The translations under genes and the position numbers were made by a program. Shown in pieces: positions 1 through 64,000 of a stretch of 64,000 nucleotides of DNA. Every line of letters begins with the position of its first letter. Within the stretch, counting starts at the first letter, position 1. Location: positions 1 through 64,000 of the forward strand of contig JAQBYJ010000015.1 in NCBI GenBank assembly GCA_027622555.1. The letters run 5' to 3'. The DNA comes from Verrucomicrobiota bacterium (GTDB taxonomy: Bacteria; Verrucomicrobiota; Verrucomicrobiia; Opitutales; UBA2995). The notes below the pieces were generated by a model. That model made no database searches. It was not told the DNA's origin and saw nothing but the letters and a program-made list of their open reading frames with translations.

Positions 1-351
1 TCCCAGCATGATCTAGGTATCCCATTCCAAATGCTCGTCAATCACCGTGCCAAATAAAAATACCGTGGGGTTCTCAGAGAAGTTTATCATGATTACAACT
101 AGTTTAATGAAATATTTTAACAAAAAACCGACCTGAAACGGCGGGAAACGGACACCTATCAAATCCCCGTAGGCTAATCACCAAAAGCTACGGTTTAGAA
201 AACGATCCTCAACCATGCACCAATTCAACTTCCACAAGGTTTTCCAACTGCGGCAGATCTAACTCTTTGGAAACATTTGTTCACAAACCCTCCAATTGAG
301 CAAATCAACCATTCACTATTTTCGTATACCTCCGATAATCCGGGATAAAAT
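1..351. other. Intergenic region, no gene seen
   Basis: I see no supportable gene here. A 25-codon minus-strand frame near 14-90 has no recognisable product. The region lies downstream of the rhamnulokinase stop codon. The heptamer TAGTTTA at 100-106 matches the repeated motif upstream of the TonB-dependent receptor near 63.7 kb, but a single copy may be chance. Confidence 0.5.
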
Positions 352-1836
352 TCATTTTGTCCCTATCAACTCTCTCAGTACTATGACAGGACGGACCCAA
401 CAACCTGATTCAATGGGCTTATACGTTTTGTCAGAGAATGACTCAACAACCATTTGACGACCAGATGCAAGAGAACCGATTTTTCCAGCTCCCCGCAATT
501 GCATGAGGACGTTCCCGAAAGAAGTGGCTTCAATAGGTCCGGCGTAAACAGGACAATTGAGCGCATTTGCGGTACATTGATTTAACAAGTCATTCTGGCT
601 ACCTCCGCCCACGACACGAAGTTCGGTCAAGGACTTTCCCGACAAATCCTTCAACTGATCAAAGACAATTCGGTATTTACAGGCCAGGCTATCGAATACA
701 GTTCGGATATACTGTGCCTTGCTTTCGGGCACGCACTGCTTGTTCCTTCGGCAATAATGCTGAATTCGGCCAGTAATAGGTCCCGGTCTCGCAAAGGAAG
801 CGTCATCAGGATCAATAATGGACCGGAAGGGCTCGGCTTCCCGGGCGAGGTCCATCATCCCATCGTAATCAATATGGTCGCCGGCAGCATGCCATTCTTC
901 TTTCAGCAGTTCCACCAGCCACATCCCGCAAATATTTTTCAGAAACCGCGTGGTTCCCTCCACCCCCGCTTCGTTGGAGTAACTGGCGACTCGCGAATCC
1001 TGATTTATAATAGGCACCTCCGACTCAATTCCCATCAGGGACCATGTACCCGAGCTCAGGAATGCAGGGGCATCTGCTCTTAATGGCGACCCAGCCACCG
1101 CGGATCCGGTATCGTGTCCTGCGACGGCAAAAACCGGAACAGGACCAAGCCCTGTCTGTTCCTGAATCAAAGGAAGGAGCGTCCCGATTCTCGTGCCGGG
1201 TTCAGTGATGGGTTTAAACAACTGTTTTGGAAAATCTAGTGCCTCGATCAGAACATCTGACCAAGCTCCCGTTTTTGGATTGAGCAATTGGCTAGTGCTG
1301 GCCATGGAGCGTTCTTGGATTTTTTCGCCGCACAACCAGTAGTTAAAGAGGTCAGGCATAAACAATAAGTCACTCGCTTGATTAAGTACTTCGCTTCGCA
1401 ATTCTTTTTCAGAAAACAGCTGGTTAATCGAATTGAAAAAAATGAACTGGATACCGGTCTCCTGGTATATGGTTTCGCGGGAGATTATTTTTTGGATACG
1501 CTCCTCGATGCCTTCGGTTCGCTTGTCCCGGTACATAAACGGATTCCCAAGAAGACGACCTTCTTTATCGAGCAGCGCGTAGTCCACTCCCCACGTATCA
1601 ACTCCAATACCTGCAATGCGGTCGCCGTAGGTAACACAGGCTTTTTTTAGCCCCTCAATAACATGGGTAAGGATATTCTCCACATCCCAATGCCAGGAGC
1701 CCGAATCTTCAATTCCCTTCGTCGGGAAACGATTCATTTCCTGAAGTTCGATTCGTTGATCGTCAACGATTCCAGCCATAACCCGGCCACTCGTTGCCCC
1801 GAGATCAATCGCTAGGTAAACGGAGGCTGGGTTCAT
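352..1836 (-). CDS. rhaB: Rhamnulokinase (FGGY family)
   Basis: Phosphorylates L-rhamnulose with ATP to L-rhamnulose 1-phosphate, the second step of L-rhamnose catabolism, in the cytoplasm. The 494-residue length is normal for the family. The N-terminal phosphate loop has GATSGR at residues 13-18, the sugar-side motif GVDTWGVDY is at 78-86, and AGHDTGSAV carries the likely catalytic base Asp242. A glycine-rich ATP motif (VVGGGSQND) sits in the C-terminal lobe. The WGVDY and YRDKRT signatures favour rhamnulokinase over fuculokinase or xylulokinase, and the adjacent isomerase and aldolase agree. It is the last gene of the minus-strand operon, 48 bp after the aldolase/dehydrogenase fusion. Confidence 0.93.
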   Translation of the reverse strand: MNPASVYLAIDLGATSGRVMAGIVDDQRIELQEMNRFPTKGIEDSGSWHWDVENILTHVIEGLKKACVTYGDRIAGIGVDTWGVDYALLDKEGRLLGNPFMYRDKRTEGIEERIQKIISRETIYQETGIQFIFFNSINQLFSEKELRSEVLNQASDLLFMPDLFNYWLCGEKIQERSMASTSQLLNPKTGAWSDVLIEALDFPKQLFKPITEPGTRIGTLLPLIQEQTGLGPVPVFAVAGHDTGSAVAGSPLRADAPAFLSSGTWSLMGIESEVPIINQDSRVASYSNEAGVEGTTRFLKNICGMWLVELLKEEWHAAGDHIDYDGMMDLAREAEPFRSIIDPDDASFARPGPITGRIQHYCRRNKQCVPESKAQYIRTVFDSLACKYRIVFDQLKDLSGKSLTELRVVGGGSQNDLLNQCTANALNCPVYAGPIEATSFGNVLMQLRGAGKIGSLASGRQMVVESFSDKTYKPIESGCWVRPVIVLRELIGTK

Positions 1837-1884
1837 TATCGGTTGGTATCGGCTGTTGGGAATAAATAAAATAATTACTTCAAA

Positions 1885-4074
1885 CTATCGCAGAAATCCA
1901 TCCGCAAGGCCACCATCGACGGGGATGACATGACCGGTTGTTTTCGAAAGAGCTCCGGTAAGCAAGAGGTAAGCTGCTTCGGCTTGATCGGCAGGTGTGA
2001 TGGGCGACTTAGTGAGAGTTCGCTGAGCGTAGAATTCCGCCAACTTGTTTCGCAAGCTGTTATCGTCATCGCTTTCGTTGAACACGATATCGTATTTAAT
2101 CAATGAAGATATGACACGATCACGAGGGAACATCGTGCTTCCTTTGACCACGGTAGCGGGTGCAATCGCGTTTACGCGAATGTTTGGGGACAATTCAATG
2201 GCAAGTTCACGAACCAGGTGATTAGCGGCAGCCTTACTGGTGTCGTAGGCCACACTCCCTTTCTTCGATACCACCGCGTTGGCGCTGGTAGTCAGGACCA
2301 CATTGCCCGTGAGACCTTGAAGATCAAACACGTGCTCCTTCATCGCATCGACCACAATGTAACTACCCTTCACGTTGATATCAAACGTCTGAGAAAAACG
2401 ATCGTCAGCAATATGCCCGGTATTGTCAGGTGGCACAAAAATACCAGCGGTCACCACCACGGAATCGACGCCGCCATAGGCAAGAATGGCTTCTTCGATC
2501 ATTGCCTCTACGGAATTGCGATCAGTAATATTCACCGCCGATGCGATAGCTGGTCCACACGAAGATATTCCGCTACCGGCTACTCCGATACCTTCCCCAT
2601 GTTTAGCGGTAATCGCTACCACCGTGCTCTCTGCAGCTTCCAAACTAAGATCCGCTGCGACAACATGAGCACCTTCCGGCACGATGCGTTCCGCAATTTC
2701 ACGACCGATGCCATTTCCGGCACCAACTACTGCAATCACCTGACGAGCCAAGGACTGTTCCGGAGGCATACGACGAAGTTTTGCTTCTTCAAGTTGCCAG
2801 TACTCAATATCAAATGCTTCCTGCTCGGGCAATCCACGGTAACGGTCTACTGCTTCAGCACCACGCATTACTTCAATAGCACAATTATAAAACTCCGCGG
2901 TAACGCGCGATTCACTTTTGTTTTTACCCCACGCGATCATTCCCAAACCCGGAATCAAAACCACCGTAGGCACCGCGGCGCGAATCTCCGGTGAGTCGGC
3001 ATGCTTACAACGATCGTAATAGGCCTGATAGTCTTCTACATACTTCGCCAACCCTTCTTCAATTTTTCCCTTAAGTTGATCGAACGATTCGGACGATGCA
3101 TCCCAATCAATATAGAGCGGTTTTATTTTCGTTCGTAAAAAATGATCCGGACAACTCGTGCCCAATTCAGCCAGCCGTGCCGCATCGAAAGAATTTACGA
3201 ATTGCATCATCGTTTCATCCGTCTGAATCGTTCCAATGAAGCGCTGGTCTTTTGAAACCTTCCCACGAAGCCACGGCAACAGCTTAACAAAATAGCTACG
3301 TCTTTGGGATTCGGATACCTGACCGTATTTCATACCACCGAATACCGGCTTCCCTTCGGAGGCTTTTTCAATGAAAGCAGATGCCCGCTCAATGAGATCC
3401 AAAGTTAATTGATAACAGGCTTTGTCGTCATCCGCCCAATTAATAACCCCATGCTGCCCCATCATGATCGCCTTACATCGAGCATTACTAGCGATGACAT
3501 CACGGTAACTCAAACCGAGATCAAACCCCGGGCGTTGCCATTCAGTCCACACCATGTCGTCGCCGTAAATCTCCTCAGTCAACTGTGCGCCTCTTTCAGC
3601 AGCTGCAATGGCGATCACCATATTCGGATGCATATGGTCTACGTGCCTTCCCGGAATAAAAGCGTGCAAGGGTGTATCGATGGAGGATGCCCGCGGATTG
3701 AGGCCATAAGTGCAGTGTTTATACATCGCTACCATCTCATCCTCGATATCGGTTTTCACACCAGACACGGGAGCATTTCTGTAAATACCTTCGAGGCTGA
3801 AGACCTTATCCATATACAAGGACGCGAAGTTTTCATCCTTGGAGGTGCGCAAATCACCTCCGGATCCTTTTACCCAAAGCACATCGACCTCAGCTCCGGT
3901 AAGAGGATCTTTCTCAACGGCTTTACTTGAGGTGTTTCCACCGCCCGTGTTGGTGATCCGTAGATCTGATCCCAGGATGTTTGATCGATAGGTCAGTCGC
4001 TGCAGGGGAGTCATCCCCTCAACAACAGAATCATCCCATAGATAGTTTACATGCTTATAATTAGATGTGCTCAT
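1885..4074 (-). CDS. rhaEW: Bifunctional rhamnulose-1-phosphate aldolase / lactaldehyde dehydrogenase (RhaEW type)
   Basis: A 729-residue fusion. The N-terminal class II aldolase domain (about 1-420) should split L-rhamnulose 1-phosphate into DHAP and L-lactaldehyde; it shows GGGNTSSK near residue 44 and the zinc-binding stretch HVDHMHPN. The C-terminal short-chain dehydrogenase domain (about 465-729) shows a GAGNGIG nucleotide loop and the catalytic pair in YDTSK, and should oxidise or reduce the lactaldehyde. This arrangement is the known aldolase/dehydrogenase fusion of bacterial rhamnose operons. Its ATG overlaps the stop of the preceding aldolase gene by 4 bp (ATGA), so translation is probably coupled. 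Which direction the dehydrogenase runs cannot be seen from sequence. Confidence 0.92.
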   Translation of the reverse strand: MSTSNYKHVNYLWDDSVVEGMTPLQRLTYRSNILGSDLRITNTGGGNTSSKAVEKDPLTGAEVDVLWVKGSGGDLRTSKDENFASLYMDKVFSLEGIYRNAPVSGVKTDIEDEMVAMYKHCTYGLNPRASSIDTPLHAFIPGRHVDHMHPNMVIAIAAAERGAQLTEEIYGDDMVWTEWQRPGFDLGLSYRDVIASNARCKAIMMGQHGVINWADDDKACYQLTLDLIERASAFIEKASEGKPVFGGMKYGQVSESQRRSYFVKLLPWLRGKVSKDQRFIGTIQTDETMMQFVNSFDAARLAELGTSCPDHFLRTKIKPLYIDWDASSESFDQLKGKIEEGLAKYVEDYQAYYDRCKHADSPEIRAAVPTVVLIPGLGMIAWGKNKSESRVTAEFYNCAIEVMRGAEAVDRYRGLPEQEAFDIEYWQLEEAKLRRMPPEQSLARQVIAVVGAGNGIGREIAERIVPEGAHVVAADLSLEAAESTVVAITAKHGEGIGVAGSGISSCGPAIASAVNITDRNSVEAMIEEAILAYGGVDSVVVTAGIFVPPDNTGHIADDRFSQTFDINVKGSYIVVDAMKEHVFDLQGLTGNVVLTTSANAVVSKKGSVAYDTSKAAANHLVRELAIELSPNIRVNAIAPATVVKGSTMFPRDRVISSLIKYDIVFNESDDDNSLRNKLAEFYAQRTLTKSPITPADQAEAAYLLLTGALSKTTGHVIPVDGGLADGFLR

Positions 4075-4835
4075 AAGAAATTTAAAATCTGTCTGCGATA
4101 CTCCTCGTCAGGGCGACCCACGATACGGGCCACTTCTTCTGGTGGCATGAAAACCGGTAATCCGTTTTTGCTGATTGATGCTGCTCCGACAAAAACCTGG
4201 GCTGTCTTTTCCATCATGATCATGGCACCCCACGCTGCATCGGCCGTTGGCCCCAGGGTTATGAGTCCATGATTTTGGCAGAGAATCGAATTCGGCGCTA
4301 TTCCGTTTTCGGCGATAAAAACACGTGTCCGTTTTGCAATCTCCCGAGCCAGGTCCACGCCAGGATCGACATAAGGGATCCACAGCGACTTGGCCTGACA
4401 GCAGACCACCTGATCCGGTATAACACGTTGATCAGCGAAAATTTGTCCGTGCTCGCTGCAGAGTATCTGATTCACCGCAACCGGATGGGTATGCGCGACA
4501 AATTTAACTCCGGGCAATGTAAGGAGCCAGGCATGAAACATAGCCTCTACAGAAGGTTTTACCCCTGTCTGATTTACTCGCGATTCGAGTAGAATTGCAT
4601 CAGAGTCTGTAATAGCTTCGGACAATTCGGCAGCTTCGATAAGCTTTTCAAAATTGCAAATAGCGATCCCATCACGAGTCAGAGATCCAAGCGAGTGCCC
4701 ACTTCCCTTCACTGCAAAAGCGGAGTCATTCAAACGTGTGGAAGCATTGCCTTCACCAAGAATTGCCAGGTGCCACTCGGGACTACCCAACTGGTGACAT
4801 AAACTCAAAAGAGATTCAAAAGATGCTTCGTTCAT
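4071..4835 (-). CDS. Second class II aldolase/adducin-family protein in the rhamnose operon
   Basis: A single-domain class II aldolase of 254 residues from the ATG at 4835; a longer form from a TTG at 4889 is possible but would eat into the divergent promoter. Zinc-site motifs are visible: HTHP in the centre (FVAHTHPVAVNQ) and NHG in CQNHGLITLG. Relatives act on fuculose-, rhamnulose- or ribulose-phosphates. It is the first gene of the minus-strand operon and overlaps the fusion aldolase that follows, so it is surely co-expressed. Because that fusion already has an aldolase domain, this one may take another 6-deoxy sugar phosphate such as L-fuculose 1-phosphate, or may be a redundant enzyme. 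The substrate is inference only. Confidence 0.82.
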   Translation of the reverse strand: MNEASFESLLSLCHQLGSPEWHLAILGEGNASTRLNDSAFAVKGSGHSLGSLTRDGIAICNFEKLIEAAELSEAITDSDAILLESRVNQTGVKPSVEAMFHAWLLTLPGVKFVAHTHPVAVNQILCSEHGQIFADQRVIPDQVVCCQAKSLWIPYVDPGVDLAREIAKRTRVFIAENGIAPNSILCQNHGLITLGPTADAAWGAMIMMEKTAQVFVGAASISKNGLPVFMPPEEVARIVGRPDEEYRRQILNFL

Positions 4836-4837
4836 TG

Positions 4838-4893
4838 TTTGCAAGATATCGGCTAATAGGCGAAAAATAGTCAAATCAAAAGTTTGCAATATC
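4838..4893. promoter_or_regulatory. Divergent promoter with 44-bp-spaced direct repeat, candidate DeoR operator
   Basis: The 87 bp between the aldolase start (4835) and the regulator start (4923) must hold both promoters. Two near-identical copies lie here: GTTTGCAAGATAT at 4838-4850 and GTTTGCAATATC at 4882-4893, starting 44 bp apart, about four helical turns. Direct repeats on one DNA face are typical of DeoR-family operators. Assignment to the adjacent regulator is inference. Confidence 0.45.
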
Positions 4894-4922
4894 TTTCATA
4901 ATCTTCCAATTTCGGCCATATC

Positions 4923-5678
4923 ATGCAAGCCGAGCACCGCCACAAGTTAATCGAAGAATACCTACAAAAAGTAGAATTCGCTTCCTTGGAAGAGTTATCG
5001 GAAAAGGTTGATGCTTCCCTATCAACCGTGCGGCGGGATCTAGGCCAGCTGGCCGATACCGGACGAATCAAGCGCACGCATGGCGGAGCGCGGCTCATAC
5101 AAGCGGCCAACAAGGAGTTTATTTTTTCTCAGCGCCAGAAGGTTGAAAGAGACGCGAAGGAACGGGTTGCAGTGTTGTGCGCCAGTTTGATCCCTCCGAA
5201 TCAGAACGTCTTTCTCGATGCTGGAACGACCATCTTTGAAGTCGCTCGGAAGCTTGAGAATAAAACGCCACACATAGTAACCAACAGTTTATCCATCGCC
5301 AATCACTACGCGGCCCACCGGGAAATTGAGGTCGTCGTGACAGGAGGCGTAATCTACCCACGCCTGCAAGTGCTTGTCGGCGAATTGGCAGTAAAAGCCT
5401 ACCGATCATTAAGCGCGGACATAGCCATACTCGGTGGAGGCGGTGCAACCGAGGACGGAATCATGAACTCGCATATGCTTTTAATAGATATTCAAACGGC
5501 TATGATAGAATCAGCCAAAAAGATCGTGTTCTGCCTCGATGCCAGCAAAATTGGTCGACATTCATTTACACATTTATGTGGCTGGAAATCGGTCGACGTC
5601 TTGGTCACAAACAAAGAGGCACCTAAAAATCTCATTACCCACATAAAGAAACAAGGCGTGGAAATTTTGCTCGCCTAA
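4923..5678 (+). CDS. DeoR-family transcriptional regulator of the rhamnose cluster
   Basis: A 251-residue DeoR/GlpR-type regulator. The winged helix-turn-helix is at about 5-57 with the recognition helix STVRRDL at 34-40 and the usual KRTHGGA wing. The C-terminal sugar-phosphate-sensing DeoRC domain shows the typical FLDAGTT effector loop. Such proteins normally repress and release DNA on binding a phosphorylated sugar intermediate, here probably rhamnulose 1-phosphate or DHAP. It is divergent from the kinase/aldolase genes and lies 32 bp upstream of the isomerase, so it likely controls both arms and itself. Confidence 0.88.
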
Positions 5679-5710
5679 CACATCATTCCTCCAGAAATCT
5701 CAACAATTTT

Positions 5711-6967
5711 ATGACAACCGATTCCAATTACGCATCCGCAAAAGAACAATATGCAACCATCGGTGTAGATACTGATACAGCCCTTGAACAACTGGCAAAG
5801 ATTCCGATTTCTGTGCACTGCTGGCAAGGAGATGATGTTGCTGGCTTTGAAGGTGACTCAGCCATAACCGGAGGAGGCATCATGGCAACCGGGAACTATC
5901 CGGGTCGGGCCAGAACAATTGATGAACTGCGCAGCGACCTGGAAATGGTTTACTCTTTAGTGCCAGGTAAACACCGCCTCAACCTGCACGCCAGCTACCT
6001 CGATCATGGCGGTAAAAAGATAGACAGGACGGAGATTGAAGAATCTCACTTCCAATCCTGGGTCGACTGGGCCAAAGCACAGGAACTCGGACTCGACTTC
6101 AACCCCACTTACTTTTCCCACCCTCTCGCAAACGATGGGTTTACCCTCTCCCACCCCGACAAACATATACGTGATTTCTGGATCGAGCATGGTAAACGAA
6201 GCCGAAAGATTGGTGCATTCTTTGGCCGCGAACTCAACAACACTTGCGTCACTAATATCTGGATACCCGATGGACTTAAAGACACGCCGGCAGATAGAAG
6301 AGGCCCACGCGAGTTACTCACAGAATCTCTTAACGCCACTCTGGAAGAAAAACTGAACCCGGCCCACAATTTGGATGCAGTAGAATGCAAACTCTTCGGC
6401 CTGGGATCAGAAAGCTACGTGGTTGGTTCCCATGAATTCTACCTGGGTTATGCCATTAAAAACCAGACCGTGCTCTGTCTCGATGCAGGCCACTTTCACC
6501 CCACTGAATCGATTGCGGACAAAATCTCGTCGGTCATGCTCTACGTACCCAGACTCTTGTTACACGTCAGCCGAGGTGTACGCTGGGACAGCGACCACGT
6601 AATCGTTCTGAACGACGATCTACAGTCAATCGCACGAGAATTGGTAGTTGGGAACTACCTGGAGCGCACTCATGTTGGACTTGATTTCTTTGATGCCAGC
6701 ATTAACCGGGTAGCTGCCTGGTCAATTGGCACCCGCAACATTCTGCGCGCTTTATTGATAGCTTTGCTTGAGCCAACTACGAAATTGCAAAACCTGGAAA
6801 GTGAAGGCAATTATACTTCCCGAATGGCGCTATTTGAATCACTCAAGTCCATGCCCTTCGGTGCCGTATGGAATCACTATTGCGAATCCCAGGAGACGCC
6901 GGTGGATCTAGGTTTAATGACACCGATTGATTCGTATGAGAAAGAAGTGCTCGCAAAGAGAAGTTAA
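5711..6967 (+). CDS. rhaA: L-rhamnose isomerase
   Basis: Interconverts L-rhamnose and L-rhamnulose, first step of the pathway, using Mn2+ in a TIM barrel. The 418-residue length matches the Escherichia coli RhaA type. Diagnostic stretches are visible: [12 protein letters not shown] near the N-terminus, [11 protein letters not shown], the metal-binding [11 protein letters not shown] region and [13 protein letters not shown]. It follows the regulator by 32 bp on the same strand. No rhamnose mutarotase and no rhamnose transporter gene is present in this window. Confidence 0.95.
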
Positions 6968-6997
6968 GCTACAAAGATTTTAGGCAAGATTTACATT

Positions 6998-7774
6998 ATG
7001 GATATCAAAGGCAAAGCAGCAGTGATTACGGGAGCAAGCCGAGGTGTAGGCGCAGCAACAGCATTGGCCCTGGCGAAAGGCGGTTGTTCCGTTCTGATTA
7101 ACTACGGCAATTCAAAGGAAGCAGCGGAAAAGGTGCGTGCTGAGGCGGACAGCTCGGGAGTCAAAGCCATCCTTTATCAAGGCGATGTCGCGGACGATTC
7201 CGTATGCCGCGGAATGATGCAAATGGCCGCTGACACCTTTGGGAGGCTCGATATCTTGGTGAACAATGCCGGAACAACGGACTTTATTCCTCATTCTGAT
7301 TTGGAAGCAGTGACTGACGACGTCTGGTCACGTATCATGGACGTAAACCTGAAGGGCCCCTTCCAGTGTGCTCGGGCGGCGAAGCCATTTTTAGATGCCT
7401 CTGGAAACGGAGAAATTGTCACCGTATCAAGCGCGGCAGCCTTTAACGCTGCTGGTAGCTGCATCCCCTACTCTTGCTCAAAAGCGGCCGTGGTTAATAT
7501 GACCATTTCGTTAGCTCGAGTGTTTGGACCACAAACGCGAGTAAACTCCGTGGCTCCCGGCATCATCAAGGGAGACTGGCTCAGAAAAGGACTCGGTGAA
7601 AACTACGACAAAAAAATTGCTCAAAAAGAAAACGTAACCCCACTGAAAAACGTTTGTGCACCAGAAGATGTGGCAGATGCCATTCTTAGCATTATTACAG
7701 GTTCTGACTTGGTAACCGGCCAGACACTGCTCATCGACGGAGGATTTGAAATCGGCAACCAAGCGCTGCATTAA
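6998..7774 (+). CDS. Short-chain dehydrogenase/reductase
   Basis: A 258-residue classical SDR. It has the cofactor loop TGASRGVGAA at about 12-21, NNAG near residue 90, a catalytic serine in VSSAAA and the pair Tyr/Lys in YSCSKAA, and ends with DGG near the C-terminus as fatty-acyl/sugar SDRs do. It is 30 bp after rhaA and surely co-transcribed, so it may oxidise rhamnose or lactaldehyde, or reduce a product of the pathway. The sequence alone does not settle the substrate; annotation as a 3-oxoacyl-ACP reductase would be a default name only. Its stop lies 10 bp from the stop of the convergent sulfatase. Confidence 0.85.
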   Translation: MDIKGKAAVITGASRGVGAATALALAKGGCSVLINYGNSKEAAEKVRAEADSSGVKAILYQGDVADDSVCRGMMQMAADTFGRLDILVNNAGTTDFIPHSDLEAVTDDVWSRIMDVNLKGPFQCARAAKPFLDASGNGEIVTVSSAAAFNAAGSCIPYSCSKAAVVNMTISLARVFGPQTRVNSVAPGIIKGDWLRKGLGENYDKKIAQKENVTPLKNVCAPEDVADAILSIITGSDLVTGQTLLIDGGFEIGNQALH

Positions 7775-7784
7775 TTCCTAAATC

Positions 7785-9335
7785 TCAAAGCTTACCAGGA
7801 GCCTCTTTTTCAAGGATCGCCCTCAGTTCCTTAACCTTCTCAGGATACCGGCTTGCCAAGTTGTTTTGCTCCATAGGATCTTCGGTCAGATGAAACAAGA
7901 AGCCTCCCTTTGGAACAGGTGTATTTTCATTCTTATCGATCCCAAGACGATGACGTACGGTGCCAGACTTTCCGGGTGGTATGTATTTCCAATTTCCTTG
8001 CCGAATAGCGATGTCCTCGAGCGCTTCTTCAACCAGATAATCTCTTCCAGTCGGTGATTCTCCTAATAAAGCCGGTAACATATTTTGGCTATCATCGCTA
8101 GCACCCTTGGGTAGCTTCTTACCAACCAGCGCGGCGATGGAAGCAAAGAGGTCTACCTGGCTTACAATAGCCTCCGAGATTCCGGATTCAATAGTACCAG
8201 GCCAGGATACAATAAATGGCATGCGGGTGCCACCTTCCCAACGACCGTACTTTCCTCCGCGCCACGGGCCGGCGGCCTTGTGGTCTCCCTGCATTTCAAT
8301 GGCACTGTCCCAATAGCCATCAAAAAGCACTGGGCCATTGTCGCTCGAAAGAATGATCAAGGTGTTCTCGGTGAGTCCGTTTTCTTCCACCGCAAGAACA
8401 ATCTGTTTCACGCACCAGTCAAACTCCATGATCGCATCACCACGGGGTCCCAGACTGGAGGAACCTAGAAAACGCGGATGCGGTAAGCGCGGGACATGAT
8501 TATCGTGAGTCGCGAAATACAGAAAGAAAGGTTTGTCCTTTTCGCGCTCGATAAAACCGACCGCTTTTTCAACAAACCGGTCAGCCATATCTTCATCTTT
8601 AAATCGTGCTTTTTGTCCACCAGTCATCGTACCAATGCGGCTGACATTGTTGACGATCGTTCCTGAGTGTTGTTCGTCAGCCTGGACTTTTAGCAGATGC
8701 GGATGAGAAATGCCTGTTGGTTCGTTACCTACAGGATCCCCATAACTCACTGAGATGGGATCATTGGGATCCAGGTCCTGGATGAATCCGTTTTCGATAT
8801 AAACCGAAGGAACCCTGTCGCCGGTGGCGGCAATGTGAAAAGAGTATTCGAAACCTACTTCACGCGGTCCCGGTTTAATCTCACCATTCCAATCCAAAGG
8901 TTCAGCGGCACTTCCCAATCCCAAGTGCCATTTACCCACGAGCGCGGTTGCGTAACCTTCGTCCCGGAGAAAGCTGGCTATGGTTGGTTTTTGGGGATCA
9001 ATAATGAGTGGGGCGTTCCCAGGTAGAATCTTTGCGTTCTTGTTACGAAATGCATATTGGCCTGTAAGGAGAGAATACCGGGACGGCGTACAAGTAGCAG
9101 CGGAGCAGTAACCGGATAGAAAGCGTAAGCCGTTCGCCGCCAATTTGTCGGTATAGGCCGTATCAGCGCCAGTGCCACCATAGCAACTGAAGTCACCGTA
9201 GCCAATATCGTCAGCATAAATGAAAATAATATTAGGCTTATCCGCGGCTTGGACACTTTGTAGTGAACCGACGCCCACCAACAGGACCAACGTAGGGTAA
9301 ATCAATTTAGTAAGAGTATGTGCGAGACGAATCAT
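7785..9335 (-). CDS. Exported S1-type sulfatase
   Basis: A 516-residue arylsulfatase-family enzyme that should hydrolyse sulfate esters, probably on a glycan, outside the cytoplasm. A signal peptide spans about residues 1-30 (ending VQA). The metal-binding start DDIGYGD follows, and the sulfatase signature is CTPSR with Cys82 as the residue converted to formylglycine, then TGQYAF. GKWHLG and SSDNGP are further conserved blocks. It closely resembles the sulfatase at 46831-48369 along its whole length, so the two are paralogues. It is convergent with the rhamnose genes, so co-regulation is not evident, though sulfated rhamnose polymers are a reasonable guess for the substrate. Confidence 0.93.
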   Translation of the reverse strand: MIRLAHTLTKLIYPTLVLLVGVGSLQSVQAADKPNIIFIYADDIGYGDFSCYGGTGADTAYTDKLAANGLRFLSGYCSAATCTPSRYSLLTGQYAFRNKNAKILPGNAPLIIDPQKPTIASFLRDEGYATALVGKWHLGLGSAAEPLDWNGEIKPGPREVGFEYSFHIAATGDRVPSVYIENGFIQDLDPNDPISVSYGDPVGNEPTGISHPHLLKVQADEQHSGTIVNNVSRIGTMTGGQKARFKDEDMADRFVEKAVGFIEREKDKPFFLYFATHDNHVPRLPHPRFLGSSSLGPRGDAIMEFDWCVKQIVLAVEENGLTENTLIILSSDNGPVLFDGYWDSAIEMQGDHKAAGPWRGGKYGRWEGGTRMPFIVSWPGTIESGISEAIVSQVDLFASIAALVGKKLPKGASDDSQNMLPALLGESPTGRDYLVEEALEDIAIRQGNWKYIPPGKSGTVRHRLGIDKNENTPVPKGGFLFHLTEDPMEQNNLASRYPEKVKELRAILEKEAPGKL

Positions 9336-9632
9336 AATGGACTATTTAGATAAAAAGGTGCCTGGGGAGATCCAAAGAAAAGGTATATATTTTATAGCGA
9401 TCTGGTATTGGGAAGCTTTTTGATCAATGTAAGTTGTGGCAAAGAGCAAAACCGTATCCCTGGTTATGTCTAGGTTTTCCACCAGATATTTGTTTAAACT
9501 GCTCTCTAAAAGGTTGAACCAATCGGAAATGAAAAATTTTCACCTGGATTGCCGATGAAATAGTTGCCAGAGGTTTCCGAACCCACCAAGGTTGCCAGTT
9601 AACCCCACTACATCCATATATTTAGTGCTTCA
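9336..9632. other. Divergent intergenic region
   Basis: These 297 bp separate two divergent genes and must carry both promoters. I see no strong hairpin, no clear operator and no small gene. The words GTTGCCAG occur twice (around 9563 and 9592), which may be chance. Confidence 0.4.
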
Positions 9633-11423
9633 ATGACTCCGGTAAAGAACCGCCAGACCTTCTGCGTAGAACTGATCAAGCCATCTCACTACGATGACAA
9701 TGGTTATGTGATCCGCTGGTGGAAAGCATGGATTCCGTCCAACTCACTCGCGGTCCTGCACGGATTAACCTTGGATGCCGCCCAACGAAATATCCTCGGA
9801 CCTGAAACAGATTTCCAGATCGCTGCCTACGACGAAACCAATACCCGGGTACCGATCAAGAAGATCATCCAACGATTCAAGAAGAACAACAACCGAGGCC
9901 TCGTGTGCCTGGTAGGTGTGCAAAGCAATCAGTTCCCTCGGACCATGGCGATCGCACGTCAATTCCGTGATGCAGGTATCCAGGTAGCCATGGGTGGATT
10001 CCACGTAAGCGGTTGTTTATCCATGATCCCTGATTTGACCCCTGAGTTGCAAGAAGCCGTGGATCTCGGCATCACTCTGTTTGCGGGCGAATCAGAAGGC
10101 CGACTGGAAGACCTGCTTAAGGCGGCCGATGCCGGGGAGATGAAACCCATTTACAATTACCTAAAGGATCTTCCAGATTTACAGGATGAACCACTGCCGT
10201 TTCTACCCAAGGAAAACGTGCGTCGGTATGCACGCTCCATTGGATGCTTCGACGCGGGTCGCGGTTGTCCTTTCTCCTGCAGCTTTTGCACCATTATCAA
10301 TGTGCAGGGACAGAAATCCAGGTTCCGCAATGCGGACGATGTGGAAGAAATCGTAAGGTCTCACATAGCCGAGGGCGTCGATACTTTTTTCATCACAGAC
10401 GACAATTTTGCGCGAAACAAAAACTGGGAAGACATCTTCGATCGCATGGCGCATTTGCGGGAAGTGGAAGGACTGGAAGTCTACTTCGTCATGCAGGTGG
10501 ACACGCTTTGCCACACGATCCCAAATTTTATTGTGAAAGCTCAGCGCGCAGGTTGCCGCTTTGTTTTTCTAGGATTGGAAAATATCAATCCGGCCAGTTT
10601 GAAAGGTGTTTCGAAAAACCAGAATCGCATCACCGAGTACAGGAAAATGCTCCAGGCGTGGCACAGCGTTCGGGTGATAACCTATTGCGGATACATTCTA
10701 GGTTTTCCAGGGGATACACCGACGACGATCGAGCGAGATATAAAAATCATTCAGAAAGAACTCCCGGTTGATCTTCTCGAGTTTTTTATTCTTACCCCGC
10801 TGCCGGGATCTGTGGATCATCGTGAGCTTTACCTTAAAGGCGTTTGGTTGGACCCCGACCTGAACAAGTACGACCTGGAACATGCGTGCCGTGAATTCGA
10901 TGGCATTAGCAAAGATGAATTGGAAGGTATCTACGATCGAGCCTGGCACATTTATTATTCCTGGGACCACATCGAAACACTCGTCCGGCGTGCCGCAGCG
11001 GTGAACATGATCGTGCCGCGGTTGATCTCCTTGATTTTTGAATTTTATGGCAGCTATCGCTTTGAACATTTGCACCCTTTGCAGGGAGGACTTATTCGAC
11101 GCAAAAGCCGCACCCAACGTCGACCGGAATTTAAGAGAGAATCAATCCCAGTTTATTACCCGAAACGTGTTTGGGAAGTGGTTAAAACCTATGTCCCAGC
11201 AGCCTGGTTTTTGGGCAAATTATTGCTCCTATGGTGGAAGGTTCATCGCGATCCCAGGAAGAAGGAATACATCGACCTTGCAACAACTCCCGTCATCGAC
11301 AAATTGGAAGAAGAACTCGACATGTTTAAGGTGACCGAAGCCGCAAGAAACTCAGTCACCAAAGCAAAAGAAAAACAACAAAAGATGAAAGCTGCCCGAG
11401 AAAGCGCCTTGTCTAAAAAATAA
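9633..11423 (+). CDS. Radical SAM protein with cobalamin-binding-like N-terminal domain
   Basis: A 596-residue class B-like radical SAM enzyme. The 4Fe-4S cluster motif is Cys212-x3-Cys216-x2-Cys219 (GRGCPFSCSFC). The N-terminal 200 residues look like the Rossmann-type cobalamin-binding domain of BchE/hopanoid-methylase relatives, with GLVCLVGVQSNQ and VAMGGFHVSG. After the TIM-barrel (GFPGDTP at about 350) come a long C-terminal region, a hydrophobic stretch (AWFLGKLLLLWW) and a Lys/Glu-rich coiled tail. The chemistry may be methylation or rearrangement of a lipid-like or cofactor substrate, but I do not recognise the exact subfamily. It stands alone, with no partner gene hinting at its pathway. 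Confidence 0.8.
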   Translation: MTPVKNRQTFCVELIKPSHYDDNGYVIRWWKAWIPSNSLAVLHGLTLDAAQRNILGPETDFQIAAYDETNTRVPIKKIIQRFKKNNNRGLVCLVGVQSNQFPRTMAIARQFRDAGIQVAMGGFHVSGCLSMIPDLTPELQEAVDLGITLFAGESEGRLEDLLKAADAGEMKPIYNYLKDLPDLQDEPLPFLPKENVRRYARSIGCFDAGRGCPFSCSFCTIINVQGQKSRFRNADDVEEIVRSHIAEGVDTFFITDDNFARNKNWEDIFDRMAHLREVEGLEVYFVMQVDTLCHTIPNFIVKAQRAGCRFVFLGLENINPASLKGVSKNQNRITEYRKMLQAWHSVRVITYCGYILGFPGDTPTTIERDIKIIQKELPVDLLEFFILTPLPGSVDHRELYLKGVWLDPDLNKYDLEHACREFDGISKDELEGIYDRAWHIYYSWDHIETLVRRAAAVNMIVPRLISLIFEFYGSYRFEHLHPLQGGLIRRKSRTQRRPEFKRESIPVYYPKRVWEVVKTYVPAAWFLGKLLLLWWKVHRDPRKKEYIDLATTPVIDKLEEELDMFKVTEAARNSVTKAKEKQQKMKAARESALSKK

Positions 11424-11480
11424 CAAAACCTCCCCCGCTTCTTAGTTTAATAATCAATAACCCTAAAATAAAAGCACACC

Positions 11481-12686
11481 ATGTTTAATATAAAATCTTC
11501 TCGCCGTAATTGGCTCCGCTCTATGCTCATGGCACCTCCCGCCCTGGTCGGATTGAACGCCATGAGTTCAATCGCGAAAGCCGCACCCATCAACCCAAAC
11601 GACAACATCAAGGTCACCAAGCTAGAGACCTTTGTCCTAAAAAATTCCTGGGTTTTCGTAAAAATATCCACCGACGCGGGAATCACCGGCTGGGGTGAAA
11701 TGCTGAAGGACGACGCCAAGGCTTGTGCTGCTGGAGCGCTCGAGGTCGGCGATTATTTAATTGGAAAAGATCCACGTCCTGTGGTCCATCACTGGCAGGC
11801 TATTCATCGCGGAGCATTCTACCGCGGCGGCCCCATCAAGTCAGCCATTTCCTCTGGAATTGACCAGGCACTTTGGGACATAGCCGGTAAATGCTATGGC
11901 GTACCGGTTTATAAATTACTCGGTGGTCCGACACGTGATAAGGTATTTGTTTATGGAACACCGGATCCAATTACCGGTGTTAAGGCAATGAAGGTCGGAC
12001 CCAGCGGTAGTCGCAAGCTCCACAAGTACCTGGAAGGACATAAGATGGTGGATGAAGCGGTGGAGAAATTTGCAGCCCTTCGCGACAAATATCCAGACGT
12101 AGATATCGGGATTGATTTCCATGGTGCCGTTCAACCAACCACGGCCAGCATATTGGTAAAAGCACTCGAACCTTACCGACCTTGGTTTTATGAAGAAATC
12201 GTTCAGGCCCTGAACGTAGACGTCATGGCAGATATCGCCAAGAAGACCCATATTCCTTTGGCAACTGGTGAACGCGTCTTCCTAAAATGGGGATTCCGCG
12301 AAATCCTGGAAAAAGGGGCCGCCATGATCCTGCAACCGGACGTAAACTATGCCGGAGGGATTACCGAGTTGAAAGTAATCGCAGGTATGGCAGAGGCCTA
12401 CTACGCCCCGATAGCTCCGCACAATCCAAATGGCCCGTGTTCGTTGGCTGCCAGCCTGCAAGTCGCGGGCTGCGTGCCCAACTTCCTGGTCCAGGAACGT
12501 GGTGACCGCGAACATGAGCTCTTAGCTGAACCTCTCCCACCCGTAAGAGACGGTTATCGTCCCCTTCCTACCGGCCCGGGATTGGGCATCACCATCGACG
12601 AGCACAAGCTGATGGATGAAGTCGGCGAGCCGCAGGAGTATAGGACTCAATACGATGCGGATGATGGCTCGGTTGTTGATTGGTAG
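11481..12686 (+). CDS. Enolase-superfamily sugar acid dehydratase (galactonate dehydratase-like) with Tat-like signal
   Basis: A 401-residue mandelate racemase/muconate lactonizing-type enzyme nearest in pattern to D-galactonate dehydratases. Metal ligands and catalytic residues appear in the usual places: DFHGAV, FYEEIV, ATGERVF, and the late catalytic histidine in APHNPNGP. Such enzymes remove water from aldonic acids to give 2-keto-3-deoxy sugar acids. Unusually it begins with a twin-arginine-like leader (SRRNWLRSM, hydrophobic stretch, AKAA), implying export. It lies 57 bp after the radical SAM gene on the same strand, but a functional link is unclear. If the leader is real, substrate processing would be periplasmic. 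Confidence 0.85.
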   Translation: MFNIKSSRRNWLRSMLMAPPALVGLNAMSSIAKAAPINPNDNIKVTKLETFVLKNSWVFVKISTDAGITGWGEMLKDDAKACAAGALEVGDYLIGKDPRPVVHHWQAIHRGAFYRGGPIKSAISSGIDQALWDIAGKCYGVPVYKLLGGPTRDKVFVYGTPDPITGVKAMKVGPSGSRKLHKYLEGHKMVDEAVEKFAALRDKYPDVDIGIDFHGAVQPTTASILVKALEPYRPWFYEEIVQALNVDVMADIAKKTHIPLATGERVFLKWGFREILEKGAAMILQPDVNYAGGITELKVIAGMAEAYYAPIAPHNPNGPCSLAASLQVAGCVPNFLVQERGDREHELLAEPLPPVRDGYRPLPTGPGLGITIDEHKLMDEVGEPQEYRTQYDADDGSVVDW

Positions 12687-12898
12687 GCAGGTAAGTGATT
12701 CAGGTTTCTGTGTTCGGGTGTCAGGAATAAAACACTGAGAATCGCTATACAACTCCTCTTCATCTTGATCTGTCTCTTCGTCTAAAGGCGCGCCACCACA
12801 TTATGGAGGCGGTAAACTTTCGACATGTAATTTTTAAACTACGAAATACGCAAAATTTCGCGAAAAGTATAAGCCGTCTTTTTGAATCGAAATCAATT
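12687..12898. other. Spacer after the dehydratase
   Basis: No gene is seen. AT-rich words such as ACGAAATACGCAAAATTTCG form a weak inverted structure near 12841-12860. The REP-like pair begins at 12899. Confidence 0.35.
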
Positions 12899-12971
12899 GT
12901 AGGAGCCAGCTTGCTGGCGATTTCGACTACATCCAGGTTTTTATTTTGCCAGCAAGCTGGCTGTCTCCTAC
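12899..12971. repeat. REP-like inverted pair (GTAG hairpins)
   Basis: A 73-bp element made of two facing units. The left unit is GTAGGAG followed by the perfect hairpin CCAGC-TT-GCTGG and CGATTT; the right unit, read on the other strand, is GTAGGAGAC, then AGCCAGCTTGCTGGC. A GTAG tetranucleotide before a short palindrome is the hallmark of REP sequences mobilised by RAYT transposases, and a RAYT gene lies at 43665-44633. The two-unit inverted layout resembles a BIME and may also act as a terminator between the convergent flanking genes. Confidence 0.75.
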
Positions 12972-13010
12972 ATCAGACGTAGGTAAACTCAATTCGAAGA
13001 CCTACGGATC

Positions 13011-13772
13011 CTACTTCTTCAACGACTGTAGCAGAGCCAAGTATTGCTCTTCTTCCAAAACATCCTTGGCTGCCCAGAGAAGTAATTGATCCTCTCTGTC
13101 ATAGGAACGTTGTTTCAAATTCTCCCAACGTTGTCTCGCTTCAGCGCCTGAATCCGGATGGAGGTACCCATACAGAATCTCAGAGATCTCTTTTCTCTGC
13201 TCAATCGAAATACCAACAGTCACCGGAATTTGGCCTATCTTACTAACAACTATCGATTCGAATGCGGTAACAATTCTCGCTTCAATGTAGTCGGCGTAAA
13301 TCTTGCGCTGGCCATCTGAAAGTAGTCTTTCTATTTCTTCTCTTTCATTCGCAAACGGTTTATCCTTCACGGTGTATTCACCGCTACGGAATTTTCGGTT
13401 ATAATCGAATTGTGCCCATTCAATCTCACCGATACGTTCTTTCTGATCAGAAGTAAGATCGAGTATCCCTTCATAGTCCTTCATTCTGATTTCGATAAAT
13501 TTTCTTTTCATCTCCACCCGAGCAGCCGATTTCTCAAGCTTCATTTCTTCGTAACCATGAAGTTGCTCAGTCAAACTAGTCTGCTCCTGTTGGAGGTCCG
13601 CAATCTGCTTTCTTAACAAACCAATCTCCTCAGACGCGTTTTCATCAATTGAAGTAATGGCTTCCGATTGCTTCCTGTTATCAACTTGCACTTCAACAGG
13701 ATTATTTTTTCCAATAAAATAACCGACATAGAGGCCAGCGACGATACACACTATAAAGGGGAACGATTTCAT
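13011..13772 (-). CDS. Membrane-anchored coiled-coil protein with LTxxQ-like segments, function unknown
   Basis: A 253-residue protein I do not recognise. Residues 1-22 form a signal anchor (FPFIVCIVAGLYVGYFIG). A coiled coil follows at about 45-85 (LLRKQIADLQQEQTSLTEQL). The rest is helical and charged and contains several LTxxQ-like pieces: LTSDQKERI, LSDGQRKIY, ISIEQRKEI and LEEEQYLAL. Spacing of such motifs recalls Spy/CpxP-like periplasmic proteins, but similarity is weak. The following minus-strand gene upstream (13818-14435) is a lipoprotein, so both may belong to one envelope-related operon. Confidence 0.65.
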   Translation of the reverse strand: MKSFPFIVCIVAGLYVGYFIGKNNPVEVQVDNRKQSEAITSIDENASEEIGLLRKQIADLQQEQTSLTEQLHGYEEMKLEKSAARVEMKRKFIEIRMKDYEGILDLTSDQKERIGEIEWAQFDYNRKFRSGEYTVKDKPFANEREEIERLLSDGQRKIYADYIEARIVTAFESIVVSKIGQIPVTVGISIEQRKEISEILYGYLHPDSGAEARQRWENLKQRSYDREDQLLLWAAKDVLEEEQYLALLQSLKK

Positions 13773-13817
13773 TGAGTTAAATCAGGATTTTAAGAGTTTC
13801 GAAACTACGGGAAAAAG

Positions 13818-14435
13818 TTAGTACAGTTTTGCAGCCTTCATAGCCAAACTTCCCAAGCCTTTTATGGAATCCCAAACCAATTCTCCTAACCGAACTCCAG
13901 CAGCCGTAAAGAAACTTTCATTCGAATCGGAATTCTTGGCTGGTTTTGAAAGATCCATACCCACATAATAAAATTGGTCGGTTCTTCCCCGCGACACTCC
14001 ATTTGAAATCAGCAGTTCGTAAAGCCGCTGAGTACGAATATCGTCATTCGCTCGATTCGTCCCCAAAACCTGTATCAAAATCAAATCCTTTTTATACCTC
14101 AATTGGAGTTGATTGGGATGGGTCACATTTCCGGGATAAAGAGCAACACTCTCCATTTTCGAAATTGGCATTTGGCGCTGGCCTGCAGCCTGGTTCGAAT
14201 TCGAAGATCCGCTGGATAGCAAAAGCTCGGTACCATTCAGGGATAGGCTTTCTTCAAAAAACTGAATTTGCTGATCGCCTCTTTTTACTTCGCCAACGTG
14301 GGCTCTGCTTGAAAATTGAACCAAGGTACCACGACCCTCCTCGAGACTTCGAACGCTTTGACGATTAGAAAAGGAGGCACAGCCTGATAGGAAAACCAGG
14401 ACCATCCAGACGACAAAAATGGGATACTTAGCCAA
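13818..14435 (-). CDS. Putative lipoprotein, PH-like C-terminal part
   Basis: A 205-residue lipoprotein with signal peptide and lipobox FLSGC at about 15-19. The middle and end (from PISKMESVALYPG through LILIQVLG to RTQRLYELLI) look like a small beta-barrel, PH-like domain that ends in a helix. The broken gene at 48548-49168 has the same layout and the same length, with matching blocks (KIPIDEIDGLA, LLVVFIYG, QELVDLFSVL), so the two are distant paralogues. Role unknown; attached to a membrane and facing the periplasm is likely. It is 46 bp upstream of the coiled-coil protein gene on the same strand. Confidence 0.7.
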   Translation of the reverse strand: MAKYPIFVVWMVLVFLSGCASFSNRQSVRSLEEGRGTLVQFSSRAHVGEVKRGDQQIQFFEESLSLNGTELLLSSGSSNSNQAAGQRQMPISKMESVALYPGNVTHPNQLQLRYKKDLILIQVLGTNRANDDIRTQRLYELLISNGVSRGRTDQFYYVGMDLSKPAKNSDSNESFFTAAGVRLGELVWDSIKGLGSLAMKAAKLY

Positions 14436-14743
14436 GCTTTGAAGACCTAGTCCCTTGGGTTGGTATCGTCGAGTCCTTTATAGTCCAACGCTGTATTTCC
14501 CTTAGAATAATCTATACCTGCCTCTCATAACCCTCGCGATCCAGGATCACTAATATTCTTAGGAAGTCGCCTATTTCCAGGATGGAGGGATCTATTTAAA
14601 AAAGATTAGATTTGCTATACGCGGGACCAAGATGATTGGTTAAATCAGGAATAGGACGAAAGGACTATTCTGTTCTTATCACCCAATCTGTTTTCTCAGC
14701 CAAAGGCTGCAGAACCAAAATCAAACTCCAATCATACCCGAAA

Positions 14744-16450
14744 TTGAATATACAAGGTAAAGGAACAGCAGAAAACACCTACGATGCTATCGTCATAGGT
14801 TCAGGAATTAGTGGAGGCTGGGCAGCAAAGGAGCTTAGCGAAAAGGGACTCAAAACATTGGTCTTGGAAAGAGGTCGTGATGTGAAACACGGCGATTATC
14901 CCACTGCCATGATGGAGCCCTGGGAATTTGAAGCAGGGGGAAGAGTCGCCCCGGCAACCCTGGAACGACAGGCCAAGCAAAACCGTACCGGCTACACCAC
15001 CCACCCTGCGGCAGCTCACTGGTTTGTGGATGATATAGACAATCCTTACAGCGAAGTTAAACAGTTCGATTGGATGCGTGGATACCATGTAGGTGGACGT
15101 TCTATCTTGTGGGGCCGTCAATCCTACCGGATCGGCGATATCGATTTCGAAGCAAACTTAAAAGATAGTTGGGCCGTTGACTGGCCCATCCGCTATAAAG
15201 ACCTCGCACCTTGGTATGGCCACGTAGAAGAATTTGCGGGCATCAGCGGAAAAGCCGAAGGGTTGCCTCAGTTGCCAGATGGAAAATTTCTCCCGCCCTG
15301 GGAAATGAACTGCCTGGAAATCCATATTTCGGAACAGATCAGGGAAAAGTTCACCGATCGGATCATGACGATTGGCCGGTCAGCTAACTTAACACAACCA
15401 CACAACGGACGTGGGGGCTGCCAATCGCGCAATCGCTGTATTCGCGGTTGTCCCTATGGAGCTTACTTCAGCAGTAACGCCTCCACCTTACCTGCCGCAT
15501 TCGCAACGGGAAATCTATCTCTTCGCCCTTTCTCAATCGTTAGCGAGTTGATTTACGATAAAGAAAAAGGCAAAGCGATTGGCGCTCGAATCATCGATGC
15601 AGAAACCAATGAAGTCATAGAGTTTTACGCCAAGGTCATCTTCTGCTGCGCATCGGCAGTTGCTTCCACCTCGATCCTCCTCAACTCGAAATCGGATCGA
15701 TTCCCGGAAGGATTCGGAAACGATAGCGGAGAGCTCGGCCACAATCTCATGGACCACCATTTTAAAGTGGGTGCCAGTGGGCACACGGATGATTTTAAAG
15801 ACCAGTACTATAAGGGCCGGAGACCCAACGGTATTTATGTGCCACGCTTTAGAAACGTTAGCAAAGAAACGACGCAAAAAGATTATATCCGTGGCTTTGG
15901 CTACCAAGGCGGCGCCAGTCGCGTTGACTGGGCTCGTGGCATTGCTGAGTTTAATCGATTTGGAGCAGAGTTTAAGGCCGACATGCTAGAGCCAGGGCCA
16001 TGGCGTTTTGGAATGGGAGCCTGGGGAGAACATCTTCCCTATCACGACAATAAAATGTATTTGAATCATGATCTGCTCGATAAGTGGGGCCAGCCTACTG
16101 TTACCTTTGATTGTGATTACAAAGAAAACGAAATGGCCATGCGTAAAGATGCACAGGCATCCGCCATTGAGATTCTTGAAGCGGCAGGCCTGAAGGATGT
16201 CAAAGGCTTCGACGATGGAAGTGCACCCGGTCTTTGTATACACGAGATGGGTACCGCCCGCATGGGTCGTGATCCGAAAACATCCGTTTTAAACGGATTC
16301 AATCAGGTTCACGCCTCCCCCAATGTGTTTGTGACGGATGGATCCTGCATGACCTCATCGGCTTGCCAAAACCCTTCACTCACCTACATGGCATTAACAG
16401 CCAGGGCAGCTGACCATGCAGTTAAACAACTTCAGAAAGGAAATATTTAG
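14744..16450 (+). CDS. GMC-family FAD oxidoreductase
   Basis: A flavin-dependent oxidoreductase that should oxidise an alcohol or sugar. The FAD-binding loop GSGISGGWAAKEL and its continuation LVLERGRD sit at the N-terminus; the substrate region has WGRQSYR, and the C-terminal GMC block has MGTARMG and SACQNPSLTYMAL. I choose the TTG at 14744, because it places the flavin loop where the family has it; an earlier TTG at 14636 would add 36 residues with no family match, and there is no ATG in frame before the flavin loop. The next gene is a gluconate 2-dehydrogenase subunit 3-like Tat lipoprotein, one base after its stop, so the two very likely form one periplasmic enzyme. Confidence 0.85.
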   Translation: MNIQGKGTAENTYDAIVIGSGISGGWAAKELSEKGLKTLVLERGRDVKHGDYPTAMMEPWEFEAGGRVAPATLERQAKQNRTGYTTHPAAAHWFVDDIDNPYSEVKQFDWMRGYHVGGRSILWGRQSYRIGDIDFEANLKDSWAVDWPIRYKDLAPWYGHVEEFAGISGKAEGLPQLPDGKFLPPWEMNCLEIHISEQIREKFTDRIMTIGRSANLTQPHNGRGGCQSRNRCIRGCPYGAYFSSNASTLPAAFATGNLSLRPFSIVSELIYDKEKGKAIGARIIDAETNEVIEFYAKVIFCCASAVASTSILLNSKSDRFPEGFGNDSGELGHNLMDHHFKVGASGHTDDFKDQYYKGRRPNGIYVPRFRNVSKETTQKDYIRGFGYQGGASRVDWARGIAEFNRFGAEFKADMLEPGPWRFGMGAWGEHLPYHDNKMYLNHDLLDKWGQPTVTFDCDYKENEMAMRKDAQASAIEILEAAGLKDVKGFDDGSAPGLCIHEMGTARMGRDPKTSVLNGFNQVHASPNVFVTDGSCMTSSACQNPSLTYMALTARAADHAVKQLQKGNI

Positions 16451-16451
16451 G

Positions 16452-17036
16452 ATGAATTCAATAGACGATCAAAACTCAGCAGTTATGATGAATCGGCGGG
16501 ATGCAATTAAACGGGCATCCATACTTCTAGGTGTCGCCGTTTCCTCCTCAACCATCGCAGGATGCCTGGGAGGTGGTAGCAGCGAGACTAACGCTGGCGA
16601 AAATTGGAAACCCGATTTCCTCAGCGGAACTCAGGGCAAGGTTGCCAAAGCGGTAGCGAATTTAATTTTCCCAAAGACGAATACGCCCGGTGCCGTAGAT
16701 GTAGGAGTACCTCAATTCATGGACTTCGTATACGGGAAGTATATGGATGCGGATGAAAAGGCTACCTTTACAACCGGTCTGGGACAATTCAGCAAATCAG
16801 GATTCCATGACATGTCAGATACAGATCAAGCCGCTGCCATGACAGCATTCGTGGCAAGCGCTGGCAAAACTCAAAAAGCATTTTTAACTCAAATTCGTGA
16901 ACTCACTATTGTGGGTTATTTTAAGTCAGAGGAAGTATGCAAAAATGTAACTTGGTACGATCCTATTCCTGGCAAATATCAAGCTTGCCTTCCGACCTCC
17001 GAAACTGGCAATCTAATCATGAGCGAATCGAGGTAA
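16452..17036 (+). CDS. Gluconate 2-dehydrogenase subunit 3-like Tat lipoprotein
   Basis: A 194-residue small subunit. The leader has the twin-arginine stretch MNRRDAIKRAS and then a lipobox IAGC, so it is likely exported folded and lipid-anchored. The mature part, with FLSGTQGKVAKAVANLIFP and the closing WYDPIPGKYQACLP, matches the gluconate 2-dehydrogenase subunit 3 family, which accompanies GMC oxidoreductases. The ATG at 16452 starts one base after the GMC stop; an upstream in-frame ATG at 16416 would overlap the GMC gene. It probably carries the GMC partner through Tat and docks it to the membrane. Confidence 0.85.
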   Translation: MNSIDDQNSAVMMNRRDAIKRASILLGVAVSSSTIAGCLGGGSSETNAGENWKPDFLSGTQGKVAKAVANLIFPKTNTPGAVDVGVPQFMDFVYGKYMDADEKATFTTGLGQFSKSGFHDMSDTDQAAAMTAFVASAGKTQKAFLTQIRELTIVGYFKSEEVCKNVTWYDPIPGKYQACLPTSETGNLIMSESR

Positions 17037-17057
17037 CGTTTATCGAACATAGCTCTA

Positions 17058-18527
17058 GTGCGTAACAAATTTTCCTCAGTATTTTTTCTATTACTTTCTC
17101 TGGCCGCAGCAGCTTGGGTCACCTCTTTACAAGCCGAAGAAGGAAATAAAAAATACAACGTTCTATTCATCATTTCTGATGATCTGACCTACACCGCCCT
17201 CTCCTGTTACGGTAACCAAGTGTGCCAAACCCCGAACATCGACCGTTTAGCAGATCGGGGCGTCCGCTTCACCCGGGCCTACTGCCAGGGAACTTACTGT
17301 GGACCGTCTCGGGCATCATTTATGTCAGGCTATTATCCGCATGCCTCTGGAGAACTGGGCTACAAAAACCCGCGTCCTCTCATTGGCGACCGTCAGACCT
17401 GGTCACAACTGTTCAAGGACAACGGCTACTATGCCGCTCGCGTTAGCAAGATCTACCACATGGGAGTACCCGGTGGAATTGAGGAAGGAAGCCACGGAGC
17501 GGACGACGAACTTTCCTGGACCGAGCGATTCAACAGTCAGGGGCCAGAATGGGCCGCGCCCGGTGATGCGGAAACGTTGGAAAACAATCCTGATGGGAAG
17601 AAACCGGCTGTCGGCGGAAACACCTTCGTGGTCGTTGAAGCCGACGGAGACGACCTCGTCCACTCCGATGGAAGAACGGCAGACAAAGCAGTCGAGCTCA
17701 TTCAGCAATTCGACAAACAGTCAGGATCGCGTAAAGGAGAACCTTTCTGGTTAGGTGTTGGCTTCGTCCGTCCCCATGTTCCCTTGGTCGCACCAGCCGA
17801 TTATTTTCCGCCCTACAAGCCCTATGACAAAATGGTACTTCCACCAAAGATTCCCGGTGATTGGGACGACATTCCTACTCCCGGCATCAATTACAAAACT
17901 AGCCAGGGAATGGAGATGGACATTCGGCGTCAAAAGAAACTGCTTGGTGGTTACTATGCTTCCGTGGCCTACATGGACGCCCAAGTAGGAAAGGTTCTCA
18001 ACGCGTTGGAATCAGCCGGTTTGGAAGACGACACCATCATCATCTTCACCAGCGACCACGGCTACCATTTAGGCGAACACGACTTCTGGTCCAAGGTAAG
18101 CCTGAGAGATCCTTCTGCCGGCGTTCCGCTAATCATTTGCGTTCCCGGCAAACAACCAGCTGTCTGCAATTCACTCACCGAACTCATCGACCTCTACCCT
18201 ACCACCGCTAAACTCTGCGGACTTGAAGTCCCGACAGGAAACCAGGGCCTGGACATCTCCTCTCTACTCGATGACCCAACCATCGAACTTCGAGACGCAG
18301 CATTTTCGGTAGCACCCGCGCGCAAAGGCTTCCTCTTAAGAACTCAGGAGTACTCATATATCCAATACGGCGAAGATGCCTCCGATGGCGTCGAACTCTT
18401 CGACATTCTATCCGATCCCGAGCAATACACCAACCTTGCTCAAAAGCCCGAATTCAAGTTTCTCGCACAGTCCTTCAAATCACGTCTCGCCGTCCAACTT
18501 CAGATTGTCCGGTCGAACGATCTTTGA
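17058..18527 (+). CDS. Exported sulfatase, iduronate-2-sulfatase-like
   Basis: A 489-residue S1-type sulfatase. It begins at GTG 17058, directly followed by a clean signal peptide (about 1-26, ending LQA). DD at 41-42 binds the metal, and the signature is CGPSR with Cys81 as the formylglycine site, followed by FMSGYYP. The blocks PHVPLVAP and TSDHGYHLGEHDFWSK are typical of iduronate-2-sulfatase and choline-sulfatase relatives. It sits 21 bp after the GMC/subunit pair on the same strand, so the three may share a transcript and act on the same sulfated substrate. Not a close paralogue of the other three sulfatases in the window. Confidence 0.9.
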   Translation: MRNKFSSVFFLLLSLAAAAWVTSLQAEEGNKKYNVLFIISDDLTYTALSCYGNQVCQTPNIDRLADRGVRFTRAYCQGTYCGPSRASFMSGYYPHASGELGYKNPRPLIGDRQTWSQLFKDNGYYAARVSKIYHMGVPGGIEEGSHGADDELSWTERFNSQGPEWAAPGDAETLENNPDGKKPAVGGNTFVVVEADGDDLVHSDGRTADKAVELIQQFDKQSGSRKGEPFWLGVGFVRPHVPLVAPADYFPPYKPYDKMVLPPKIPGDWDDIPTPGINYKTSQGMEMDIRRQKKLLGGYYASVAYMDAQVGKVLNALESAGLEDDTIIIFTSDHGYHLGEHDFWSKVSLRDPSAGVPLIICVPGKQPAVCNSLTELIDLYPTTAKLCGLEVPTGNQGLDISSLLDDPTIELRDAAFSVAPARKGFLLRTQEYSYIQYGEDASDGVELFDILSDPEQYTNLAQKPEFKFLAQSFKSRLAVQLQIVRSNDL

Positions 18528-18668
18528 TTAAAAGACTAATTGAGGAATAGGCAGCCTCGATCCAGAACGCTGAGACATGACGGCCATCGCACCTCCCTTT
18601 CCCTGTAATCATCCGCTGATGTTACTTTGATACCGCAAAAAAAATGAGGGAATAAGGCCATTGCTGAA

Positions 18669-18953
18669 TCAAGACACCTGAACGACTCGGTCCAAAGCTT
18701 CATTCTTTTCTTTCACATTTGCCAGAAACCTCGGATAGCGAGTTAGACTTTGCTCAACCTCTTCCCGGAGTCGTTGGAGGATATCTTGCTCCTCGAAGCG
18801 ATCTCTCTTCGACTGATTCACTTCCCCAATCTTCACAGCGATCAGGATACCCACGACGATGAGCAGGATCTCGCCCAGGGCATAGAGGATATACTTTTTA
18901 ACGTTGTTCAATTGGATGAGGTCTTTGCGGATGAAACGGAAGAGGTGGAGCAT
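18669..18953 (-). pseudogene. Truncated DUF6090-like membrane protein
   Basis: A 94-residue open frame with one membrane segment at about 20-42 (YILYALGEILLIVVGILIAV) and a charged helix. It matches the N-terminal part of the DUF6090-type proteins found in Bacteroidota and Verrucomicrobiota, which run to about 240 residues and start IRKDL..., then a conserved YxxGEI-x-L-V-V-GILIA core. The C-terminal two thirds are missing. It lies among repeats and near an insertion sequence, so I take it as a remnant, though a short functional protein cannot be excluded. Confidence 0.6.
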
Positions 18954-19045
18954 TATTTAAAGGCTGAAGGAGAAAGGTTGAAGGATGAATGCTAAGTTTT
19001 TGTTGGCTCGAATCAAACAATGAATTCAGGCTTCGAAATCAACTA

Positions 19046-19154
19046 GGCGAGACAGGTCGCTGGGGACCGGACTAATCACGCTTATGGTATCCTCATGTTA
19101 AATGCTCCCTACAAAACTGGAGCAGCACATAAGCGAACTTAAGCCTGTCTCGCC
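19046..19154. repeat. Inverted repeat of 11 bp, ends GGCGAGACAGG / CCTGTCTCGCC
   Basis: GGCGAGACAGG at 19046-19056 pairs perfectly with CCTGTCTCGCC at 19144-19154. Just inside the left arm is a small hairpin, GGTC-gctggg-GACC. The 109-bp span contains no gene. It could be a small non-autonomous element or a folded RNA; the sequence does not say which. Confidence 0.5.
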
Positions 19155-19202
19155 ATAGTGATGTCTCTTGGGGTTCTGGTTCCAGGGGTTTGAAATTGAA
19201 CT

Positions 19203-19271
19203 GTAGGAGGGGGTTTATTCCCCGATTTTTCGAAGCTCTATCAAGCGATCGGGGGATAAACCCCCTCCTAC
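19203..19271. repeat. REP-like inverted pair (GTAGGAGGGGG type)
   Basis: A 69-bp element with the same plan as the one at 12899-12971: GTAGGAG then GGGGG-TTTATT-CCCC and CGATTTTTCG on the left, and the inverted counterpart (GATCGGGGGATAAACCCCCTCCTAC) on the right, whose longest quoted run is split by the loop. The stem sequence differs from the other pair, but the GTAGGAG head and the CGATTT tail are kept, as expected for stem-compensated REP units. Confidence 0.7.
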
Positions 19272-19473
19272 CATTTCGTCTGAAGCCAGGCAGGCCATTA
19301 ATACAATCCAAGGCTGGTTTCAGAAGAGCCTTAGGGAGACCGCGGATGATTGAAAAACTTTGATTCAGCGATCGTCTGGCCGCTTATTAGTACGACCAGC
19401 CTTATTGCGTACCCGGCTATTCGTCACTCAGACATGGAAGGAGGAATCCCGTTTATGCAATATTGGCAATATA

Positions 19474-20749
19474 CTTTAGGGCACTTTGATAAATTAACTC
19501 ATTGACAGTCAGTTGCTTATATACAATAAGAAGGTTATATATGAAATGCTATCAACCTTCCTTTTTTGATGAAGCCGAACGTTATATCAAGTTGGACAAG
19601 CTCAAGGACCCGCTACTGGAGCTGAGCGAGTATATTGACTTCGAGATGTTCCGGCCCAAGCTCGAAACAGTTTTCGACAGACCCGGGAAGTCTAATGCGG
19701 GACGAAAGCCGCTGGATCCTGTATTCATGTTTAAAATACTCATTTTACAGCGACTCTATAATCTCTCCGACGAGCAGGTGGAATACCAGATCACCGATCG
19801 CCTTTCGTTCTGTCGTTTTCTGGAGCTTCCCCTGGGAGGCTGCGCCCCGGACTTCACGACGGTGTGGCGTTTTCGCGAGGCTCTTGTTCAGGCCGACGCA
19901 GTGAAGGGGCTGTTCGATTTGTTCACGAGTTCGCTCGAGTCGCGAGGACTCATCACTAAGACTGGAACGATTGTCGACGCCAGCTTCGTGGAAGTGCCCA
20001 AGCAACGCAACACGCGCGAGGAGAACGACTTGGTAAAGAACGGCCAAACACCCGAGGCATGGAAGTCCAATCCAAATAAGCTGAGCCAGAAGGATGTGGA
20101 CGCTCGCTGGACGAAGAAAAACAATGTATCGTATTATGGGTACAAGGATCACGTGAAGGCCGACGCCGAGTCCAAACTGATGACGGACTACGAGGTCACG
20201 GATGCCAGCGTGCACGATTCGCGTGTCCTGTTCGACTTGGTTGACGAGGAGGACAAGGGCGGGAAATTGTTCTGCGACAGCGCCTATAAAAGCGCCGAGA
20301 TAGATCAGAAGCTCGAAGAACTTGGAATCAATAATTTCATACATGAAAAAGCAACGCGGGGGCATCCCTTGAGCGAGCAAAGCAAACTACTCAATCACTT
20401 GAAGTCGCAAATACGCTGTCTTGTGGAACATATTTTCGGCCATATAGAAAACAGCATGGGCGGACCCGAACTGCGCTATATAGGATTGCAACGCAATGCG
20501 GCGGGCATCGGACTATGCAATTTGGCCTACAACATGAAACGCTACATCCAGTTGGTCAGACCATCTCGAAAGGCCGCCGCATAGGAAAAGAACGCAAAGA
20601 AAGCAAAAAAGCCGGAAAAACACAGATATAACTCGAGAATCAAGCCACAATCAGTCGGATCTACAGTATTAATCCTGTGTGTCCGAATCCACCAAGAACT
20701 TTTATTTGTCTCAACTAAAGAAAAACTGATTATTCAAAGTGCCCTAAAG
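19474..20749 (+). mobile_element. IS5-type insertion sequence
   Basis: About 1276 bp with 16-bp perfect terminal inverted repeats: CTTTAGGGCACTTTGA at 19474-19489 and TCAAAGTGCCCTAAAG at 20734-20749. It encodes one intact transposase. No convincing target-site duplication is seen at the borders: the flanks read ...CAATATA and CACCTCT..., so the exact ends may be a few bases inside. The element lies 54 bp upstream of the Na/Pi symporter gene and could affect its promoter. Confidence 0.85.
19541..20584 (+). CDS. IS5-family transposase
   Basis: A 347-residue DDE transposase. The N-terminal helical region has AGRKPLDPVFMFKILILQRLYNLSD split over residues 50-80, followed by the catalytic regions: TIVDASFV (first Asp), FCDSAYKS (second Asp) and the C-terminal RCLVEHIFGHIE (Glu). 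I take the ATG at 19541, which has AAGAAGG about seven bases upstream, instead of an in-frame start at 19502. The gene is uninterrupted and the terminal repeats are intact, so the element may still be mobile. Confidence 0.92.
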   Translation: MKCYQPSFFDEAERYIKLDKLKDPLLELSEYIDFEMFRPKLETVFDRPGKSNAGRKPLDPVFMFKILILQRLYNLSDEQVEYQITDRLSFCRFLELPLGGCAPDFTTVWRFREALVQADAVKGLFDLFTSSLESRGLITKTGTIVDASFVEVPKQRNTREENDLVKNGQTPEAWKSNPNKLSQKDVDARWTKKNNVSYYGYKDHVKADAESKLMTDYEVTDASVHDSRVLFDLVDEEDKGGKLFCDSAYKSAEIDQKLEELGINNFIHEKATRGHPLSEQSKLLNHLKSQIRCLVEHIFGHIENSMGGPELRYIGLQRNAAGIGLCNLAYNMKRYIQLVRPSRKAAA

Positions 20750-20803
20750 CACCTCTGCTCTTTCCTTCTGTGGTTGGGACGAATTGGTGAAATTCTATAA
20801 ACT

Positions 20804-22561
20804 ATGTTAACTTTTCTTGAAATTCTAGGTAGTTTAGGCGTGTTTCTCTATGGGATGAAGATCCTGAGTGAGGGGATTCAAAAGATAGCCGGTCAACGCC
20901 TGCGTTACGTGATGGCCACGATGACGCAGAACCGATTTTCAGGATTGTTTACAGGCTTCGGAATCACATCTGTTCTTCAATCCTCTTCAGCTACTACGGT
21001 AATCGTGGTATCCTTCGTCAGTGCGGGTTTGCTGACACTGACAGAATCGATAGCGGTTATTATGGGTGCGAACTTGGGCACTACTATTACCGCCTGGATC
21101 ATTGCAGCGGTTGGTAAATTCAGTCTTTCTTCTATCGCCATTCCCATCATCGGTGTTGGCTTACCAATATTTTTCATTGGGAAAAATCGTCTGAAGAATA
21201 TCGGTGAGGGAACCATTGGTTTTGGACTTCTCTTTCTCGGCCTCGGGCTACTGAAAGAGGCTGTGCCTGATGTCGATGCCGTACAAGAGCAGGCAGCGCA
21301 GCTTCAGGGAATTATACAAAGTTTGAGTGGTCGTGGGTATTTGTCTTATTTGGTTTTCCTTTTCGTCGGTGTCATTCTTACACTTATGGTGCAGTCCTCT
21401 TCTGCGGCCATGGCGATTACCGTGACTTTCGCTATTAACGGTTGGATCGGTTTCGAAGAATCTGCCTTCATTGTCCTTGGAGAAAATATTGGAACTACTG
21501 TTACTGCATGGCTAGCCGCGCTTGGTGGTAACCACAACGCGAAGCGAGCGGCCCGGGCGCATTTCCTGTTCAATGTTCTTGGGGTCATATGGATGCTGTT
21601 GATGTTCCCTCTATTTTCGCACTTGGTGGAGGCATTAGCGAATGGGCTTCCCGATTCACTCCGAACGGCAAAGCACGACAGCGACATTGGTTTCAAACTC
21701 GCGATCTTCCACACCGCTTTCAATTTCTGCAATATCTGCCTGCTCATCGGTTTTATTCCGTGGATCGCGAAGGTGGTTAGTCGTTGGGTCAAGGAGCCTC
21801 CCGCGGGTTCGATTCCGCGGCAACGTCTCACTTTCATGACTCAGAATCTGGTCCATACCGGAGAGTTGAACCTGCCGGAAGCCGAAAAGGCTACGGTGGA
21901 ACTTGCCCGTCTTACGCAGGATATGTTTAATGGATTTGTGGATGTGTTTAATCGTCCCAATGAGGATCTTTCCGAGAGGGTCAAGCAGCTTAAGGCCATG
22001 GAAGATCAAGCGGACAGGTCAACGGAGGAGATCACCGAATATCTTGTTCGCTGTTCAGCGGCGGAGATCGGCCAGCAGAATGCTGTGGAGGTCTCGCAGA
22101 TGATCCGTATCGTGGCGGAGTTGGAAACGATCACCGATACAGTCTATCACTTGGTGAAATTCGCGCAACGCCGTTACCGCAAAGAGCGCGAATTCTCTCC
22201 AAAAGTCATGAAAGGCGTTGCCAAGTTAGCCGACGTTGTCGGGAAGTTAATCAACCTTTATAACGAACAGATGTTCCAGCCCGTCAATGAGGAGGAAATA
22301 AAAGAGGCCCTCGTTCTGGAGGGGCAAATTAAAAAACGGCGCAAGAGGCTCAACCGCTTGTCTATGGCTCGCATGAGCCAGCCGGAAGCCGATCTCAAAA
22401 CCGAAATTCTTAACATGGAAATCAACAACCATCTGGAGATGATTGGAAATTTCTCTGTCAACGTCATGCAAGGGCTCTACATCATGACGGGCCATGAGGA
22501 GCATCCCGAAGAGATAGCCGCCGAGGTCAATAAGATGTCCAGGAAGAACCCCGAATCATAA
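20804..22561 (+). CDS. Na+/phosphate symporter with PhoU-like C-terminal domain
   Basis: A 585-residue inner-membrane transporter of the Na/Pi cotransporter II (NptA/YjbB) type. Two inverted-topology repeats each contain the diagnostic QSSS: residues 59-62 (LQSSSATTV) and 197-200 (VQSSSAAMA). About 350 residues of membrane helices are followed by a roughly 230-residue helical PhoU-like cytoplasmic domain. It imports (or, in some homologues, exports) phosphate with sodium. It faces the Pst/Pho operon tail to tail and may provide low-affinity transport when phosphate is plentiful. Confidence 0.9.
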   Translation: MLTFLEILGSLGVFLYGMKILSEGIQKIAGQRLRYVMATMTQNRFSGLFTGFGITSVLQSSSATTVIVVSFVSAGLLTLTESIAVIMGANLGTTITAWIIAAVGKFSLSSIAIPIIGVGLPIFFIGKNRLKNIGEGTIGFGLLFLGLGLLKEAVPDVDAVQEQAAQLQGIIQSLSGRGYLSYLVFLFVGVILTLMVQSSSAAMAITVTFAINGWIGFEESAFIVLGENIGTTVTAWLAALGGNHNAKRAARAHFLFNVLGVIWMLLMFPLFSHLVEALANGLPDSLRTAKHDSDIGFKLAIFHTAFNFCNICLLIGFIPWIAKVVSRWVKEPPAGSIPRQRLTFMTQNLVHTGELNLPEAEKATVELARLTQDMFNGFVDVFNRPNEDLSERVKQLKAMEDQADRSTEEITEYLVRCSAAEIGQQNAVEVSQMIRIVAELETITDTVYHLVKFAQRRYRKEREFSPKVMKGVAKLADVVGKLINLYNEQMFQPVNEEEIKEALVLEGQIKKRRKRLNRLSMARMSQPEADLKTEILNMEINNHLEMIGNFSVNVMQGLYIMTGHEEHPEEIAAEVNKMSRKNPES

Positions 22562-22597
22562 TCCTACAATCGCTAGGAAGAACACTTTCGTAGGATT
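22560..22597. terminator. Weak hairpin between convergent symporter and phoR genes
   Basis: AATCCTAC at 22560-22567 pairs with GTAGGATT at 22590-22597 around a 22-base loop; TTTATT follows. It sits just past the symporter stop in a 69-bp convergent gap. The large loop makes it a modest terminator candidate only. Confidence 0.4.
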
Positions 22598-22630
22598 TTA
22601 TTCCCGCTTTCTGGCCGTAGTTCCAATACG

Positions 22631-23914
22631 CTAAGACTTCAGGCGTGTGGGTATTGTAAATGAAATTCGAAGTCCGCCATCCTCAAGATTTTCTGCTCGG
22701 ATCTTCCCGCCGTGGAGAGTTATGATACGTTTAACGATACTTAGTCCCAAGCCAGTTCCACCCTTTTCTCGCGATCGCCCTTTTTCTACTCTGTAGAATC
22801 TTTCAAATATTCTGGGTAAATCTTCTTCAGGTATTCCAGGACCATTGTCGCATACCCATGCGTGCAAATGGTGCTTTATCGAGGAAGTCCCTACTGTGAG
22901 TTTGGATTTCTCTGGTGTATATTTTAGTACATTTAAGAAAAGATTTTCAAACACTTGAACCAAGCGTGACGGATCCGCTTCAATTTCGATTTCGTCGTTG
23001 GACAATTCCATTTCCAAACTAATTCCTCGTTCTTCAAATCGTTCCGAATAATGTACCACGACCTCACTTATGAGCGCATTTATAGAAACTTTTTTCCAGG
23101 ATGCTCCGGGTTTGGTTGATTCAATTTGTGAGAGTGAAAGGAGGTCCTCTAGCAATTCATGGAGTCGATCGACGTTTTTCCCCAACTTATTCAGAAAGTT
23201 TAATTTCTGTTCTTCAGGCATCTTGTTTATGTCTTGTATCAACGTGTCGGCGTACCCTTTTATTATGGTCACAGGAGTTCGCAACTCGTGTGACACATTG
23301 GCTACAAATTCTTTCCGGATAGTCTCCAACTCCTTTTGATGCGTGATGTCATAGAATATGAGTAAAGTTAAATCTGTCCCATTTCGAGTGCTTGCTCGCA
23401 TCGGTGCGCCTGATACTTTCAGCCATCTACGATCTTCCGCCTGAATTAATTCTAGTTCAGCCGGTTCTTCAGGTTTTCCAGAGTTTATCTCATTAATAAT
23501 CGTTGAAAGCCGAGAGCTGGCAAAAAGTATATCAAGTCTTTGACCTACGATCTCTCGACCGCCTATCCAATTGTGAAAAGAACGCTTCAGAGCCTTGTTC
23601 GCCATGAGAACCCGACTGTTTCCATCAAGTATTACAACCCCCTCATACATGTTCCCCAGCATGGCCTCCAATTGATTCACATGTTTAGAATGTCCCTGTT
23701 GTAGCTGGGTATTTTCCGAAATCAGATTGTTGATTTCTTTGGTTAGCCGAAGCATGTACTTCGAGCCAGCCAATACCGTTTCTCCTTCTTGCAGAAAACT
23801 CTGCTTCGCCTTCAATGAGTCCCCCAGGTGTTTTACATAATTCCTGTAATATATATACCTGTGGGAAAAAAATAGCAGCAGCCCAATTATTACCAGGACA
23901 AGAAGTACATCCAT
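22631..23914 (-). CDS. phoR: Phosphate regulon sensor histidine kinase
   Basis: A 427-residue sensor kinase. One membrane helix at 1-18 is followed by a linker and a PAS domain at about 85-190; the dimerisation box has the phospho-accepting His209 in NVSHELRTP, and the ATPase domain shows the N box, then DNGPGIPEE (G1) and GGTGLGLSIV (G2). A single N-terminal helix without a large periplasmic loop and a PAS domain is the layout of PhoR proteins, which sense the Pst/PhoU state and not phosphate directly. Its ATG shares one base with the phoB stop (TAATG), so translation is coupled. Confidence 0.93.
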   Translation of the reverse strand: MDVLLVLVIIGLLLFFSHRYIYYRNYVKHLGDSLKAKQSFLQEGETVLAGSKYMLRLTKEINNLISENTQLQQGHSKHVNQLEAMLGNMYEGVVILDGNSRVLMANKALKRSFHNWIGGREIVGQRLDILFASSRLSTIINEINSGKPEEPAELELIQAEDRRWLKVSGAPMRASTRNGTDLTLLIFYDITHQKELETIRKEFVANVSHELRTPVTIIKGYADTLIQDINKMPEEQKLNFLNKLGKNVDRLHELLEDLLSLSQIESTKPGASWKKVSINALISEVVVHYSERFEERGISLEMELSNDEIEIEADPSRLVQVFENLFLNVLKYTPEKSKLTVGTSSIKHHLHAWVCDNGPGIPEEDLPRIFERFYRVEKGRSREKGGTGLGLSIVKRIITLHGGKIRAENLEDGGLRISFTIPTRLKS

Positions 23915-24612
23915 TATGCTTCAACCACTCGGTAGCCTACACCACGAATGGTTTCTATTATGTCCGCTTGATTGCCCAATTTTTCACGCAACCTTCGAAC
24001 ATGGGTATCAACGGTTCTGGTTTCAGTATCACTTTCGTACTGCCAGACATTGGTAAGCAAACTTTCGCGCGATTGAACACGCCCCTTTCTCTCGATGAGA
24101 AGTTTGAGCAATTTAAACTCGGTCGCCGTCAGTTCTACATTGTTGCCTTCGACTTGTAGCAAATGTTGATCTTCGTCCAACATTACTTTCCGGATTTGGA
24201 CTCTCGATGTATTAACGTTCGGAGAAGATTGACGCGTGCGTTTTAATATGGCTTTAACTCTTAGTACGACCTCTTTGATGTTGAAGGGCTTGCAAATATA
24301 ATCATCCCCACCTGATTCCAGACCATGGATTCGGTCTTTATCCTCCGTTTTTGCAGTAAGGAATATTACGGGTACATGTTTGATTCTTTGGTCAGCCCGG
24401 ATCATTCGGCAAATCTGGAGGCCGTTGATATCGGGCATCATAATGTCCAGGATGAATAAATCAGGCTCGAAGTCTCGGGCAACTCCCATGATTTGTGTTG
24501 GATCGTTAATGGTCTCTACGATAAAAGATTCTGCTTCGAGGTGGTAGCGAAGTAGGCTGGTTACATCTTCTTCGTCATCCACAATTACGATCTTATATTT
24601 AGAATGGATCAT
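23914..24612 (-). CDS. phoB: Phosphate regulon response regulator
   Basis: A 232-residue OmpR/PhoB-type regulator. The receiver domain has the acidic pair DDEED at 12-16, the phospho-acceptor Asp56 (LFILDIMMPD) and Lys in ICKPFN; the winged-helix DNA-binding domain ends with TVDTHVRRLREKLG and RGVGYRVVE. Phosphorylated by PhoR, it should activate the pst genes through Pho-box sites; a candidate lies upstream of pstS at 31464-31481. Gene order with phoU before it and phoR after it supports the name. Confidence 0.93.
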   Translation of the reverse strand: MIHSKYKIVIVDDEEDVTSLLRYHLEAESFIVETINDPTQIMGVARDFEPDLFILDIMMPDINGLQICRMIRADQRIKHVPVIFLTAKTEDKDRIHGLESGGDDYICKPFNIKEVVLRVKAILKRTRQSSPNVNTSRVQIRKVMLDEDQHLLQVEGNNVELTATEFKLLKLLIERKGRVQSRESLLTNVWQYESDTETRTVDTHVRRLREKLGNQADIIETIRGVGYRVVEA

Positions 24613-24633
24613 TTCTTCGTATTAAGAGAAATA

Positions 24634-25311
24634 CTATTTCCGGTACGCATCATTGGTATGGCGGATATCGTCTCCCGTTAGAAAGTAGATAACCTCTTCT
24701 GCTATGTTTACTGCATGATCACCCACGCGTTCCAGAGATTTCGATATGAACAACAAGTCGATCAGCACTGGCACTTCTTGGGGGTCGGGAACACTATTTG
24801 AAATGTATGCATTTATCTTCTTATTGATCGCTTTATAAAGGTCATCAATCTGTTTGTCTTTTGAAGGTAATTTTCTGGCCGAGTCGAGATCCGCTTTTAG
24901 GAAACAGCTCATCGCTTCATTGATCGAGTTTGTTGCCAGGCGACCTAGAGTCTCTATATTATACAGATGTCCGGCATAGCCTGAGCGTATGATTTTCTTT
25001 GCTCGTTTTGCTATGGAGCAAGCCTCATCTCCAGCACGTTCCAAATCTCTCGAACCCTTTAAAGCCGTATAAAGAAAACGAACATCAGAGGCCACGGGTG
25101 AATGTAAGGTTATGTGTTGCACAACGTGTTGATCAATCCACTTGCTAAGTTCATCGATCTCATCGTCTGCTTCGATTGTTTTTTGTACCAGATCAAGATC
25201 TTTTTGGATCAGTGCTTCGATCGCAGTGCTTACATTTGCGTAGGCAAGCTCAGCCATTCGGTTGAGATTGATCCGTAGCTGATTCAGGTTTTCTTCAAAA
25301 AATCGTTCCAT
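24634..25311 (-). CDS. phoU: Phosphate signalling protein PhoU
   Basis: A 225-residue all-helical protein made of two PhoU repeats, with the typical E-x3-D-x3 helices (for instance ADDEIDELSKWI and GSRDLERAGDEACSIAKRA, and the second repeat SLERVGDHAVNIAEE). It links the Pst transporter to PhoR and dampens Pho-regulon expression when phosphate is sufficient. It is 17 bp downstream of pstB and 21 bp upstream of phoB in the same operon. Confidence 0.95.
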   Translation of the reverse strand: MERFFEENLNQLRINLNRMAELAYANVSTAIEALIQKDLDLVQKTIEADDEIDELSKWIDQHVVQHITLHSPVASDVRFLYTALKGSRDLERAGDEACSIAKRAKKIIRSGYAGHLYNIETLGRLATNSINEAMSCFLKADLDSARKLPSKDKQIDDLYKAINKKINAYISNSVPDPQEVPVLIDLLFISKSLERVGDHAVNIAEEVIYFLTGDDIRHTNDAYRK

Positions 25312-25328
25312 AACTATTGATTGTTGGA

Positions 25329-26153
25329 TTAACCAAACCGTCCTGAGACATAGGCTTCAGTTTGTTCATTTCGGGGATTTAAAAATATTTCTTTAGTATA
25401 GTTGTATTCAATCATTTTCCCCAGAAAGAAGAAAGCTGTTTTGTCCGACACGCGAGCCGCTTGCTGCATATTATGAGTTACTATCACTATGGTGTAGTTG
25501 AGCTTGAGCTCGTGGATGAGCTCTTCGACTTTTGCCGTGGCAATCGGATCCAGGGCGGAGCAAGGCTCATCCATCAGAATGACTTCCGGTTCATTTGCAA
25601 TGGCACGGGCGATACACAAACGTTGCATTTGTCCACCCGACAAACTGAAGGCACTCTCTCCAAGTCTGTCTTTTACCTCATCCCATAGTGCGGCTGCTCG
25701 CAGACTTTTCTCGGCGACTTCGTCGAGCGCTGATTTTTTATTCCTTCCGGCTACCCGAAGGCTGTAGACCACGTTTTCGTAAATAGATTTTGGAAATGGA
25801 TTCGATTTCTGAAACACCATGCCGATCCGTTTACGAAGCGAGATAACCTCAATCATGGGGTCATAAATACTTTGGCCTCCTATGATGATATCTCCCTTAT
25901 GATGAGCTTCAATCACCAGGTCATTCATGCGGTTGAAGTTTCGTAACAAGGTAGATTTCCCGCAACCGGATGGTCCGATCAGCGCGGTCACTTGCTGTTT
26001 TGGTATTTCAAGATTTAGGTCGTGGAGTACCTTAGCTTTTCCGTACCAGAAATTGTAGTCCTTGACTGATATATAGTTTTCCCTACCGGCCTCAACTTTA
26101 GGAGTAGCTTCTTGTTTGGTGATGGTGGAAGTTTTTTCGCGTACGTTTTCCAT
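25329..26153 (-). CDS. pstB: Phosphate ABC transporter ATPase
   Basis: Couples ATP hydrolysis to high-affinity phosphate import. From the ATG at 26153 the protein has 274 residues; the Walker A box GPSGCGKS is at about 60-67, the signature is LSGGQMQR, and Walker B is [16 protein letters not shown] at 26168 that overlaps the pstA stop could extend it by five residues. The 25 or so N-terminal residues before the ABC fold are polar and longer than in most PstB. It lies between pstA and phoU. Confidence 0.95.
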
Positions 26154-26164
26154 GAAATGGTTAA

Positions 26165-27844
26165 TCAAAAAGTGGAGGTCTTGTATTTTCTTTTCAGTCG
26201 ATTGCGGATCATTATGGCTACCAGATTGAGCATTACAATTAACAGGATTAAGAGCAAGGTAGTGGCGAATACCATTGGCATGGCTGCTTCCGAGTCGGGC
26301 GATTGGAATCCCAGGTCGTAGATGTGGAAACCGAGGTGCATGAACTTTCGTTCTAAATGAACGAATGGGAACTGTGTATCAATGGGAAGAGACGGTGCAA
26401 TCTTTACCACACCGACCAGCATCAACGGTGCGACTTCGCCAGCACCGCGAGCCATTGCGAGTATCATGCCCGTTAGAATTCCAGGAGCGCTTGCCGGAAG
26501 AACAATCCGTTGGATCGTTTGCCATTTTGATGCCCCGCAAGCGAGGGAACTTTCCCTGATACCGCGGGATACCGATGCGAGTGCTTCTTCCGAGGCAACG
26601 ATTACGACGGGAACAGTCATCAATGCCAAAGTCAGGGACGCCCAAAGGATTCCACCGGTTCCGAAGGTAGGGGTAGGAAGTCGCAATGAGAAAAATAATT
26701 GGTCCAAGGTTCCTCCGACAAAATATACAAAGAAACCCAACCCAAAAACTCCAAACACGATGGATGGAACTCCCGCCAAATTGTTAATGGCGATTCTGAC
26801 AGAACGGACGAACAGTCCATCCCTTGCATATTCTTTTAAATAAATGGCCGCGATTACCCCAAATGGGGTTACCGCAATACTCATCAAAAGGGTCATGACA
26901 AACGTGCCAAAGATTGCCGGGAAAACGCCCCCTTCCGTATTCGCCTCTCTGGGTTCTTCAATCAGGAATCCCAGGGTGTGCTTTATAAAGATCCCTGCTT
27001 TCCCAAAGAATCCTAATTGGTTTGGATAGTAAAAACTATAGATACTTCCAATGGATTGTTCGACCTGCTCGCCGGAAGCTAGTGTATATGCCAGTTTACT
27101 GGACTCCTGAAAATCTCTTAGTCCTCGAGCTTGAGCGGCGAGAGTTGTAAATAACGATTGGTGGCGAGCCCGTTCATTTTCAATTCGATTCAGACTCGCT
27201 ATGTCAGCAGGGCTTTGAACGTTCGATCGGTCTATCTTCAGCTTTTCCAGGCGAAGTTTTTCAAGTGCCTTGTTAATTGCTCCAATTTCATTGAATTCCA
27301 GGTAACGGATTTTTTCGCGCCGGTCCCGGCATTCTTCTATGAGTGCTTTTAGGGCCGCATTAAAATTCGGGTTGCTCGCTTCAATCCTTTCACCGTTTAC
27401 GAAGCTTAAATAAGCGGGATAAGCGATGGCATCCCCATACTCGGCCCTTTCCAGGATTACAATTTCCTCGGGTTCGGAAACTTCCAGAATAGAGCTTCGA
27501 TCAAAATATTTATAGGAGAATCCGAATTGATCTTTGTTTCCCAGGAAAAGTTGCCACTCCTTCACTGGAGCTTGGGGATTCGTTAATGATTTATCGAGGG
27601 ATTTAGTCTGTTCTGAAGTAATTATTCCCGCAACTTTCGAACGTGATCCCAGACCGGTTACCGCCTCCGTATCCAACTTCAATTGGACAACCCGTTGGGG
27701 CCAAAAAACTGACAACCCGTTGTAGGCGATTACTCCAATTAACGCTACAATCATCACTAGGCCCAAGAACAGGCCCAGAGAGGAAAACCATACGGCTATT
27801 TCTCCTTTGACTCGGACTTGCTTTTGTTTGGCCAGATCTTTCAT
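26165..27844 (-). CDS. pstA: Phosphate ABC transporter permease PstA, large-insert form
   Basis: A 559-residue permease, about twice the usual PstA length (near 290). The extra part is one long insert of about 250 residues between the first membrane helix (about 17-40) and the six-helix core (from about 305). The insert contains a coiled coil ([20 protein letters not shown], later [14 protein letters not shown]) and should lie in the periplasm. The core has the ABC permease EAA-type loop near [16 protein letters not shown]. Similar large PstA/PstC forms are known in some gammaproteobacteria. It is 21 bp after pstC. Confidence 0.92.
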
Positions 27845-27865
27845 GCAGTTTTAAATCCCTTCCGG

Positions 27866-30178
27866 CTACTCTACCGTTTTGTAGCGATTGCGCAGTTCCT
27901 GACGAAGGATTTCCGCCACTGTATTAATAAAAAATGTCATTATGAAAAGTACCAGGGCTCCCAGAAACAGGGTACGATATAAAGTGCCGTGGTAAGGAGC
28001 TTCGGGTAACTCTACTGCGATATTGGCCGAAAGAGTTCGCATACCACTGAATATGTTGAAGTCTTTTACGGGTGTGTTCCCGGTGGCCATCACCACAATC
28101 ATCGTTTCGCCCACCGCGCGTCCAAATCCAATCATCAAAGAGGAGAGTATGCCTGCTGAGGCAGTTGGTAGAACAATTTTGATTGCAGTTTGCCAACGAC
28201 TCGCCCCCAGGGCCAAGGAACCGGATCGCATGGAATTGGGAACATTGCTCATCGAATCTTCTGCGATTGTAAAGATGATGGGTATGACTGCGAAACCCAT
28301 CATGAACCCAACTATCAAAGAGTTTCTCTGCGTGTAGGTCGCTCCAGTAAAGTCTGGCCACCACAATCTAAAATCCGCGATTTGCTCACCTGTGTCAGGA
28401 TTGGTAACTACAAAAAAGATCCGTTCAAAAACCGGCCCCAGATTCCAACAGGCATAGCAAACGATTAAAAGAAAAGGAGCGATTATCAGAAATTCAAATC
28501 CCGGAGGAATCTTCATGCGAACCTGTTTGGGTAACTTCAACCATCCCCATCCAAAAATGAAGGTGAATAAGGGGATTCCGATCACCAGTAGCAAAAACGA
28601 TGGCACTTGGGTGTCTACCAGAGGTGCGAGCCACAGTGCGGCCATGAATCCGAGTACTACCGACGGTAGTGAGGCCATGATCTCCATGGTCGGTTTCACG
28701 AAATTCTTTAATTTCGGTTCAAGGAATTGCGATGTATACAAGGCAGCCAGCAAAGCAATGGGAACTGCAAATAACATGGCATAAAACGTCCCTTTGAGTG
28801 AGCCAAGGATAAGCGGAACAAGCGAGAGTTTTGGTTCGAAGTCGTCCGTTCCTCCAGTTGATTGCCATATATAATCAGTCTCGGGCTGGCCTTCATACCA
28901 GATCTTTCCGAAATAGGCCTTTAAGCCTGCTTGAGGGTGGGGATCCTGTAGCGAAAACAGGTGCAAGATACCGGTAGTGTCCAACAAAGCGAGTTTGTCG
29001 TATTTTTCGCCTATGACTCCTCGTGCAATATCGAAATCGAAATCTTGCTCCCAGCGAATGCTCTCTGTGGTGCTGTAGCGAAGGGACGCATGATTCTTTC
29101 CCATAAGCAAAAAACTCTTATTTCGAATGCCGGGGTAATAATCAATGGAGGGTTCCGGTAATGGGTCGAACTCTTTTGTCATGGAGTAGAGCCGCTGTCC
29201 TTTTCCAGAATCCAACGACATACTGAAAATTCGATTTTCCCCACCTGTGCCGGAAAAAACGACTGAAACATCGCCCATAAGGAAATCCGCACTATGCACT
29301 CGTTTATCATCCAGGCCTTCGAAGGGCCAAAAGCGTTGCCTTAGCTTGAGCTCTCCTGATTCAAACACAAATAAGAACACTTCACCCGTAGTCGATGTTA
29401 CCAGGATGAGATCTCCGTTCGAGCTAACGTCCACTTGTTGTATTTCCTGATCGATGTCGGGTGTCAGGTCAAAGCGTTTACCAACCGTGATGTTTCCTCC
29501 ACCGCCAAACAGGGACCGCTTTTGTTCGAGTGTTACTGCCCTGACATGTTGCTCACCGCTAGAATCCACGCATATGCCTGCGGCCATTTTGTTGGAGGCG
29601 CCTTCACCATAATCGACAAATTTAATGGATTCGCCCTTTTCTGATAGCACATACCAGTCTGAGCTTTCAATGTCCGGATGAATGGTTCTGACAGAGGCTG
29701 TATCAAATTGAGAGCGGTAGTTTAGCTTTGAAAATGCAAATTTACCAGACTCCGAGCCAGCCACGAGTAGTCGTTTCAACGAATTGTAGTTGAGGGTGGA
29801 TAGGGATTCGCCGGGGTTAAATACGTCGTTGTGTTCAATCGAACCTCGATCGCCTTTAAGGTCCAGATACCGAACGGAACCATCTTTGCGGATGACCACT
29901 GGCAACTCGGCCCATTCATCTAGATCGAAATCGATAATTTCATTTATCGAGTCCACTAGAGGATGTTCGGCGAGGGGCTTGACTTTGGCACCTTGGAAAA
30001 GAGGAAGAATCTGAACAAAGATGAAAATAAAAATTCCCATAACAGCTGCGATAACCGCGACGCCGCCCACCACAATGAAATGGTTCATGAAGTGGTCTAG
30101 CCAAAGGATCCGTTTTGTTACGCGGAACCGTTTTGGAACTTTGTCAGGGTTGGACTTTTTTTTCGTCTTTTTTTTCAT
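27866..30178 (-). CDS. pstC: Phosphate ABC transporter permease PstC, large-insert form
   Basis: A 770-residue permease; ordinary PstC has about 310. After a basic N-terminus (KKKTKKKSNPDK) and a first membrane helix at about 31-55 comes a roughly 380-residue soluble insert full of short beta-rich repeats (for example VDVSSNGDLILVTSTTGEVF and DKLALLDTTGILHLF), which looks like a beta propeller. The permease core starts near residue 455 and has the EAA-type loop MRSGSLALGASRWQTAIKIV. The insert probably sits in the periplasm and could contact PstS. Gene order pstS-pstC-pstA-pstB supports the call. Confidence 0.92.
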   Translation of the reverse strand: MKKKTKKKSNPDKVPKRFRVTKRILWLDHFMNHFIVVGGVAVIAAVMGIFIFIFVQILPLFQGAKVKPLAEHPLVDSINEIIDFDLDEWAELPVVIRKDGSVRYLDLKGDRGSIEHNDVFNPGESLSTLNYNSLKRLLVAGSESGKFAFSKLNYRSQFDTASVRTIHPDIESSDWYVLSEKGESIKFVDYGEGASNKMAAGICVDSSGEQHVRAVTLEQKRSLFGGGGNITVGKRFDLTPDIDQEIQQVDVSSNGDLILVTSTTGEVFLFVFESGELKLRQRFWPFEGLDDKRVHSADFLMGDVSVVFSGTGGENRIFSMSLDSGKGQRLYSMTKEFDPLPEPSIDYYPGIRNKSFLLMGKNHASLRYSTTESIRWEQDFDFDIARGVIGEKYDKLALLDTTGILHLFSLQDPHPQAGLKAYFGKIWYEGQPETDYIWQSTGGTDDFEPKLSLVPLILGSLKGTFYAMLFAVPIALLAALYTSQFLEPKLKNFVKPTMEIMASLPSVVLGFMAALWLAPLVDTQVPSFLLLVIGIPLFTFIFGWGWLKLPKQVRMKIPPGFEFLIIAPFLLIVCYACWNLGPVFERIFFVVTNPDTGEQIADFRLWWPDFTGATYTQRNSLIVGFMMGFAVIPIIFTIAEDSMSNVPNSMRSGSLALGASRWQTAIKIVLPTASAGILSSLMIGFGRAVGETMIVVMATGNTPVKDFNIFSGMRTLSANIAVELPEAPYHGTLYRTLFLGALVLFIMTFFINTVAEILRQELRNRYKTVE

Positions 30179-30308
30179 CTTTGTCGGTCAACTGCCGATT
30201 CTCGATGGAGTTTACCAAGGGTTACATCGTGAATCATTCTTCTAGACCAGAAAAAAATCCTCCGCTTTTGTCACCCAAGCTGAACGTCACTTAAAATAAG
30301 GAAAATTA

Positions 30309-30342
30309 GGCGAATCCTGGTTTTGCGCTGAACGGATTCTCC
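30309..30342 (-). terminator. Hairpin after pstS, candidate attenuator before pstC
   Basis: On the minus-strand transcript GGAGAATCC pairs with GGATTCGCC (30334-30342 and 30309-30317) around a 16-base loop, with one mismatch, and then TAATTTT follows. It begins at the pstS stop codon. A partial terminator here would give more binding protein than permease, as is common for such operons. The gap to pstC is 163 bp. Confidence 0.5.
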
Positions 30343-31295
30343 TATTTAAGAAACCTCAGCATTTCGCCCGCAACGGATGCTGGAAGAGGAAAGTAGCCGT
30401 CCTTTACCACGATTTCCTGTCCTTGCTTGGAGAGGACGAACCGAATGAATTCGTAGGTCAAAGTGTCCACAGGCTCGTTGGGGCGTTTGTTCACATAAAC
30501 GTATAAAAGACGTGCGAGTGGATAATCCCCCGAAAGGCAATTTTCCAATGAAGGCTCAAACATAGTGGATTCGCTTTCTCCCAGTGCCAGTGCTTTTACG
30601 CCAGAGGTTTTATAGCCAATCCCGGAATATCCTAATCCATAAAGGTCAGTTGCGATTCCCTGGACAACCGCGGAGGAGCCAGGTTGTTCTTTCACGCTTT
30701 CTCGGTAATCACCTTTTTTAAGAGCTACTTCCTTAAAATAGCCATACGTTCCGGAAGCACTGTTACGACCATACAGACTGATGCTTCGATCGGCCCAACT
30801 GCCTGTTTGACCTACACTTCCCCAATTCTCAATCGGCGTCCCGCCAGCCTTATAAGTGTTGGAGAAGATACTGTCTACCGACTTCATGGTTAGTCCTTTG
30901 ATCGGATTGTCCTTATGAGCAAATACCGCCAATGCATCGATCGAAACGCCAATTTGAGTTGGTTTGTAACCAAACTTATGTTCGAAAGCATCTATTTCCA
31001 CCGATTTCATTCCTCGGCTCATGGGTCCCACTTGGGCGGTTCCTTCTATGAGTGACGGAGGAGCTGTCGATGAGCCTTTACCTTCGATCTGGATATTCAC
31101 ATTGGGATAAAAGGCGCGGAACGATTCAGCCCATAGTGACATCAGGTTGTTTAGGGTATCCGATCCTACGGAATTCAGATTTCCCGATACTCCAGATACA
31201 GATGTGTAGACAGGCAGGTCAGGATCCACGTTCGCCTGGCTTGTCAGTTGAGTGAGCGCCAGCCATGCAGCGGTTATAACAATTATCTTTTTCAT
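30342..31295 (-). CDS. pstS: Periplasmic phosphate-binding protein
   Basis: A 317-residue solute-binding protein with signal peptide (about 1-21, ending SQA). Phosphate-binding loops typical of PstS are visible: the N-terminal [11 protein letters not shown] and the stretch [19 protein letters not shown], followed by [12 protein letters not shown]. It captures phosphate and delivers it to PstC/PstA. It is the first gene of the pst-pho operon, preceded by a 360-bp leader with a possible Pho box. Confidence 0.95.
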
Positions 31296-31463
31296 TTATG
31301 CGGTACGAATAGGTTGCAGTATTATTCAATCTCCGGGTTTAAATTTTAAGTGTCTATTGAACCGGAACATCAGGATTGAGGGTTAATTCTCAATTTCTGC
31401 AAAATGAGAACACACTCCAAATCCCATGTATAGTTCTCTATTGTTAAAGTTCTGTGTCCGGAA

Positions 31464-31481
31464 TGTTACAGGCGTGTTACG
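31464..31481 (-). promoter_or_regulatory. Candidate Pho box upstream of pstS
   Basis: Read toward pstS the site is CGTAACACGCCTGTAACA: two 7-bp half sites, CGTAACA and TGTAACA, that start 11 bp apart, the spacing of PhoB-binding direct repeats. It lies about 170 bp before the pstS start. Assignment to PhoB is inference from spacing, half-site similarity and position. Confidence 0.5.
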
Positions 31482-31707
31482 AAGTTTGGTTTTCCGGAAA
31501 AGGTGACTTTGAATTTGCCAATGGGACCTTCGTTTTCTCCTAATCCAGGAGATGCCTCAGTCTGCTTTAAAAGACCAAATCCATAGATGTATTTCTTGCT
31601 TCACTGAAAGTTTTCGGGGCTATTTGCATTTAATGGCCACCTTCTGCGCCTGCAGGCTTGCGCTTCTATTTTTCAACAATAAATGTGCAGGGTTTTTACA
31701 AATCAAT

Positions 31708-31734
31708 GCCCCGGTTTTCTATAAATACTGGGGC
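31708..31734 (+). promoter_or_regulatory. Hairpin/operator-like palindrome before the efflux operon
   Basis: GCCCCGG at 31708-31714 can pair with CTGGGGC at 31728-31734 (one G-T pair) around 13 bases. It ends 19 bp before the adaptor ATG, so it could be a regulator site or affect translation. No regulator gene is adjacent. Confidence 0.35.
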
Positions 31735-31753
31735 TAACAGACGCACTACCCAA

Positions 31754-32857
31754 ATGATTGTTTCCCTAAGAACCATTGTCCTCGTTTTGTCCTTCATTCT
31801 TCCGGTATTCATGGTATCGGCCACGAATGTGAAAACCATTAAACCCGAGCGTCGCGATCTTGTCCGCGAGACAACCCAGCCGGCAACCGCCGAGGCTTTT
31901 TACTCAGCTGAGCTAGGTGTAAAGGTGACGGGTTACGTCGAATCCGTTCCGGTGGATATCGGTGCTAAAGTAAAGAAGGGCCAAGCCTTGGTGATCATCG
32001 CCGCTCCAGAAATGGATGAGCAATTCAACGCGCTTAAAGCTGAAGAGCGCGAATATGCAACAGGTGTTCAAGCGGCTGAGGCCAATCTTACCGCTGTGAA
32101 GTCCGAAACCAGCCGCATTGAGGATCTGGTTAAAAAAGGTTCTGTTACTAAAAAAGCGGGAGATGAAGCGAGGAACCGCCTCATTGCGGGTGAGGCCGAA
32201 GTCGCCGCCGCCAAAGCCCGGTTGGGAACGGCCACCGCCCGACTTGCTGAAGTACAGGCACTCATATCCTATTCCACCCTGGTTGCACCCTTTGATGGGA
32301 TCATTACTTACCGTGCCGTGGATCCGGGTGATCTTGTTTATTCTGCCGGGTCATCCATGGGCAACAGTCAGACACTGATTCGGGTTGCCCAAGTCGACAA
32401 ACTACGGGTCGTTACGCATGTTCCAGAGCGCGATGCGGTCTGGTTGGATGTTGGTGATGCGGTGGATTTGGAATTTGATGCCTTTCCTGGTAAGATTTTT
32501 TCAGGGAAAATTGCTCGTACCACAGGTGCGCTAAACGGTAGCACTCAGCGTATGCAAGCCGAGGTCGATTTGGATAATAGTAGTGGGCAGCTTATGTCCG
32601 GCCTTTATGGTCGAGCGAAGATCAGCTTGGAAAAACGAGCAGGTGCATTGGTATTACCCGCAGGAGCCGTTCGATTTGGGCAGGGTCCCTCTCACGTATA
32701 TATTGTTTCGGGTTCCACGGTGAAGCATCAAGTAGTGAGTATTGGTCTCGATCACGGAGAATGGGTTGAAATCCTTTCCGGACTTTCCGGGAGCGAGCAG
32801 GTGGTCAATGGTATGTTGGGGCGTTTGAAAGATGGAGCCACCGTTACTGCCAATTAG
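31754..32857 (+). CDS. RND efflux periplasmic adaptor (membrane fusion protein)
   Basis: A 367-residue HlyD/AcrA-type adaptor, starting at ATG 31754, with a signal peptide about 1-23. The biotinyl-lipoyl-like half motifs (VESVPVDIGAKVKKGQALV and TLVAPFDGIITYRAVDPGD) flank a helical hairpin, followed by beta-barrel and membrane-proximal parts. It bridges the inner-membrane pump and the outer-membrane channel. It is the first of three consecutive genes (adaptor, pump, TolC-like) with gaps of 31 and 6 bp. The gene has no lipobox, so it is probably anchored only by its partners. Confidence 0.92.
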   Translation: MIVSLRTIVLVLSFILPVFMVSATNVKTIKPERRDLVRETTQPATAEAFYSAELGVKVTGYVESVPVDIGAKVKKGQALVIIAAPEMDEQFNALKAEEREYATGVQAAEANLTAVKSETSRIEDLVKKGSVTKKAGDEARNRLIAGEAEVAAAKARLGTATARLAEVQALISYSTLVAPFDGIITYRAVDPGDLVYSAGSSMGNSQTLIRVAQVDKLRVVTHVPERDAVWLDVGDAVDLEFDAFPGKIFSGKIARTTGALNGSTQRMQAEVDLDNSSGQLMSGLYGRAKISLEKRAGALVLPAGAVRFGQGPSHVYIVSGSTVKHQVVSIGLDHGEWVEILSGLSGSEQVVNGMLGRLKDGATVTAN

Positions 32858-32888
32858 CACGCAATCTTCACAATAAGCACCTAGCACT

Positions 32889-35800
32889 ATGAGCTTAGTA
32901 AAATTTGCCCTTAAAAATCCATTTGGCATTCTGGCCGTTGTCTTGGGATTATCCTTTCTCGGTGTTGCGGTTTATCCGCAGATTACTGCTGATATTCTAC
33001 CGGATTTCAAAAAACCGGTGATCATGAGTTACTTCTCCTATCGCGGCCTGCCGACCGTGGAGATGGAGAAGTCGGTAACTTCCCGTGTGGAACGTGCCTT
33101 GACCCTGGCCGGTAAACGCGAACGTATCGAGTCTCGCACCATGCCGGGCGCCGCATTGTTGAAGGTAACTTTTGAAGCGGGAGCTGATGCGTCCGCGGCG
33201 ATGAACGATATCTTCAACTATGAGTTGAGCGATATTTTCCACTTGCCACCAGGTATTGAGTTTCCGTTCACCATGCGTAGCGAGCCTTCCAATATGCCAG
33301 TCATGCTGGGCGCTATCTCAGGTGAAGGGTTAAGCGAGTCTCAGCTGTATACCATCGGTTATTATGCTGTCAGAAATAAAATGGGTGGTCTGAAGGGCGT
33401 GCAGATTCCTCACCCTTTTGGTGGAAAATTCCGTCAAATCATGACCTACCTTGAGCCTTCCAAGCTCGAAGCACACAATCTGACTTTTACGGACGTGGTC
33501 GACGCCTTGGCTCGTCAGAATCTGGTCATGGCAGGTGGTAGTCTGAAGATTGGAGATTTTGAATATCAGGTTCACCCGGTAAATACCTTACAAACGACCA
33601 AAGATATCGACGACGTAGTCGTAGCCATGCGGGACGGGCAGCCAATATTTATCAGGGACCTCGGCGAAACCAAGGATGACGCCGAACTCCAATACAACAT
33701 CGTCCGTGTCAACGGAAGTCGTTCCGTTTACGTGCCGCTTCTTCGGGAACCGGGTGAAAATACCATCCAGGTGGTCGATCGAATTCGTGAAGGTATTGCC
33801 AGTGAAATTCCCGCCATGAAGGCTCGGGGTGAAATTCCCGAAGTCACTCAGGTGGATCTGGTGAGTGACCAGTCTACCTATATCCGTTCTGCCATATCCA
33901 ATTTGAAGTCTCAGGTTATCCTGGGAGCAATTCTGGTCGTGATCATCGTCGTCTTTTTTCTGCGCAAGCTGCGGGCATCTATTGCGATATTGCTCATGTT
34001 GCCTTTGTCGATTTTGATCGGCGTACTTGGATTCTTTTTTACTGGCGAAACAATCAACGTCATGACTCTCGGTGGACTCGCCTTAGCGGTTGGCACGGTT
34101 GTCGATGCGGGGATTGTGGTCGTGGAGAACATCATGCGCCATCGCGCAATGGGCAAAGATGCCATGACGGCTGCTGGTGATGGGACTCAGGAAGTTGCCG
34201 CTCCAGTGCTCGCGGGAACAATTACCACATTAGCTGTTTTTGTGCCGGCGATTTTCCTGTCGGGAATGATCAAGTTCCTATTCCTTCCCTTGTCTCTGGC
34301 GGCGGTTATTACCATTGCCGCATCTTACTTTATCGCCATGACGGTCGCGCCCACTTATTGCGCACGATTTCTGGGAAAGAATAAAAGTGAAGCCACAGGT
34401 CAATCGGATGATGCCGAATACAGCTCTCGTGGTTTCTACGCCGGCACCTTACACAAAGCCATGCGCGGAGGCTTTCTCACGGTTGCCGCGATTGTTGGTG
34501 CCACGGCCGGTTGTTTTCTTTTGATTCCGGCCCTTGGAAGTGAATTGTTTCCCGATGTGGATGCAGGCACGTTTGAAGTCCGCATCAAAACGATTCCGGG
34601 AACCCGTTTGGAAAAGACGGAGGAGTTGGTGGCGCAGATTGAGGATTCCATCAAAGAGACTATCGCTGAAGGAGAAGTACAGTCCATCATCTCCAATATC
34701 GGAATGCCGGTAGGGAAGGGTGCTGGATTTTCCACGATCCTCAGTTCCAACTCCGGACCCGACACAGCGTACATTATTGTCAATTTAGTTAACGAAAGTC
34801 GGTCTTCCAGCACCTTGGATTATGTCAAAGAGCTGCGGGCAAAATGGGCCAAAGAATTTCCTCAGGAAAAGTTCTTGTTTGTAACCGGTGGTATTGTAAA
34901 TGCAGCCCTGAACGAAGGTGCACCAGCCCCAATCGATATCGAAATTAAAATGGGTTCACTCGATGCGGGTCGAGACGCTGCTGAAGCGATTGAAGCTGCG
35001 GTTCAGGGTATCCCTGGAGCCGTGGATATACAGATCGCTCAGATGCTCGATTATCCGCAGCTCGATATCGAAGTGGATCGGACGAAGGCGGCTTTTTACG
35101 GACTGACCCAGGAGGAGGTCGCAAAGAATGTTCTGACGGCCTATGGTTCCAGTGCCAGTATTCAATCGATGATTTGGGTCGATCCCAATTCGGGGACGGA
35201 TTTCTTTATCGGGGTTCAGCTGGGCGATAACGAAGCGGATTCGTTGGATGAGTTGCGTAGCCTGCCTTTGCGTATTCAAACAGATGAAGGCCCGTCAACA
35301 ATTCCACTTTCCAGTATCGCTACACTCAAACGCGTAAATATTCCTGGAGAAATTGCCCATGCCGATATTTCCAGAGTAAACAATGTCTACATCAATGTTG
35401 AAGACCGTGACCTTGGTTCTGTCGTGAAGGATGTTGAAAAACGGCTAAAGGATGTGGTGCTACCTCCGGGCGTAACCGTATCCTTACAGGGGCCGGTAAT
35501 GATTATGCGTGAAGGCATTTCCAAATTAGGATTCGGACTCATTGTTGCTTGTTTGCTGGTTTTTCTTGTTCTGATGGCTCAGTTCAAATCTTTCGTGGAT
35601 CCGTTGATCATTATGCTGGCGGTTCCCTTGGCTATGGCGGGCGCTATCCTGATGCTGTTTTTAACTGACACCAATCTGAATATTCAAAGCCTCATGGGTG
35701 CTCTCATGTTAATCGGTGTTGTTGTGAACAATAGTATCTTGTTGGTGGAGTTTGCGAACTTACAACTGCAACAAGGGAAAACTCCGTTTGAAGCCGCTTA

Positions 35801-36038
35801 CATCGCCGCTCGAATTCGTCTGCGACCGATCATTATGACCTCGCTCACGTTGATCGCTTCACTGGCTCCATTTGCCTTTTCATTATTGCCCGGGAATGAG
35901 GCGATGGTTCCTCTGGCTCGGGCCGTTATCGGAGGTATGCTGGTCTCGGCGGTGTTAACGCTGGTGCTGATTCCCTGTGTCTTTGCTCTGATTAAAAAGA
36001 CCCCTGCTTTGAACCTTCAATCGCAACCTGCACTTTAA
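32889..36038 (+). CDS. RND efflux pump, inner-membrane subunit
   Basis: A 1049-residue AcrB/HAE1-like transporter: first membrane helix at about 10-30, two large periplasmic domains and twelve helices in all. The helix-4 motif reads GTVVDAGIVVVENI: the first acidic residue is Asp406 but the second is Ala407, and the helix-10 region reads VVVNNSILLVEF where AcrB has a lysine. So only one member of the AcrB proton-relay triad is present, as in some other RND clades. The substrate is unknown: drug, dye, metal or lipid are possible. It lies between adaptor and TolC-like genes. Confidence 0.92.
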   Translation: MSLVKFALKNPFGILAVVLGLSFLGVAVYPQITADILPDFKKPVIMSYFSYRGLPTVEMEKSVTSRVERALTLAGKRERIESRTMPGAALLKVTFEAGADASAAMNDIFNYELSDIFHLPPGIEFPFTMRSEPSNMPVMLGAISGEGLSESQLYTIGYYAVRNKMGGLKGVQIPHPFGGKFRQIMTYLEPSKLEAHNLTFTDVVDALARQNLVMAGGSLKIGDFEYQVHPVNTLQTTKDIDDVVVAMRDGQPIFIRDLGETKDDAELQYNIVRVNGSRSVYVPLLREPGENTIQVVDRIREGIASEIPAMKARGEIPEVTQVDLVSDQSTYIRSAISNLKSQVILGAILVVIIVVFFLRKLRASIAILLMLPLSILIGVLGFFFTGETINVMTLGGLALAVGTVVDAGIVVVENIMRHRAMGKDAMTAAGDGTQEVAAPVLAGTITTLAVFVPAIFLSGMIKFLFLPLSLAAVITIAASYFIAMTVAPTYCARFLGKNKSEATGQSDDAEYSSRGFYAGTLHKAMRGGFLTVAAIVGATAGCFLLIPALGSELFPDVDAGTFEVRIKTIPGTRLEKTEELVAQIEDSIKETIAEGEVQSIISNIGMPVGKGAGFSTILSSNSGPDTAYIIVNLVNESRSSSTLDYVKELRAKWAKEFPQEKFLFVTGGIVNAALNEGAPAPIDIEIKMGSLDAGRDAAEAIEAAVQGIPGAVDIQIAQMLDYPQLDIEVDRTKAAFYGLTQEEVAKNVLTAYGSSASIQSMIWVDPNSGTDFFIGVQLGDNEADSLDELRSLPLRIQTDEGPSTIPLSSIATLKRVNIPGEIAHADISRVNNVYINVEDRDLGSVVKDVEKRLKDVVLPPGVTVSLQGPVMIMREGISKLGFGLIVACLLVFLVLMAQFKSFVDPLIIMLAVPLAMAGAILMLFLTDTNLNIQSLMGALMLIGVVVNNSILLVEFANLQLQQGKTPFEAAYIAARIRLRPIIMTSLTLIASLAPFAFSLLPGNEAMVPLARAVIGGMLVSAVLTLVLIPCVFALIKKTPALNLQSQPAL

Positions 36039-36044
36039 ATTAGC

Positions 36045-37412
36045 ATGAGAACAAAAACACTTACTGCTTCTCTTTCCCTAATCGGTTTCATCGCTTCGAG
36101 TATATTGACATGTTCAATACAGGCGGAGGTCATGAAGATTGATCTGACGAGTGCACTTCGTCTGGCACACGAACAAAACACCGAGCTCGCTATCCAATTG
36201 GAGCGCGTAAAGCAGGCCGAGCTTGACCAAAATATGGCTTGGTATCAGTGGTTGCCCACGGTTCGGGCAGGCTTTAGTTCTTCGAATCAGGATGGTCTGT
36301 TGCAAAACACAAACGGCTCCGTTATTGATGTGGACCGGAAGGCAAGTTCTCGTGGATTTGGTTTGCCCACCACAGGTTCCGGCTTGGCTCCACAACCTGG
36401 CCTGGCCTTGGAGATTGATTTGGCAGAAGGAATCTTTCGCCCTTTAGCATCCAAGCAAAAACTTCAGGCAGCGCGAGCTGAAGAGGCGCAAGCTCGCTTG
36501 AATACAACGCTCAAGGTCTCCGCTGCTTACTATGATTTGGTTCAGGCAAACCGCATGCTGAGTATTGCCGAAGATTCAGCTAAAAATGCCAGCAACCTGG
36601 CCAAAGTAACAGATGACTTTGCTCAGGCTGGTGAAGGATTACAGGCTGATGCTGAGCGGGCGGCTGTTGAATCGCTCATTCAAATGAACAAAGTCGAAAC
36701 CGCTCGGGTTGGAACTGTTTCTGCCTCTGTGCGTTTGGTTCAACTTCTTCGCTTGGGTGAAGATGTGGTTCTTGAACCGGTCGACAGCATGATTGTTCCC
36801 ATTGACCTGTTTCCCGGCGAACCTCAGCTCGATTCTCTAATCAATAAGGCTTTGTCAAATCGACCGGAGTTGCAACGGTACTCAGCCTTGGTTGAGTTTG
36901 AAGAAGCCCAGCTCAACCAGAAATCCTGGGGTCTCCTGTTTCCAAAACTCGGTGCCTCCTATTCGGATACCAGCTACAAGGGACGCCAATCCGGGTCTCC
37001 TGCATCTAGGGAAAGCAGAAACGAATCGACAGTGGCTCTTTATTGGGAGTTGGAGAACTTCGGCTTTACCAGTTGGGCGAAACAACAATCACAGCAATCT
37101 CGTCTTCGCGAGGCTCAAGCCCGTCAGGTGCAGGCCGAATCAGACATCGTTGCCGATGTCAGCTTGGCATTAAGCGAATTCCGTGCAGCGAGTAAACAGG
37201 TGGAATTTCTTAAACTAGCTGTCGACCGCGCGCGAAAGTCTTATGAACTTAGCCAGGAAAGTATCTATGCGGGTCAAGGTCTTCCACTGGAAGCCTTGCA
37301 AGCGATGAAAGCTCTGGAAGAAGTGGAGTCTCTTTACCTTGCAACTTCTGCGAAGAGAAATCTCAGCCAGCTGTATCTTTTAGTGGCTACCGGGGATGAG
37401 ATAGAGCTTTAG
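36045..37412 (+). CDS. TolC-like outer membrane efflux protein
   Basis: A 455-residue outer-membrane factor with signal peptide (about 1-27). Two internal helical repeats (ALRLAHEQNTELAIQLERVK and the later helix QAMKALEEVESLYLATSAKR) make the long coiled-coil barrel typical of the family. It starts 6 bp after the pump stop, so it is in the same operon and should form the exit duct. Confidence 0.9.
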   Translation: MRTKTLTASLSLIGFIASSILTCSIQAEVMKIDLTSALRLAHEQNTELAIQLERVKQAELDQNMAWYQWLPTVRAGFSSSNQDGLLQNTNGSVIDVDRKASSRGFGLPTTGSGLAPQPGLALEIDLAEGIFRPLASKQKLQAARAEEAQARLNTTLKVSAAYYDLVQANRMLSIAEDSAKNASNLAKVTDDFAQAGEGLQADAERAAVESLIQMNKVETARVGTVSASVRLVQLLRLGEDVVLEPVDSMIVPIDLFPGEPQLDSLINKALSNRPELQRYSALVEFEEAQLNQKSWGLLFPKLGASYSDTSYKGRQSGSPASRESRNESTVALYWELENFGFTSWAKQQSQQSRLREAQARQVQAESDIVADVSLALSEFRAASKQVEFLKLAVDRARKSYELSQESIYAGQGLPLEALQAMKALEEVESLYLATSAKRNLSQLYLLVATGDEIEL

Positions 37413-37420
37413 GTTTTTAT

Positions 37421-38377
37421 CTATTTCAAGCTTCCGGCAAGTCGGAGTGATTCCACGTGGTAATCATAGAGGATGGGGGAAAGGATTTTAATAAACCGAC
37501 TGCGTTCGTGTTTAAGCCCTTCCATTTCCCAATAGGTATGGTCTACCCCATTGTCCAGAAGCGCCTGGTGGAAATCCCTGATCGTTACGATGTGGCCGTC
37601 GTCTAAAGTTCCGCAAGCTATCAAAATCCGCATCTTCTTTATTTGCTCCAGATTCTTTTCAAGTAACAGGTATGCGTCATCATTGATGTAGGCCTGCTTG
37701 TTTGGCCCCAGGTAATAATTGGGATAGACGTTTGGAGAACTCGGATCGAAACCCTCAGAAATGCGTGGTACATTTCCGGCCTGACAAAAGAGTGAGCAAA
37801 ACATCTCCGGGTATTTCATTGCCAGTCGGGTTGATCCACGACCACCCATGGAAAATCCTTCGATGCAGCGACCTTCGCGTGTTGCGATCGTCCGGTACGT
37901 TTTATCGATGTGCGGAATCAGCTCCTCGATGAACATTGTTTCAATCGGAAGCTTTCCGTCGTAGGAGTTTTTGTAGAAAGTGGATTTCCCGCCGTTCGGA
38001 AATACCATGATCATTGGCGGCCAGCGTCCATCCAAAATCCCTTCATGCAACACCGTGGATTCCTGAGTCCGGTTCCATTCATTGCCGCCGTTCCCGTGAA
38101 GATTGTAAATGACCGGATAACGTTTGCTGTAGTTGGCAGCGTAATCAGGAGGCAGATAAATGCAGTAACCTACTTTCTGTCCGGCGGACTTGGACTGAAA
38201 CGTTTTGTGCAGGTAGTAATCAGGTACTGGGAGATCTTTAGCAGCGGGTGTTTCATGTACCCAGTTAATAAACGATTGGTCGCGCTGACTCCAAACACCC
38301 GGAGTTAAACAACTGAAAAGTGTTAGGATTACGATTAATCGTTTGAAGCTTGGGGAGAATTTTTGGGGTAAAATCAT
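37421..38377 (-). CDS. Exported CE1-like esterase
   Basis: A 318-residue alpha/beta hydrolase of the feruloyl/enterochelin esterase type (CE1-like). Signal peptide about 1-30 (ending VWSQ). The oxyanion stretch is NLHGNGGNEWNR, and the nucleophile is Ser176 in GFSMGGRG. The GTLDDGH region probably supplies the acid, and His is expected in the final part (KHERSRF). Such enzymes remove acetyl, feruloyl or other acyl groups from plant or algal polysaccharides. It is convergent with the efflux operon, with 8 bp between stops, and is 4 bp downstream of the AlkD-like gene. Confidence 0.85.
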   Translation of the reverse strand: MILPQKFSPSFKRLIVILTLFSCLTPGVWSQRDQSFINWVHETPAAKDLPVPDYYLHKTFQSKSAGQKVGYCIYLPPDYAANYSKRYPVIYNLHGNGGNEWNRTQESTVLHEGILDGRWPPMIMVFPNGGKSTFYKNSYDGKLPIETMFIEELIPHIDKTYRTIATREGRCIEGFSMGGRGSTRLAMKYPEMFCSLFCQAGNVPRISEGFDPSSPNVYPNYYLGPNKQAYINDDAYLLLEKNLEQIKKMRILIACGTLDDGHIVTIRDFHQALLDNGVDHTYWEMEGLKHERSRFIKILSPILYDYHVESLRLAGSLK

Positions 38378-38381
38378 TTTC

Positions 38382-39089
38382 TCATCGCATTCCTTTGAGA
38401 TAAGCTTGGCGATCTTTTTCCGGGTATTTTTCTATGGCGTAACGCAACATGGTCCGCGGCATATTCTGATAATGCTTGTCCAGAAATTGAGTCTCAAGAG
38501 TCTGATCCTTTTTGCCCATTTCGCGGAGCATCCAGCCTACCGCCTTGTGTATCAGATCGTGCGTATCAGTTAAGTGAATTTCCGCCAGCTTTACCACATC
38601 CGCCAGATCGTTTTCTCGAATGAGAATCCAGGTCACTACCATCGAAATTCTTCGATCCCACAATAACGTTGATTTCGCTAATTGGTAGAGAGGCCCTCGG
38701 TTGCGATTCAATAAATATCCTCCCACAATATAGTGGGCCGAACAATCCACCAGGTCCCAATTGTTTACCAAATGGGTATGGCTAAGATAATGATCGTAAA
38801 TGAGTTTGTGTTCCTCGTTTGTTCCTTTTTTGCAACGGTTGACCATCATGATGAGAGCCAACAGACGCTCTTCGTGAAACTCGGATTCCAGTAGCTCGAA
38901 AACTTCGATCAAGGGAGTGGTCGCAAATCGTTTCGCCATTTCTCTGACCACGGGCACACGGACGCCGAGACAGACATCTCCTTCCGCATATTCTCCCGGA
39001 CCGGTTTTGAAAAAACGTTTCGAATGTTCTGCGATGACCGGATTCGCCAATGCTCGAATGTGTTTTTGGATGGTTTTTAAGTCACTCAT
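38382..39089 (-). CDS. AlkD-like DNA alkylation repair glycosylase
   Basis: A 235-residue HEAT-like repeat protein of the DNA alkylation repair family. The signature is near residues 42-52 (LGVRVPVVREM), with VNNWDLVDCSAHYIVG in the middle and WMLREMGKKD, a conserved DNA-contact helix, near the end. Relatives remove 3-methyl- and 7-methylpurines. Only 4 bp separate it from the esterase gene, but a functional link is unlikely. Confidence 0.88.
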   Translation of the reverse strand: MSDLKTIQKHIRALANPVIAEHSKRFFKTGPGEYAEGDVCLGVRVPVVREMAKRFATTPLIEVFELLESEFHEERLLALIMMVNRCKKGTNEEHKLIYDHYLSHTHLVNNWDLVDCSAHYIVGGYLLNRNRGPLYQLAKSTLLWDRRISMVVTWILIRENDLADVVKLAEIHLTDTHDLIHKAVGWMLREMGKKDQTLETQFLDKHYQNMPRTMLRYAIEKYPEKDRQAYLKGMR

Positions 39090-39354
39090 GACATCGGTAT
39101 GTATGAAGAAATGCTTCGTATCACAGTCTTATTATGACACCGAAGACTTCAAGTGTGTAGATAGCGGTGATATTTTCAGGAAGTTTGGCGAGTTGGGGCT
39201 CGGTGATCCTGGGAACGCCAAACCCCAGCTTGGCATTATTTACCATAGCTCAACTTTCGGCAGAAGATTTTCAATATTTCAGAATTGAGCTGTTATATTT
39301 GGCAGCTATCACGCTGCTTGACTGATACCCCTTTCTCCGCTCCATTAGGCCGCC
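39090..39354. other. Leader region before obgE
   Basis: No gene is seen. A small hairpin GCCAA-acccagc-TTGGC at about 39217-39234 is followed by ATTATTT and could terminate a plus-strand transcript before obgE. The usual rplU and rpmA genes are not next to obgE here. Confidence 0.4.
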
Positions 39355-40401
39355 ATGTTTATAGATGAGGTAGTCGTAACCCTGGTTTCGGGTAAAGGTG
39401 GAGACGGTTGTATCAGTTTTCGGAGAGAAAAATACATTCCTTTTGGAGGTCCCAATGGCGGGGATGGAGGCGATGGCGGCCATGTAGTGCTTCTGGCTGA
39501 TGAGAATGTAGGCGACTTAACTGCCTTCCGCTATACGCCCATTCACAAGGCAAAGCCAGGTGGACAAGGTCGAGGATCGGATCAAAATGGGAAAAGAGGG
39601 CCAAACAAAGTACTAAAGGTTCCATTGGGCACAGTCGTCATCGATAAGAACACAGGTATGCACATCAAAGAGCTTCTGGCCCACGAAGAAGAATTTATTA
39701 TCTGCAAAGGCGGTTCAGGAGGGTGGGGCAATACACATTTCAAGAGTTCGGTTAATCAAACGCCTCGACGAGCCAACCCTGGTACGGATGGAGAACAAGG
39801 TGAATTCAAGTTGGTCTTGAAAATCATAGCTGATATCGGCTTGGTCGGATTTCCCAACGCGGGGAAATCTTCACTGACCAACCTGATTACCCGGGCGCAT
39901 CCGACGGTTGCCGACTATCCTTTTACTACCCTGAATCCACACATTGGTATCATTGAGTACAAGGAAGAATATCGACGACTGGTTTTGGCTGACATTCCCG
40001 GACTCATTTCAGGCGCTAGCGAAAATCGAGGTCTTGGCCACCGTTTCTTGCGACATATTGAACGTTGCAAGCTCTTATGTCTCATTGTCGATATGGCTGG
40101 CATAGATGGTCGAGATCCGGCCGACGATTATGCAGAGCTTATGGTCGAATTGGAGAACTACGATCCCGCATTATTGGAAAAACCAAGACTGGTTGTGGCT
40201 AACAAGATGGACGAAGACGCGGCCAGCAAAAACTTGAAAGCCTTTTCAAAAAGGCACGCAGTTGCTGTTTCACCAATTTCTTGTTTGAGTGAGGAAGGTA
40301 TTCCGGAATTGCTTCGAAAATTCCTGGATGAAGTAACCTTGATTCAAAAAGCCGAAGCTGAGCTCGAGGCGGAACAACTGACTGCTGAAGCAGCTGACTA
40401 G
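39355..40401 (+). CDS. obgE: GTPase Obg
   Basis: A 348-residue Obg/CgtA GTPase. The glycine-rich Obg fold occupies about 1-155 (GGPNGGDGGDGG at 31-42). The G domain has the G1 loop GFPNAGKSS at 165-173, DIPGLI for G3 and NKMD for G4. It binds the 50S ribosomal subunit and takes part in ribosome assembly and stress response. The acidic C-terminal tail found in some Obg proteins is short here (about 20 residues). Confidence 0.95.
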   Translation: MFIDEVVVTLVSGKGGDGCISFRREKYIPFGGPNGGDGGDGGHVVLLADENVGDLTAFRYTPIHKAKPGGQGRGSDQNGKRGPNKVLKVPLGTVVIDKNTGMHIKELLAHEEEFIICKGGSGGWGNTHFKSSVNQTPRRANPGTDGEQGEFKLVLKIIADIGLVGFPNAGKSSLTNLITRAHPTVADYPFTTLNPHIGIIEYKEEYRRLVLADIPGLISGASENRGLGHRFLRHIERCKLLCLIVDMAGIDGRDPADDYAELMVELENYDPALLEKPRLVVANKMDEDAASKNLKAFSKRHAVAVSPISCLSEEGIPELLRKFLDEVTLIQKAEAELEAEQLTAEAAD

Positions 40402-40484
40402 GCAGGGCTTGATCGCCGTTTCGAGACACCAACACGAGCCGTCTTGATCTCGGTAGTTTTGCTATAGCATGGAAATGGAATTAG

Positions 40485-41780
40485 CTACCCTACGATCTTT
40501 CCGTATTCGAAAACCGTTTTCCCAGCAACAATGGTCTGAATGGTTTTGCCCGTCAGCTCATCGCCCCACCATGGTGTGTTCTGCGACTTGCTGAAAATAG
40601 TTTCCTCATTTACTTTCCAGGTACCTTGAGGGTCGAGAATAACAACATCGGCAACTGCTCCAGGTGTTAGCGTTCCTGCGGGAAGTTTAATCAATTCAGC
40701 GGGTTTATAAGTCAGTAAGGCAATTACGTCATTCAGTGGCATGCCAGCCTCTCCGCAAAGAACCTGTTGAGTGACTGCAAAACAAGTCTCCGAGCCCAGT
40801 ATCCCAAAGGGTGCATAGTCGAACTCGCGGTCCTTTTCGTAATTCGTATGTGGAGCATGATCGGTTGCAACAATGTCCAACGTGCCGTCCTTGATTCCTT
40901 CGATCAGAGCCTGCCGATCCTTTTCAGTCCTGAGCGGAGGATTCATCTTACAATTGGTATCGTAATCCTTAATACACGCATCGGTTAGAGCCAAATGGTG
41001 AGGCGTAGCTTCCGCCGTCACGTTCACGTTTCTCCCTTTCGCTCGCCGCATCACGTCCACGGCTCCAGCCGAACTGATATGCTGCATGTGGACATGAGCA
41101 CCCGTCATCTCAGAAAGCAGAGCATTGCGAGCAACGATAATATCCTCGGCTGCTGCTGGCCAGCCTTTCAGTCCCAGTCGGATCGACCATTCGCCTTCAT
41201 TCATGACCGCGCCTCGGGTCATTGCCGCATCCTGGCAGTGGTCCATGATGGGAAGATCAAACATGTTACAATACTCGAGCGCTCGTCGCATGACCTCATT
41301 GTTCTGCACGCAATCACCGTCGTCCGTGATGGCAACGACGCCAGCACGTTTCAAACTCCCGATCGGCGCAAGTTTCTCTCCCAGTCTCCCTTGGGTAATA
41401 CAACCGGTTGGGTAAACATGAACCACGGCGGATCGTTTAGCCACGTCCAACATATATTGAATCGTTCCCGCTGTATCGGCTGGTGGGCTCGTATTGGGCA
41501 TGCAAACGATGCTCGTAAATCCTCCAGCCGCTGCTGCCCAGGAACCGGTTTCAATGGTTTCCTTGTGGGTCTGGCCTGGCTCACGCAGGTGCACGTGCAC
41601 ATCCACCAATCCAGGACAAACAACCAAACCGGATGCATCGGTGATGACTGCCTCTTTTATCTCATTCTCGGACAAGGTTTCTACAATTATCCCGTCTTTA
41701 ATGAAAAGGTCGGCGATCTCATCTCTTGAATTCTTGGGATCTATTATCCTGCCGTTTTTGATTATACGTGTGATGCTCAT
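40485..41780 (-). CDS. pyrC: Dihydroorotase
   Basis: Cyclises carbamoyl aspartate to dihydroorotate in pyrimidine synthesis. I start the gene at ATG 41780, which overlaps the pyrB stop by 4 bp; a longer frame upstream to 41822 would overlap pyrB. The 431-residue protein has the zinc motif VDVHVHLREPG with His62 and His64, the second block TDHAPH near residue 300, and the family's C-terminal hinge. It is a class I (long) dihydroorotase. Confidence 0.95.
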   Translation of the reverse strand: MSITRIIKNGRIIDPKNSRDEIADLFIKDGIIVETLSENEIKEAVITDASGLVVCPGLVDVHVHLREPGQTHKETIETGSWAAAAGGFTSIVCMPNTSPPADTAGTIQYMLDVAKRSAVVHVYPTGCITQGRLGEKLAPIGSLKRAGVVAITDDGDCVQNNEVMRRALEYCNMFDLPIMDHCQDAAMTRGAVMNEGEWSIRLGLKGWPAAAEDIIVARNALLSEMTGAHVHMQHISSAGAVDVMRRAKGRNVNVTAEATPHHLALTDACIKDYDTNCKMNPPLRTEKDRQALIEGIKDGTLDIVATDHAPHTNYEKDREFDYAPFGILGSETCFAVTQQVLCGEAGMPLNDVIALLTYKPAELIKLPAGTLTPGAVADVVILDPQGTWKVNEETIFSKSQNTPWWGDELTGKTIQTIVAGKTVFEYGKIVG

Positions 41781-42724
41781 TCTGCAGAATTCTCCAACGC
41801 GGTTATTGAACCGCCTGTGCAAAGGTAAAGTACGGCCATCCGGGTAGCGATGCCATTGGCGACTTGTTCCAGAATCACGGATCGATCCGAATCAGCAAGG
41901 TCGGAATCAATTTCCACGCCCCGGTTTATAGGTCCGGGATGCATGATGATGGCATCCGGTTTGAGCCATTCAGCTCGTCTTTTATCCAGACCAAACATGC
42001 TCGTGTATTCACCTAACGATGGAAAGTGAGTCGAGGATTGCCGCTCGTTTTGAATGCGAAGGAGCATGACGGCATCCGCGTCGACGAGGGCGGTTTTCAA
42101 ATCGTGCACTACCTTTACTCCCATGGATTCAAATGTCCAGGGAACCAGTGTTGCGGGACCTGCAACGGTTACTTCTGCGCCCATTTTTGTGAGTGAGAAA
42201 ATATTGGACCGGGCTACCCGACTGAAAAGGATATCTCCCAGGATGGTAATTTTCTTACCTTCCAGGCTATCAAAATGTTGAAGCAGAGTGAAACCATCCA
42301 GAAGTGCCTGGGTAGGGTGTTCGTGAGAACCATCCCCGGCATTGATCACCGGTATGTCTATAATTTCACTCAGGTATTTCGCAGCGCCGGCGGCTGAATG
42401 GCGGAGGATGATCATGTCCGCATTGAGCGCGCAGATATTTTTTGCGCTGTCCTTCAAAGTCTCGCCTTTTACGAAGCTACTGGCGTCCGCGTTCATGGAG
42501 ATCACGTCTGCACTCAGGCGAGTTGCAGCCATCTCGAAGGCCAGGCGTGTTCGTGTGCTGGGCTCAAGAAAAAGATTGACGATTGTTTTTCCTCTTAGGA
42601 CGGGAACCTTTTTAATAGTTCGCGCCAAGGTCCTTTTAAACGCCGAGGATACGTGGAAAATAGTTTCGATCTCCGTCCTGCTAAGTGGTTCGATTCCTAT
42701 CAGATCTTTGCGGGTCCATTCCAT
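41777..42724 (-). CDS. pyrB: Aspartate carbamoyltransferase catalytic chain
   Basis: A 315-residue enzyme making carbamoyl aspartate from carbamoyl phosphate and aspartate. The phosphate loop STRTR is at 56-60 and the carbamoyl phosphate motif HPTQALLDGFTL is in the centre. Overlaps pyrC by 4 bp and is 8 bp downstream of pyrR. No pyrI regulatory chain is nearby, as in other pyrR-containing bacteria. Confidence 0.95.
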   Translation of the reverse strand: MEWTRKDLIGIEPLSRTEIETIFHVSSAFKRTLARTIKKVPVLRGKTIVNLFLEPSTRTRLAFEMAATRLSADVISMNADASSFVKGETLKDSAKNICALNADMIILRHSAAGAAKYLSEIIDIPVINAGDGSHEHPTQALLDGFTLLQHFDSLEGKKITILGDILFSRVARSNIFSLTKMGAEVTVAGPATLVPWTFESMGVKVVHDLKTALVDADAVMLLRIQNERQSSTHFPSLGEYTSMFGLDKRRAEWLKPDAIIMHPGPINRGVEIDSDLADSDRSVILEQVANGIATRMAVLYLCTGGSITALENSAE

Positions 42725-42732
42725 AGTAGGTA

Positions 42733-43266
42733 TTAGGTAGCTATTGAAATTGTGTCAGGTGTGTCAGGATTGTCATTCACCACAACTTTTACATGTTGAT
42801 TGGGATTAGCCTTAACCATTAGTCCGGTGAAGTCGGGGTTTATTGGCAGTGCTCGTCCACCTCGGTCAACCAATACAGCGAGGGAAACTTTGGCGGGTCG
42901 GCCTTGATCAAAAATTTCGTTGAGTGCTGCTCGAATGCTACGGCCTGAAAATATGACATCGTCTACCAGGATAATGGTCTTCCCTTCCACATCAAACGGA
43001 AGATTGGCGAATGACATGATATTAGGAACCGGATTGGAAGAAAGGTCATCTCGATGAAAAGAAATATCAACGATGCCGTATGGCAACTCATGCTTGAGTC
43101 GTTCTCCAATACTCTTTGCCAAACGTTTCCCGAGTTCTATTCCTCCACGCGCGATTCCTACTATGACCAGATTGGCCGGGTCCGGATAGGCCTCTGCCAG
43201 TTCTATTGCCAACCTCTGAATCGCTGCGGCGAGTTCCTCTGAGGACGGTGGTTGGGATGTATCCAT
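42733..43266 (-). CDS. pyrR: PyrR, pyrimidine regulator / uracil phosphoribosyltransferase
   Basis: A 177-residue PRTase-fold protein with the PRPP-binding loop ILVDDVIFSGRS at 99-110. PyrR binds pyr mRNA and UMP to attenuate the operon and also has uracil phosphoribosyltransferase activity. Being first gene of pyrR-pyrB-pyrC supports the role. I do not see a clear anti-terminator hairpin set in the 200 bp upstream (43267-43497), so the regulation mode here is uncertain. Confidence 0.92.
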   Translation of the reverse strand: MDTSQPPSSEELAAAIQRLAIELAEAYPDPANLVIVGIARGGIELGKRLAKSIGERLKHELPYGIVDISFHRDDLSSNPVPNIMSFANLPFDVEGKTIILVDDVIFSGRSIRAALNEIFDQGRPAKVSLAVLVDRGGRALPINPDFTGLMVKANPNQHVKVVVNDNPDTPDTISIAT

Positions 43267-43497
43267 ATAAGTTCTTACTAAGAAAAGGATTTCTTCTCAG
43301 GGGCAATGACTTTTTAGGGGTTTCTGAATTTTTGTGTGAGATATACGGTTTAAGGTAGAAATGCTCTTCTGAGTTTTTCCAATTTCATCCAAAAAATTGA
43401 AGATTTCTGTAATAAATACCCCGCTCGGGAAAACTATTTTCATTGAAAAGAGTTTAAACCATTCGCAACCGAAGCATAATTTTAAATCAAACCGTTT

Positions 43498-43668
43498 ATG
43501 AAGAGACTGACATCCACCCTCATCTTTGGGACTCTATTCGCGAACTCCGCATCGACGGCTTACGTTTTCTCCCAAAGTCAACCCGCTCCAGTTGGTAATA
43601 TAATTAAGGGACAGGCTATTTATATGATTGACAGCTTTCTATTTGTTCGCGAGATTTTTGGGTTATGA
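43498..43668 (+). pseudogene. Truncated secreted-protein start, cut by the transposase gene
   Basis: A 56-residue frame beginning at ATG 43498 with a clean signal-peptide-like start (MKRLTSTLIFGTLFANSAST) and a short polar sequence (PAPVGNIIKG), then an unrelated tail. Its TGA overlaps the ATG of the RAYT gene. It looks like the 5' end of an exported-protein gene whose remainder was displaced by the RAYT insertion; it could also be a leader peptide. Confidence 0.4.
43647..43660 (+). repeat. REP-like half unit before the RAYT gene
   Basis: TCGCGAGATTTTTG precedes the transposase by 5 bp. It is near-identical to TCGCGAACTTTTG at 44691-44703 after the gene and to the tail of the REP unit at 48382-48410. 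The direct copies thus frame the RAYT. Confidence 0.4.
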
Positions 43669-44633
43669 GATCGTCGAGATTGAAGGTAAAAGGGCAGAGC
43701 GCAGTGTATCATTGCGTGACCCGGGTTGTTGGGGGAGCGATGCTATTGGATAAAACGGCAAAGGAGGTGTTGCGGAAGCAGATACGGTATATGGCAAGTT
43801 TTTGCGGTGTTGAAATCCTGACGTATTGTGTGATGACGAATCACTTTCATGTGTTGGTAAGAGTGCCACACGAGCAGATACCCAAAGATGCTGAGTTGGT
43901 AGAGCGGTTTAGGCTGTTGTATGGTAAAGACAAAGGGAAGGTGGAGACCTTGGAAGCTTTGCTAAATAAGGGAGGTGAAGAGGCGGAGATTGAACGAAAG
44001 AAGCTTGTTGCGCGAATGGGAGATGTTTCGTTGTTTATGAAGGAGTTAAAGCAACGATTTAGCATTTGGTACAACAAAAGTCATCAGCGTTATGGAACCT
44101 TGTGGGCTGAACGTTTTAAAAGCGTATTGATTGAAGACACAGCAGCTTGTTTGAGAACAGTGGCTGCCTACATTGACCTGAATCCAGTGAGAGCAGGATT
44201 GGCGAAAGATCCGAAGGATTACCGCTATTGTGGGTATTCTGAAGCTGTGACAGGTAATGCCGAAGCACAGGCTGGGTTGTGTCGGGTTCTTAATGTGAAA
44301 ACAACCAAAACCGCATTGTCTGAATATCGGAAGATCCTATTTCTGATGGGATCCACTACTTCCCAACAGGGGCAAAAGGCAATGGACCGAGAGGCGGTTA
44401 AAAAAGTTGTTGAGCAAGATGGTGAGCTTCCGATGGCGCAGGTGCTGCGACTCAAGATTCGTTACTTTACCGATGGAATGGTTCTTGGTTCAAAAGAGTA
44501 TGTGAATCAAATATTCGAATCGCATCCGAAGATGTTTAGTGAGCGTCGAAAATCGGGAGCCAGGCAGATGCGTGGTTTGAAGAATTCCGGATTTATGGTC
44601 GCTAGAGATCTTCGAAAAGAGGTGTTCACATAG
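43665..44633 (+). CDS. REP-associated tyrosine transposase (RAYT)
   Basis: A 322-residue Y1-type HUH transposase of the RAYT (TnpA-REP) group. Residues 1-70 show the opening MRSSRLKVKGQSAVYHC, and the HUH motif is His60-Phe61-His62 (MTNHFHVLV). Later comes the helix with the likely catalytic tyrosine (FSIWYNKSHQRYGTLWAERF) and a block RTVAAYIDLNPVRAGL found across the family. RAYTs are single-copy domesticated relatives of IS200/IS605 that nick and move REP hairpins headed by GTAG. REP-type units of that kind occur at 12899, 19203 and 48382, so this is their probable cognate enzyme. Confidence 0.88.
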   Translation: MRSSRLKVKGQSAVYHCVTRVVGGAMLLDKTAKEVLRKQIRYMASFCGVEILTYCVMTNHFHVLVRVPHEQIPKDAELVERFRLLYGKDKGKVETLEALLNKGGEEAEIERKKLVARMGDVSLFMKELKQRFSIWYNKSHQRYGTLWAERFKSVLIEDTAACLRTVAAYIDLNPVRAGLAKDPKDYRYCGYSEAVTGNAEAQAGLCRVLNVKTTKTALSEYRKILFLMGSTTSQQGQKAMDREAVKKVVEQDGELPMAQVLRLKIRYFTDGMVLGSKEYVNQIFESHPKMFSERRKSGARQMRGLKNSGFMVARDLRKEVFT

Positions 44634-44746
44634 GGGGGCTACTTTCTGAAGAATTACGAACCACAAAGGCACGAAGAATACAAAAGGGGGTCGCGAACTT
44701 TTGAAAAGTGGAATAGATAACGTCACTGAATATTGAGTATAAGCCC
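44634..44746. other. Spacer after the RAYT gene with REP tail copy
   Basis: No gene is seen. GGTCGCGAACTTTTG at 44689-44703 is identical over 15 bases to 48396-48410. A run CCACAAAGGCACGAAGAATAC, split here as CCACAAAGG and CACGAAG, resembles common dispersed debris. Confidence 0.45.
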
Positions 44747-45244
44747 CTAAGATGAAGTAGCCTTCTTCGGCATCAACTCTCTCTCAATCCGTTCTTTGGA
44801 TAGCTTCCCTGAATGACCGGACCAAACGATTTCGCCTTCCACGTTCACGATGACAGCGTAGGGTATGTAGCTCACGTTGAGTGCGCGTCCGTAGAGGTCT
44901 TGAATATCCACCGCGATCGGGTATTTGAGTTGTCTCACCCGAACAAATTCTTGGGTTAACTTGAAGGATTCATTGGTCACTGCCACGAATTGGATACCGG
45001 TACCTTCGAGTTCCTCAGTCAATTGGGTGAGGTGAGGAAACAGCTTGTGGCAGGGTCCGCACCAGGTTGCCCAGAATTCGATGACCAGCGGTTTGCCTGT
45101 TTCGGGTTTTGCACCCTGAACCATAGTGAAATCGTAATCGAGCAATCCTTCCGTGACCAACACACCGGGATTCTTCGGCTCACTGCAAGAAACAAGTAGT
45201 AACGCAAACACGGTTAAAAAAGTTTGGGCTATGAAATTTTTCAT
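44747..45244 (-). CDS. TlpA/ResA-like thioredoxin lipoprotein
   Basis: A 165-residue membrane-anchored thiol-disulfide protein. I take ATG 45244, which gives a lipobox LVSC (Cys20); an earlier frame from 45328 would overlap the upstream gene. The active site is WCGPC with Cys62 and Cys65 (EFWATWCGPCHKL). It may reduce periplasmic disulfides, for example in cytochrome c maturation. It lies 38 bp after the TIM-barrel gene on the same strand. Confidence 0.88.
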   Translation of the reverse strand: MKNFIAQTFLTVFALLLVSCSEPKNPGVLVTEGLLDYDFTMVQGAKPETGKPLVIEFWATWCGPCHKLFPHLTQLTEELEGTGIQFVAVTNESFKLTQEFVRVRQLKYPIAVDIQDLYGRALNVSYIPYAVIVNVEGEIVWSGHSGKLSKERIERELMPKKATSS

Positions 45245-45282
45245 CTTTGTAAGATTAAATAAATGAGTAGGACGGTGCGGCT

Positions 45283-46086
45283 TTATTCCTTCAACCAGGT
45301 TTTCAGAAGCTCCAGGTTTTGGCGGCATTCCTCACAGGGGTTTCTATCGAAGGGATAATGTTCGACTGATATGGCCCCGTTGAAGCGGATTTCTTTCAAC
45401 TTCTCGACACATTTTTCAATAGGGACGCCGCCTTTATGATAGCTACTGGTTGCACCGCTATCCGCCCTTTCCAAGTTCTTCAGCTGAACCACTTTCAAAT
45501 TGGGAGCCAATTCTTCGATGGCGTCGAACAATCCATCCCCCAGGATACTGTACCAGCCAGTATCGATCGCCACACCAATGATGTCGTGATTGTCGTAACC
45601 TATTTTATTGAGGAGCTGCTCGGCGGATGTTTCCTGCTGATTCACGATGGCAAACTCCAAACGGTATTTCCGCAGTATCGAAACAGCATCTTCACGGTTG
45701 ATATTTAAAAAAGGAGCCGTGCCAGTGAGAGTTCTAACTTCCATCGCATTGGCCAACTGGCAAGCCGCTTCGAACTCCAGGCGTGTGGCACCAAAGCGTC
45801 CCGCCATACTTGCCACTTTCAAACGATGTTTTGAAATAAGAGAATTCGCGACCTTGGTATGTTTTTTGGTGGCCCAGGCCCAGTGCAGGTGTGAAACCCA
45901 AAGATCAATCGAAGCAAATCCTATTTGTTTGATTTCTTTTAAAAGCGCGTCGAAACGTTTTGGGAAAGTATCGATTGAACGGAAGTAGTCGTTGGTAGCA
46001 TTGTTGCCTTGATGCCAGCCTTCGGTGATTTCATAGCCTACTTCGCGTGCGACGAAATTGGCAGTGATGAAAGAGATAGTGTTCAT
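45283..46086 (-). CDS. Sugar phosphate isomerase/epimerase-like TIM-barrel protein
   Basis: A 267-residue AP endonuclease family 2-type TIM barrel. Metal-ligand positions are suggested by IDLWVSHLH, the conserved Asp/Glu in GVAIDTGW and the C-terminal SVEHYPFDRNPCEE. Members isomerise or epimerise sugars and inositols, or repair DNA; the lack of a nuclease signature favours the sugar enzyme. No signal peptide. It is probably co-transcribed with the thioredoxin lipoprotein. Confidence 0.75.
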   Translation of the reverse strand: MNTISFITANFVAREVGYEITEGWHQGNNATNDYFRSIDTFPKRFDALLKEIKQIGFASIDLWVSHLHWAWATKKHTKVANSLISKHRLKVASMAGRFGATRLEFEAACQLANAMEVRTLTGTAPFLNINREDAVSILRKYRLEFAIVNQQETSAEQLLNKIGYDNHDIIGVAIDTGWYSILGDGLFDAIEELAPNLKVVQLKNLERADSGATSSYHKGGVPIEKCVEKLKEIRFNGAISVEHYPFDRNPCEECRQNLELLKTWLKE

Positions 46087-46182
46087 CTTGGGCGCATTAT
46101 GAAATCAGTCGCCGCTTTGACCAGAAGTAAAACGGCAGAGTGCGGTAATTTTCAAACTGACAGGAGATTTTCAGGAGCACGT

Positions 46183-46725
46183 TTACAGAATCAAAATTTT
46201 ATTCGGCATATCTATGCCAAAGAGTTTGTCTGAGAGATCGTTAAAAACACCCAACGTTTCCGGGGAAAGCAGGTCTATTATTTCCTCCATTGCTTCGTGG
46301 CTTAAGGCGTAGGGCAAAATATCCAGTATAAGATTCAGCCCCGTGAAGTTTCCACAAATGTGATACTCGGCGGAGTCTTCGATGGGCGTTCCTTTGATAA
46401 TACAATGCGAAATCCAGGCGTCCAGCGATGATCTATCTACTTCGGCTAGTTGTTTACTGCGTTCTTCCAGGTCTACATGTTCGTCAAAGTAATGAGCCAT
46501 CCGTTCAAGGCTTTTTTCCGAAAGATCTTCCATTGTTTTCTCTCGGCAACTGAAGCACATGGCATACTCGAAAATGACTTCCGTTTTTTTAAATGCCTTC
46601 TCGATCAGGTATTGACTGCCTTCCCCGATAAGATCCTTGCCGCAAAGAGAACAGGCCTTGAAGGTTTCGCTCGTTTCAAAGGACCAAAAGGTTTCGGGAA
46701 TGGGATTATTTTCTCTGAAATACAT
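46183..46725 (-). CDS. Conserved hypothetical protein with two CxxC pairs
   Basis: A 180-residue cytosolic protein from the ATG at 46725 (a TTG at 46794 would add 23 residues). The N-terminal half holds CSLC and CFSC spaced about 35 residues apart, a likely zinc-binding pair, preceded by WSFETSETFKA. The C-terminal half is helical and acidic. I do not recognise a function. It is divergent from the sulfatase at 46831 and its gap to the TIM-barrel gene is 96 bp. Confidence 0.6.
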   Translation of the reverse strand: MYFRENNPIPETFWSFETSETFKACSLCGKDLIGEGSQYLIEKAFKKTEVIFEYAMCFSCREKTMEDLSEKSLERMAHYFDEHVDLEERSKQLAEVDRSSLDAWISHCIIKGTPIEDSAEYHICGNFTGLNLILDILPYALSHEAMEEIIDLLSPETLGVFNDLSDKLFGIDMPNKILIL

Positions 46726-46830
46726 GCTGAACTCGGGTGAGGTAACTGGAAAGGGATTGTCTTGTGATGATTTAACAAAGCCCGTTATAAGCAAGGTTGA
46801 TTGAATTGAAAAGTCACTTCCAACTTACCT

Positions 46831-48369
46831 ATGACATTTAAGAAACTACTCACTTGCTCCCTTTATTATTTAGTAGCTGTCGTTCTGACAAACGGAGCAG
46901 ATAAACCCAACATCATTGTTATTATGGCTGATGACTTGGGCTATGGAGACATCTCCTCTTATGGGGCTACCGGCGTTCAGACTCCTCATATCGACCAACT
47001 CGCCAAGGAGGGAATCAAGTTTACCAGTGGCTATTGTTCTGCCTCCACCTGTACGCCGACCCGCTATTCATTTCTAACTGGCACCTACGCGTTTCGCGGG
47101 AAGGGCCATGGTATTGCCGCTCCCAGCAGTCCTGCGCTCATCCAGCCGGAAACACCCACGATCGCTTCCATGTTAAAGAAGGGCGGCTACAAAACAGCGG
47201 TTGTCGGTAAGTGGCACCTTGGCCTGGGCGGTCCCGAAGGCCCCGACTGGAATGGCGATCTAAATCCGGGGCCCCGAGAGATAGGCTTCGATTATAATTT
47301 CCTGTTACCCACCACCAATGACCGGGTTCCGCAGGTTTATGTAGAAAACCACCGGGTCCTCAATCTCGATCCGGCGGACCCGCTCTGGGTCGGAAACAAA
47401 ACACCTTCCGAAGATCATCCCACCGGTATTACTCATCGCGAGACGCTGAAGATGGATTGGTCGCATGGACACAATTCAACCATTCACAATGGTATTAGCC
47501 GTATTGGGTTCTACACCGGTGGGCATGCCGCACGGTTCCGCGATGAAGATCTTGCCGACATGTGGGTGGAAAAATCGGTGGAATGGATCGAGGCGAATAA
47601 GGATAATCCGTTCTTTCTGTTTTTTGCTTCACACGATCTCCATGTCCCGCGCATGCCCCATGAACGATTTCAAGGCAAGAGCGAGCTTGGCTTTCGAGGC
47701 GATGCCATTGTGCAGTTGGATTGGTGTGTCGGTGAGTTGATCAAAACACTCAAGCGCTTGAACCTGGATAAAAATACCCTGGTGGTGTTCTGTTCCGACA
47801 ATGGCCCTGTTCTCGATGATGGTTACGTTGATGGAGCCGTTGAGCAAAACGGTGACCATTCACCCAATGGACCATTTACCGGAGGAAAATATTCCGTCTA
47901 CGAGGGTGGCACCCGCACCCCGTTTATCTCCTGGTGGCCTGGGCGCATCAAGCCCGGCGTATCCGACGAAGTAGTCTGCACCGTGGATTTATTCGCCAGC
48001 ACCGCAGCCATGGCCGGCGTCGAACTGACCTCGGATGAAAGCCTCGATAGTCTTAATGTGCTCGGAGCCTTGTTAGGACAGAAGGGTGCCCCTGGACGTG
48101 ACCATCTTCTCCAACAAGACAACGGCAACGGCGGTAATTTTGGTTTTCGAGTCGGTGATTGGAAGCTACAGCGCCACGATTCCGGCAAAGCCAGAAATGT
48201 CGTCGTAACTAACCGTCTGGCAAATTCCGAGGTCGCTCAATACCGTCTCTACAATCTCGCCAGTGACCCCAGCGAACAAAACAACCTGGCGGCTGTGCAT
48301 CCGGACATTTTCGAACGCATGAAGACCCAATTGGCGAAGATTATCGAAGACGGCCGAAGTCGGTTTTAA
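46831..48369 (+). CDS. Exported S1-type sulfatase, paralogue of 7785-9335
   Basis: A 512-residue sulfatase with signal peptide (about 1-23). The signature is CTPTR with Cys74 as the formylglycine site, followed by YSFLTGTYAF; DDLGYGD precedes it. Threonine replaces the more common serine after Pro, which is tolerated in the family. It aligns with the 7785-9335 sulfatase along nearly the whole sequence (GKWHLGLG, NPGPREIGFDY, GPFTGGKYSVYEGGTR). Substrate unknown; the duplicated pair may divide related sulfated sugars. Confidence 0.92.
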   Translation: MTFKKLLTCSLYYLVAVVLTNGADKPNIIVIMADDLGYGDISSYGATGVQTPHIDQLAKEGIKFTSGYCSASTCTPTRYSFLTGTYAFRGKGHGIAAPSSPALIQPETPTIASMLKKGGYKTAVVGKWHLGLGGPEGPDWNGDLNPGPREIGFDYNFLLPTTNDRVPQVYVENHRVLNLDPADPLWVGNKTPSEDHPTGITHRETLKMDWSHGHNSTIHNGISRIGFYTGGHAARFRDEDLADMWVEKSVEWIEANKDNPFFLFFASHDLHVPRMPHERFQGKSELGFRGDAIVQLDWCVGELIKTLKRLNLDKNTLVVFCSDNGPVLDDGYVDGAVEQNGDHSPNGPFTGGKYSVYEGGTRTPFISWWPGRIKPGVSDEVVCTVDLFASTAAMAGVELTSDESLDSLNVLGALLGQKGAPGRDHLLQQDNGNGGNFGFRVGDWKLQRHDSGKARNVVVTNRLANSEVAQYRLYNLASDPSEQNNLAAVHPDIFERMKTQLAKIIEDGRSRF

Positions 48370-48381
48370 CCTGAGGCATAG

Positions 48382-48410
48382 GTAGGAGCGAGCTGGGTCG
48401 CGAACTTTTG
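48382..48410 (+). repeat. Single REP-like unit, same family as the pairs
   Basis: GTAGGAG at 48382-48388 followed by the stem GCGA-gctggg-TCGC and the tail GAACTTTTG. The GTAG head, a 4- to 5-bp hairpin and the tail match RAYT substrates. The tail is identical over 15 bases to the spacer after the RAYT gene (44689-44703), so it may be the unit type that RAYT uses. Sits 12 bp after the sulfatase stop. Confidence 0.65.
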
Positions 48411-48547
48411 TGGTGAGGTCTTTCCGCTTTCTTTAAAATGAACGCTAATCTATGTGGCTATCGCTTATTTTTCACGGATCGCATGACCATCCCCGTCGTT
48501 GACAAAAGACCTGATTCTTGATGGTCTGGAGCCTTACCGACTTCAGC

Positions 48548-49168
48548 ATGAAGATACCTCTCACAATTCTCTCGTTTCCCTTACTGGTCTTTTCATCGGG
48601 CTGTGTGACCAAGCCTTTAGCGATAAACGAGCACGGCCCACGACTCGCTGATCCTCTGCAAGTGGAACTGACAGGCATACAGTTTCTCAATTACTGCGGG
48701 TAAAGGAATATCCCCGAAACGCAGACGAAGAATTTCAACACGCTTCCGGGTATTATTGCCGTTACGAAAGATGAGCTGAGTATTGCCAAAGGAAACTTGC
48801 ACTCAGCTGGGAAGAAAGAAGTGATCAAAATCCCCATCGACGAAATTGACGGATTGGCTCAAATTGCCAACCAGATACATATAAAACACGGTGACCAATT
48901 ACTCGTGGTTTTTATTTACGGGATGCATTCTTTCGAAGTGAATTACAACCGGGAGCAAGAACTTGTTGATTTATTCAGTGTATTAGCGGTCCCCCGATAC
49001 GAAGCTGAATTTGCTTTCAACCAGAAGTCCCGAAGATATTCGAATAATTTCGGTTCCCCACCTTCTAATAACTACGAAGGTGCTTTCAGTGATTCACGCC
49101 AGTATCCCTACACTTCCCAAGACGGTAGCGTTTACAACACAGGTGGTAACACGCGTTCGACTCGTTAA
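48548..49168 (+). pseudogene. Lipoprotein gene with an in-frame stop, paralogue of 13818-14435
   Basis: A 206-codon frame from ATG 48548 is open to 49168 except for one TAA at 48701-48703. Before it: signal peptide and lipobox FSSGC. After it the reading frame is unchanged and continues into KEVIKIPIDEIDGLA, LLVVFIYG and a low-complexity tail rich in Asn/Ser/Tyr. Length and layout match the intact lipoprotein at 13818-14435, so I call this a nonsense-interrupted copy. A downstream TTG at 48797 could restart translation but would lack a signal. Sequencing error and stop readthrough are alternatives. Confidence 0.7.
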
Positions 49169-49415
49169 GCTAATTACCAATTAATTGGGCAATAAAGCGT
49201 TATTAATTAAGATTCTTAATTGGCTAACCTCTCACGTTTTTTGAATTCAGATTTTCCGGCATTTTCCGGATTTATTATCCTTTAAGTTTTCACCTTGCCC
49301 CTTCTGGAGCCCCCGAATTTATTAGGTTTTTGCGATGTCATTCTTAATTTCAACCCTCAATCTCAATTCTGTTATTCGTGCGAAAAGTGCGGGATATTTT
49401 AGTACTATAGGCTGA
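49169..49415. other. AT-rich intergenic region
   Basis: No gene is seen. A perfect palindrome CCAATTAATTGG lies at 49177-49188, directly after the broken lipoprotein gene, followed by further AT-rich inverted words. Could be a terminator or an operator. Confidence 0.4.
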
Positions 49416-49910
49416 ATGAAAACCTTGCTAGCCATCCTTTTCTTATGGGCAACAACAACCGTCATGGGTCTGTTTTACGTAATCGATGAGGAAGCCGAAA
49501 GAAAAAGTAAACTTGAAGCGAAAAAAGAAGAGAAGCATCTCAAGCACTTCGCCCGTCCTGCACACCTAGTCGAAGTATTGGAAAAAACGATAGAGGAGAA
49601 TCAGAACTTCCAAGGTGTGGATCTAACGAAGTCCCAATTCAAAGAAAAGCCAGTTTATTCTGGTTCCCAGATCCATATTGGCGACTGGACTGTGCAACGA
49701 ATTGAAAAGAACAAATTTCTGTTTTCATACCTCTACTCTACAGAGAAGAGTATCTATAAAAGCGTATATTTAGAATACCGCGCAGATTTAATCCCCAGTG
49801 ATTCTAACATGCGAAGATTTACAAAAGGTCCTAGACGAGTAAAAGTGTTCAAATATGGCTTATGTTTGATCAGAATATATCACGATGAAGCAGAAATCTA
49901 TGAACTTTAG
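49416..49910 (+). CDS. Hypothetical exported protein
   Basis: A 164-residue protein with a signal peptide or signal anchor (MKTLLAILFLWATTTVMG), then a charged helix (ERKSKLEAKKEEKHLKHF) and a beta-rich C-terminal half. I do not recognise a family. It is surrounded by other small lineage-specific genes. Confidence 0.5.
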   Translation: MKTLLAILFLWATTTVMGLFYVIDEEAERKSKLEAKKEEKHLKHFARPAHLVEVLEKTIEENQNFQGVDLTKSQFKEKPVYSGSQIHIGDWTVQRIEKNKFLFSYLYSTEKSIYKSVYLEYRADLIPSDSNMRRFTKGPRRVKVFKYGLCLIRIYHDEAEIYEL

Positions 49911-50005
49911 CTGAACAGAAATGAATAGTTTCAAAGTAGCCATGTGACCAAATCGAGGACAGCGTAGCTGACCACTATTTGTCCGCTTGGTGTTGGAGAA
50001 GGAAC

Positions 50006-50161
50006 ATGGGCAATCCGATTTCAAAGACTGAAAGTATAGCAAAGGTTCGCCAGTGGATGATCTTAATATTGATGACTGCCTTCGTTTTGTACTACGTCGG
50101 CATGCGCATCTATAACGCTAATGCCAAAAGAGATTCTGTAGAGAAGACTTCTGGCGGCTAA
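50006..50161 (+). CDS. Small single-span membrane protein
   Basis: A 51-residue protein with one membrane helix at about 19-37 (MILILMTAFVLYYVGM) and a charged tail. Start chosen at ATG 50006, because GGAGAAGGA lies directly before it with good spacing, a clear Shine-Dalgarno site. Function unknown. Confidence 0.5.
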   Translation: MGNPISKTESIAKVRQWMILILMTAFVLYYVGMRIYNANAKRDSVEKTSGG

Positions 50162-50546
50162 ACCACTTGATCACACCACAGCCATTCAGCAAGGGTAGAG
50201 AAAAGTTTTTACACTGCTGCTTACATGTGCCTCGAATGGTTATTCTCATTTTAGACTGAGGAATGATAGGATTTGAACAGGAGCAACTGAGGAAACAGAG
50301 GTTTACTGAAAAGGCCATTTTTTGGCTGAGATATAATTTCTGAACTTGTCTAAGTGGCTGTCGCATTACGGCTCGGACTCCGTTATCTCTGTTTGCTTGT
50401 GTTCAAAAATTCCTTCTCATTGTCAGGCTTTCTTGCATTGAGTCGTGGAGTATCCATCCGTGGTTGAGAAACTGTTACAGTATTTTTTTCCATCTGAGCA
50501 ATCTGTAGTTGTGATCTTTTGTCGTCGCTCCATTGACCAACGCAAG
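50162..50546. other. Intergenic region, no gene
   Basis: In 385 bp I find only short frames without protein-like composition, including an 82-residue minus-strand frame that is Ser/Cys-rich and unconvincing. Confidence 0.45.
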
Positions 50547-50930
50547 TTAACCATCAGCCTGATCGCTAAATGGAATGTCCGTCTTCGGCGCAGTTCCTAG
50601 CCAAAGAACATTTCCATCGATATCTTCGATTTTCATATCGTATGCCCACGTTTGATTGAGGGGCTCTTGGACTACTTTGATGTCTTTGCTCATATACTCA
50701 GCAAACAGGGAATCATCGGTTAACCCGATCCAAACGTAAGTGGGCTTTTTCTCTCCATGCATTTCCGAAAGCATAGTCGTGCAACCATCTCGGGAAACCG
50801 AACCAATCAGCTTTCCTTCTTCGCCACCCCAGTCGACCTGAAACCCTAAGGAATCTGTGTAGAATCTTATACTATCTTTTAAGCTCTTTACCGGAAGAAC
50901 GGGTACCGTGCATTCAATTTTATTTTGCAT
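50547..50930 (-). CDS. VOC-fold (glyoxalase/bleomycin resistance-like) protein
   Basis: A 127-residue protein starting at ATG 50930. It has the VOC order: N-terminal beta-alpha-beta (VLPVKSLKDSIRFYTDSLGF) and C-terminal DIDGNVLWLG with the likely metal-position residues. Members bind metal and act on small molecules or resist antibiotics; no specific role can be read here. Next gene upstream (hotdog protein) ends 6 bp away on the same strand. Confidence 0.8.
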   Translation of the reverse strand: MQNKIECTVPVLPVKSLKDSIRFYTDSLGFQVDWGGEEGKLIGSVSRDGCTTMLSEMHGEKKPTYVWIGLTDDSLFAEYMSKDIKVVQEPLNQTWAYDMKIEDIDGNVLWLGTAPKTDIPFSDQADG

Positions 50931-50935
50931 AATTA

Positions 50936-51358
50936 CTATGTTTTTTCTGTAAAAAACCATTCGTAAATTGCGTAAGCAACTACCGCATCCTCCTCATTTA
51001 ACACATCAATCTGGAATGAGAGCAGGGCTCGTCCTTTCTTATCAAATGATTCATGAAACAACTTCCAGGCGTCTTCTTTATAAGCGCCCTTCGTATAAAG
51101 GTACCCTTCAGCCGGCTTTTTATATTTAATCTCAGCTCGCCGTAAGATGGGGACAACTCGCTCTTCAGCTTCTTCCAGGTGCTCTGATAGAAACTGACCG
51201 CTTGAAGCTTCTGCTAAAGCGAACAGAGCACTCGCATGAACGGTATCAACATGGTTCAAATACTTTGGGTCTGCGGATAACTCGAAGATGCCATCTGGTT
51301 TCGTTTCGCATTTCTTAATTCCTACGAATTGATTGAATGGTAATTCTGTTACGTCCAT
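50936..51358 (-). CDS. Hotdog-fold thioesterase-like protein
   Basis: A 140-residue protein of PaaI/DUF4442-like hotdog type from ATG 51358. The central helix has the pattern HVDTVHASALFALAEASSG, with His/Asp near the family's active-site helix, and beta strands follow. It may hydrolyse acyl-CoA. The first codons overlap the end of the rhodanese remnant by 10 bp, which suggests that the remnant's decay left this start in place. Confidence 0.7.
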   Translation of the reverse strand: MDVTELPFNQFVGIKKCETKPDGIFELSADPKYLNHVDTVHASALFALAEASSGQFLSEHLEEAEERVVPILRRAEIKYKKPAEGYLYTKGAYKEDAWKLFHESFDKKGRALLSFQIDVLNEEDAVVAYAIYEWFFTEKT

Positions 51359-51585
51359 ATATCGGCTGGTTTTTTTAATCTCAATTGGTAGGGAGTTGGT
51401 GGAATCCCATTCTGCCATGACTCATCATAGAGTCTTATGTTTTTATACCCGCAGATGTGTGCTGCACAATATTCAATAGATGTAGTAATACCTGAACCAT
51501 ACAAAATTTTTTGCTGATCGTTTTCGTCGCAGCCTGCGTCTTTGAAAAGCTCAATGGAAACGGAAAGTTTAGGCTGCGTTCTCAT
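51349..51585 (-). pseudogene. Rhodanese (sulfurtransferase) C-terminal remnant
   Basis: A 78-residue frame that matches only the last third of a rhodanese: GSGITTSIEYCAAHICGYKNIRLYDESW corresponds to the active-site loop onward, shown here in parts GSGITTSIE and GYKNIRLYDESW. The catalytic Cys that begins the loop (usually CGSG) is Tyr here (YGSG), and all N-terminal sequence is missing. I take it as a decayed gene. Its ATG overlaps the previous membrane-protein stop by 4 bp. Confidence 0.6.
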
Positions 51586-51974
51586 ATTAAGCCGCGAAGT
51601 TTAGCGACTAAGATAGGCGCAAAAAACAGAACGACCATTCCGAATCCAAGAAATCCCCCTTTGCGCGGATCAAAATCATTTCCGATGCGCTTCCAAGAGA
51701 ATTTGAAGTAGAGTCGCCCGAGTCCAATATCAAAGGTCAGCATCAATACTAACCACAAAAGACCAATCACCACGCAGTCGCTCAAGGTACTCACGCCAAT
51801 CCAGGGAATCGCCAGCCACGCAGTAACGTTCAAAATGATTGAACCAGTGAAAACACTAACTTGGCGCGCACGTCGATCACCCAGTGGACGATTCAAATAG
51901 CGAATCCGTAGAATACCATGAATGGTTTCAGCGGCTGCTATCAGCACGAAAATCAATAGCGCTTTTATGATCAT
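51582..51974 (-). CDS. Small integral membrane protein
   Basis: A 130-residue protein with four predicted membrane segments (starting MIIKALLIFVLIAAAETIHG) and an internal basic loop (LGDRRARQ). I do not recognise a family. Its stop overlaps the rhodanese remnant start by 4 bp. An upstream frame start at 51992 would add a few residues. Confidence 0.55.
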   Translation of the reverse strand: MIIKALLIFVLIAAAETIHGILRIRYLNRPLGDRRARQVSVFTGSIILNVTAWLAIPWIGVSTLSDCVVIGLLWLVLMLTFDIGLGRLYFKFSWKRIGNDFDPRKGGFLGFGMVVLFFAPILVAKLRGLI

Positions 51975-52053
51975 AATAGTGACACAGGACAAAAGAAATG
52001 ATCGTTGGCATCCGTATGATTGTTCCTCGGAATTCGTGCGGCTTATCTTAGAG

Positions 52054-53427
52054 TTAACCAGACATTGTCGGCATGTCGGGTAAGTCGTACATGGCGATCA
52101 TGTAGGGGTGATCTTCACAATATTCGGTCAGCGGTTTGGCGTTTTCGACCTGTCCGATCGGGCGATTGTTTTTGCCTATGGTTCCGGTTGCGGCGTCACC
52201 GATGTCTTCGCGGATTTCGTCAGCTTTGTTGGACAGGGCTGCTACGATGTCAGGATGAGCGTCGTAAAGGTTGTTCGTTTCACCAACGTCTTCACGGAGG
52301 TTGTATAACTCATTTACTGGTTCACCCGTTTTTAGAAAATGAAGTTTCCAATCTCCAACTCTTACGGCGTCCAGATTGTTTTGAGCATAGTAGTAAAAGG
52401 TATCTCGTGGAGCTTTAGAATTGTCGTCGAACATGAGGTCCTGGATATCCACGCCGTCGATTTTCCTTTCAGGTGAAATGGGTACTCCGAGGAGGTTGGA
52501 GATGGTCGGAAAGAAATCAATGGAGCTGGTTATGGCTTCGGAAGTGGTGGATGCTTGAATACGTTTCGGCCAGCGCATGATGCAGGGGACTCGCTGCCCG
52601 CCTTCCCACGTGCTTGCCTTGGTTCCTCGACAGGGTAAGTTGCTGCCTCCTTCATCACGGGCTCGTGAACCGTTGTCGCTGGTGAAGATGATCAACGTGT
52701 TCTCATCGAGTCCAATTTGTTTCAGATGATCCATCAGGACACCAGTGCTCCAATCAATACATTCAACCGCTCCGCCGTAAGCACCGTTGCGTGAGCGTTC
52801 AAGAAATTGCTTGGGTACGAAGAGGGGCACATGCACATACATGTGAGCCAGATAAAGGAAGAAAGGCTGGTCCTTGTTCTTGTTTATAAATTGAAGGGCT
52901 TCGTCCGTGTAACGCTCGGTGATTCCCCTCTGGTCAGGTTGTTCCTGAATTACCGTTTCGTTTCGAAGGAGGGGAAGAGGAGGGCGCGTTGGCCGGTCGG
53001 ACTGGCGACCCATGTCGTTGCTATAGGGAATGCCGAAGTATTCGTCGAAGCCATGGCGGGTGGGCAGGAATTCGGGCTGATCTCCGCAATGCCACTTCCC
53101 AATGATCTTGGTCGCATAACCGGCTTTTTTGAGTTGGCTGGCGACTGTAGTTTCTTTGCTGCTTATGCCAATGTTATCACCTGGGAAAAGGACAATCTCT
53201 CCATTGAATTCACCAAAGCCGATCCGTGGTGGATAGCATCCCGTCATCATAGCTCCTCGCGAAGGAGAGCAAACGGGTGATGCCATGTAGAAATCGGTAA
53301 ACCGCTTTCCTTCGGCTGCCAGTTTATCCAAGTGGGGTGTGTTGTTTTTGGTGGATCCGTAACAACCTAAATCACCGTAGCCCAGGTCGTCGCAATTGAT
53401 CAGAATGATATTCGGTTTGTCGTCCAT
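52054..53427 (-). CDS. Sulfatase without signal peptide
   Basis: A 457-residue S1-type sulfatase with the signature CSPSR; Cys53 is the formylglycine site, followed by GAMMTGCYPP. DDLGYGD at 13-19 and TSDNGSRARDEGGSNLPC show the family fold. The protein starts MDDKPNIILINCDD: there is no signal peptide, and an in-frame stop lies 30 bp upstream of the ATG with no alternative start between. It is therefore predicted to stay in the cytoplasm, unlike the three other sulfatases. It resembles N-sulfoglucosamine/arylsulfatase A types more than its neighbours; substrate unknown. Confidence 0.9.
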   Translation of the reverse strand: MDDKPNIILINCDDLGYGDLGCYGSTKNNTPHLDKLAAEGKRFTDFYMASPVCSPSRGAMMTGCYPPRIGFGEFNGEIVLFPGDNIGISSKETTVASQLKKAGYATKIIGKWHCGDQPEFLPTRHGFDEYFGIPYSNDMGRQSDRPTRPPLPLLRNETVIQEQPDQRGITERYTDEALQFINKNKDQPFFLYLAHMYVHVPLFVPKQFLERSRNGAYGGAVECIDWSTGVLMDHLKQIGLDENTLIIFTSDNGSRARDEGGSNLPCRGTKASTWEGGQRVPCIMRWPKRIQASTTSEAITSSIDFFPTISNLLGVPISPERKIDGVDIQDLMFDDNSKAPRDTFYYYAQNNLDAVRVGDWKLHFLKTGEPVNELYNLREDVGETNNLYDAHPDIVAALSNKADEIREDIGDAATGTIGKNNRPIGQVENAKPLTEYCEDHPYMIAMYDLPDMPTMSG

Positions 53428-53820
53428 AGTGTGATTCCAAATTGAGTTTAGTTGTTAGAGAGGTCAAGGGTTGGCGTAAAGACTGGTGCGAGTGGTAAGG
53501 GTAACAACCACAGATGAACTCAAATAAACTCAGATTAAGTTTAGAGAATAATCACCAATCTTCGCCAAGGCTACGACACGGCACGGCTGATCGCACTGAT
53601 GAACGCTGATAAAAAAAAGGTTCTTAACTAATCTTGATATTGGAAATGCAAAGGCTTCGGCTTATCTGAAGTAACTGTAAGGTTTAACCCGAATAATCGG
53701 ATTGAAAAGTATCGGTGCTAATCAGCGTGATCAGTGGTTGAATGAAATCTCATTGTGTCTCCCTTGTGTTACACAGAAATGAATTGAAGCCGTCCTCCTG
53801 GTGCAGGATATTGATGATCT
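53428..53820. repeat. Intergenic region with degenerate CACTGATnACGCTGAT repeats
   Basis: No gene is seen in 393 bp. Three degenerate copies of one word family occur: about 53512 (CACAGATGAACTC), 53594-53610 (CACTGATGAACGCTGAT) and, in inverted orientation, 53721-53736 (ATCAGCGTGATCAGTG). Such words are common non-coding debris in this phylum. The promoter of the four-gene operon at 53821 must also lie here. Confidence 0.45.
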
Positions 53821-54684
53821 ATGAATCTTCGTCTCATTACCCTAATCCTCGTGATTCCTCTGATTGGGTTTTCTCAATTGGCTCCTGAGAAATCCTATAA
53901 GGTTATTTCTGACATTATCTATACTGATGGAGAAGGTAAGCCTCAGGGTTTAGATCTGTATCTTCCAAACAAAAAATCTGCCAAGCCACTGCCGGTGGTT
54001 GTTTGGGTCCATGGTGGAGGTTGGATGAACGGGAGTAAGCAAAAGCCCAGAGCTGAATACCTAGCGGAACATGGGTATGCGGTAGCCAGCATTGATTTTC
54101 GTCAGTCTCATGATGCCATGTGGCCCGCTCAGATCAATGACTGTCGAAATGCGGTCCGGTGGCTACGGTCCCATGCCGAAACGTATCATTTGAATCCCGA
54201 GAAGATTGGCGCCTGGGGAAGTTCTTCCGGCGGACATCTGGTCGCGCTTATGGGAACCTTGCCTTATGATCCCAATGAAAAAGTTTCCAGTCGTGTCCAA
54301 GCCGTCTGCGATTGGTTTGGTCCAACCGATCTTCTAAGCATGCCACCCAACAATGTTGGCAACGGTCGGACTGAAGAGGATGTCGCAAATTCCAATGGAG
54401 CGAAGCTTCTTGGCTGTACGGTCAAGGATTGTCCGGATTTGGCAAAACAAGTAAGCGGCCTGCACAATGTAAGTAGTGATGATGCCCCCTTCCTCATCAT
54501 GCACGGCGACGAGGATCCAGGAGTTCCCGTTTCCCAAAGCACTCGTTTACATGAAGAACTTCAGGCGCACGGAGTATACTCCGAATTGGAGATAGTTGTG
54601 GGTGCTGGCCACGGTGGACCTCAATTCGTCTCCGCTCCCGTTAAGCAGCGGGTGCTGAAGTTTTTTGATTCCTTTCTCAAATAG
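53821..54684 (+). CDS. Exported alpha/beta hydrolase, BD-FAE/esterase type
   Basis: A 287-residue hydrolase with signal peptide (about 1-20). The oxyanion block HGGGW at 64-68 and the nucleophile Ser135 in GSSSGG place it in the hormone-sensitive-lipase/BD-FAE group, often esterases of acyl or feruloyl groups on glycans. HGDEDP provides the acid, and the C-terminal GAGHGG the His. First gene of a four-gene operon (53821-60547) with 35 bp to the next start. Confidence 0.85.
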   Translation: MNLRLITLILVIPLIGFSQLAPEKSYKVISDIIYTDGEGKPQGLDLYLPNKKSAKPLPVVVWVHGGGWMNGSKQKPRAEYLAEHGYAVASIDFRQSHDAMWPAQINDCRNAVRWLRSHAETYHLNPEKIGAWGSSSGGHLVALMGTLPYDPNEKVSSRVQAVCDWFGPTDLLSMPPNNVGNGRTEEDVANSNGAKLLGCTVKDCPDLAKQVSGLHNVSSDDAPFLIMHGDEDPGVPVSQSTRLHEELQAHGVYSELEIVVGAGHGGPQFVSAPVKQRVLKFFDSFLK

Positions 54685-54719
54685 TCCATAGCTTGTTCAG
54701 CTCACTTGCTCCACTACTC

Positions 54720-55607
54720 ATGATGCACAGACGAACTTTTCTCAAGACCGCGACTCTGGGTGGAGCAGCCTTAACAAGTACCTTTCGAACCCAGGCTTCA
54801 GCAGCTTCGCCCATAAATGTACCCGAAATAGGTGGCATCCAATTGGCCATTGCAACGATTTGTATGGACGGATTCGGCGATGAAAACTTCGAGCCCTCTT
54901 TCCACTTGGCTCCGAAAATAGGGTTTAAGAATATTGAATTCAATTGCTGGTATCCCAGGACACTCACTCTGGACGGTATTCGTAGTATTGGTAGACGTTG
55001 CAAAGAAAAAGGACTGATTCCTATTTCAGTTCAGGGAAATGGATTTGGTGACGGCAAAGCACCTGATGTTTCTCATAAACTCTGGTGTATGCAGGCTGCC
55101 CAAATGTTAGGGTGCAACCGTGTTAAATTTACGGGGTCGAAACGCGGGACCAATGGCGGACTTCAAGCTGTGATTGGTACTTTGAAGGAATTGGCACCAG
55201 CTGCGGAAGAAATGGGGATGCTGATTTGTGTGGAAAACCACGCCAACAACAACCTGGAGAATGTAGCTGATTATGATGCGGTATTTTCAGCGATCGACTC
55301 TCCCTATGTGGGTATGTGTCTGGACGCCGGACACTTCGACGGAGCAGCCGTGCGGATACCGGAGGTCATAGAAAAATTCCACAGCCGAATAGTGCATGTG
55401 GATCTAAAAGATTGTCAGACGTTTGGTACCTACAAAACAGTTCGTTTTGGAGAGGGTATTACCGATTTAAATGGAATGATTCAAAAACTCATTGAGCATG
55501 GTTATCAGGGCTACCTGGTTGTCGAACAGGCTCCACCCATCGTTCAAGAAACTCTGGAAGAGGATCTTCGAGCAGGCTATGAAATGTTTAAGAAATACGA
55601 GAGTTAA
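54720..55607 (+). CDS. Tat-exported TIM-barrel sugar isomerase-like protein
   Basis: A 295-residue protein. It opens with the twin-arginine motif HRRTFLKTA and an AA-rich hydrophobic stretch ending in QASAA, so it should be exported folded. The body is a hydroxypyruvate isomerase/sugar phosphate epimerase-type TIM barrel: ICVENHANNN, MCLDAGHFD and the C-terminal VVEQAPP are the metal-ligand regions. The ATG at 54720 is preceded by an in-frame start at 54693 that is less likely. Exported enzymes of this fold are known in this phylum, though substrates are largely unknown. Confidence 0.8.
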   Translation: MMHRRTFLKTATLGGAALTSTFRTQASAASPINVPEIGGIQLAIATICMDGFGDENFEPSFHLAPKIGFKNIEFNCWYPRTLTLDGIRSIGRRCKEKGLIPISVQGNGFGDGKAPDVSHKLWCMQAAQMLGCNRVKFTGSKRGTNGGLQAVIGTLKELAPAAEEMGMLICVENHANNNLENVADYDAVFSAIDSPYVGMCLDAGHFDGAAVRIPEVIEKFHSRIVHVDLKDCQTFGTYKTVRFGEGITDLNGMIQKLIEHGYQGYLVVEQAPPIVQETLEEDLRAGYEMFKKYES

Positions 55608-55626
55608 TCATTGTATTCAAATTCTA

Positions 55627-58143
55627 ATGCCATCATTCATCTCCAGCCGCCTTTCAATCTTGTTCGGGCTTTTGATTCTTTTGAATCGTAGTGTATTCGT
55701 TTCTGCCCAAATGCCTGAGGTTCACGAATCGGGATTGACCTTAACCCTGTTTGCCGAGGATCCCGACATTGTTACCCCCGTTGGAATGGTGGTTGGTGAT
55801 GACGATAAAATCTATGTGATCGAATCGCATACCCATAATCGTCCAAATAATTACAAAGGGCCTACTGGCGACGTCATCAAAGTATTTGTAGATGAGGATA
55901 AAGATGGTGTAGCTGATTCGAATTTCGTTTTTGCTGAAGGTTTTGAAGCTGCCATGAATCTGGCATTTTCCAAAGATGGCACCTTGTATGTTCTCTGTGC
56001 CTGGTCCCTGTATGCGCTTCCTGATCGCGACGGTGATGGTGTCTGTGACGGTCCTGAATTAATTCTAGAACTGGAAACCAAGGCGGGCAATCCACACGGC
56101 TGTTGGCTTGGGATAACTTTCGATGATGAAAATCGTCTCTTTATTTCACGCGGCAATGTGGGCGGAGAATATTATCGAATTCAAGGTAAGGACGGTTCGG
56201 TTGTTGAAGGATACGGTGATGGAGGCAATGTGGTGCGTGCCAGGGCGGACGGCACTGAACTTCAGGAGTGGGCAACCGGGTTCTGGAATTCCATGGACTT
56301 GAAGTTCGATCACAAAGGGAATCTGCTGCTCATCGACAATGACCCCGATGCTCGCGGACCCAACCGGCTGGTTCGCATAGTTGAAGGGGGTGACTACGGG
56401 CACAAGCACATGTTCGGCGGAGATGGGCGACATCCTTTTCAGGGTTGGGACGGGAGTTTTCCCGGGCATTTACCTATTTTGTCCGGTACGGGCGAAGCAC
56501 CCTCCGGACTGATCGATGTTTCTCCGAGGGGAAAGCATTCTGTTTTGGTTTCTGTCTGGAACGAGCACACCATCGAGCGGCATGACATTTTAAAAAACAA
56601 TCAGGTCGAGAAATCGATTTTCATGTCAGGCGGAAAAAACTTTCGGCCAGTTGCGTTGGATCAGGACAGCGCAGGAAACCTCTTCATCAGCGACTGGATG
56701 CTGGTGGACTACCCGAACCACGGCAAAGGTCGGATATGGAGAGTTTCCAAACTTCCGATACCCAAGCAGGAAAAAGTGGTCAGGCAAGTAGCACCAACCC
56801 GTAAATCCATCCATAGCGTTTTTAAAAACGCCGATCCCTTTGTGCGGCAACGAGGAGAGTTGTGGTTGTCGAAACCAGAGCAAAAGTCCCTGGCCATTCA
56901 ACTCAGTGGGGATTCTGATCCTCTGGTGCGCTTGGGTGCCTTCCTGGCATTACGGCGGACCAAAACAGCGGACCATCACTTGATCAGAAATGCTTTAGCC
57001 GATCCTGATATGGATGTGCGTTTGCTTGCTTTAATGTGGGCTGGCGAAACCTTGGAAGTTTCGCTGAGGCCGGCGTTAGATGAAGTGCTGGTGGCCGGCG
57101 AAGTAACAGCACGATTGTTCAATACCTACCTCGCAGCGGTGGAGATGGTGAATGAGACCTTTATCGAAGCGTTTAAAAAGAAAGCTTACAGTTCCAAGAA
57201 AGTGCCCCGTGAGTTGGAGCCTCGCTTGTTGTTGAAACTGGCCCTTAATCCAAGGCTTTCCTCACTCGTCAGAGCCGAAGCGGTGAAACGTCTCAAGGAA
57301 GAAGAAGCCGTGGAATTCCTTTTCAGCAACGAAGAAGCGGTCCTGAGAGCAGCCATAGAAAAGGTGGCCTCGGTCGCTATACCCCAGGTTGGCAAACGGT
57401 TTCGGGAAATTGCTTTGGATTCCAATCAAGCCAGTGAAGTGAGAGCAGAGGCTTTGCTTGGTTTGAGCAAACAAGTGATCGAAGAACCATCGAGTTTATT
57501 ACCCTTACTCAAGGATGCGGATTCCTCCGTCGCTTACGAAGCGGCACGAACGCTTCGCTATTACGCGGGGACTGCCTCCGTGAGGGCTGCTTTCGGCGAG
57601 CTCGAACAAACAAACTCCAAAGATAAATATTTGAAGGAGTTAGTCGCTGTTGTGCTTCACGGACTTTCGATGGATCAGCGTCCGAAAACTCTGGAGGAGT
57701 GGAAAAAGGCTGCGGTTTCCGGTGGAGATCCCAGCCGAGGAGATCGGGTGTTCCGGACCACCCAATCCATGTGTACCCGATGCCATGCGGTGGACGGCGG
57801 TGGCACCAACTTGGGTCCGGATCTGGGAGGGATCGCCCAATCGGTAACACCCGCGCAGATAGCGCACTCGATCTTGAGACCTTCTGATTCCTTTCCTCCG
57901 CAATACCAGGCCTGGAACATTTATACCACCGATGGCAAAATTCATTCGGGTATCCAGATCGACCACCAAAACCATGGCGCCATGCTGCTTTATACCACGG
58001 AAAATATTAACCGCCGGTTCGAGGCCAAGGAGGTAAAAAATTACGAAGCCTCGCCTTACTCACTGATGCCGCAAGGTCTGGAGAATACGATGACTGTTTC
58101 GGAGTTCAAGGACCTGGTGGCTTACCTCTCTTCTCTGAAATAA
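55627..58143 (+). CDS. PVC-type membrane-bound dehydrogenase with HEAT repeats and cytochrome c
   Basis: An 838-residue exported protein from ATG 55627 (signal about 1-28). Domain order: an N-terminal beta-propeller of the glucose/sorbosone dehydrogenase or PVC NHL type (about 30-380, with DKIYVIESHTHNRPN, GTLYVLCAWSLYALPDRDGD and the repeated Asp-rich turns), a central HEAT-like helical region, and a C-terminal cytochrome c with CTRCH at 716-720. The distal Met is probably in the Met-rich stretch near the end. Such proteins oxidise sugars or alcohols in the periplasm and pass electrons to cytochromes. The start at 55627 is chosen because it gives a signal peptide; an open frame continues to 55492 inside the previous gene. 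Confidence 0.85.
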   Translation: MPSFISSRLSILFGLLILLNRSVFVSAQMPEVHESGLTLTLFAEDPDIVTPVGMVVGDDDKIYVIESHTHNRPNNYKGPTGDVIKVFVDEDKDGVADSNFVFAEGFEAAMNLAFSKDGTLYVLCAWSLYALPDRDGDGVCDGPELILELETKAGNPHGCWLGITFDDENRLFISRGNVGGEYYRIQGKDGSVVEGYGDGGNVVRARADGTELQEWATGFWNSMDLKFDHKGNLLLIDNDPDARGPNRLVRIVEGGDYGHKHMFGGDGRHPFQGWDGSFPGHLPILSGTGEAPSGLIDVSPRGKHSVLVSVWNEHTIERHDILKNNQVEKSIFMSGGKNFRPVALDQDSAGNLFISDWMLVDYPNHGKGRIWRVSKLPIPKQEKVVRQVAPTRKSIHSVFKNADPFVRQRGELWLSKPEQKSLAIQLSGDSDPLVRLGAFLALRRTKTADHHLIRNALADPDMDVRLLALMWAGETLEVSLRPALDEVLVAGEVTARLFNTYLAAVEMVNETFIEAFKKKAYSSKKVPRELEPRLLLKLALNPRLSSLVRAEAVKRLKEEEAVEFLFSNEEAVLRAAIEKVASVAIPQVGKRFREIALDSNQASEVRAEALLGLSKQVIEEPSSLLPLLKDADSSVAYEAARTLRYYAGTASVRAAFGELEQTNSKDKYLKELVAVVLHGLSMDQRPKTLEEWKKAAVSGGDPSRGDRVFRTTQSMCTRCHAVDGGGTNLGPDLGGIAQSVTPAQIAHSILRPSDSFPPQYQAWNIYTTDGKIHSGIQIDHQNHGAMLLYTTENINRRFEAKEVKNYEASPYSLMPQGLENTMTVSEFKDLVAYLSSLK

Positions 58144-58144
58144 C

Positions 58145-60547
58145 ATGACTCTGTTACGCAAAATCTTCTGGATGTTCGTTTGCCTCTTATTCCAGGTAGG
58201 AGGTCTCCAAGCCGCAACCTTCCACTCTCAGTTTCCTGAATACACCCGCACCTGGATCGGTCCTGATTATTGGGCCAACCGCCTGCAGGACTGGCGGGTT
58301 ACCATGGGTCGGCTGGAATGCCTCAATGGAGAGAGCGACAAACCGCTGCGTACGGTCCATTGGTTGACCGGAGGCATTGCTGACAATGGTGAAGGCTTTG
58401 AAGTGTCGGTCAGAACCGGGACGCTTGGATTCGCCACCCTGGCTGATGGATCTTCCTACAGTGGTTTCTTAATTGGAGCTGGCGAAGGCAAACTGGATTA
58501 CCGGGGAGCGGCCCTGATTCATCACGACCCCGGTTTGGGTGGGGGATTACTGGTGGTTTTCAACGACAAAGGGCAGGCTCAATTTATTCGCAACGATGAG
58601 GAAGGAAAAAACAGAACCGTGCTGGCATCCGGTCAAAATAATAGCGCGGAAACCCGGACGGGCGCGCTTGGGAATTTTGAAGATTACCGCCTGGATTTGA
58701 AGGTTTCGCGAGAGATAGACGGTAAGCGTGAACTGTGGCTTTCGGTTGTGGATCTTTTTAGCGGGAATGTTGTTTCTTCAACGGGGATTAAAAATTTCCC
58801 CTCCGAAAAGCTTCGCGGTGGTTTGGCCCTGGTGTCCCATGGCGGCAGGGCTAATGAGCGGCGATTCTGGTTCAGGAATTGGGAGCTATCGGGAGAGGGG
58901 ATCGTCAAATACCCTGAACGCAGTTACGGTCCGGTGTTGGGAGTTATCTACTCAGTGGATGGGAATCGCCTGAAATTGAACGCTCAGTTTCCTCCGCTTG
59001 GATTCAATGATTCCAGCCATGCGTTACTTGAAATAAAAAGAAACGGGAGGGAATGGAGTCAGGTGGGCGATGCCCTGATAGAGGCTCCCAGCTTTACAGC
59101 CCTGTTTGACTTGGAATTGGATGGGCTCAACCAGGGTATGGATTTCCGGGTCGGTTACTTATACGAGGGAGAGGGTGTTTGGTTTGAGGGTAACATTCCA
59201 GTAGCTCCGAAACAGGGTGAGGAGGTTCGCGTTGCCGGAGTTACCTGTTATCAAAACCTGGCCCGTGCGGCTGACGGTTCGTGGGGTGAAGGTGCGGCCG
59301 GTTCGCCGGAAGGTCGGTGGACTCCTCACAACGTGTGGTTTCCTCATAATCAGCTCATTTCAAGTTTGAAGAGGCAGGACCTGGATTTGTTGGCCCTGCT
59401 GGGTGACCAGATTTACGAGGGTGGTAATCCGACCGGATCGGATGCCTCCGAAGGGAACCCGCATCTGGATTATTTATACAAGTGGTTTATCACGCTTTGG
59501 GATCTGGGGCGAATTACCCGCGTGGTGCCGACCGTGGTGCTGGTCGATGACCACGATGTATATCAAGGAGACTTGTGGGGTGATGGTGGCACTGCCAGTC
59601 GCAATGGCCAAAACAAGGACGGTGGTTATATCCACGCCCCCGAATTCGTTCGCATGGTGGAGCGCACTCAGACGGCCGCCAATCCGGAGCCCTTGCGGCG
59701 TGAACACATCCAGCAAGGACTGACAAGTTATTACACTGACTTCGAAATGGGAGGCGTAAAGTTTGTTCTCCTTGAAGACCGCAAATTCAAAAGCCTGCCT
59801 ACGTTGGTCGGCCCGGTGGAAAAATATGGATCCAAAATCGCAAATGCCGATTACGATGGCAGGCAGGCGGATATTCCGAATGGGCAATTGTTGGGGGCTC
59901 AACAGGAAGCCTTTCTGCAGAGTTGGATTGATCGAACCGAGGGCGTACGGATTGGATTTACGCAAACGCTCTTTGCTTCCCTGCATACCGCACCTTCGGG
60001 CAAGCTCTGGCTTGACCTCGATTCGGGGGGGTGGCCTCAGAGTGGTCGCAATCGTGCCCTGGAAGTATTAGCTCAAGGAAATGTAATTCTCCTTTCCGGG
60101 GATACGCATCTGCCCGCGGTTCTACAGCATGGGGTCAAAGGTTTTGGTGATAGTGTCTGGCAGTTTGTCGTGCCGTCCATTGCCAACAAATACCGACGCT
60201 GGTGGGAGCCCAAGGAAGACGGTGCCAACCGTAGGTCGGGTGAACCATATTACACAGGCGATTTTTTTGACGGATTTGGAAACCGCATGACTGTTGCCGC
60301 GGTAGGCAACCCTCATACCTCCAACCAGGAGATGTTTGAAATCAATGTTGAACGCAACATAGGCTATGCCAGTGAGCATCTATTACTCGACAGCCAACAA
60401 ACCAAAGATGGCTACGGTATGATTGTAATCTCACCCGACCGAAAACAAATCACCCTTGAATGCTGGCCAACCGATTCGGTGAATCAGCACGAAGGTTGGC
60501 CGGTAATTCTGAAACAAGAACCCGTATCCGGGAAATGGGTTCGGTGA
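58145..60547 (+). CDS. PhoD-like metallophosphatase
   Basis: An 800-residue exported protein (signal about 1-23, ending LQA). The first 350 residues form an N-terminal module, probably a carbohydrate-related or laminin-like jelly roll (WIGPDYWANRLQDW...). The C-terminal half is a PhoD-type phosphatase/phosphodiesterase: GDQIYEGG with Asp421, the metal motif DDHD at 468-471 and SGDTH with Asp653 and His655. The gene starts one base after the previous stop. PhoD enzymes remove phosphate from teichoic acids or glycans; a sugar- or lipid-linked substrate is likely here, given its operon. Confidence 0.85.
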   Translation: MTLLRKIFWMFVCLLFQVGGLQAATFHSQFPEYTRTWIGPDYWANRLQDWRVTMGRLECLNGESDKPLRTVHWLTGGIADNGEGFEVSVRTGTLGFATLADGSSYSGFLIGAGEGKLDYRGAALIHHDPGLGGGLLVVFNDKGQAQFIRNDEEGKNRTVLASGQNNSAETRTGALGNFEDYRLDLKVSREIDGKRELWLSVVDLFSGNVVSSTGIKNFPSEKLRGGLALVSHGGRANERRFWFRNWELSGEGIVKYPERSYGPVLGVIYSVDGNRLKLNAQFPPLGFNDSSHALLEIKRNGREWSQVGDALIEAPSFTALFDLELDGLNQGMDFRVGYLYEGEGVWFEGNIPVAPKQGEEVRVAGVTCYQNLARAADGSWGEGAAGSPEGRWTPHNVWFPHNQLISSLKRQDLDLLALLGDQIYEGGNPTGSDASEGNPHLDYLYKWFITLWDLGRITRVVPTVVLVDDHDVYQGDLWGDGGTASRNGQNKDGGYIHAPEFVRMVERTQTAANPEPLRREHIQQGLTSYYTDFEMGGVKFVLLEDRKFKSLPTLVGPVEKYGSKIANADYDGRQADIPNGQLLGAQQEAFLQSWIDRTEGVRIGFTQTLFASLHTAPSGKLWLDLDSGGWPQSGRNRALEVLAQGNVILLSGDTHLPAVLQHGVKGFGDSVWQFVVPSIANKYRRWWEPKEDGANRRSGEPYYTGDFFDGFGNRMTVAAVGNPHTSNQEMFEINVERNIGYASEHLLLDSQQTKDGYGMIVISPDRKQITLECWPTDSVNQHEGWPVILKQEPVSGKWVR

Positions 60548-60589
60548 AGAATTTCCCCCAAGGAATGATTGGATGAATCTCCTCAAAAA

Positions 60590-60620
60590 AAAGCGGCGTA
60601 GCCATTGGCTACACCGCTTT
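60590..60620. terminator. Bidirectional terminator hairpin
   Basis: AAGCGGCGTAGCC pairs with GGCTACACCGCTT around ATT, with one mismatch, flanked by A-rich and T-rich stretches. It separates the convergent PhoD-like and TonB-receptor genes and should stop transcripts from both sides. Confidence 0.8.
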
Positions 60621-60640
60621 GCAATTAAAACAAACAGTAA

Positions 60641-63559
60641 CTAGAATCTGAATTCAGCGCTCAGGCGATAATCGCGACGTGGTGTAAGAATGTGTCTCCA
60701 CACCTCGTAGCTGCCATCAGGTCTGGGAGTATCATCCAGTCTTGCTACAGAGATATCATCTTTGTCGAAGAGGTTACTCACGTTAAACTGAAGTTTGACT
60801 GGCATACCAAAGAGCTCGGTGTTGTAACCTGCTACGAAGTCAAACAGGGTCATTCCATTAAACTCTTGTGGACCGAGAATCGCGCTTTCCTGGATCCACG
60901 TGGCACCACTCCTGTAACGTGCTCCACCACCAATCGACAAGTCTTTCAATGCACCTTCCTTGAAGGTATATTTGGTGAACAAGTTGAACTTGTGATGTCT
61001 TTGTCCTGAGCTGGTTCCGCCTGCACGGTTTTGAACTGCTGTGGCTGCCGTTTCAGTAATCGATATGGCCTCACCCAATGTTACTCCGGGTTCGAATGGT
61101 CCGTCTTGGGGTAAGACGAAATTTTGGTCGAACTTTTTAAAGAAAGATTTGCCCGTGGTCCCTTCCCACCAGCCGGTCCATTCCTGAAAGATATCTTTGA
61201 GAACGGAATCGATATAGGAATAGTTGGCCGTGAGGCGCCAATTGTCGGTGATGTTGGTTACAATCGAAAATTCATATCCGGTTGTCTCCGCTGAAGTAGT
61301 TCCCACATCCACTGTGATATCCTGGGCATCAAAAACGGACTGCGTTATGAAGGGAGCGATTGGTGGAGTAGCGCCGGGGTTACCGGCAACCAGGTTATCG
61401 TAGATGGTGTTTACCGCTGCAATGGGGCTAATGCTCCCGAAGGAAAGGAATGAGCTTTCTTGATTCGACGAAGTTTCAAAGTAGGTACTTTGAATGTACA
61501 TTTTCCCGTCCAGAAGATTGAAATTAATCGAGTAATCAACCGTTTCACCACTTATTACCGGTACCGCTCCGCCTGTTTCCCCGGAAGGTCCAAAGATTTC
61601 CCGTTCCGCAAAATCAGAGGCCGCAGCATTTGTCGCCTTGTTGGCAGCTAAAGAAACGATATCGTTGACATGGAATACCAATCCCGCAGTCCGGGTTGTT
61701 GGTTTGATTTCGGTTCTACTTACATCGGTCAGATCGAGAACGTCTCTTTGCCCATTGGTGTTGTTGTTGATCTGGGCTGGTGACGCACTTTTGAAATCAT
61801 CTTTTCTAAAGCCGTAGGTCGTAACGATTCTATTATCCCAAAAGTAACTTTGCAAAGCGAACATGAGGGATTCGGTTTTTCTGGTATCGTTGCCAATCCG
61901 GTTTTGCACCCAGTCCGATGTCACGGTTCTGCCGTCTGTAGTCGTAGCCGTATAACCGACTCCCTTTCTCTCGGGATCGTAGCCAACCCGCCAGTCTTTA
62001 GTGCTGTCTATGTCAGTTAAATAGTGACGCCATAATACCTGATTATTTCCATTGTAGGGATTGTTGTTGAATGGTCCATTCCAAGTGGGATTATTGGCCG
62101 GTCCCGGGCCGGTCCATACGTTTAAGAAGGAATCGCGATGGAAAAGGTTATCCTGTTGTTCCCACATCGCTGCAAAACGGTGTAAACCCAGCCAATTATC
62201 GAAATCCTGTTGATGGGAGAAAGTCACACGTTTCCATTCATCTTCAAAATACCGTTCGTCCAATTCCAGTATCGATTCAAAGTAAAGTTCCTGGAAATAA
62301 GGGTTTGCTGAACCGTTTGGTAAATTGCGGTTTGGATCTCCTTGAAGATTGGATGGCTGACCCATGCGAAACGAGTCTCGTTGGGCTTGCATATTGGTAA
62401 ATGCAAACTCCAAAAAGGTATTTTCTCCAAGACGCTGCTCAACGGTTGCTGAGAAAATGTCTATATCACGTGAGCCACGCATTTGCCATGGCCCCGAAAG
62501 AGCGGCGTATAGTGGAACTTCAACGGTACCACTTCTTGCTGGATCATTGATAATCCGGTTGTCTTTGGTAAAAGTTGGCTTGACCTTTGAGAATGGATTG
62601 TCCGTCCTCACTGACGCCCTCATATCCACTCCTTCTCCTGAATTGTCTACAATAACGACCCTATTGAGGGTTCCATTTTGTATTCCTTGATTAACGCCAA
62701 CTCCTGAATCACCGGCTGCTGGCCGACCACTCTCTATCCACAGTTTTGCTCCATCGGCTGGTCCGAACGGAAGCGTTGGATTGTCCATGACATCGCCATA
62801 TTCATATTCAACATAGACCGTAGTTGAATCAGTTGCTCTCCATTCCAAGGCGATGTGAGCGCGTTTATCTTGGTGGTCTACCCAAGGCCGACCCGCTTCT
62901 CCGTTAGTATTGTAAAGCATATTGAATCGCAACGCCAGTTTGTCTTCAACAAGCACTTTATTAGTGTCAATTGCCGCGCGGAATCGACTCGCGTCGCCTA
63001 CGGTGATATCGAGTGTTGTGAAATCGATATACTTGGGGCGTTTGGTTGAAGAGTTGATCACACCTCCTGGCTGGCCGATTCCAAATAGAATGGAGTTGGG
63101 GCCGCGGGATTCGTCTATACGTTCCATATTGAAAACATCCTGGTCGAGGCGTGTCTCGAAGAAGTTTCTCGCTTGAGATGCGCCTAAACCGCGAACACGA
63201 TAACGGGCGTCGAAAGCCGTTAACTGATTCGCGCCGAAACCACCGTCTACATCGGACAACTCTGGTGTTACACTCAGAGAGTATTTCAATACATCCTCCA
63301 AGGTATCGACGCCAATATCACTGATGAATTCAGCAGTATAAACCGATATCGGGGCAGCGGTATCTCTCAGGGATGTGTTCAATCGACTACCGGCCAGGGT
63401 ATTCTCAGCGGCGTAACCAACGTCACCTGAGGAATTTACCTGAAAAGGAGATAGATCGTAGATTTTGTCGTCTTCATTTTGAGCGACGAGCAGGCTCGGT
63501 CCGGCAAGTAGAAGAGCTGCAGGTACCAGGCGAATTAGGCATTGTTTAGTTGGTTTCAT
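60641..63559 (-). CDS. TonB-dependent receptor
   Basis: A 972-residue outer-membrane receptor. Signal peptide about 1-26 (ending LLVAQ). A short N-terminal segment (DLSPFQVNSSGDVGYAAENTLAGSR), the TonB-box-like start, precedes the plug (ETRLDQDVFNMERIDESRGPNS and FGIGQPGGVIN) and a 22-strand barrel; it ends in DYRLSAEFRF with the usual C-terminal Phe. This form, with the characteristic AENTLAGSRL opening, is abundant in Verrucomicrobiota and imports oligosaccharides or other large ligands. A LacI-type regulator gene lies upstream, at the window edge, on the same strand. Confidence 0.93.
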   Translation of the reverse strand: MKPTKQCLIRLVPAALLLAGPSLLVAQNEDDKIYDLSPFQVNSSGDVGYAAENTLAGSRLNTSLRDTAAPISVYTAEFISDIGVDTLEDVLKYSLSVTPELSDVDGGFGANQLTAFDARYRVRGLGASQARNFFETRLDQDVFNMERIDESRGPNSILFGIGQPGGVINSSTKRPKYIDFTTLDITVGDASRFRAAIDTNKVLVEDKLALRFNMLYNTNGEAGRPWVDHQDKRAHIALEWRATDSTTVYVEYEYGDVMDNPTLPFGPADGAKLWIESGRPAAGDSGVGVNQGIQNGTLNRVVIVDNSGEGVDMRASVRTDNPFSKVKPTFTKDNRIINDPARSGTVEVPLYAALSGPWQMRGSRDIDIFSATVEQRLGENTFLEFAFTNMQAQRDSFRMGQPSNLQGDPNRNLPNGSANPYFQELYFESILELDERYFEDEWKRVTFSHQQDFDNWLGLHRFAAMWEQQDNLFHRDSFLNVWTGPGPANNPTWNGPFNNNPYNGNNQVLWRHYLTDIDSTKDWRVGYDPERKGVGYTATTTDGRTVTSDWVQNRIGNDTRKTESLMFALQSYFWDNRIVTTYGFRKDDFKSASPAQINNNTNGQRDVLDLTDVSRTEIKPTTRTAGLVFHVNDIVSLAANKATNAAASDFAEREIFGPSGETGGAVPVISGETVDYSINFNLLDGKMYIQSTYFETSSNQESSFLSFGSISPIAAVNTIYDNLVAGNPGATPPIAPFITQSVFDAQDITVDVGTTSAETTGYEFSIVTNITDNWRLTANYSYIDSVLKDIFQEWTGWWEGTTGKSFFKKFDQNFVLPQDGPFEPGVTLGEAISITETAATAVQNRAGGTSSGQRHHKFNLFTKYTFKEGALKDLSIGGGARYRSGATWIQESAILGPQEFNGMTLFDFVAGYNTELFGMPVKLQFNVSNLFDKDDISVARLDDTPRPDGSYEVWRHILTPRRDYRLSAEFRF

Positions 63560-63819
63560 ATACGTTTGTTTGGTTAATCAGGGTCTAGATTCACTCATCG
63601 ACCGACAAATCAGCCTAGGTTATAATAGATCCTAGAGGTAACTAAGCGGAGAGATGAAAGCGATGAGCTAAGTTAGTTTACTGGTCTGAACACTAAGGGT
63701 GGTTTCTTACTTTTAAACTCCAAAATTAGTTTAACAGTAAACTAGTAATAAGCATGATGGTTTAAACTAGGAAAACGCATAATAATTACCGAATTTAAGG
63801 CTCAAAAAATGACAGGTGT
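63560..63819 (-). promoter_or_regulatory. Receptor upstream region with repeated TAGTTTA motifs
   Basis: Contains four copies of TAGTTTA or its inverse: 63674-63680, 63727-63733, 63738-63744 and 63763-63769. Copies 2 and 3 make the interrupted palindrome TAGTTTA-ACAG-TAAACTA (63727-63744). Also the 10-bp inverted pair TAGTTTACTG (63674-63683) and CAGTAAACTA (63735-63744). This fits a regulator-binding site for the adjacent LacI-type protein, but that is inference. Confidence 0.55.
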
Positions 63820-64000
63820 TCAGGTCAGCTGCCTTAGGGTCCTGCCGCTATTCCACACACCGTTGGTTTCGATGATTTGTTGGTGAGCTGGTATGCCTTG
63901 CTCGCGATTGCAAATGAGCCGATCTAACACGCGAACACCGTTTTCCGCAATTATTTCAGTCTGTTGGTCAATCCCTGAAATAGGACTTTCTTTTTCAGTT
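63820..64000 (-). CDS. LacI-type transcriptional regulator, C-terminal end only
   Basis: The last 59 residues of a LacI-like protein, cut at the window edge. The sequence SGIDQQTEIIAENGVRVLDRL and later AHQQIIETNGVW resemble the C-terminal part of the sugar-binding domain of LacI regulators, with a short tail to the TGA at 63820-63822. It presumably controls the TonB-dependent receptor downstream of it on the same strand. The DNA-binding head is outside the window. Confidence 0.65.
   Translation of the reverse strand, partial: TEKESPISGIDQQTEIIAENGVRVLDRLICNREQGIPAHQQIIETNGVWNSGRTLRQLT

Follow-up and report, generated by a model that had tools for sequence, protein, structure and literature searches.

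The locus and its flanking genes

The window, that is, the whole stretch of 64,000 nucleotides analyzed here from the draft genome of an uncultured Verrucomicrobiota bacterium of the Opitutales (contig JAQBYJ010000015.1), contains close to its end a row of four genes, designated g1 to g4, flanked by a sulfatase gene and a gene encoding a TonB-dependent receptor. The features of this locus are the following:

52054–53427, minus strand: divergent Cys-type sulfatase (PF00884, 230 bits; CSPSR motif), part of the core of the genus locus
53549–53617, plus strand: dispersed intergenic repeat upstream of g1, with about 25 further genomic copies
53821–54684, plus strand: g1, exported BD-FAE/acetyl-xylan-esterase-like alpha/beta hydrolase, 287 aa
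54720–55607, plus strand: g2, Tat-type xylose-isomerase-like TIM barrel, 295 aa, candidate 3-keto-glycoside beta-eliminase or epimerase
55627–58143, plus strand: g3, PVC-type heme protein, TIGR02604 and TIGR02603
58145–60547, plus strand: g4, secreted PhoD-like metallophosphatase with a beta-rich N-terminal region, 800 aa
60590–60620, either strand: hairpin between g4 and the convergent TonB receptor gene, with a T-run on the minus strand only
60641–63559, minus strand: TonB-dependent receptor, conserved genus core
63820–64914 (contig positions, just past the window end), behind the TonB receptor gene: LacI-type gene (PF00356)

The four reading frames are all open and lie on one strand, separated by 35 (g1–g2), 19 (g2–g3) and 1 bp (g3–g4), exactly as in the preliminary description of this tight row. 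The families proposed there, namely an esterase, a Tat TIM barrel, a PVC cytochrome and a PhoD-like protein, agree with the family-model scans, and the export signals claimed for all four genes were judged by eye from the N-termini, that of g2 bearing a Tat motif. The four genes may be co-transcribed. Sigma-70-like promoter sites occur at chance level.

The spacer preceding g1 had been called repeat-rich. No internal repeats were found in it; it holds instead one copy of a genome-dispersed element of ~68 bp, of which about 25 other copies with 82–93% identity are spread across the draft genome. At the opposite end, a strong bidirectional terminator had been described as separating the row from the TonB receptor gene. 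The hairpin is real, it sits between g4 and the convergent receptor gene, and it is strong on both strands (z −3.3 on the plus and −4.3 on the minus strand); however, a good T-run is confined to the minus strand. The hairpin therefore clearly serves the receptor gene, and its bidirectional role is supported in part only.

Considered against the criteria for SusCD-type loci, the flanking genes scanned include the TonB receptor and neither a SusD nor a glycoside hydrolase gene. The regulator present is of the LacI type, and no phosphate regulator is in view at the locus. The sulfatase begins right at its catalytic domain (MDDKPNIILINCDD) with no obvious signal peptide, as do its 86–92% identical congener homologs. 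Judged from this N-terminus, it may be cytoplasmic and hence act apart from the exported enzymes.

Properties of the four encoded proteins

The first protein of the row, g1, matches PF20434 (BD-FAE) with 213.5 bits against a cut-off of 26.8. It has the oxyanion motif HGGGW64 along with GSSSGG133, HGDEDP228 and GAGHGG261, the Ser-Asp-His triad is present, and its relatives in the PDB are 6nkf and the GH43-CE protein 6mly.

The TIM-barrel protein g2 (PF01261, AP_endonuc_2, 101 bits) starts with the Tat motif MHRRTFLK. Its residues Glu172-x-His174, Asp202, His226 and Glu269 are kept in six of seven homologous sequences and correspond in pattern to the metal ligands and the catalytic His of 3-keto-glycoside beta-eliminases. 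The corresponding sets are Glu147-x-His149, Asp179, His269 and Glu305 in AgCGD2 (PMC8563793) and His132-x-His134, Asp163, His189 and Glu233 in AtOGE (PMC10628242). The intervals between ligands in g2 (30/24/43) resemble those of AtOGE (31/26/44), and the Lys ligand found at His+2 in AgCGD2 corresponds to Asp228. Epimerases have the same four-ligand set. For these two reasons, the beta-eliminase pattern of g2 serves as a lead rather than a test; the E-x-H motif may also be common among other xylose-isomerase-like proteins. A plasmid collection yielded only distant relatives of g2, with about 26% identity over most of the protein.

In g3, a GSDH/PQQ-dehydrogenase-like beta-propeller (residues ~30–380) is followed by HEAT helices (~390–700) and by a cytochrome c domain running from CTRCH716, the heme-binding motif, to Met814, the distal Met associated with SLMP812. 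The protein exceeds the cut-offs of both TIGR02604 (161.5 versus 122.2 bits) and TIGR02603 (94.8 versus 68.15 bits). In an AF2 model with a pLDDT of 82, the top 16 structural matches of the propeller are all PQQ sugar dehydrogenases with Z-scores of 28–31 (2ism 30.6, 6jt5 30.3, 3a9g 30.1 and 3das 29.4), the next families being lactonases and NHL proteins with Z about 25 or less. The GSDH model PF07995 itself does not match g3 and matches 6 of 14 relatives weakly (best E 3e-4). In the profile alignment, which maps the GSDH catalytic His only approximately, the GFWN218 motif of g3 is paired with the GNRN of the GSDH GxRN motif: the Asn is kept, while the Arg position is occupied by Trp220 in 20 of 20 aligned relatives. 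His157 and Asn221, which lie at probable GSDH active-site positions, vary little or not at all. By the fold of its modeled propeller, g3 thus appears to be a PQQ-dehydrogenase-like protein, whose use of PQQ is doubtful given the Trp shared by all 20 relatives. A search for pqqC in the own genome gave no match, but it is uninformative, as the control genomes gave none either.

These features also bear on an explanation in which g3 would be no dehydrogenase but a redox sensor, an electron shuttle or a carbohydrate-binding cytochrome, and the locus would serve ordinary hydrolytic glycan degradation with an attached cytochrome. The Trp at the PQQ Arg position throughout the branch and the missing PF07995 match speak for it, as does the literature searched, which yielded no protein combining these domains whose function had been tested. 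However, the retention of His157 and Asn221 and a fold match specific to PQQ sugar dehydrogenases argue against it, and we consider it improbable.

The last protein, g4, matches PF09423 (PhoD) with 61.7 bits against a cut-off of 27, and its motifs LGDQIYE419, DDHD468 and GDTH652 hardly vary, if at all, among 25 homologs. Solved structures are distant only (9uya, E 0.007), and the AF2 model, built from an alignment of four sequences, has a pLDDT of 39. For the N-terminal 230 residues no family match was found. A DUF1080 domain (3-keto-disaccharide hydrolase) was considered for this part and rejected, with no Pfam match in g4 or its 25 relatives and no credible match to a solved structure.

Conservation in the genus

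The same gene order was sought in an order-level sample of 70 genomes with each of the four proteins, in a class-level sample of 384 genomes (part of the class) with the PhoD, PVC and TIM proteins, and in a species scan of about 85,000 genomes with two peptide patterns from the PVC alignment, which returned 11 loci. Such a search had been proposed in the preliminary description, where the lack of any conserved neighborhood was held to speak against a joint function. No second case of the exact four-gene order appeared in the 70 order-level genomes, the 384 class-level genomes or the 11 scan loci; its parts, in contrast, recur across families as TIM-PVC-PhoD, PVC-PhoD, TIM-PVC(-esterase) and esterase-PVC.

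Within the genus, two congeners (G001 and G005) have divergent sulfatase and esterase genes, with 86–88% and 75–76% identity, respectively. In both, the esterase gene and the TonB receptor gene are convergent and face each other directly; intact TIM, PVC and PhoD genes are missing from the space between them. Including a third congener, G002, the sulfatase divergent from the esterase is 86–92% identical, and a TonB receptor with 58–63% identity occupies the same place in G001, G004 and G005. Behind the G001 esterase lies a PVC remnant of 70 codons (residues 3–72, 61% identity, E about 1e-20; L072:8934–9143), indicating that the module decayed there. G002 has the sulfatase, the esterase and a PVC gene without TIM, the contig ending within the PVC gene, whose frame is broken near codon 80, while in G004 the PhoD gene is convergent with the TonB receptor gene in the same junction as in the window. 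The esterase-PVC arrangement, together with the PhoD-receptor junction at least for the window and G004, was thus probably present in the genus ancestor and then decayed in some species.

G002 and G004 also have standalone TIM homologs with 51% identity (L068:822–8242 and L069:651–5362), divergent from an apparent ebo-type cluster with UbiA-, TatD- and EboE-like genes, as identified by eye.

Recurrence of the module beyond the genus

In a genome of the same order and another family (G291), TIM, PVC and PhoD genes follow each other as in the window, with gaps of 23 and 28 bp and identities of 70, 57 and 59%. Neither an esterase nor a sulfatase gene adjoins this trio, and contig C26 of the same genome carries a second TIM-PVC pair. 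Divergent from the trio lies L087:12596–15454, whose DUF6797/DUF7133 product has a plastocyanin-type copper domain and might be a partner in electron transfer.

PVC-PhoD pairs lacking the TIM gene occur in G006 and in OX638348 (L102), and TIM is therefore not obligatory. In G006, two PIN-domain genes (L098:5895–6964) lie directly upstream of the pair, at the place which TIM has in G291 and the window. A third genus (G276) shows a run of Gfo/Idh/MocA reductase, MFS transporter, TIM, PVC and FG-GAP-alpha/beta-hydrolase (esterase) genes; JAUHWE010000182 has the order sulfatase-sulfatase-BD-FAE-PVC, and in JAUIAH the PVC gene is followed by that of a glucuronyl-esterase-like protein. The PVC gene is the element common to these partial clusters, and four of the seven closest TIM sequences, the window included, adjoin one.

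Across genomes, the identities of the PVC and PhoD proteins to those of the window rank alike (65/74, 57/59 and 53/58%), as is expected of a unit inherited together. Other PVC relatives, with 38–47% identity, have neither TIM nor PhoD genes adjoining, which confines the module to one branch. In the own genome, 51 TIGR02604 and 22 PhoD stretches were matched. A general genome-wide PVC-PhoD pairing was considered and found unsupported: among the PhoD places of this genome, only g4 adjoins a strong PVC gene.

Very long proteins that include a PhoD-like region internally are encoded at L088:5536–9636 (G303; 1366 aa) and L090:4881–9314 (1477 aa); the former adjoins a 1108-aa sulfatase-like protein, and downstream of the latter are genes similar to those of the ebo cluster.

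A proposed oxidise-then-cleave route and its alternatives

The locus is a mosaic in which a recurring TIM-PVC(-PhoD) module is combined with a conserved core of sulfatase, esterase, TonB receptor and LacI genes. Gene order, families, module recurrence, propeller fold, and metal and heme ligand residues are observations; the substrate, the C3-keto chemistry, the electron route and co-transcription are proposals built on them. The explanation we tentatively favor, while giving it somewhat less than an even chance, is that of a carbohydrate locus (LacI, TonB receptor, sulfatase and esterase) joined by a periplasmic oxidise-then-cleave module formed by TIM, PVC and PhoD. The TonB receptor would take in a sulfated or acylated glycoside or oligosaccharide, from which the g1 esterase would strip acyl groups. 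A sugar hydroxyl would then be oxidized in the GSDH-type propeller of g3, with electrons passing via the cytochrome c domain to the respiratory chain, and the Tat-exported Mn-type TIM barrel g2 would perform beta-elimination of the keto-glycoside or epimerisation of the keto-sugar, g4 acting as an accessory phosphatase or phosphodiesterase. The keto-sugar would finally be taken up and reduced in the cytoplasm, as suggested by the MFS and Gfo/Idh/MocA genes of G276. All steps following import are conjectural. Counted against this explanation are 1) the Trp at the PQQ Arg position of g3, 2) the missing Lys ligand and the possibly common E-x-H motif of g2, 3) the PVC-PhoD pairs lacking TIM, 4) the lack of an evident role for PhoD in such chemistry and of a DUF1080 domain in g4, and 5) the sulfatase/esterase/TonB-receptor core of G001 and G005, which stands there without the module.

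It had initially been suggested that the four proteins deacylate, isomerise, oxidise and dephosphorylate one substrate. The recurring neighborhoods lend some weight to this idea, but the esterase core stands without the other three genes in two congeners, isomerisation fits less well than cleavage, and nothing ties the PhoD-like protein to the same substrate. A single four-step pathway is conjectural, while an oxidise-then-cleave order would, from the residues of g2, suit its predicted active site better.

Alternatively, the genes could have accreted with no pathway in common: frequent shuffling of module genes in these large PVC genomes would have placed a separate PVC-PhoD cassette next to a sulfatase/esterase/TonB-receptor locus. 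This is rather unlikely, while it accounts for several observations: within the searches, no other genome has the exact four-gene set, PVC and PhoD genes are plentiful in the own genome, and G005 and G001 retain the core with the module absent or reduced to a remnant. In contrast, pairs from the same gene families recur, closely spaced, in other taxonomic families, and the matching rank of PVC and PhoD identities also disfavors accretion. Use of a phosphorylated or sulfated exopolymer as a source of scavenged phosphorus or sulfur, with PhoD and the sulfatase in central roles and the PVC protein providing energy or modifying the sugar, would agree with the sulfatase adjoining the cluster and with the long PhoD-like protein directly beside a sulfatase in G303, but it is improbable in view of the LacI gene with no phosphate regulator in view, the TIM-PVC-esterase run of G276 without PhoD, and the many unrelated contexts of PhoD relatives from the branch of g4.

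A more specific form of the favored oxidise-then-cleave explanation would extend it to periplasmic oxidative deglycosylation in PVC bacteria. A GSDH-propeller dehydrogenase fused to a heme domain, whose cofactor mode might differ from classical PQQ binding, would make the keto-glycoside and a Tat-exported Mn TIM barrel would beta-eliminate it, replacing glycoside hydrolases in sulfatase/esterase loci. Such a generalization is speculative and on balance unlikely. If true, part of the orphan TIGR02604 family, which has dozens of members in each genome, would gain a function. Verrucomicrobiota and Planctomycetota show a strong expansion of PVC-type heme proteins, for which the literature consulted gives no tested function (PMC5615132), and a TIM-PVC(-PhoD/-esterase) module with a beta-eliminase-like active site provides a concrete biochemical hypothesis for these orphan proteins, as well as a potential explanation of the place of their genes beside sulfatases.

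Comparison with known systems

For lactose in Caulobacter, a 3-keto route involving LacABC and DUF1080 has been proposed, in which a glycoside is oxidized in the periplasm and the keto-glycoside is then cleaved (PMC9007349). Here, a GSDH propeller-cytochrome c fusion would take the place of LacABC, and a Tat-exported TIM barrel would perform the cleavage without a DUF1080 domain. With AtOGE and the CGE/DgpBC enzymes (PMC10628242, PMC8563793), g2 shares a TIM barrel with the Glu- or His-x-His, Asp, His, Glu set, in the spacing of AtOGE; unlike them, it carries an export signal, lacks the Lys of AgCGD2 at His+2, and has no gene for a small beta subunit seen adjoining it. The PQQ aldose sugar dehydrogenases and the AA12 pyranose dehydrogenase (2ism, 3a9g, 3das, 6jt5; PMC4332668) have the same six-bladed propeller, and CcPDH is also fused to a cytochrome, whereas in g3 the cytochrome c domain is C-terminal, after a HEAT region, the GxRN Arg is replaced by Trp and PQQ binding is putative. 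Finally, in freshwater Verrucomicrobia, genes of planctomycete-specific cytochromes (PSCyt) without known function have been described beside sulfatases, their products being predicted to be periplasmic or cytoplasmic and presumed to have mono- or oligomers as substrates after import (PMC5615132). As in those neighborhoods, a PVC-type cytochrome protein is encoded here beside a sulfatase; in contrast to them, its partners are specified as a TIM barrel, a PhoD-like protein and a BD-FAE esterase, the TIM-PVC-PhoD order is conserved, and the cytochrome is of the TIGR02604/02603 type.
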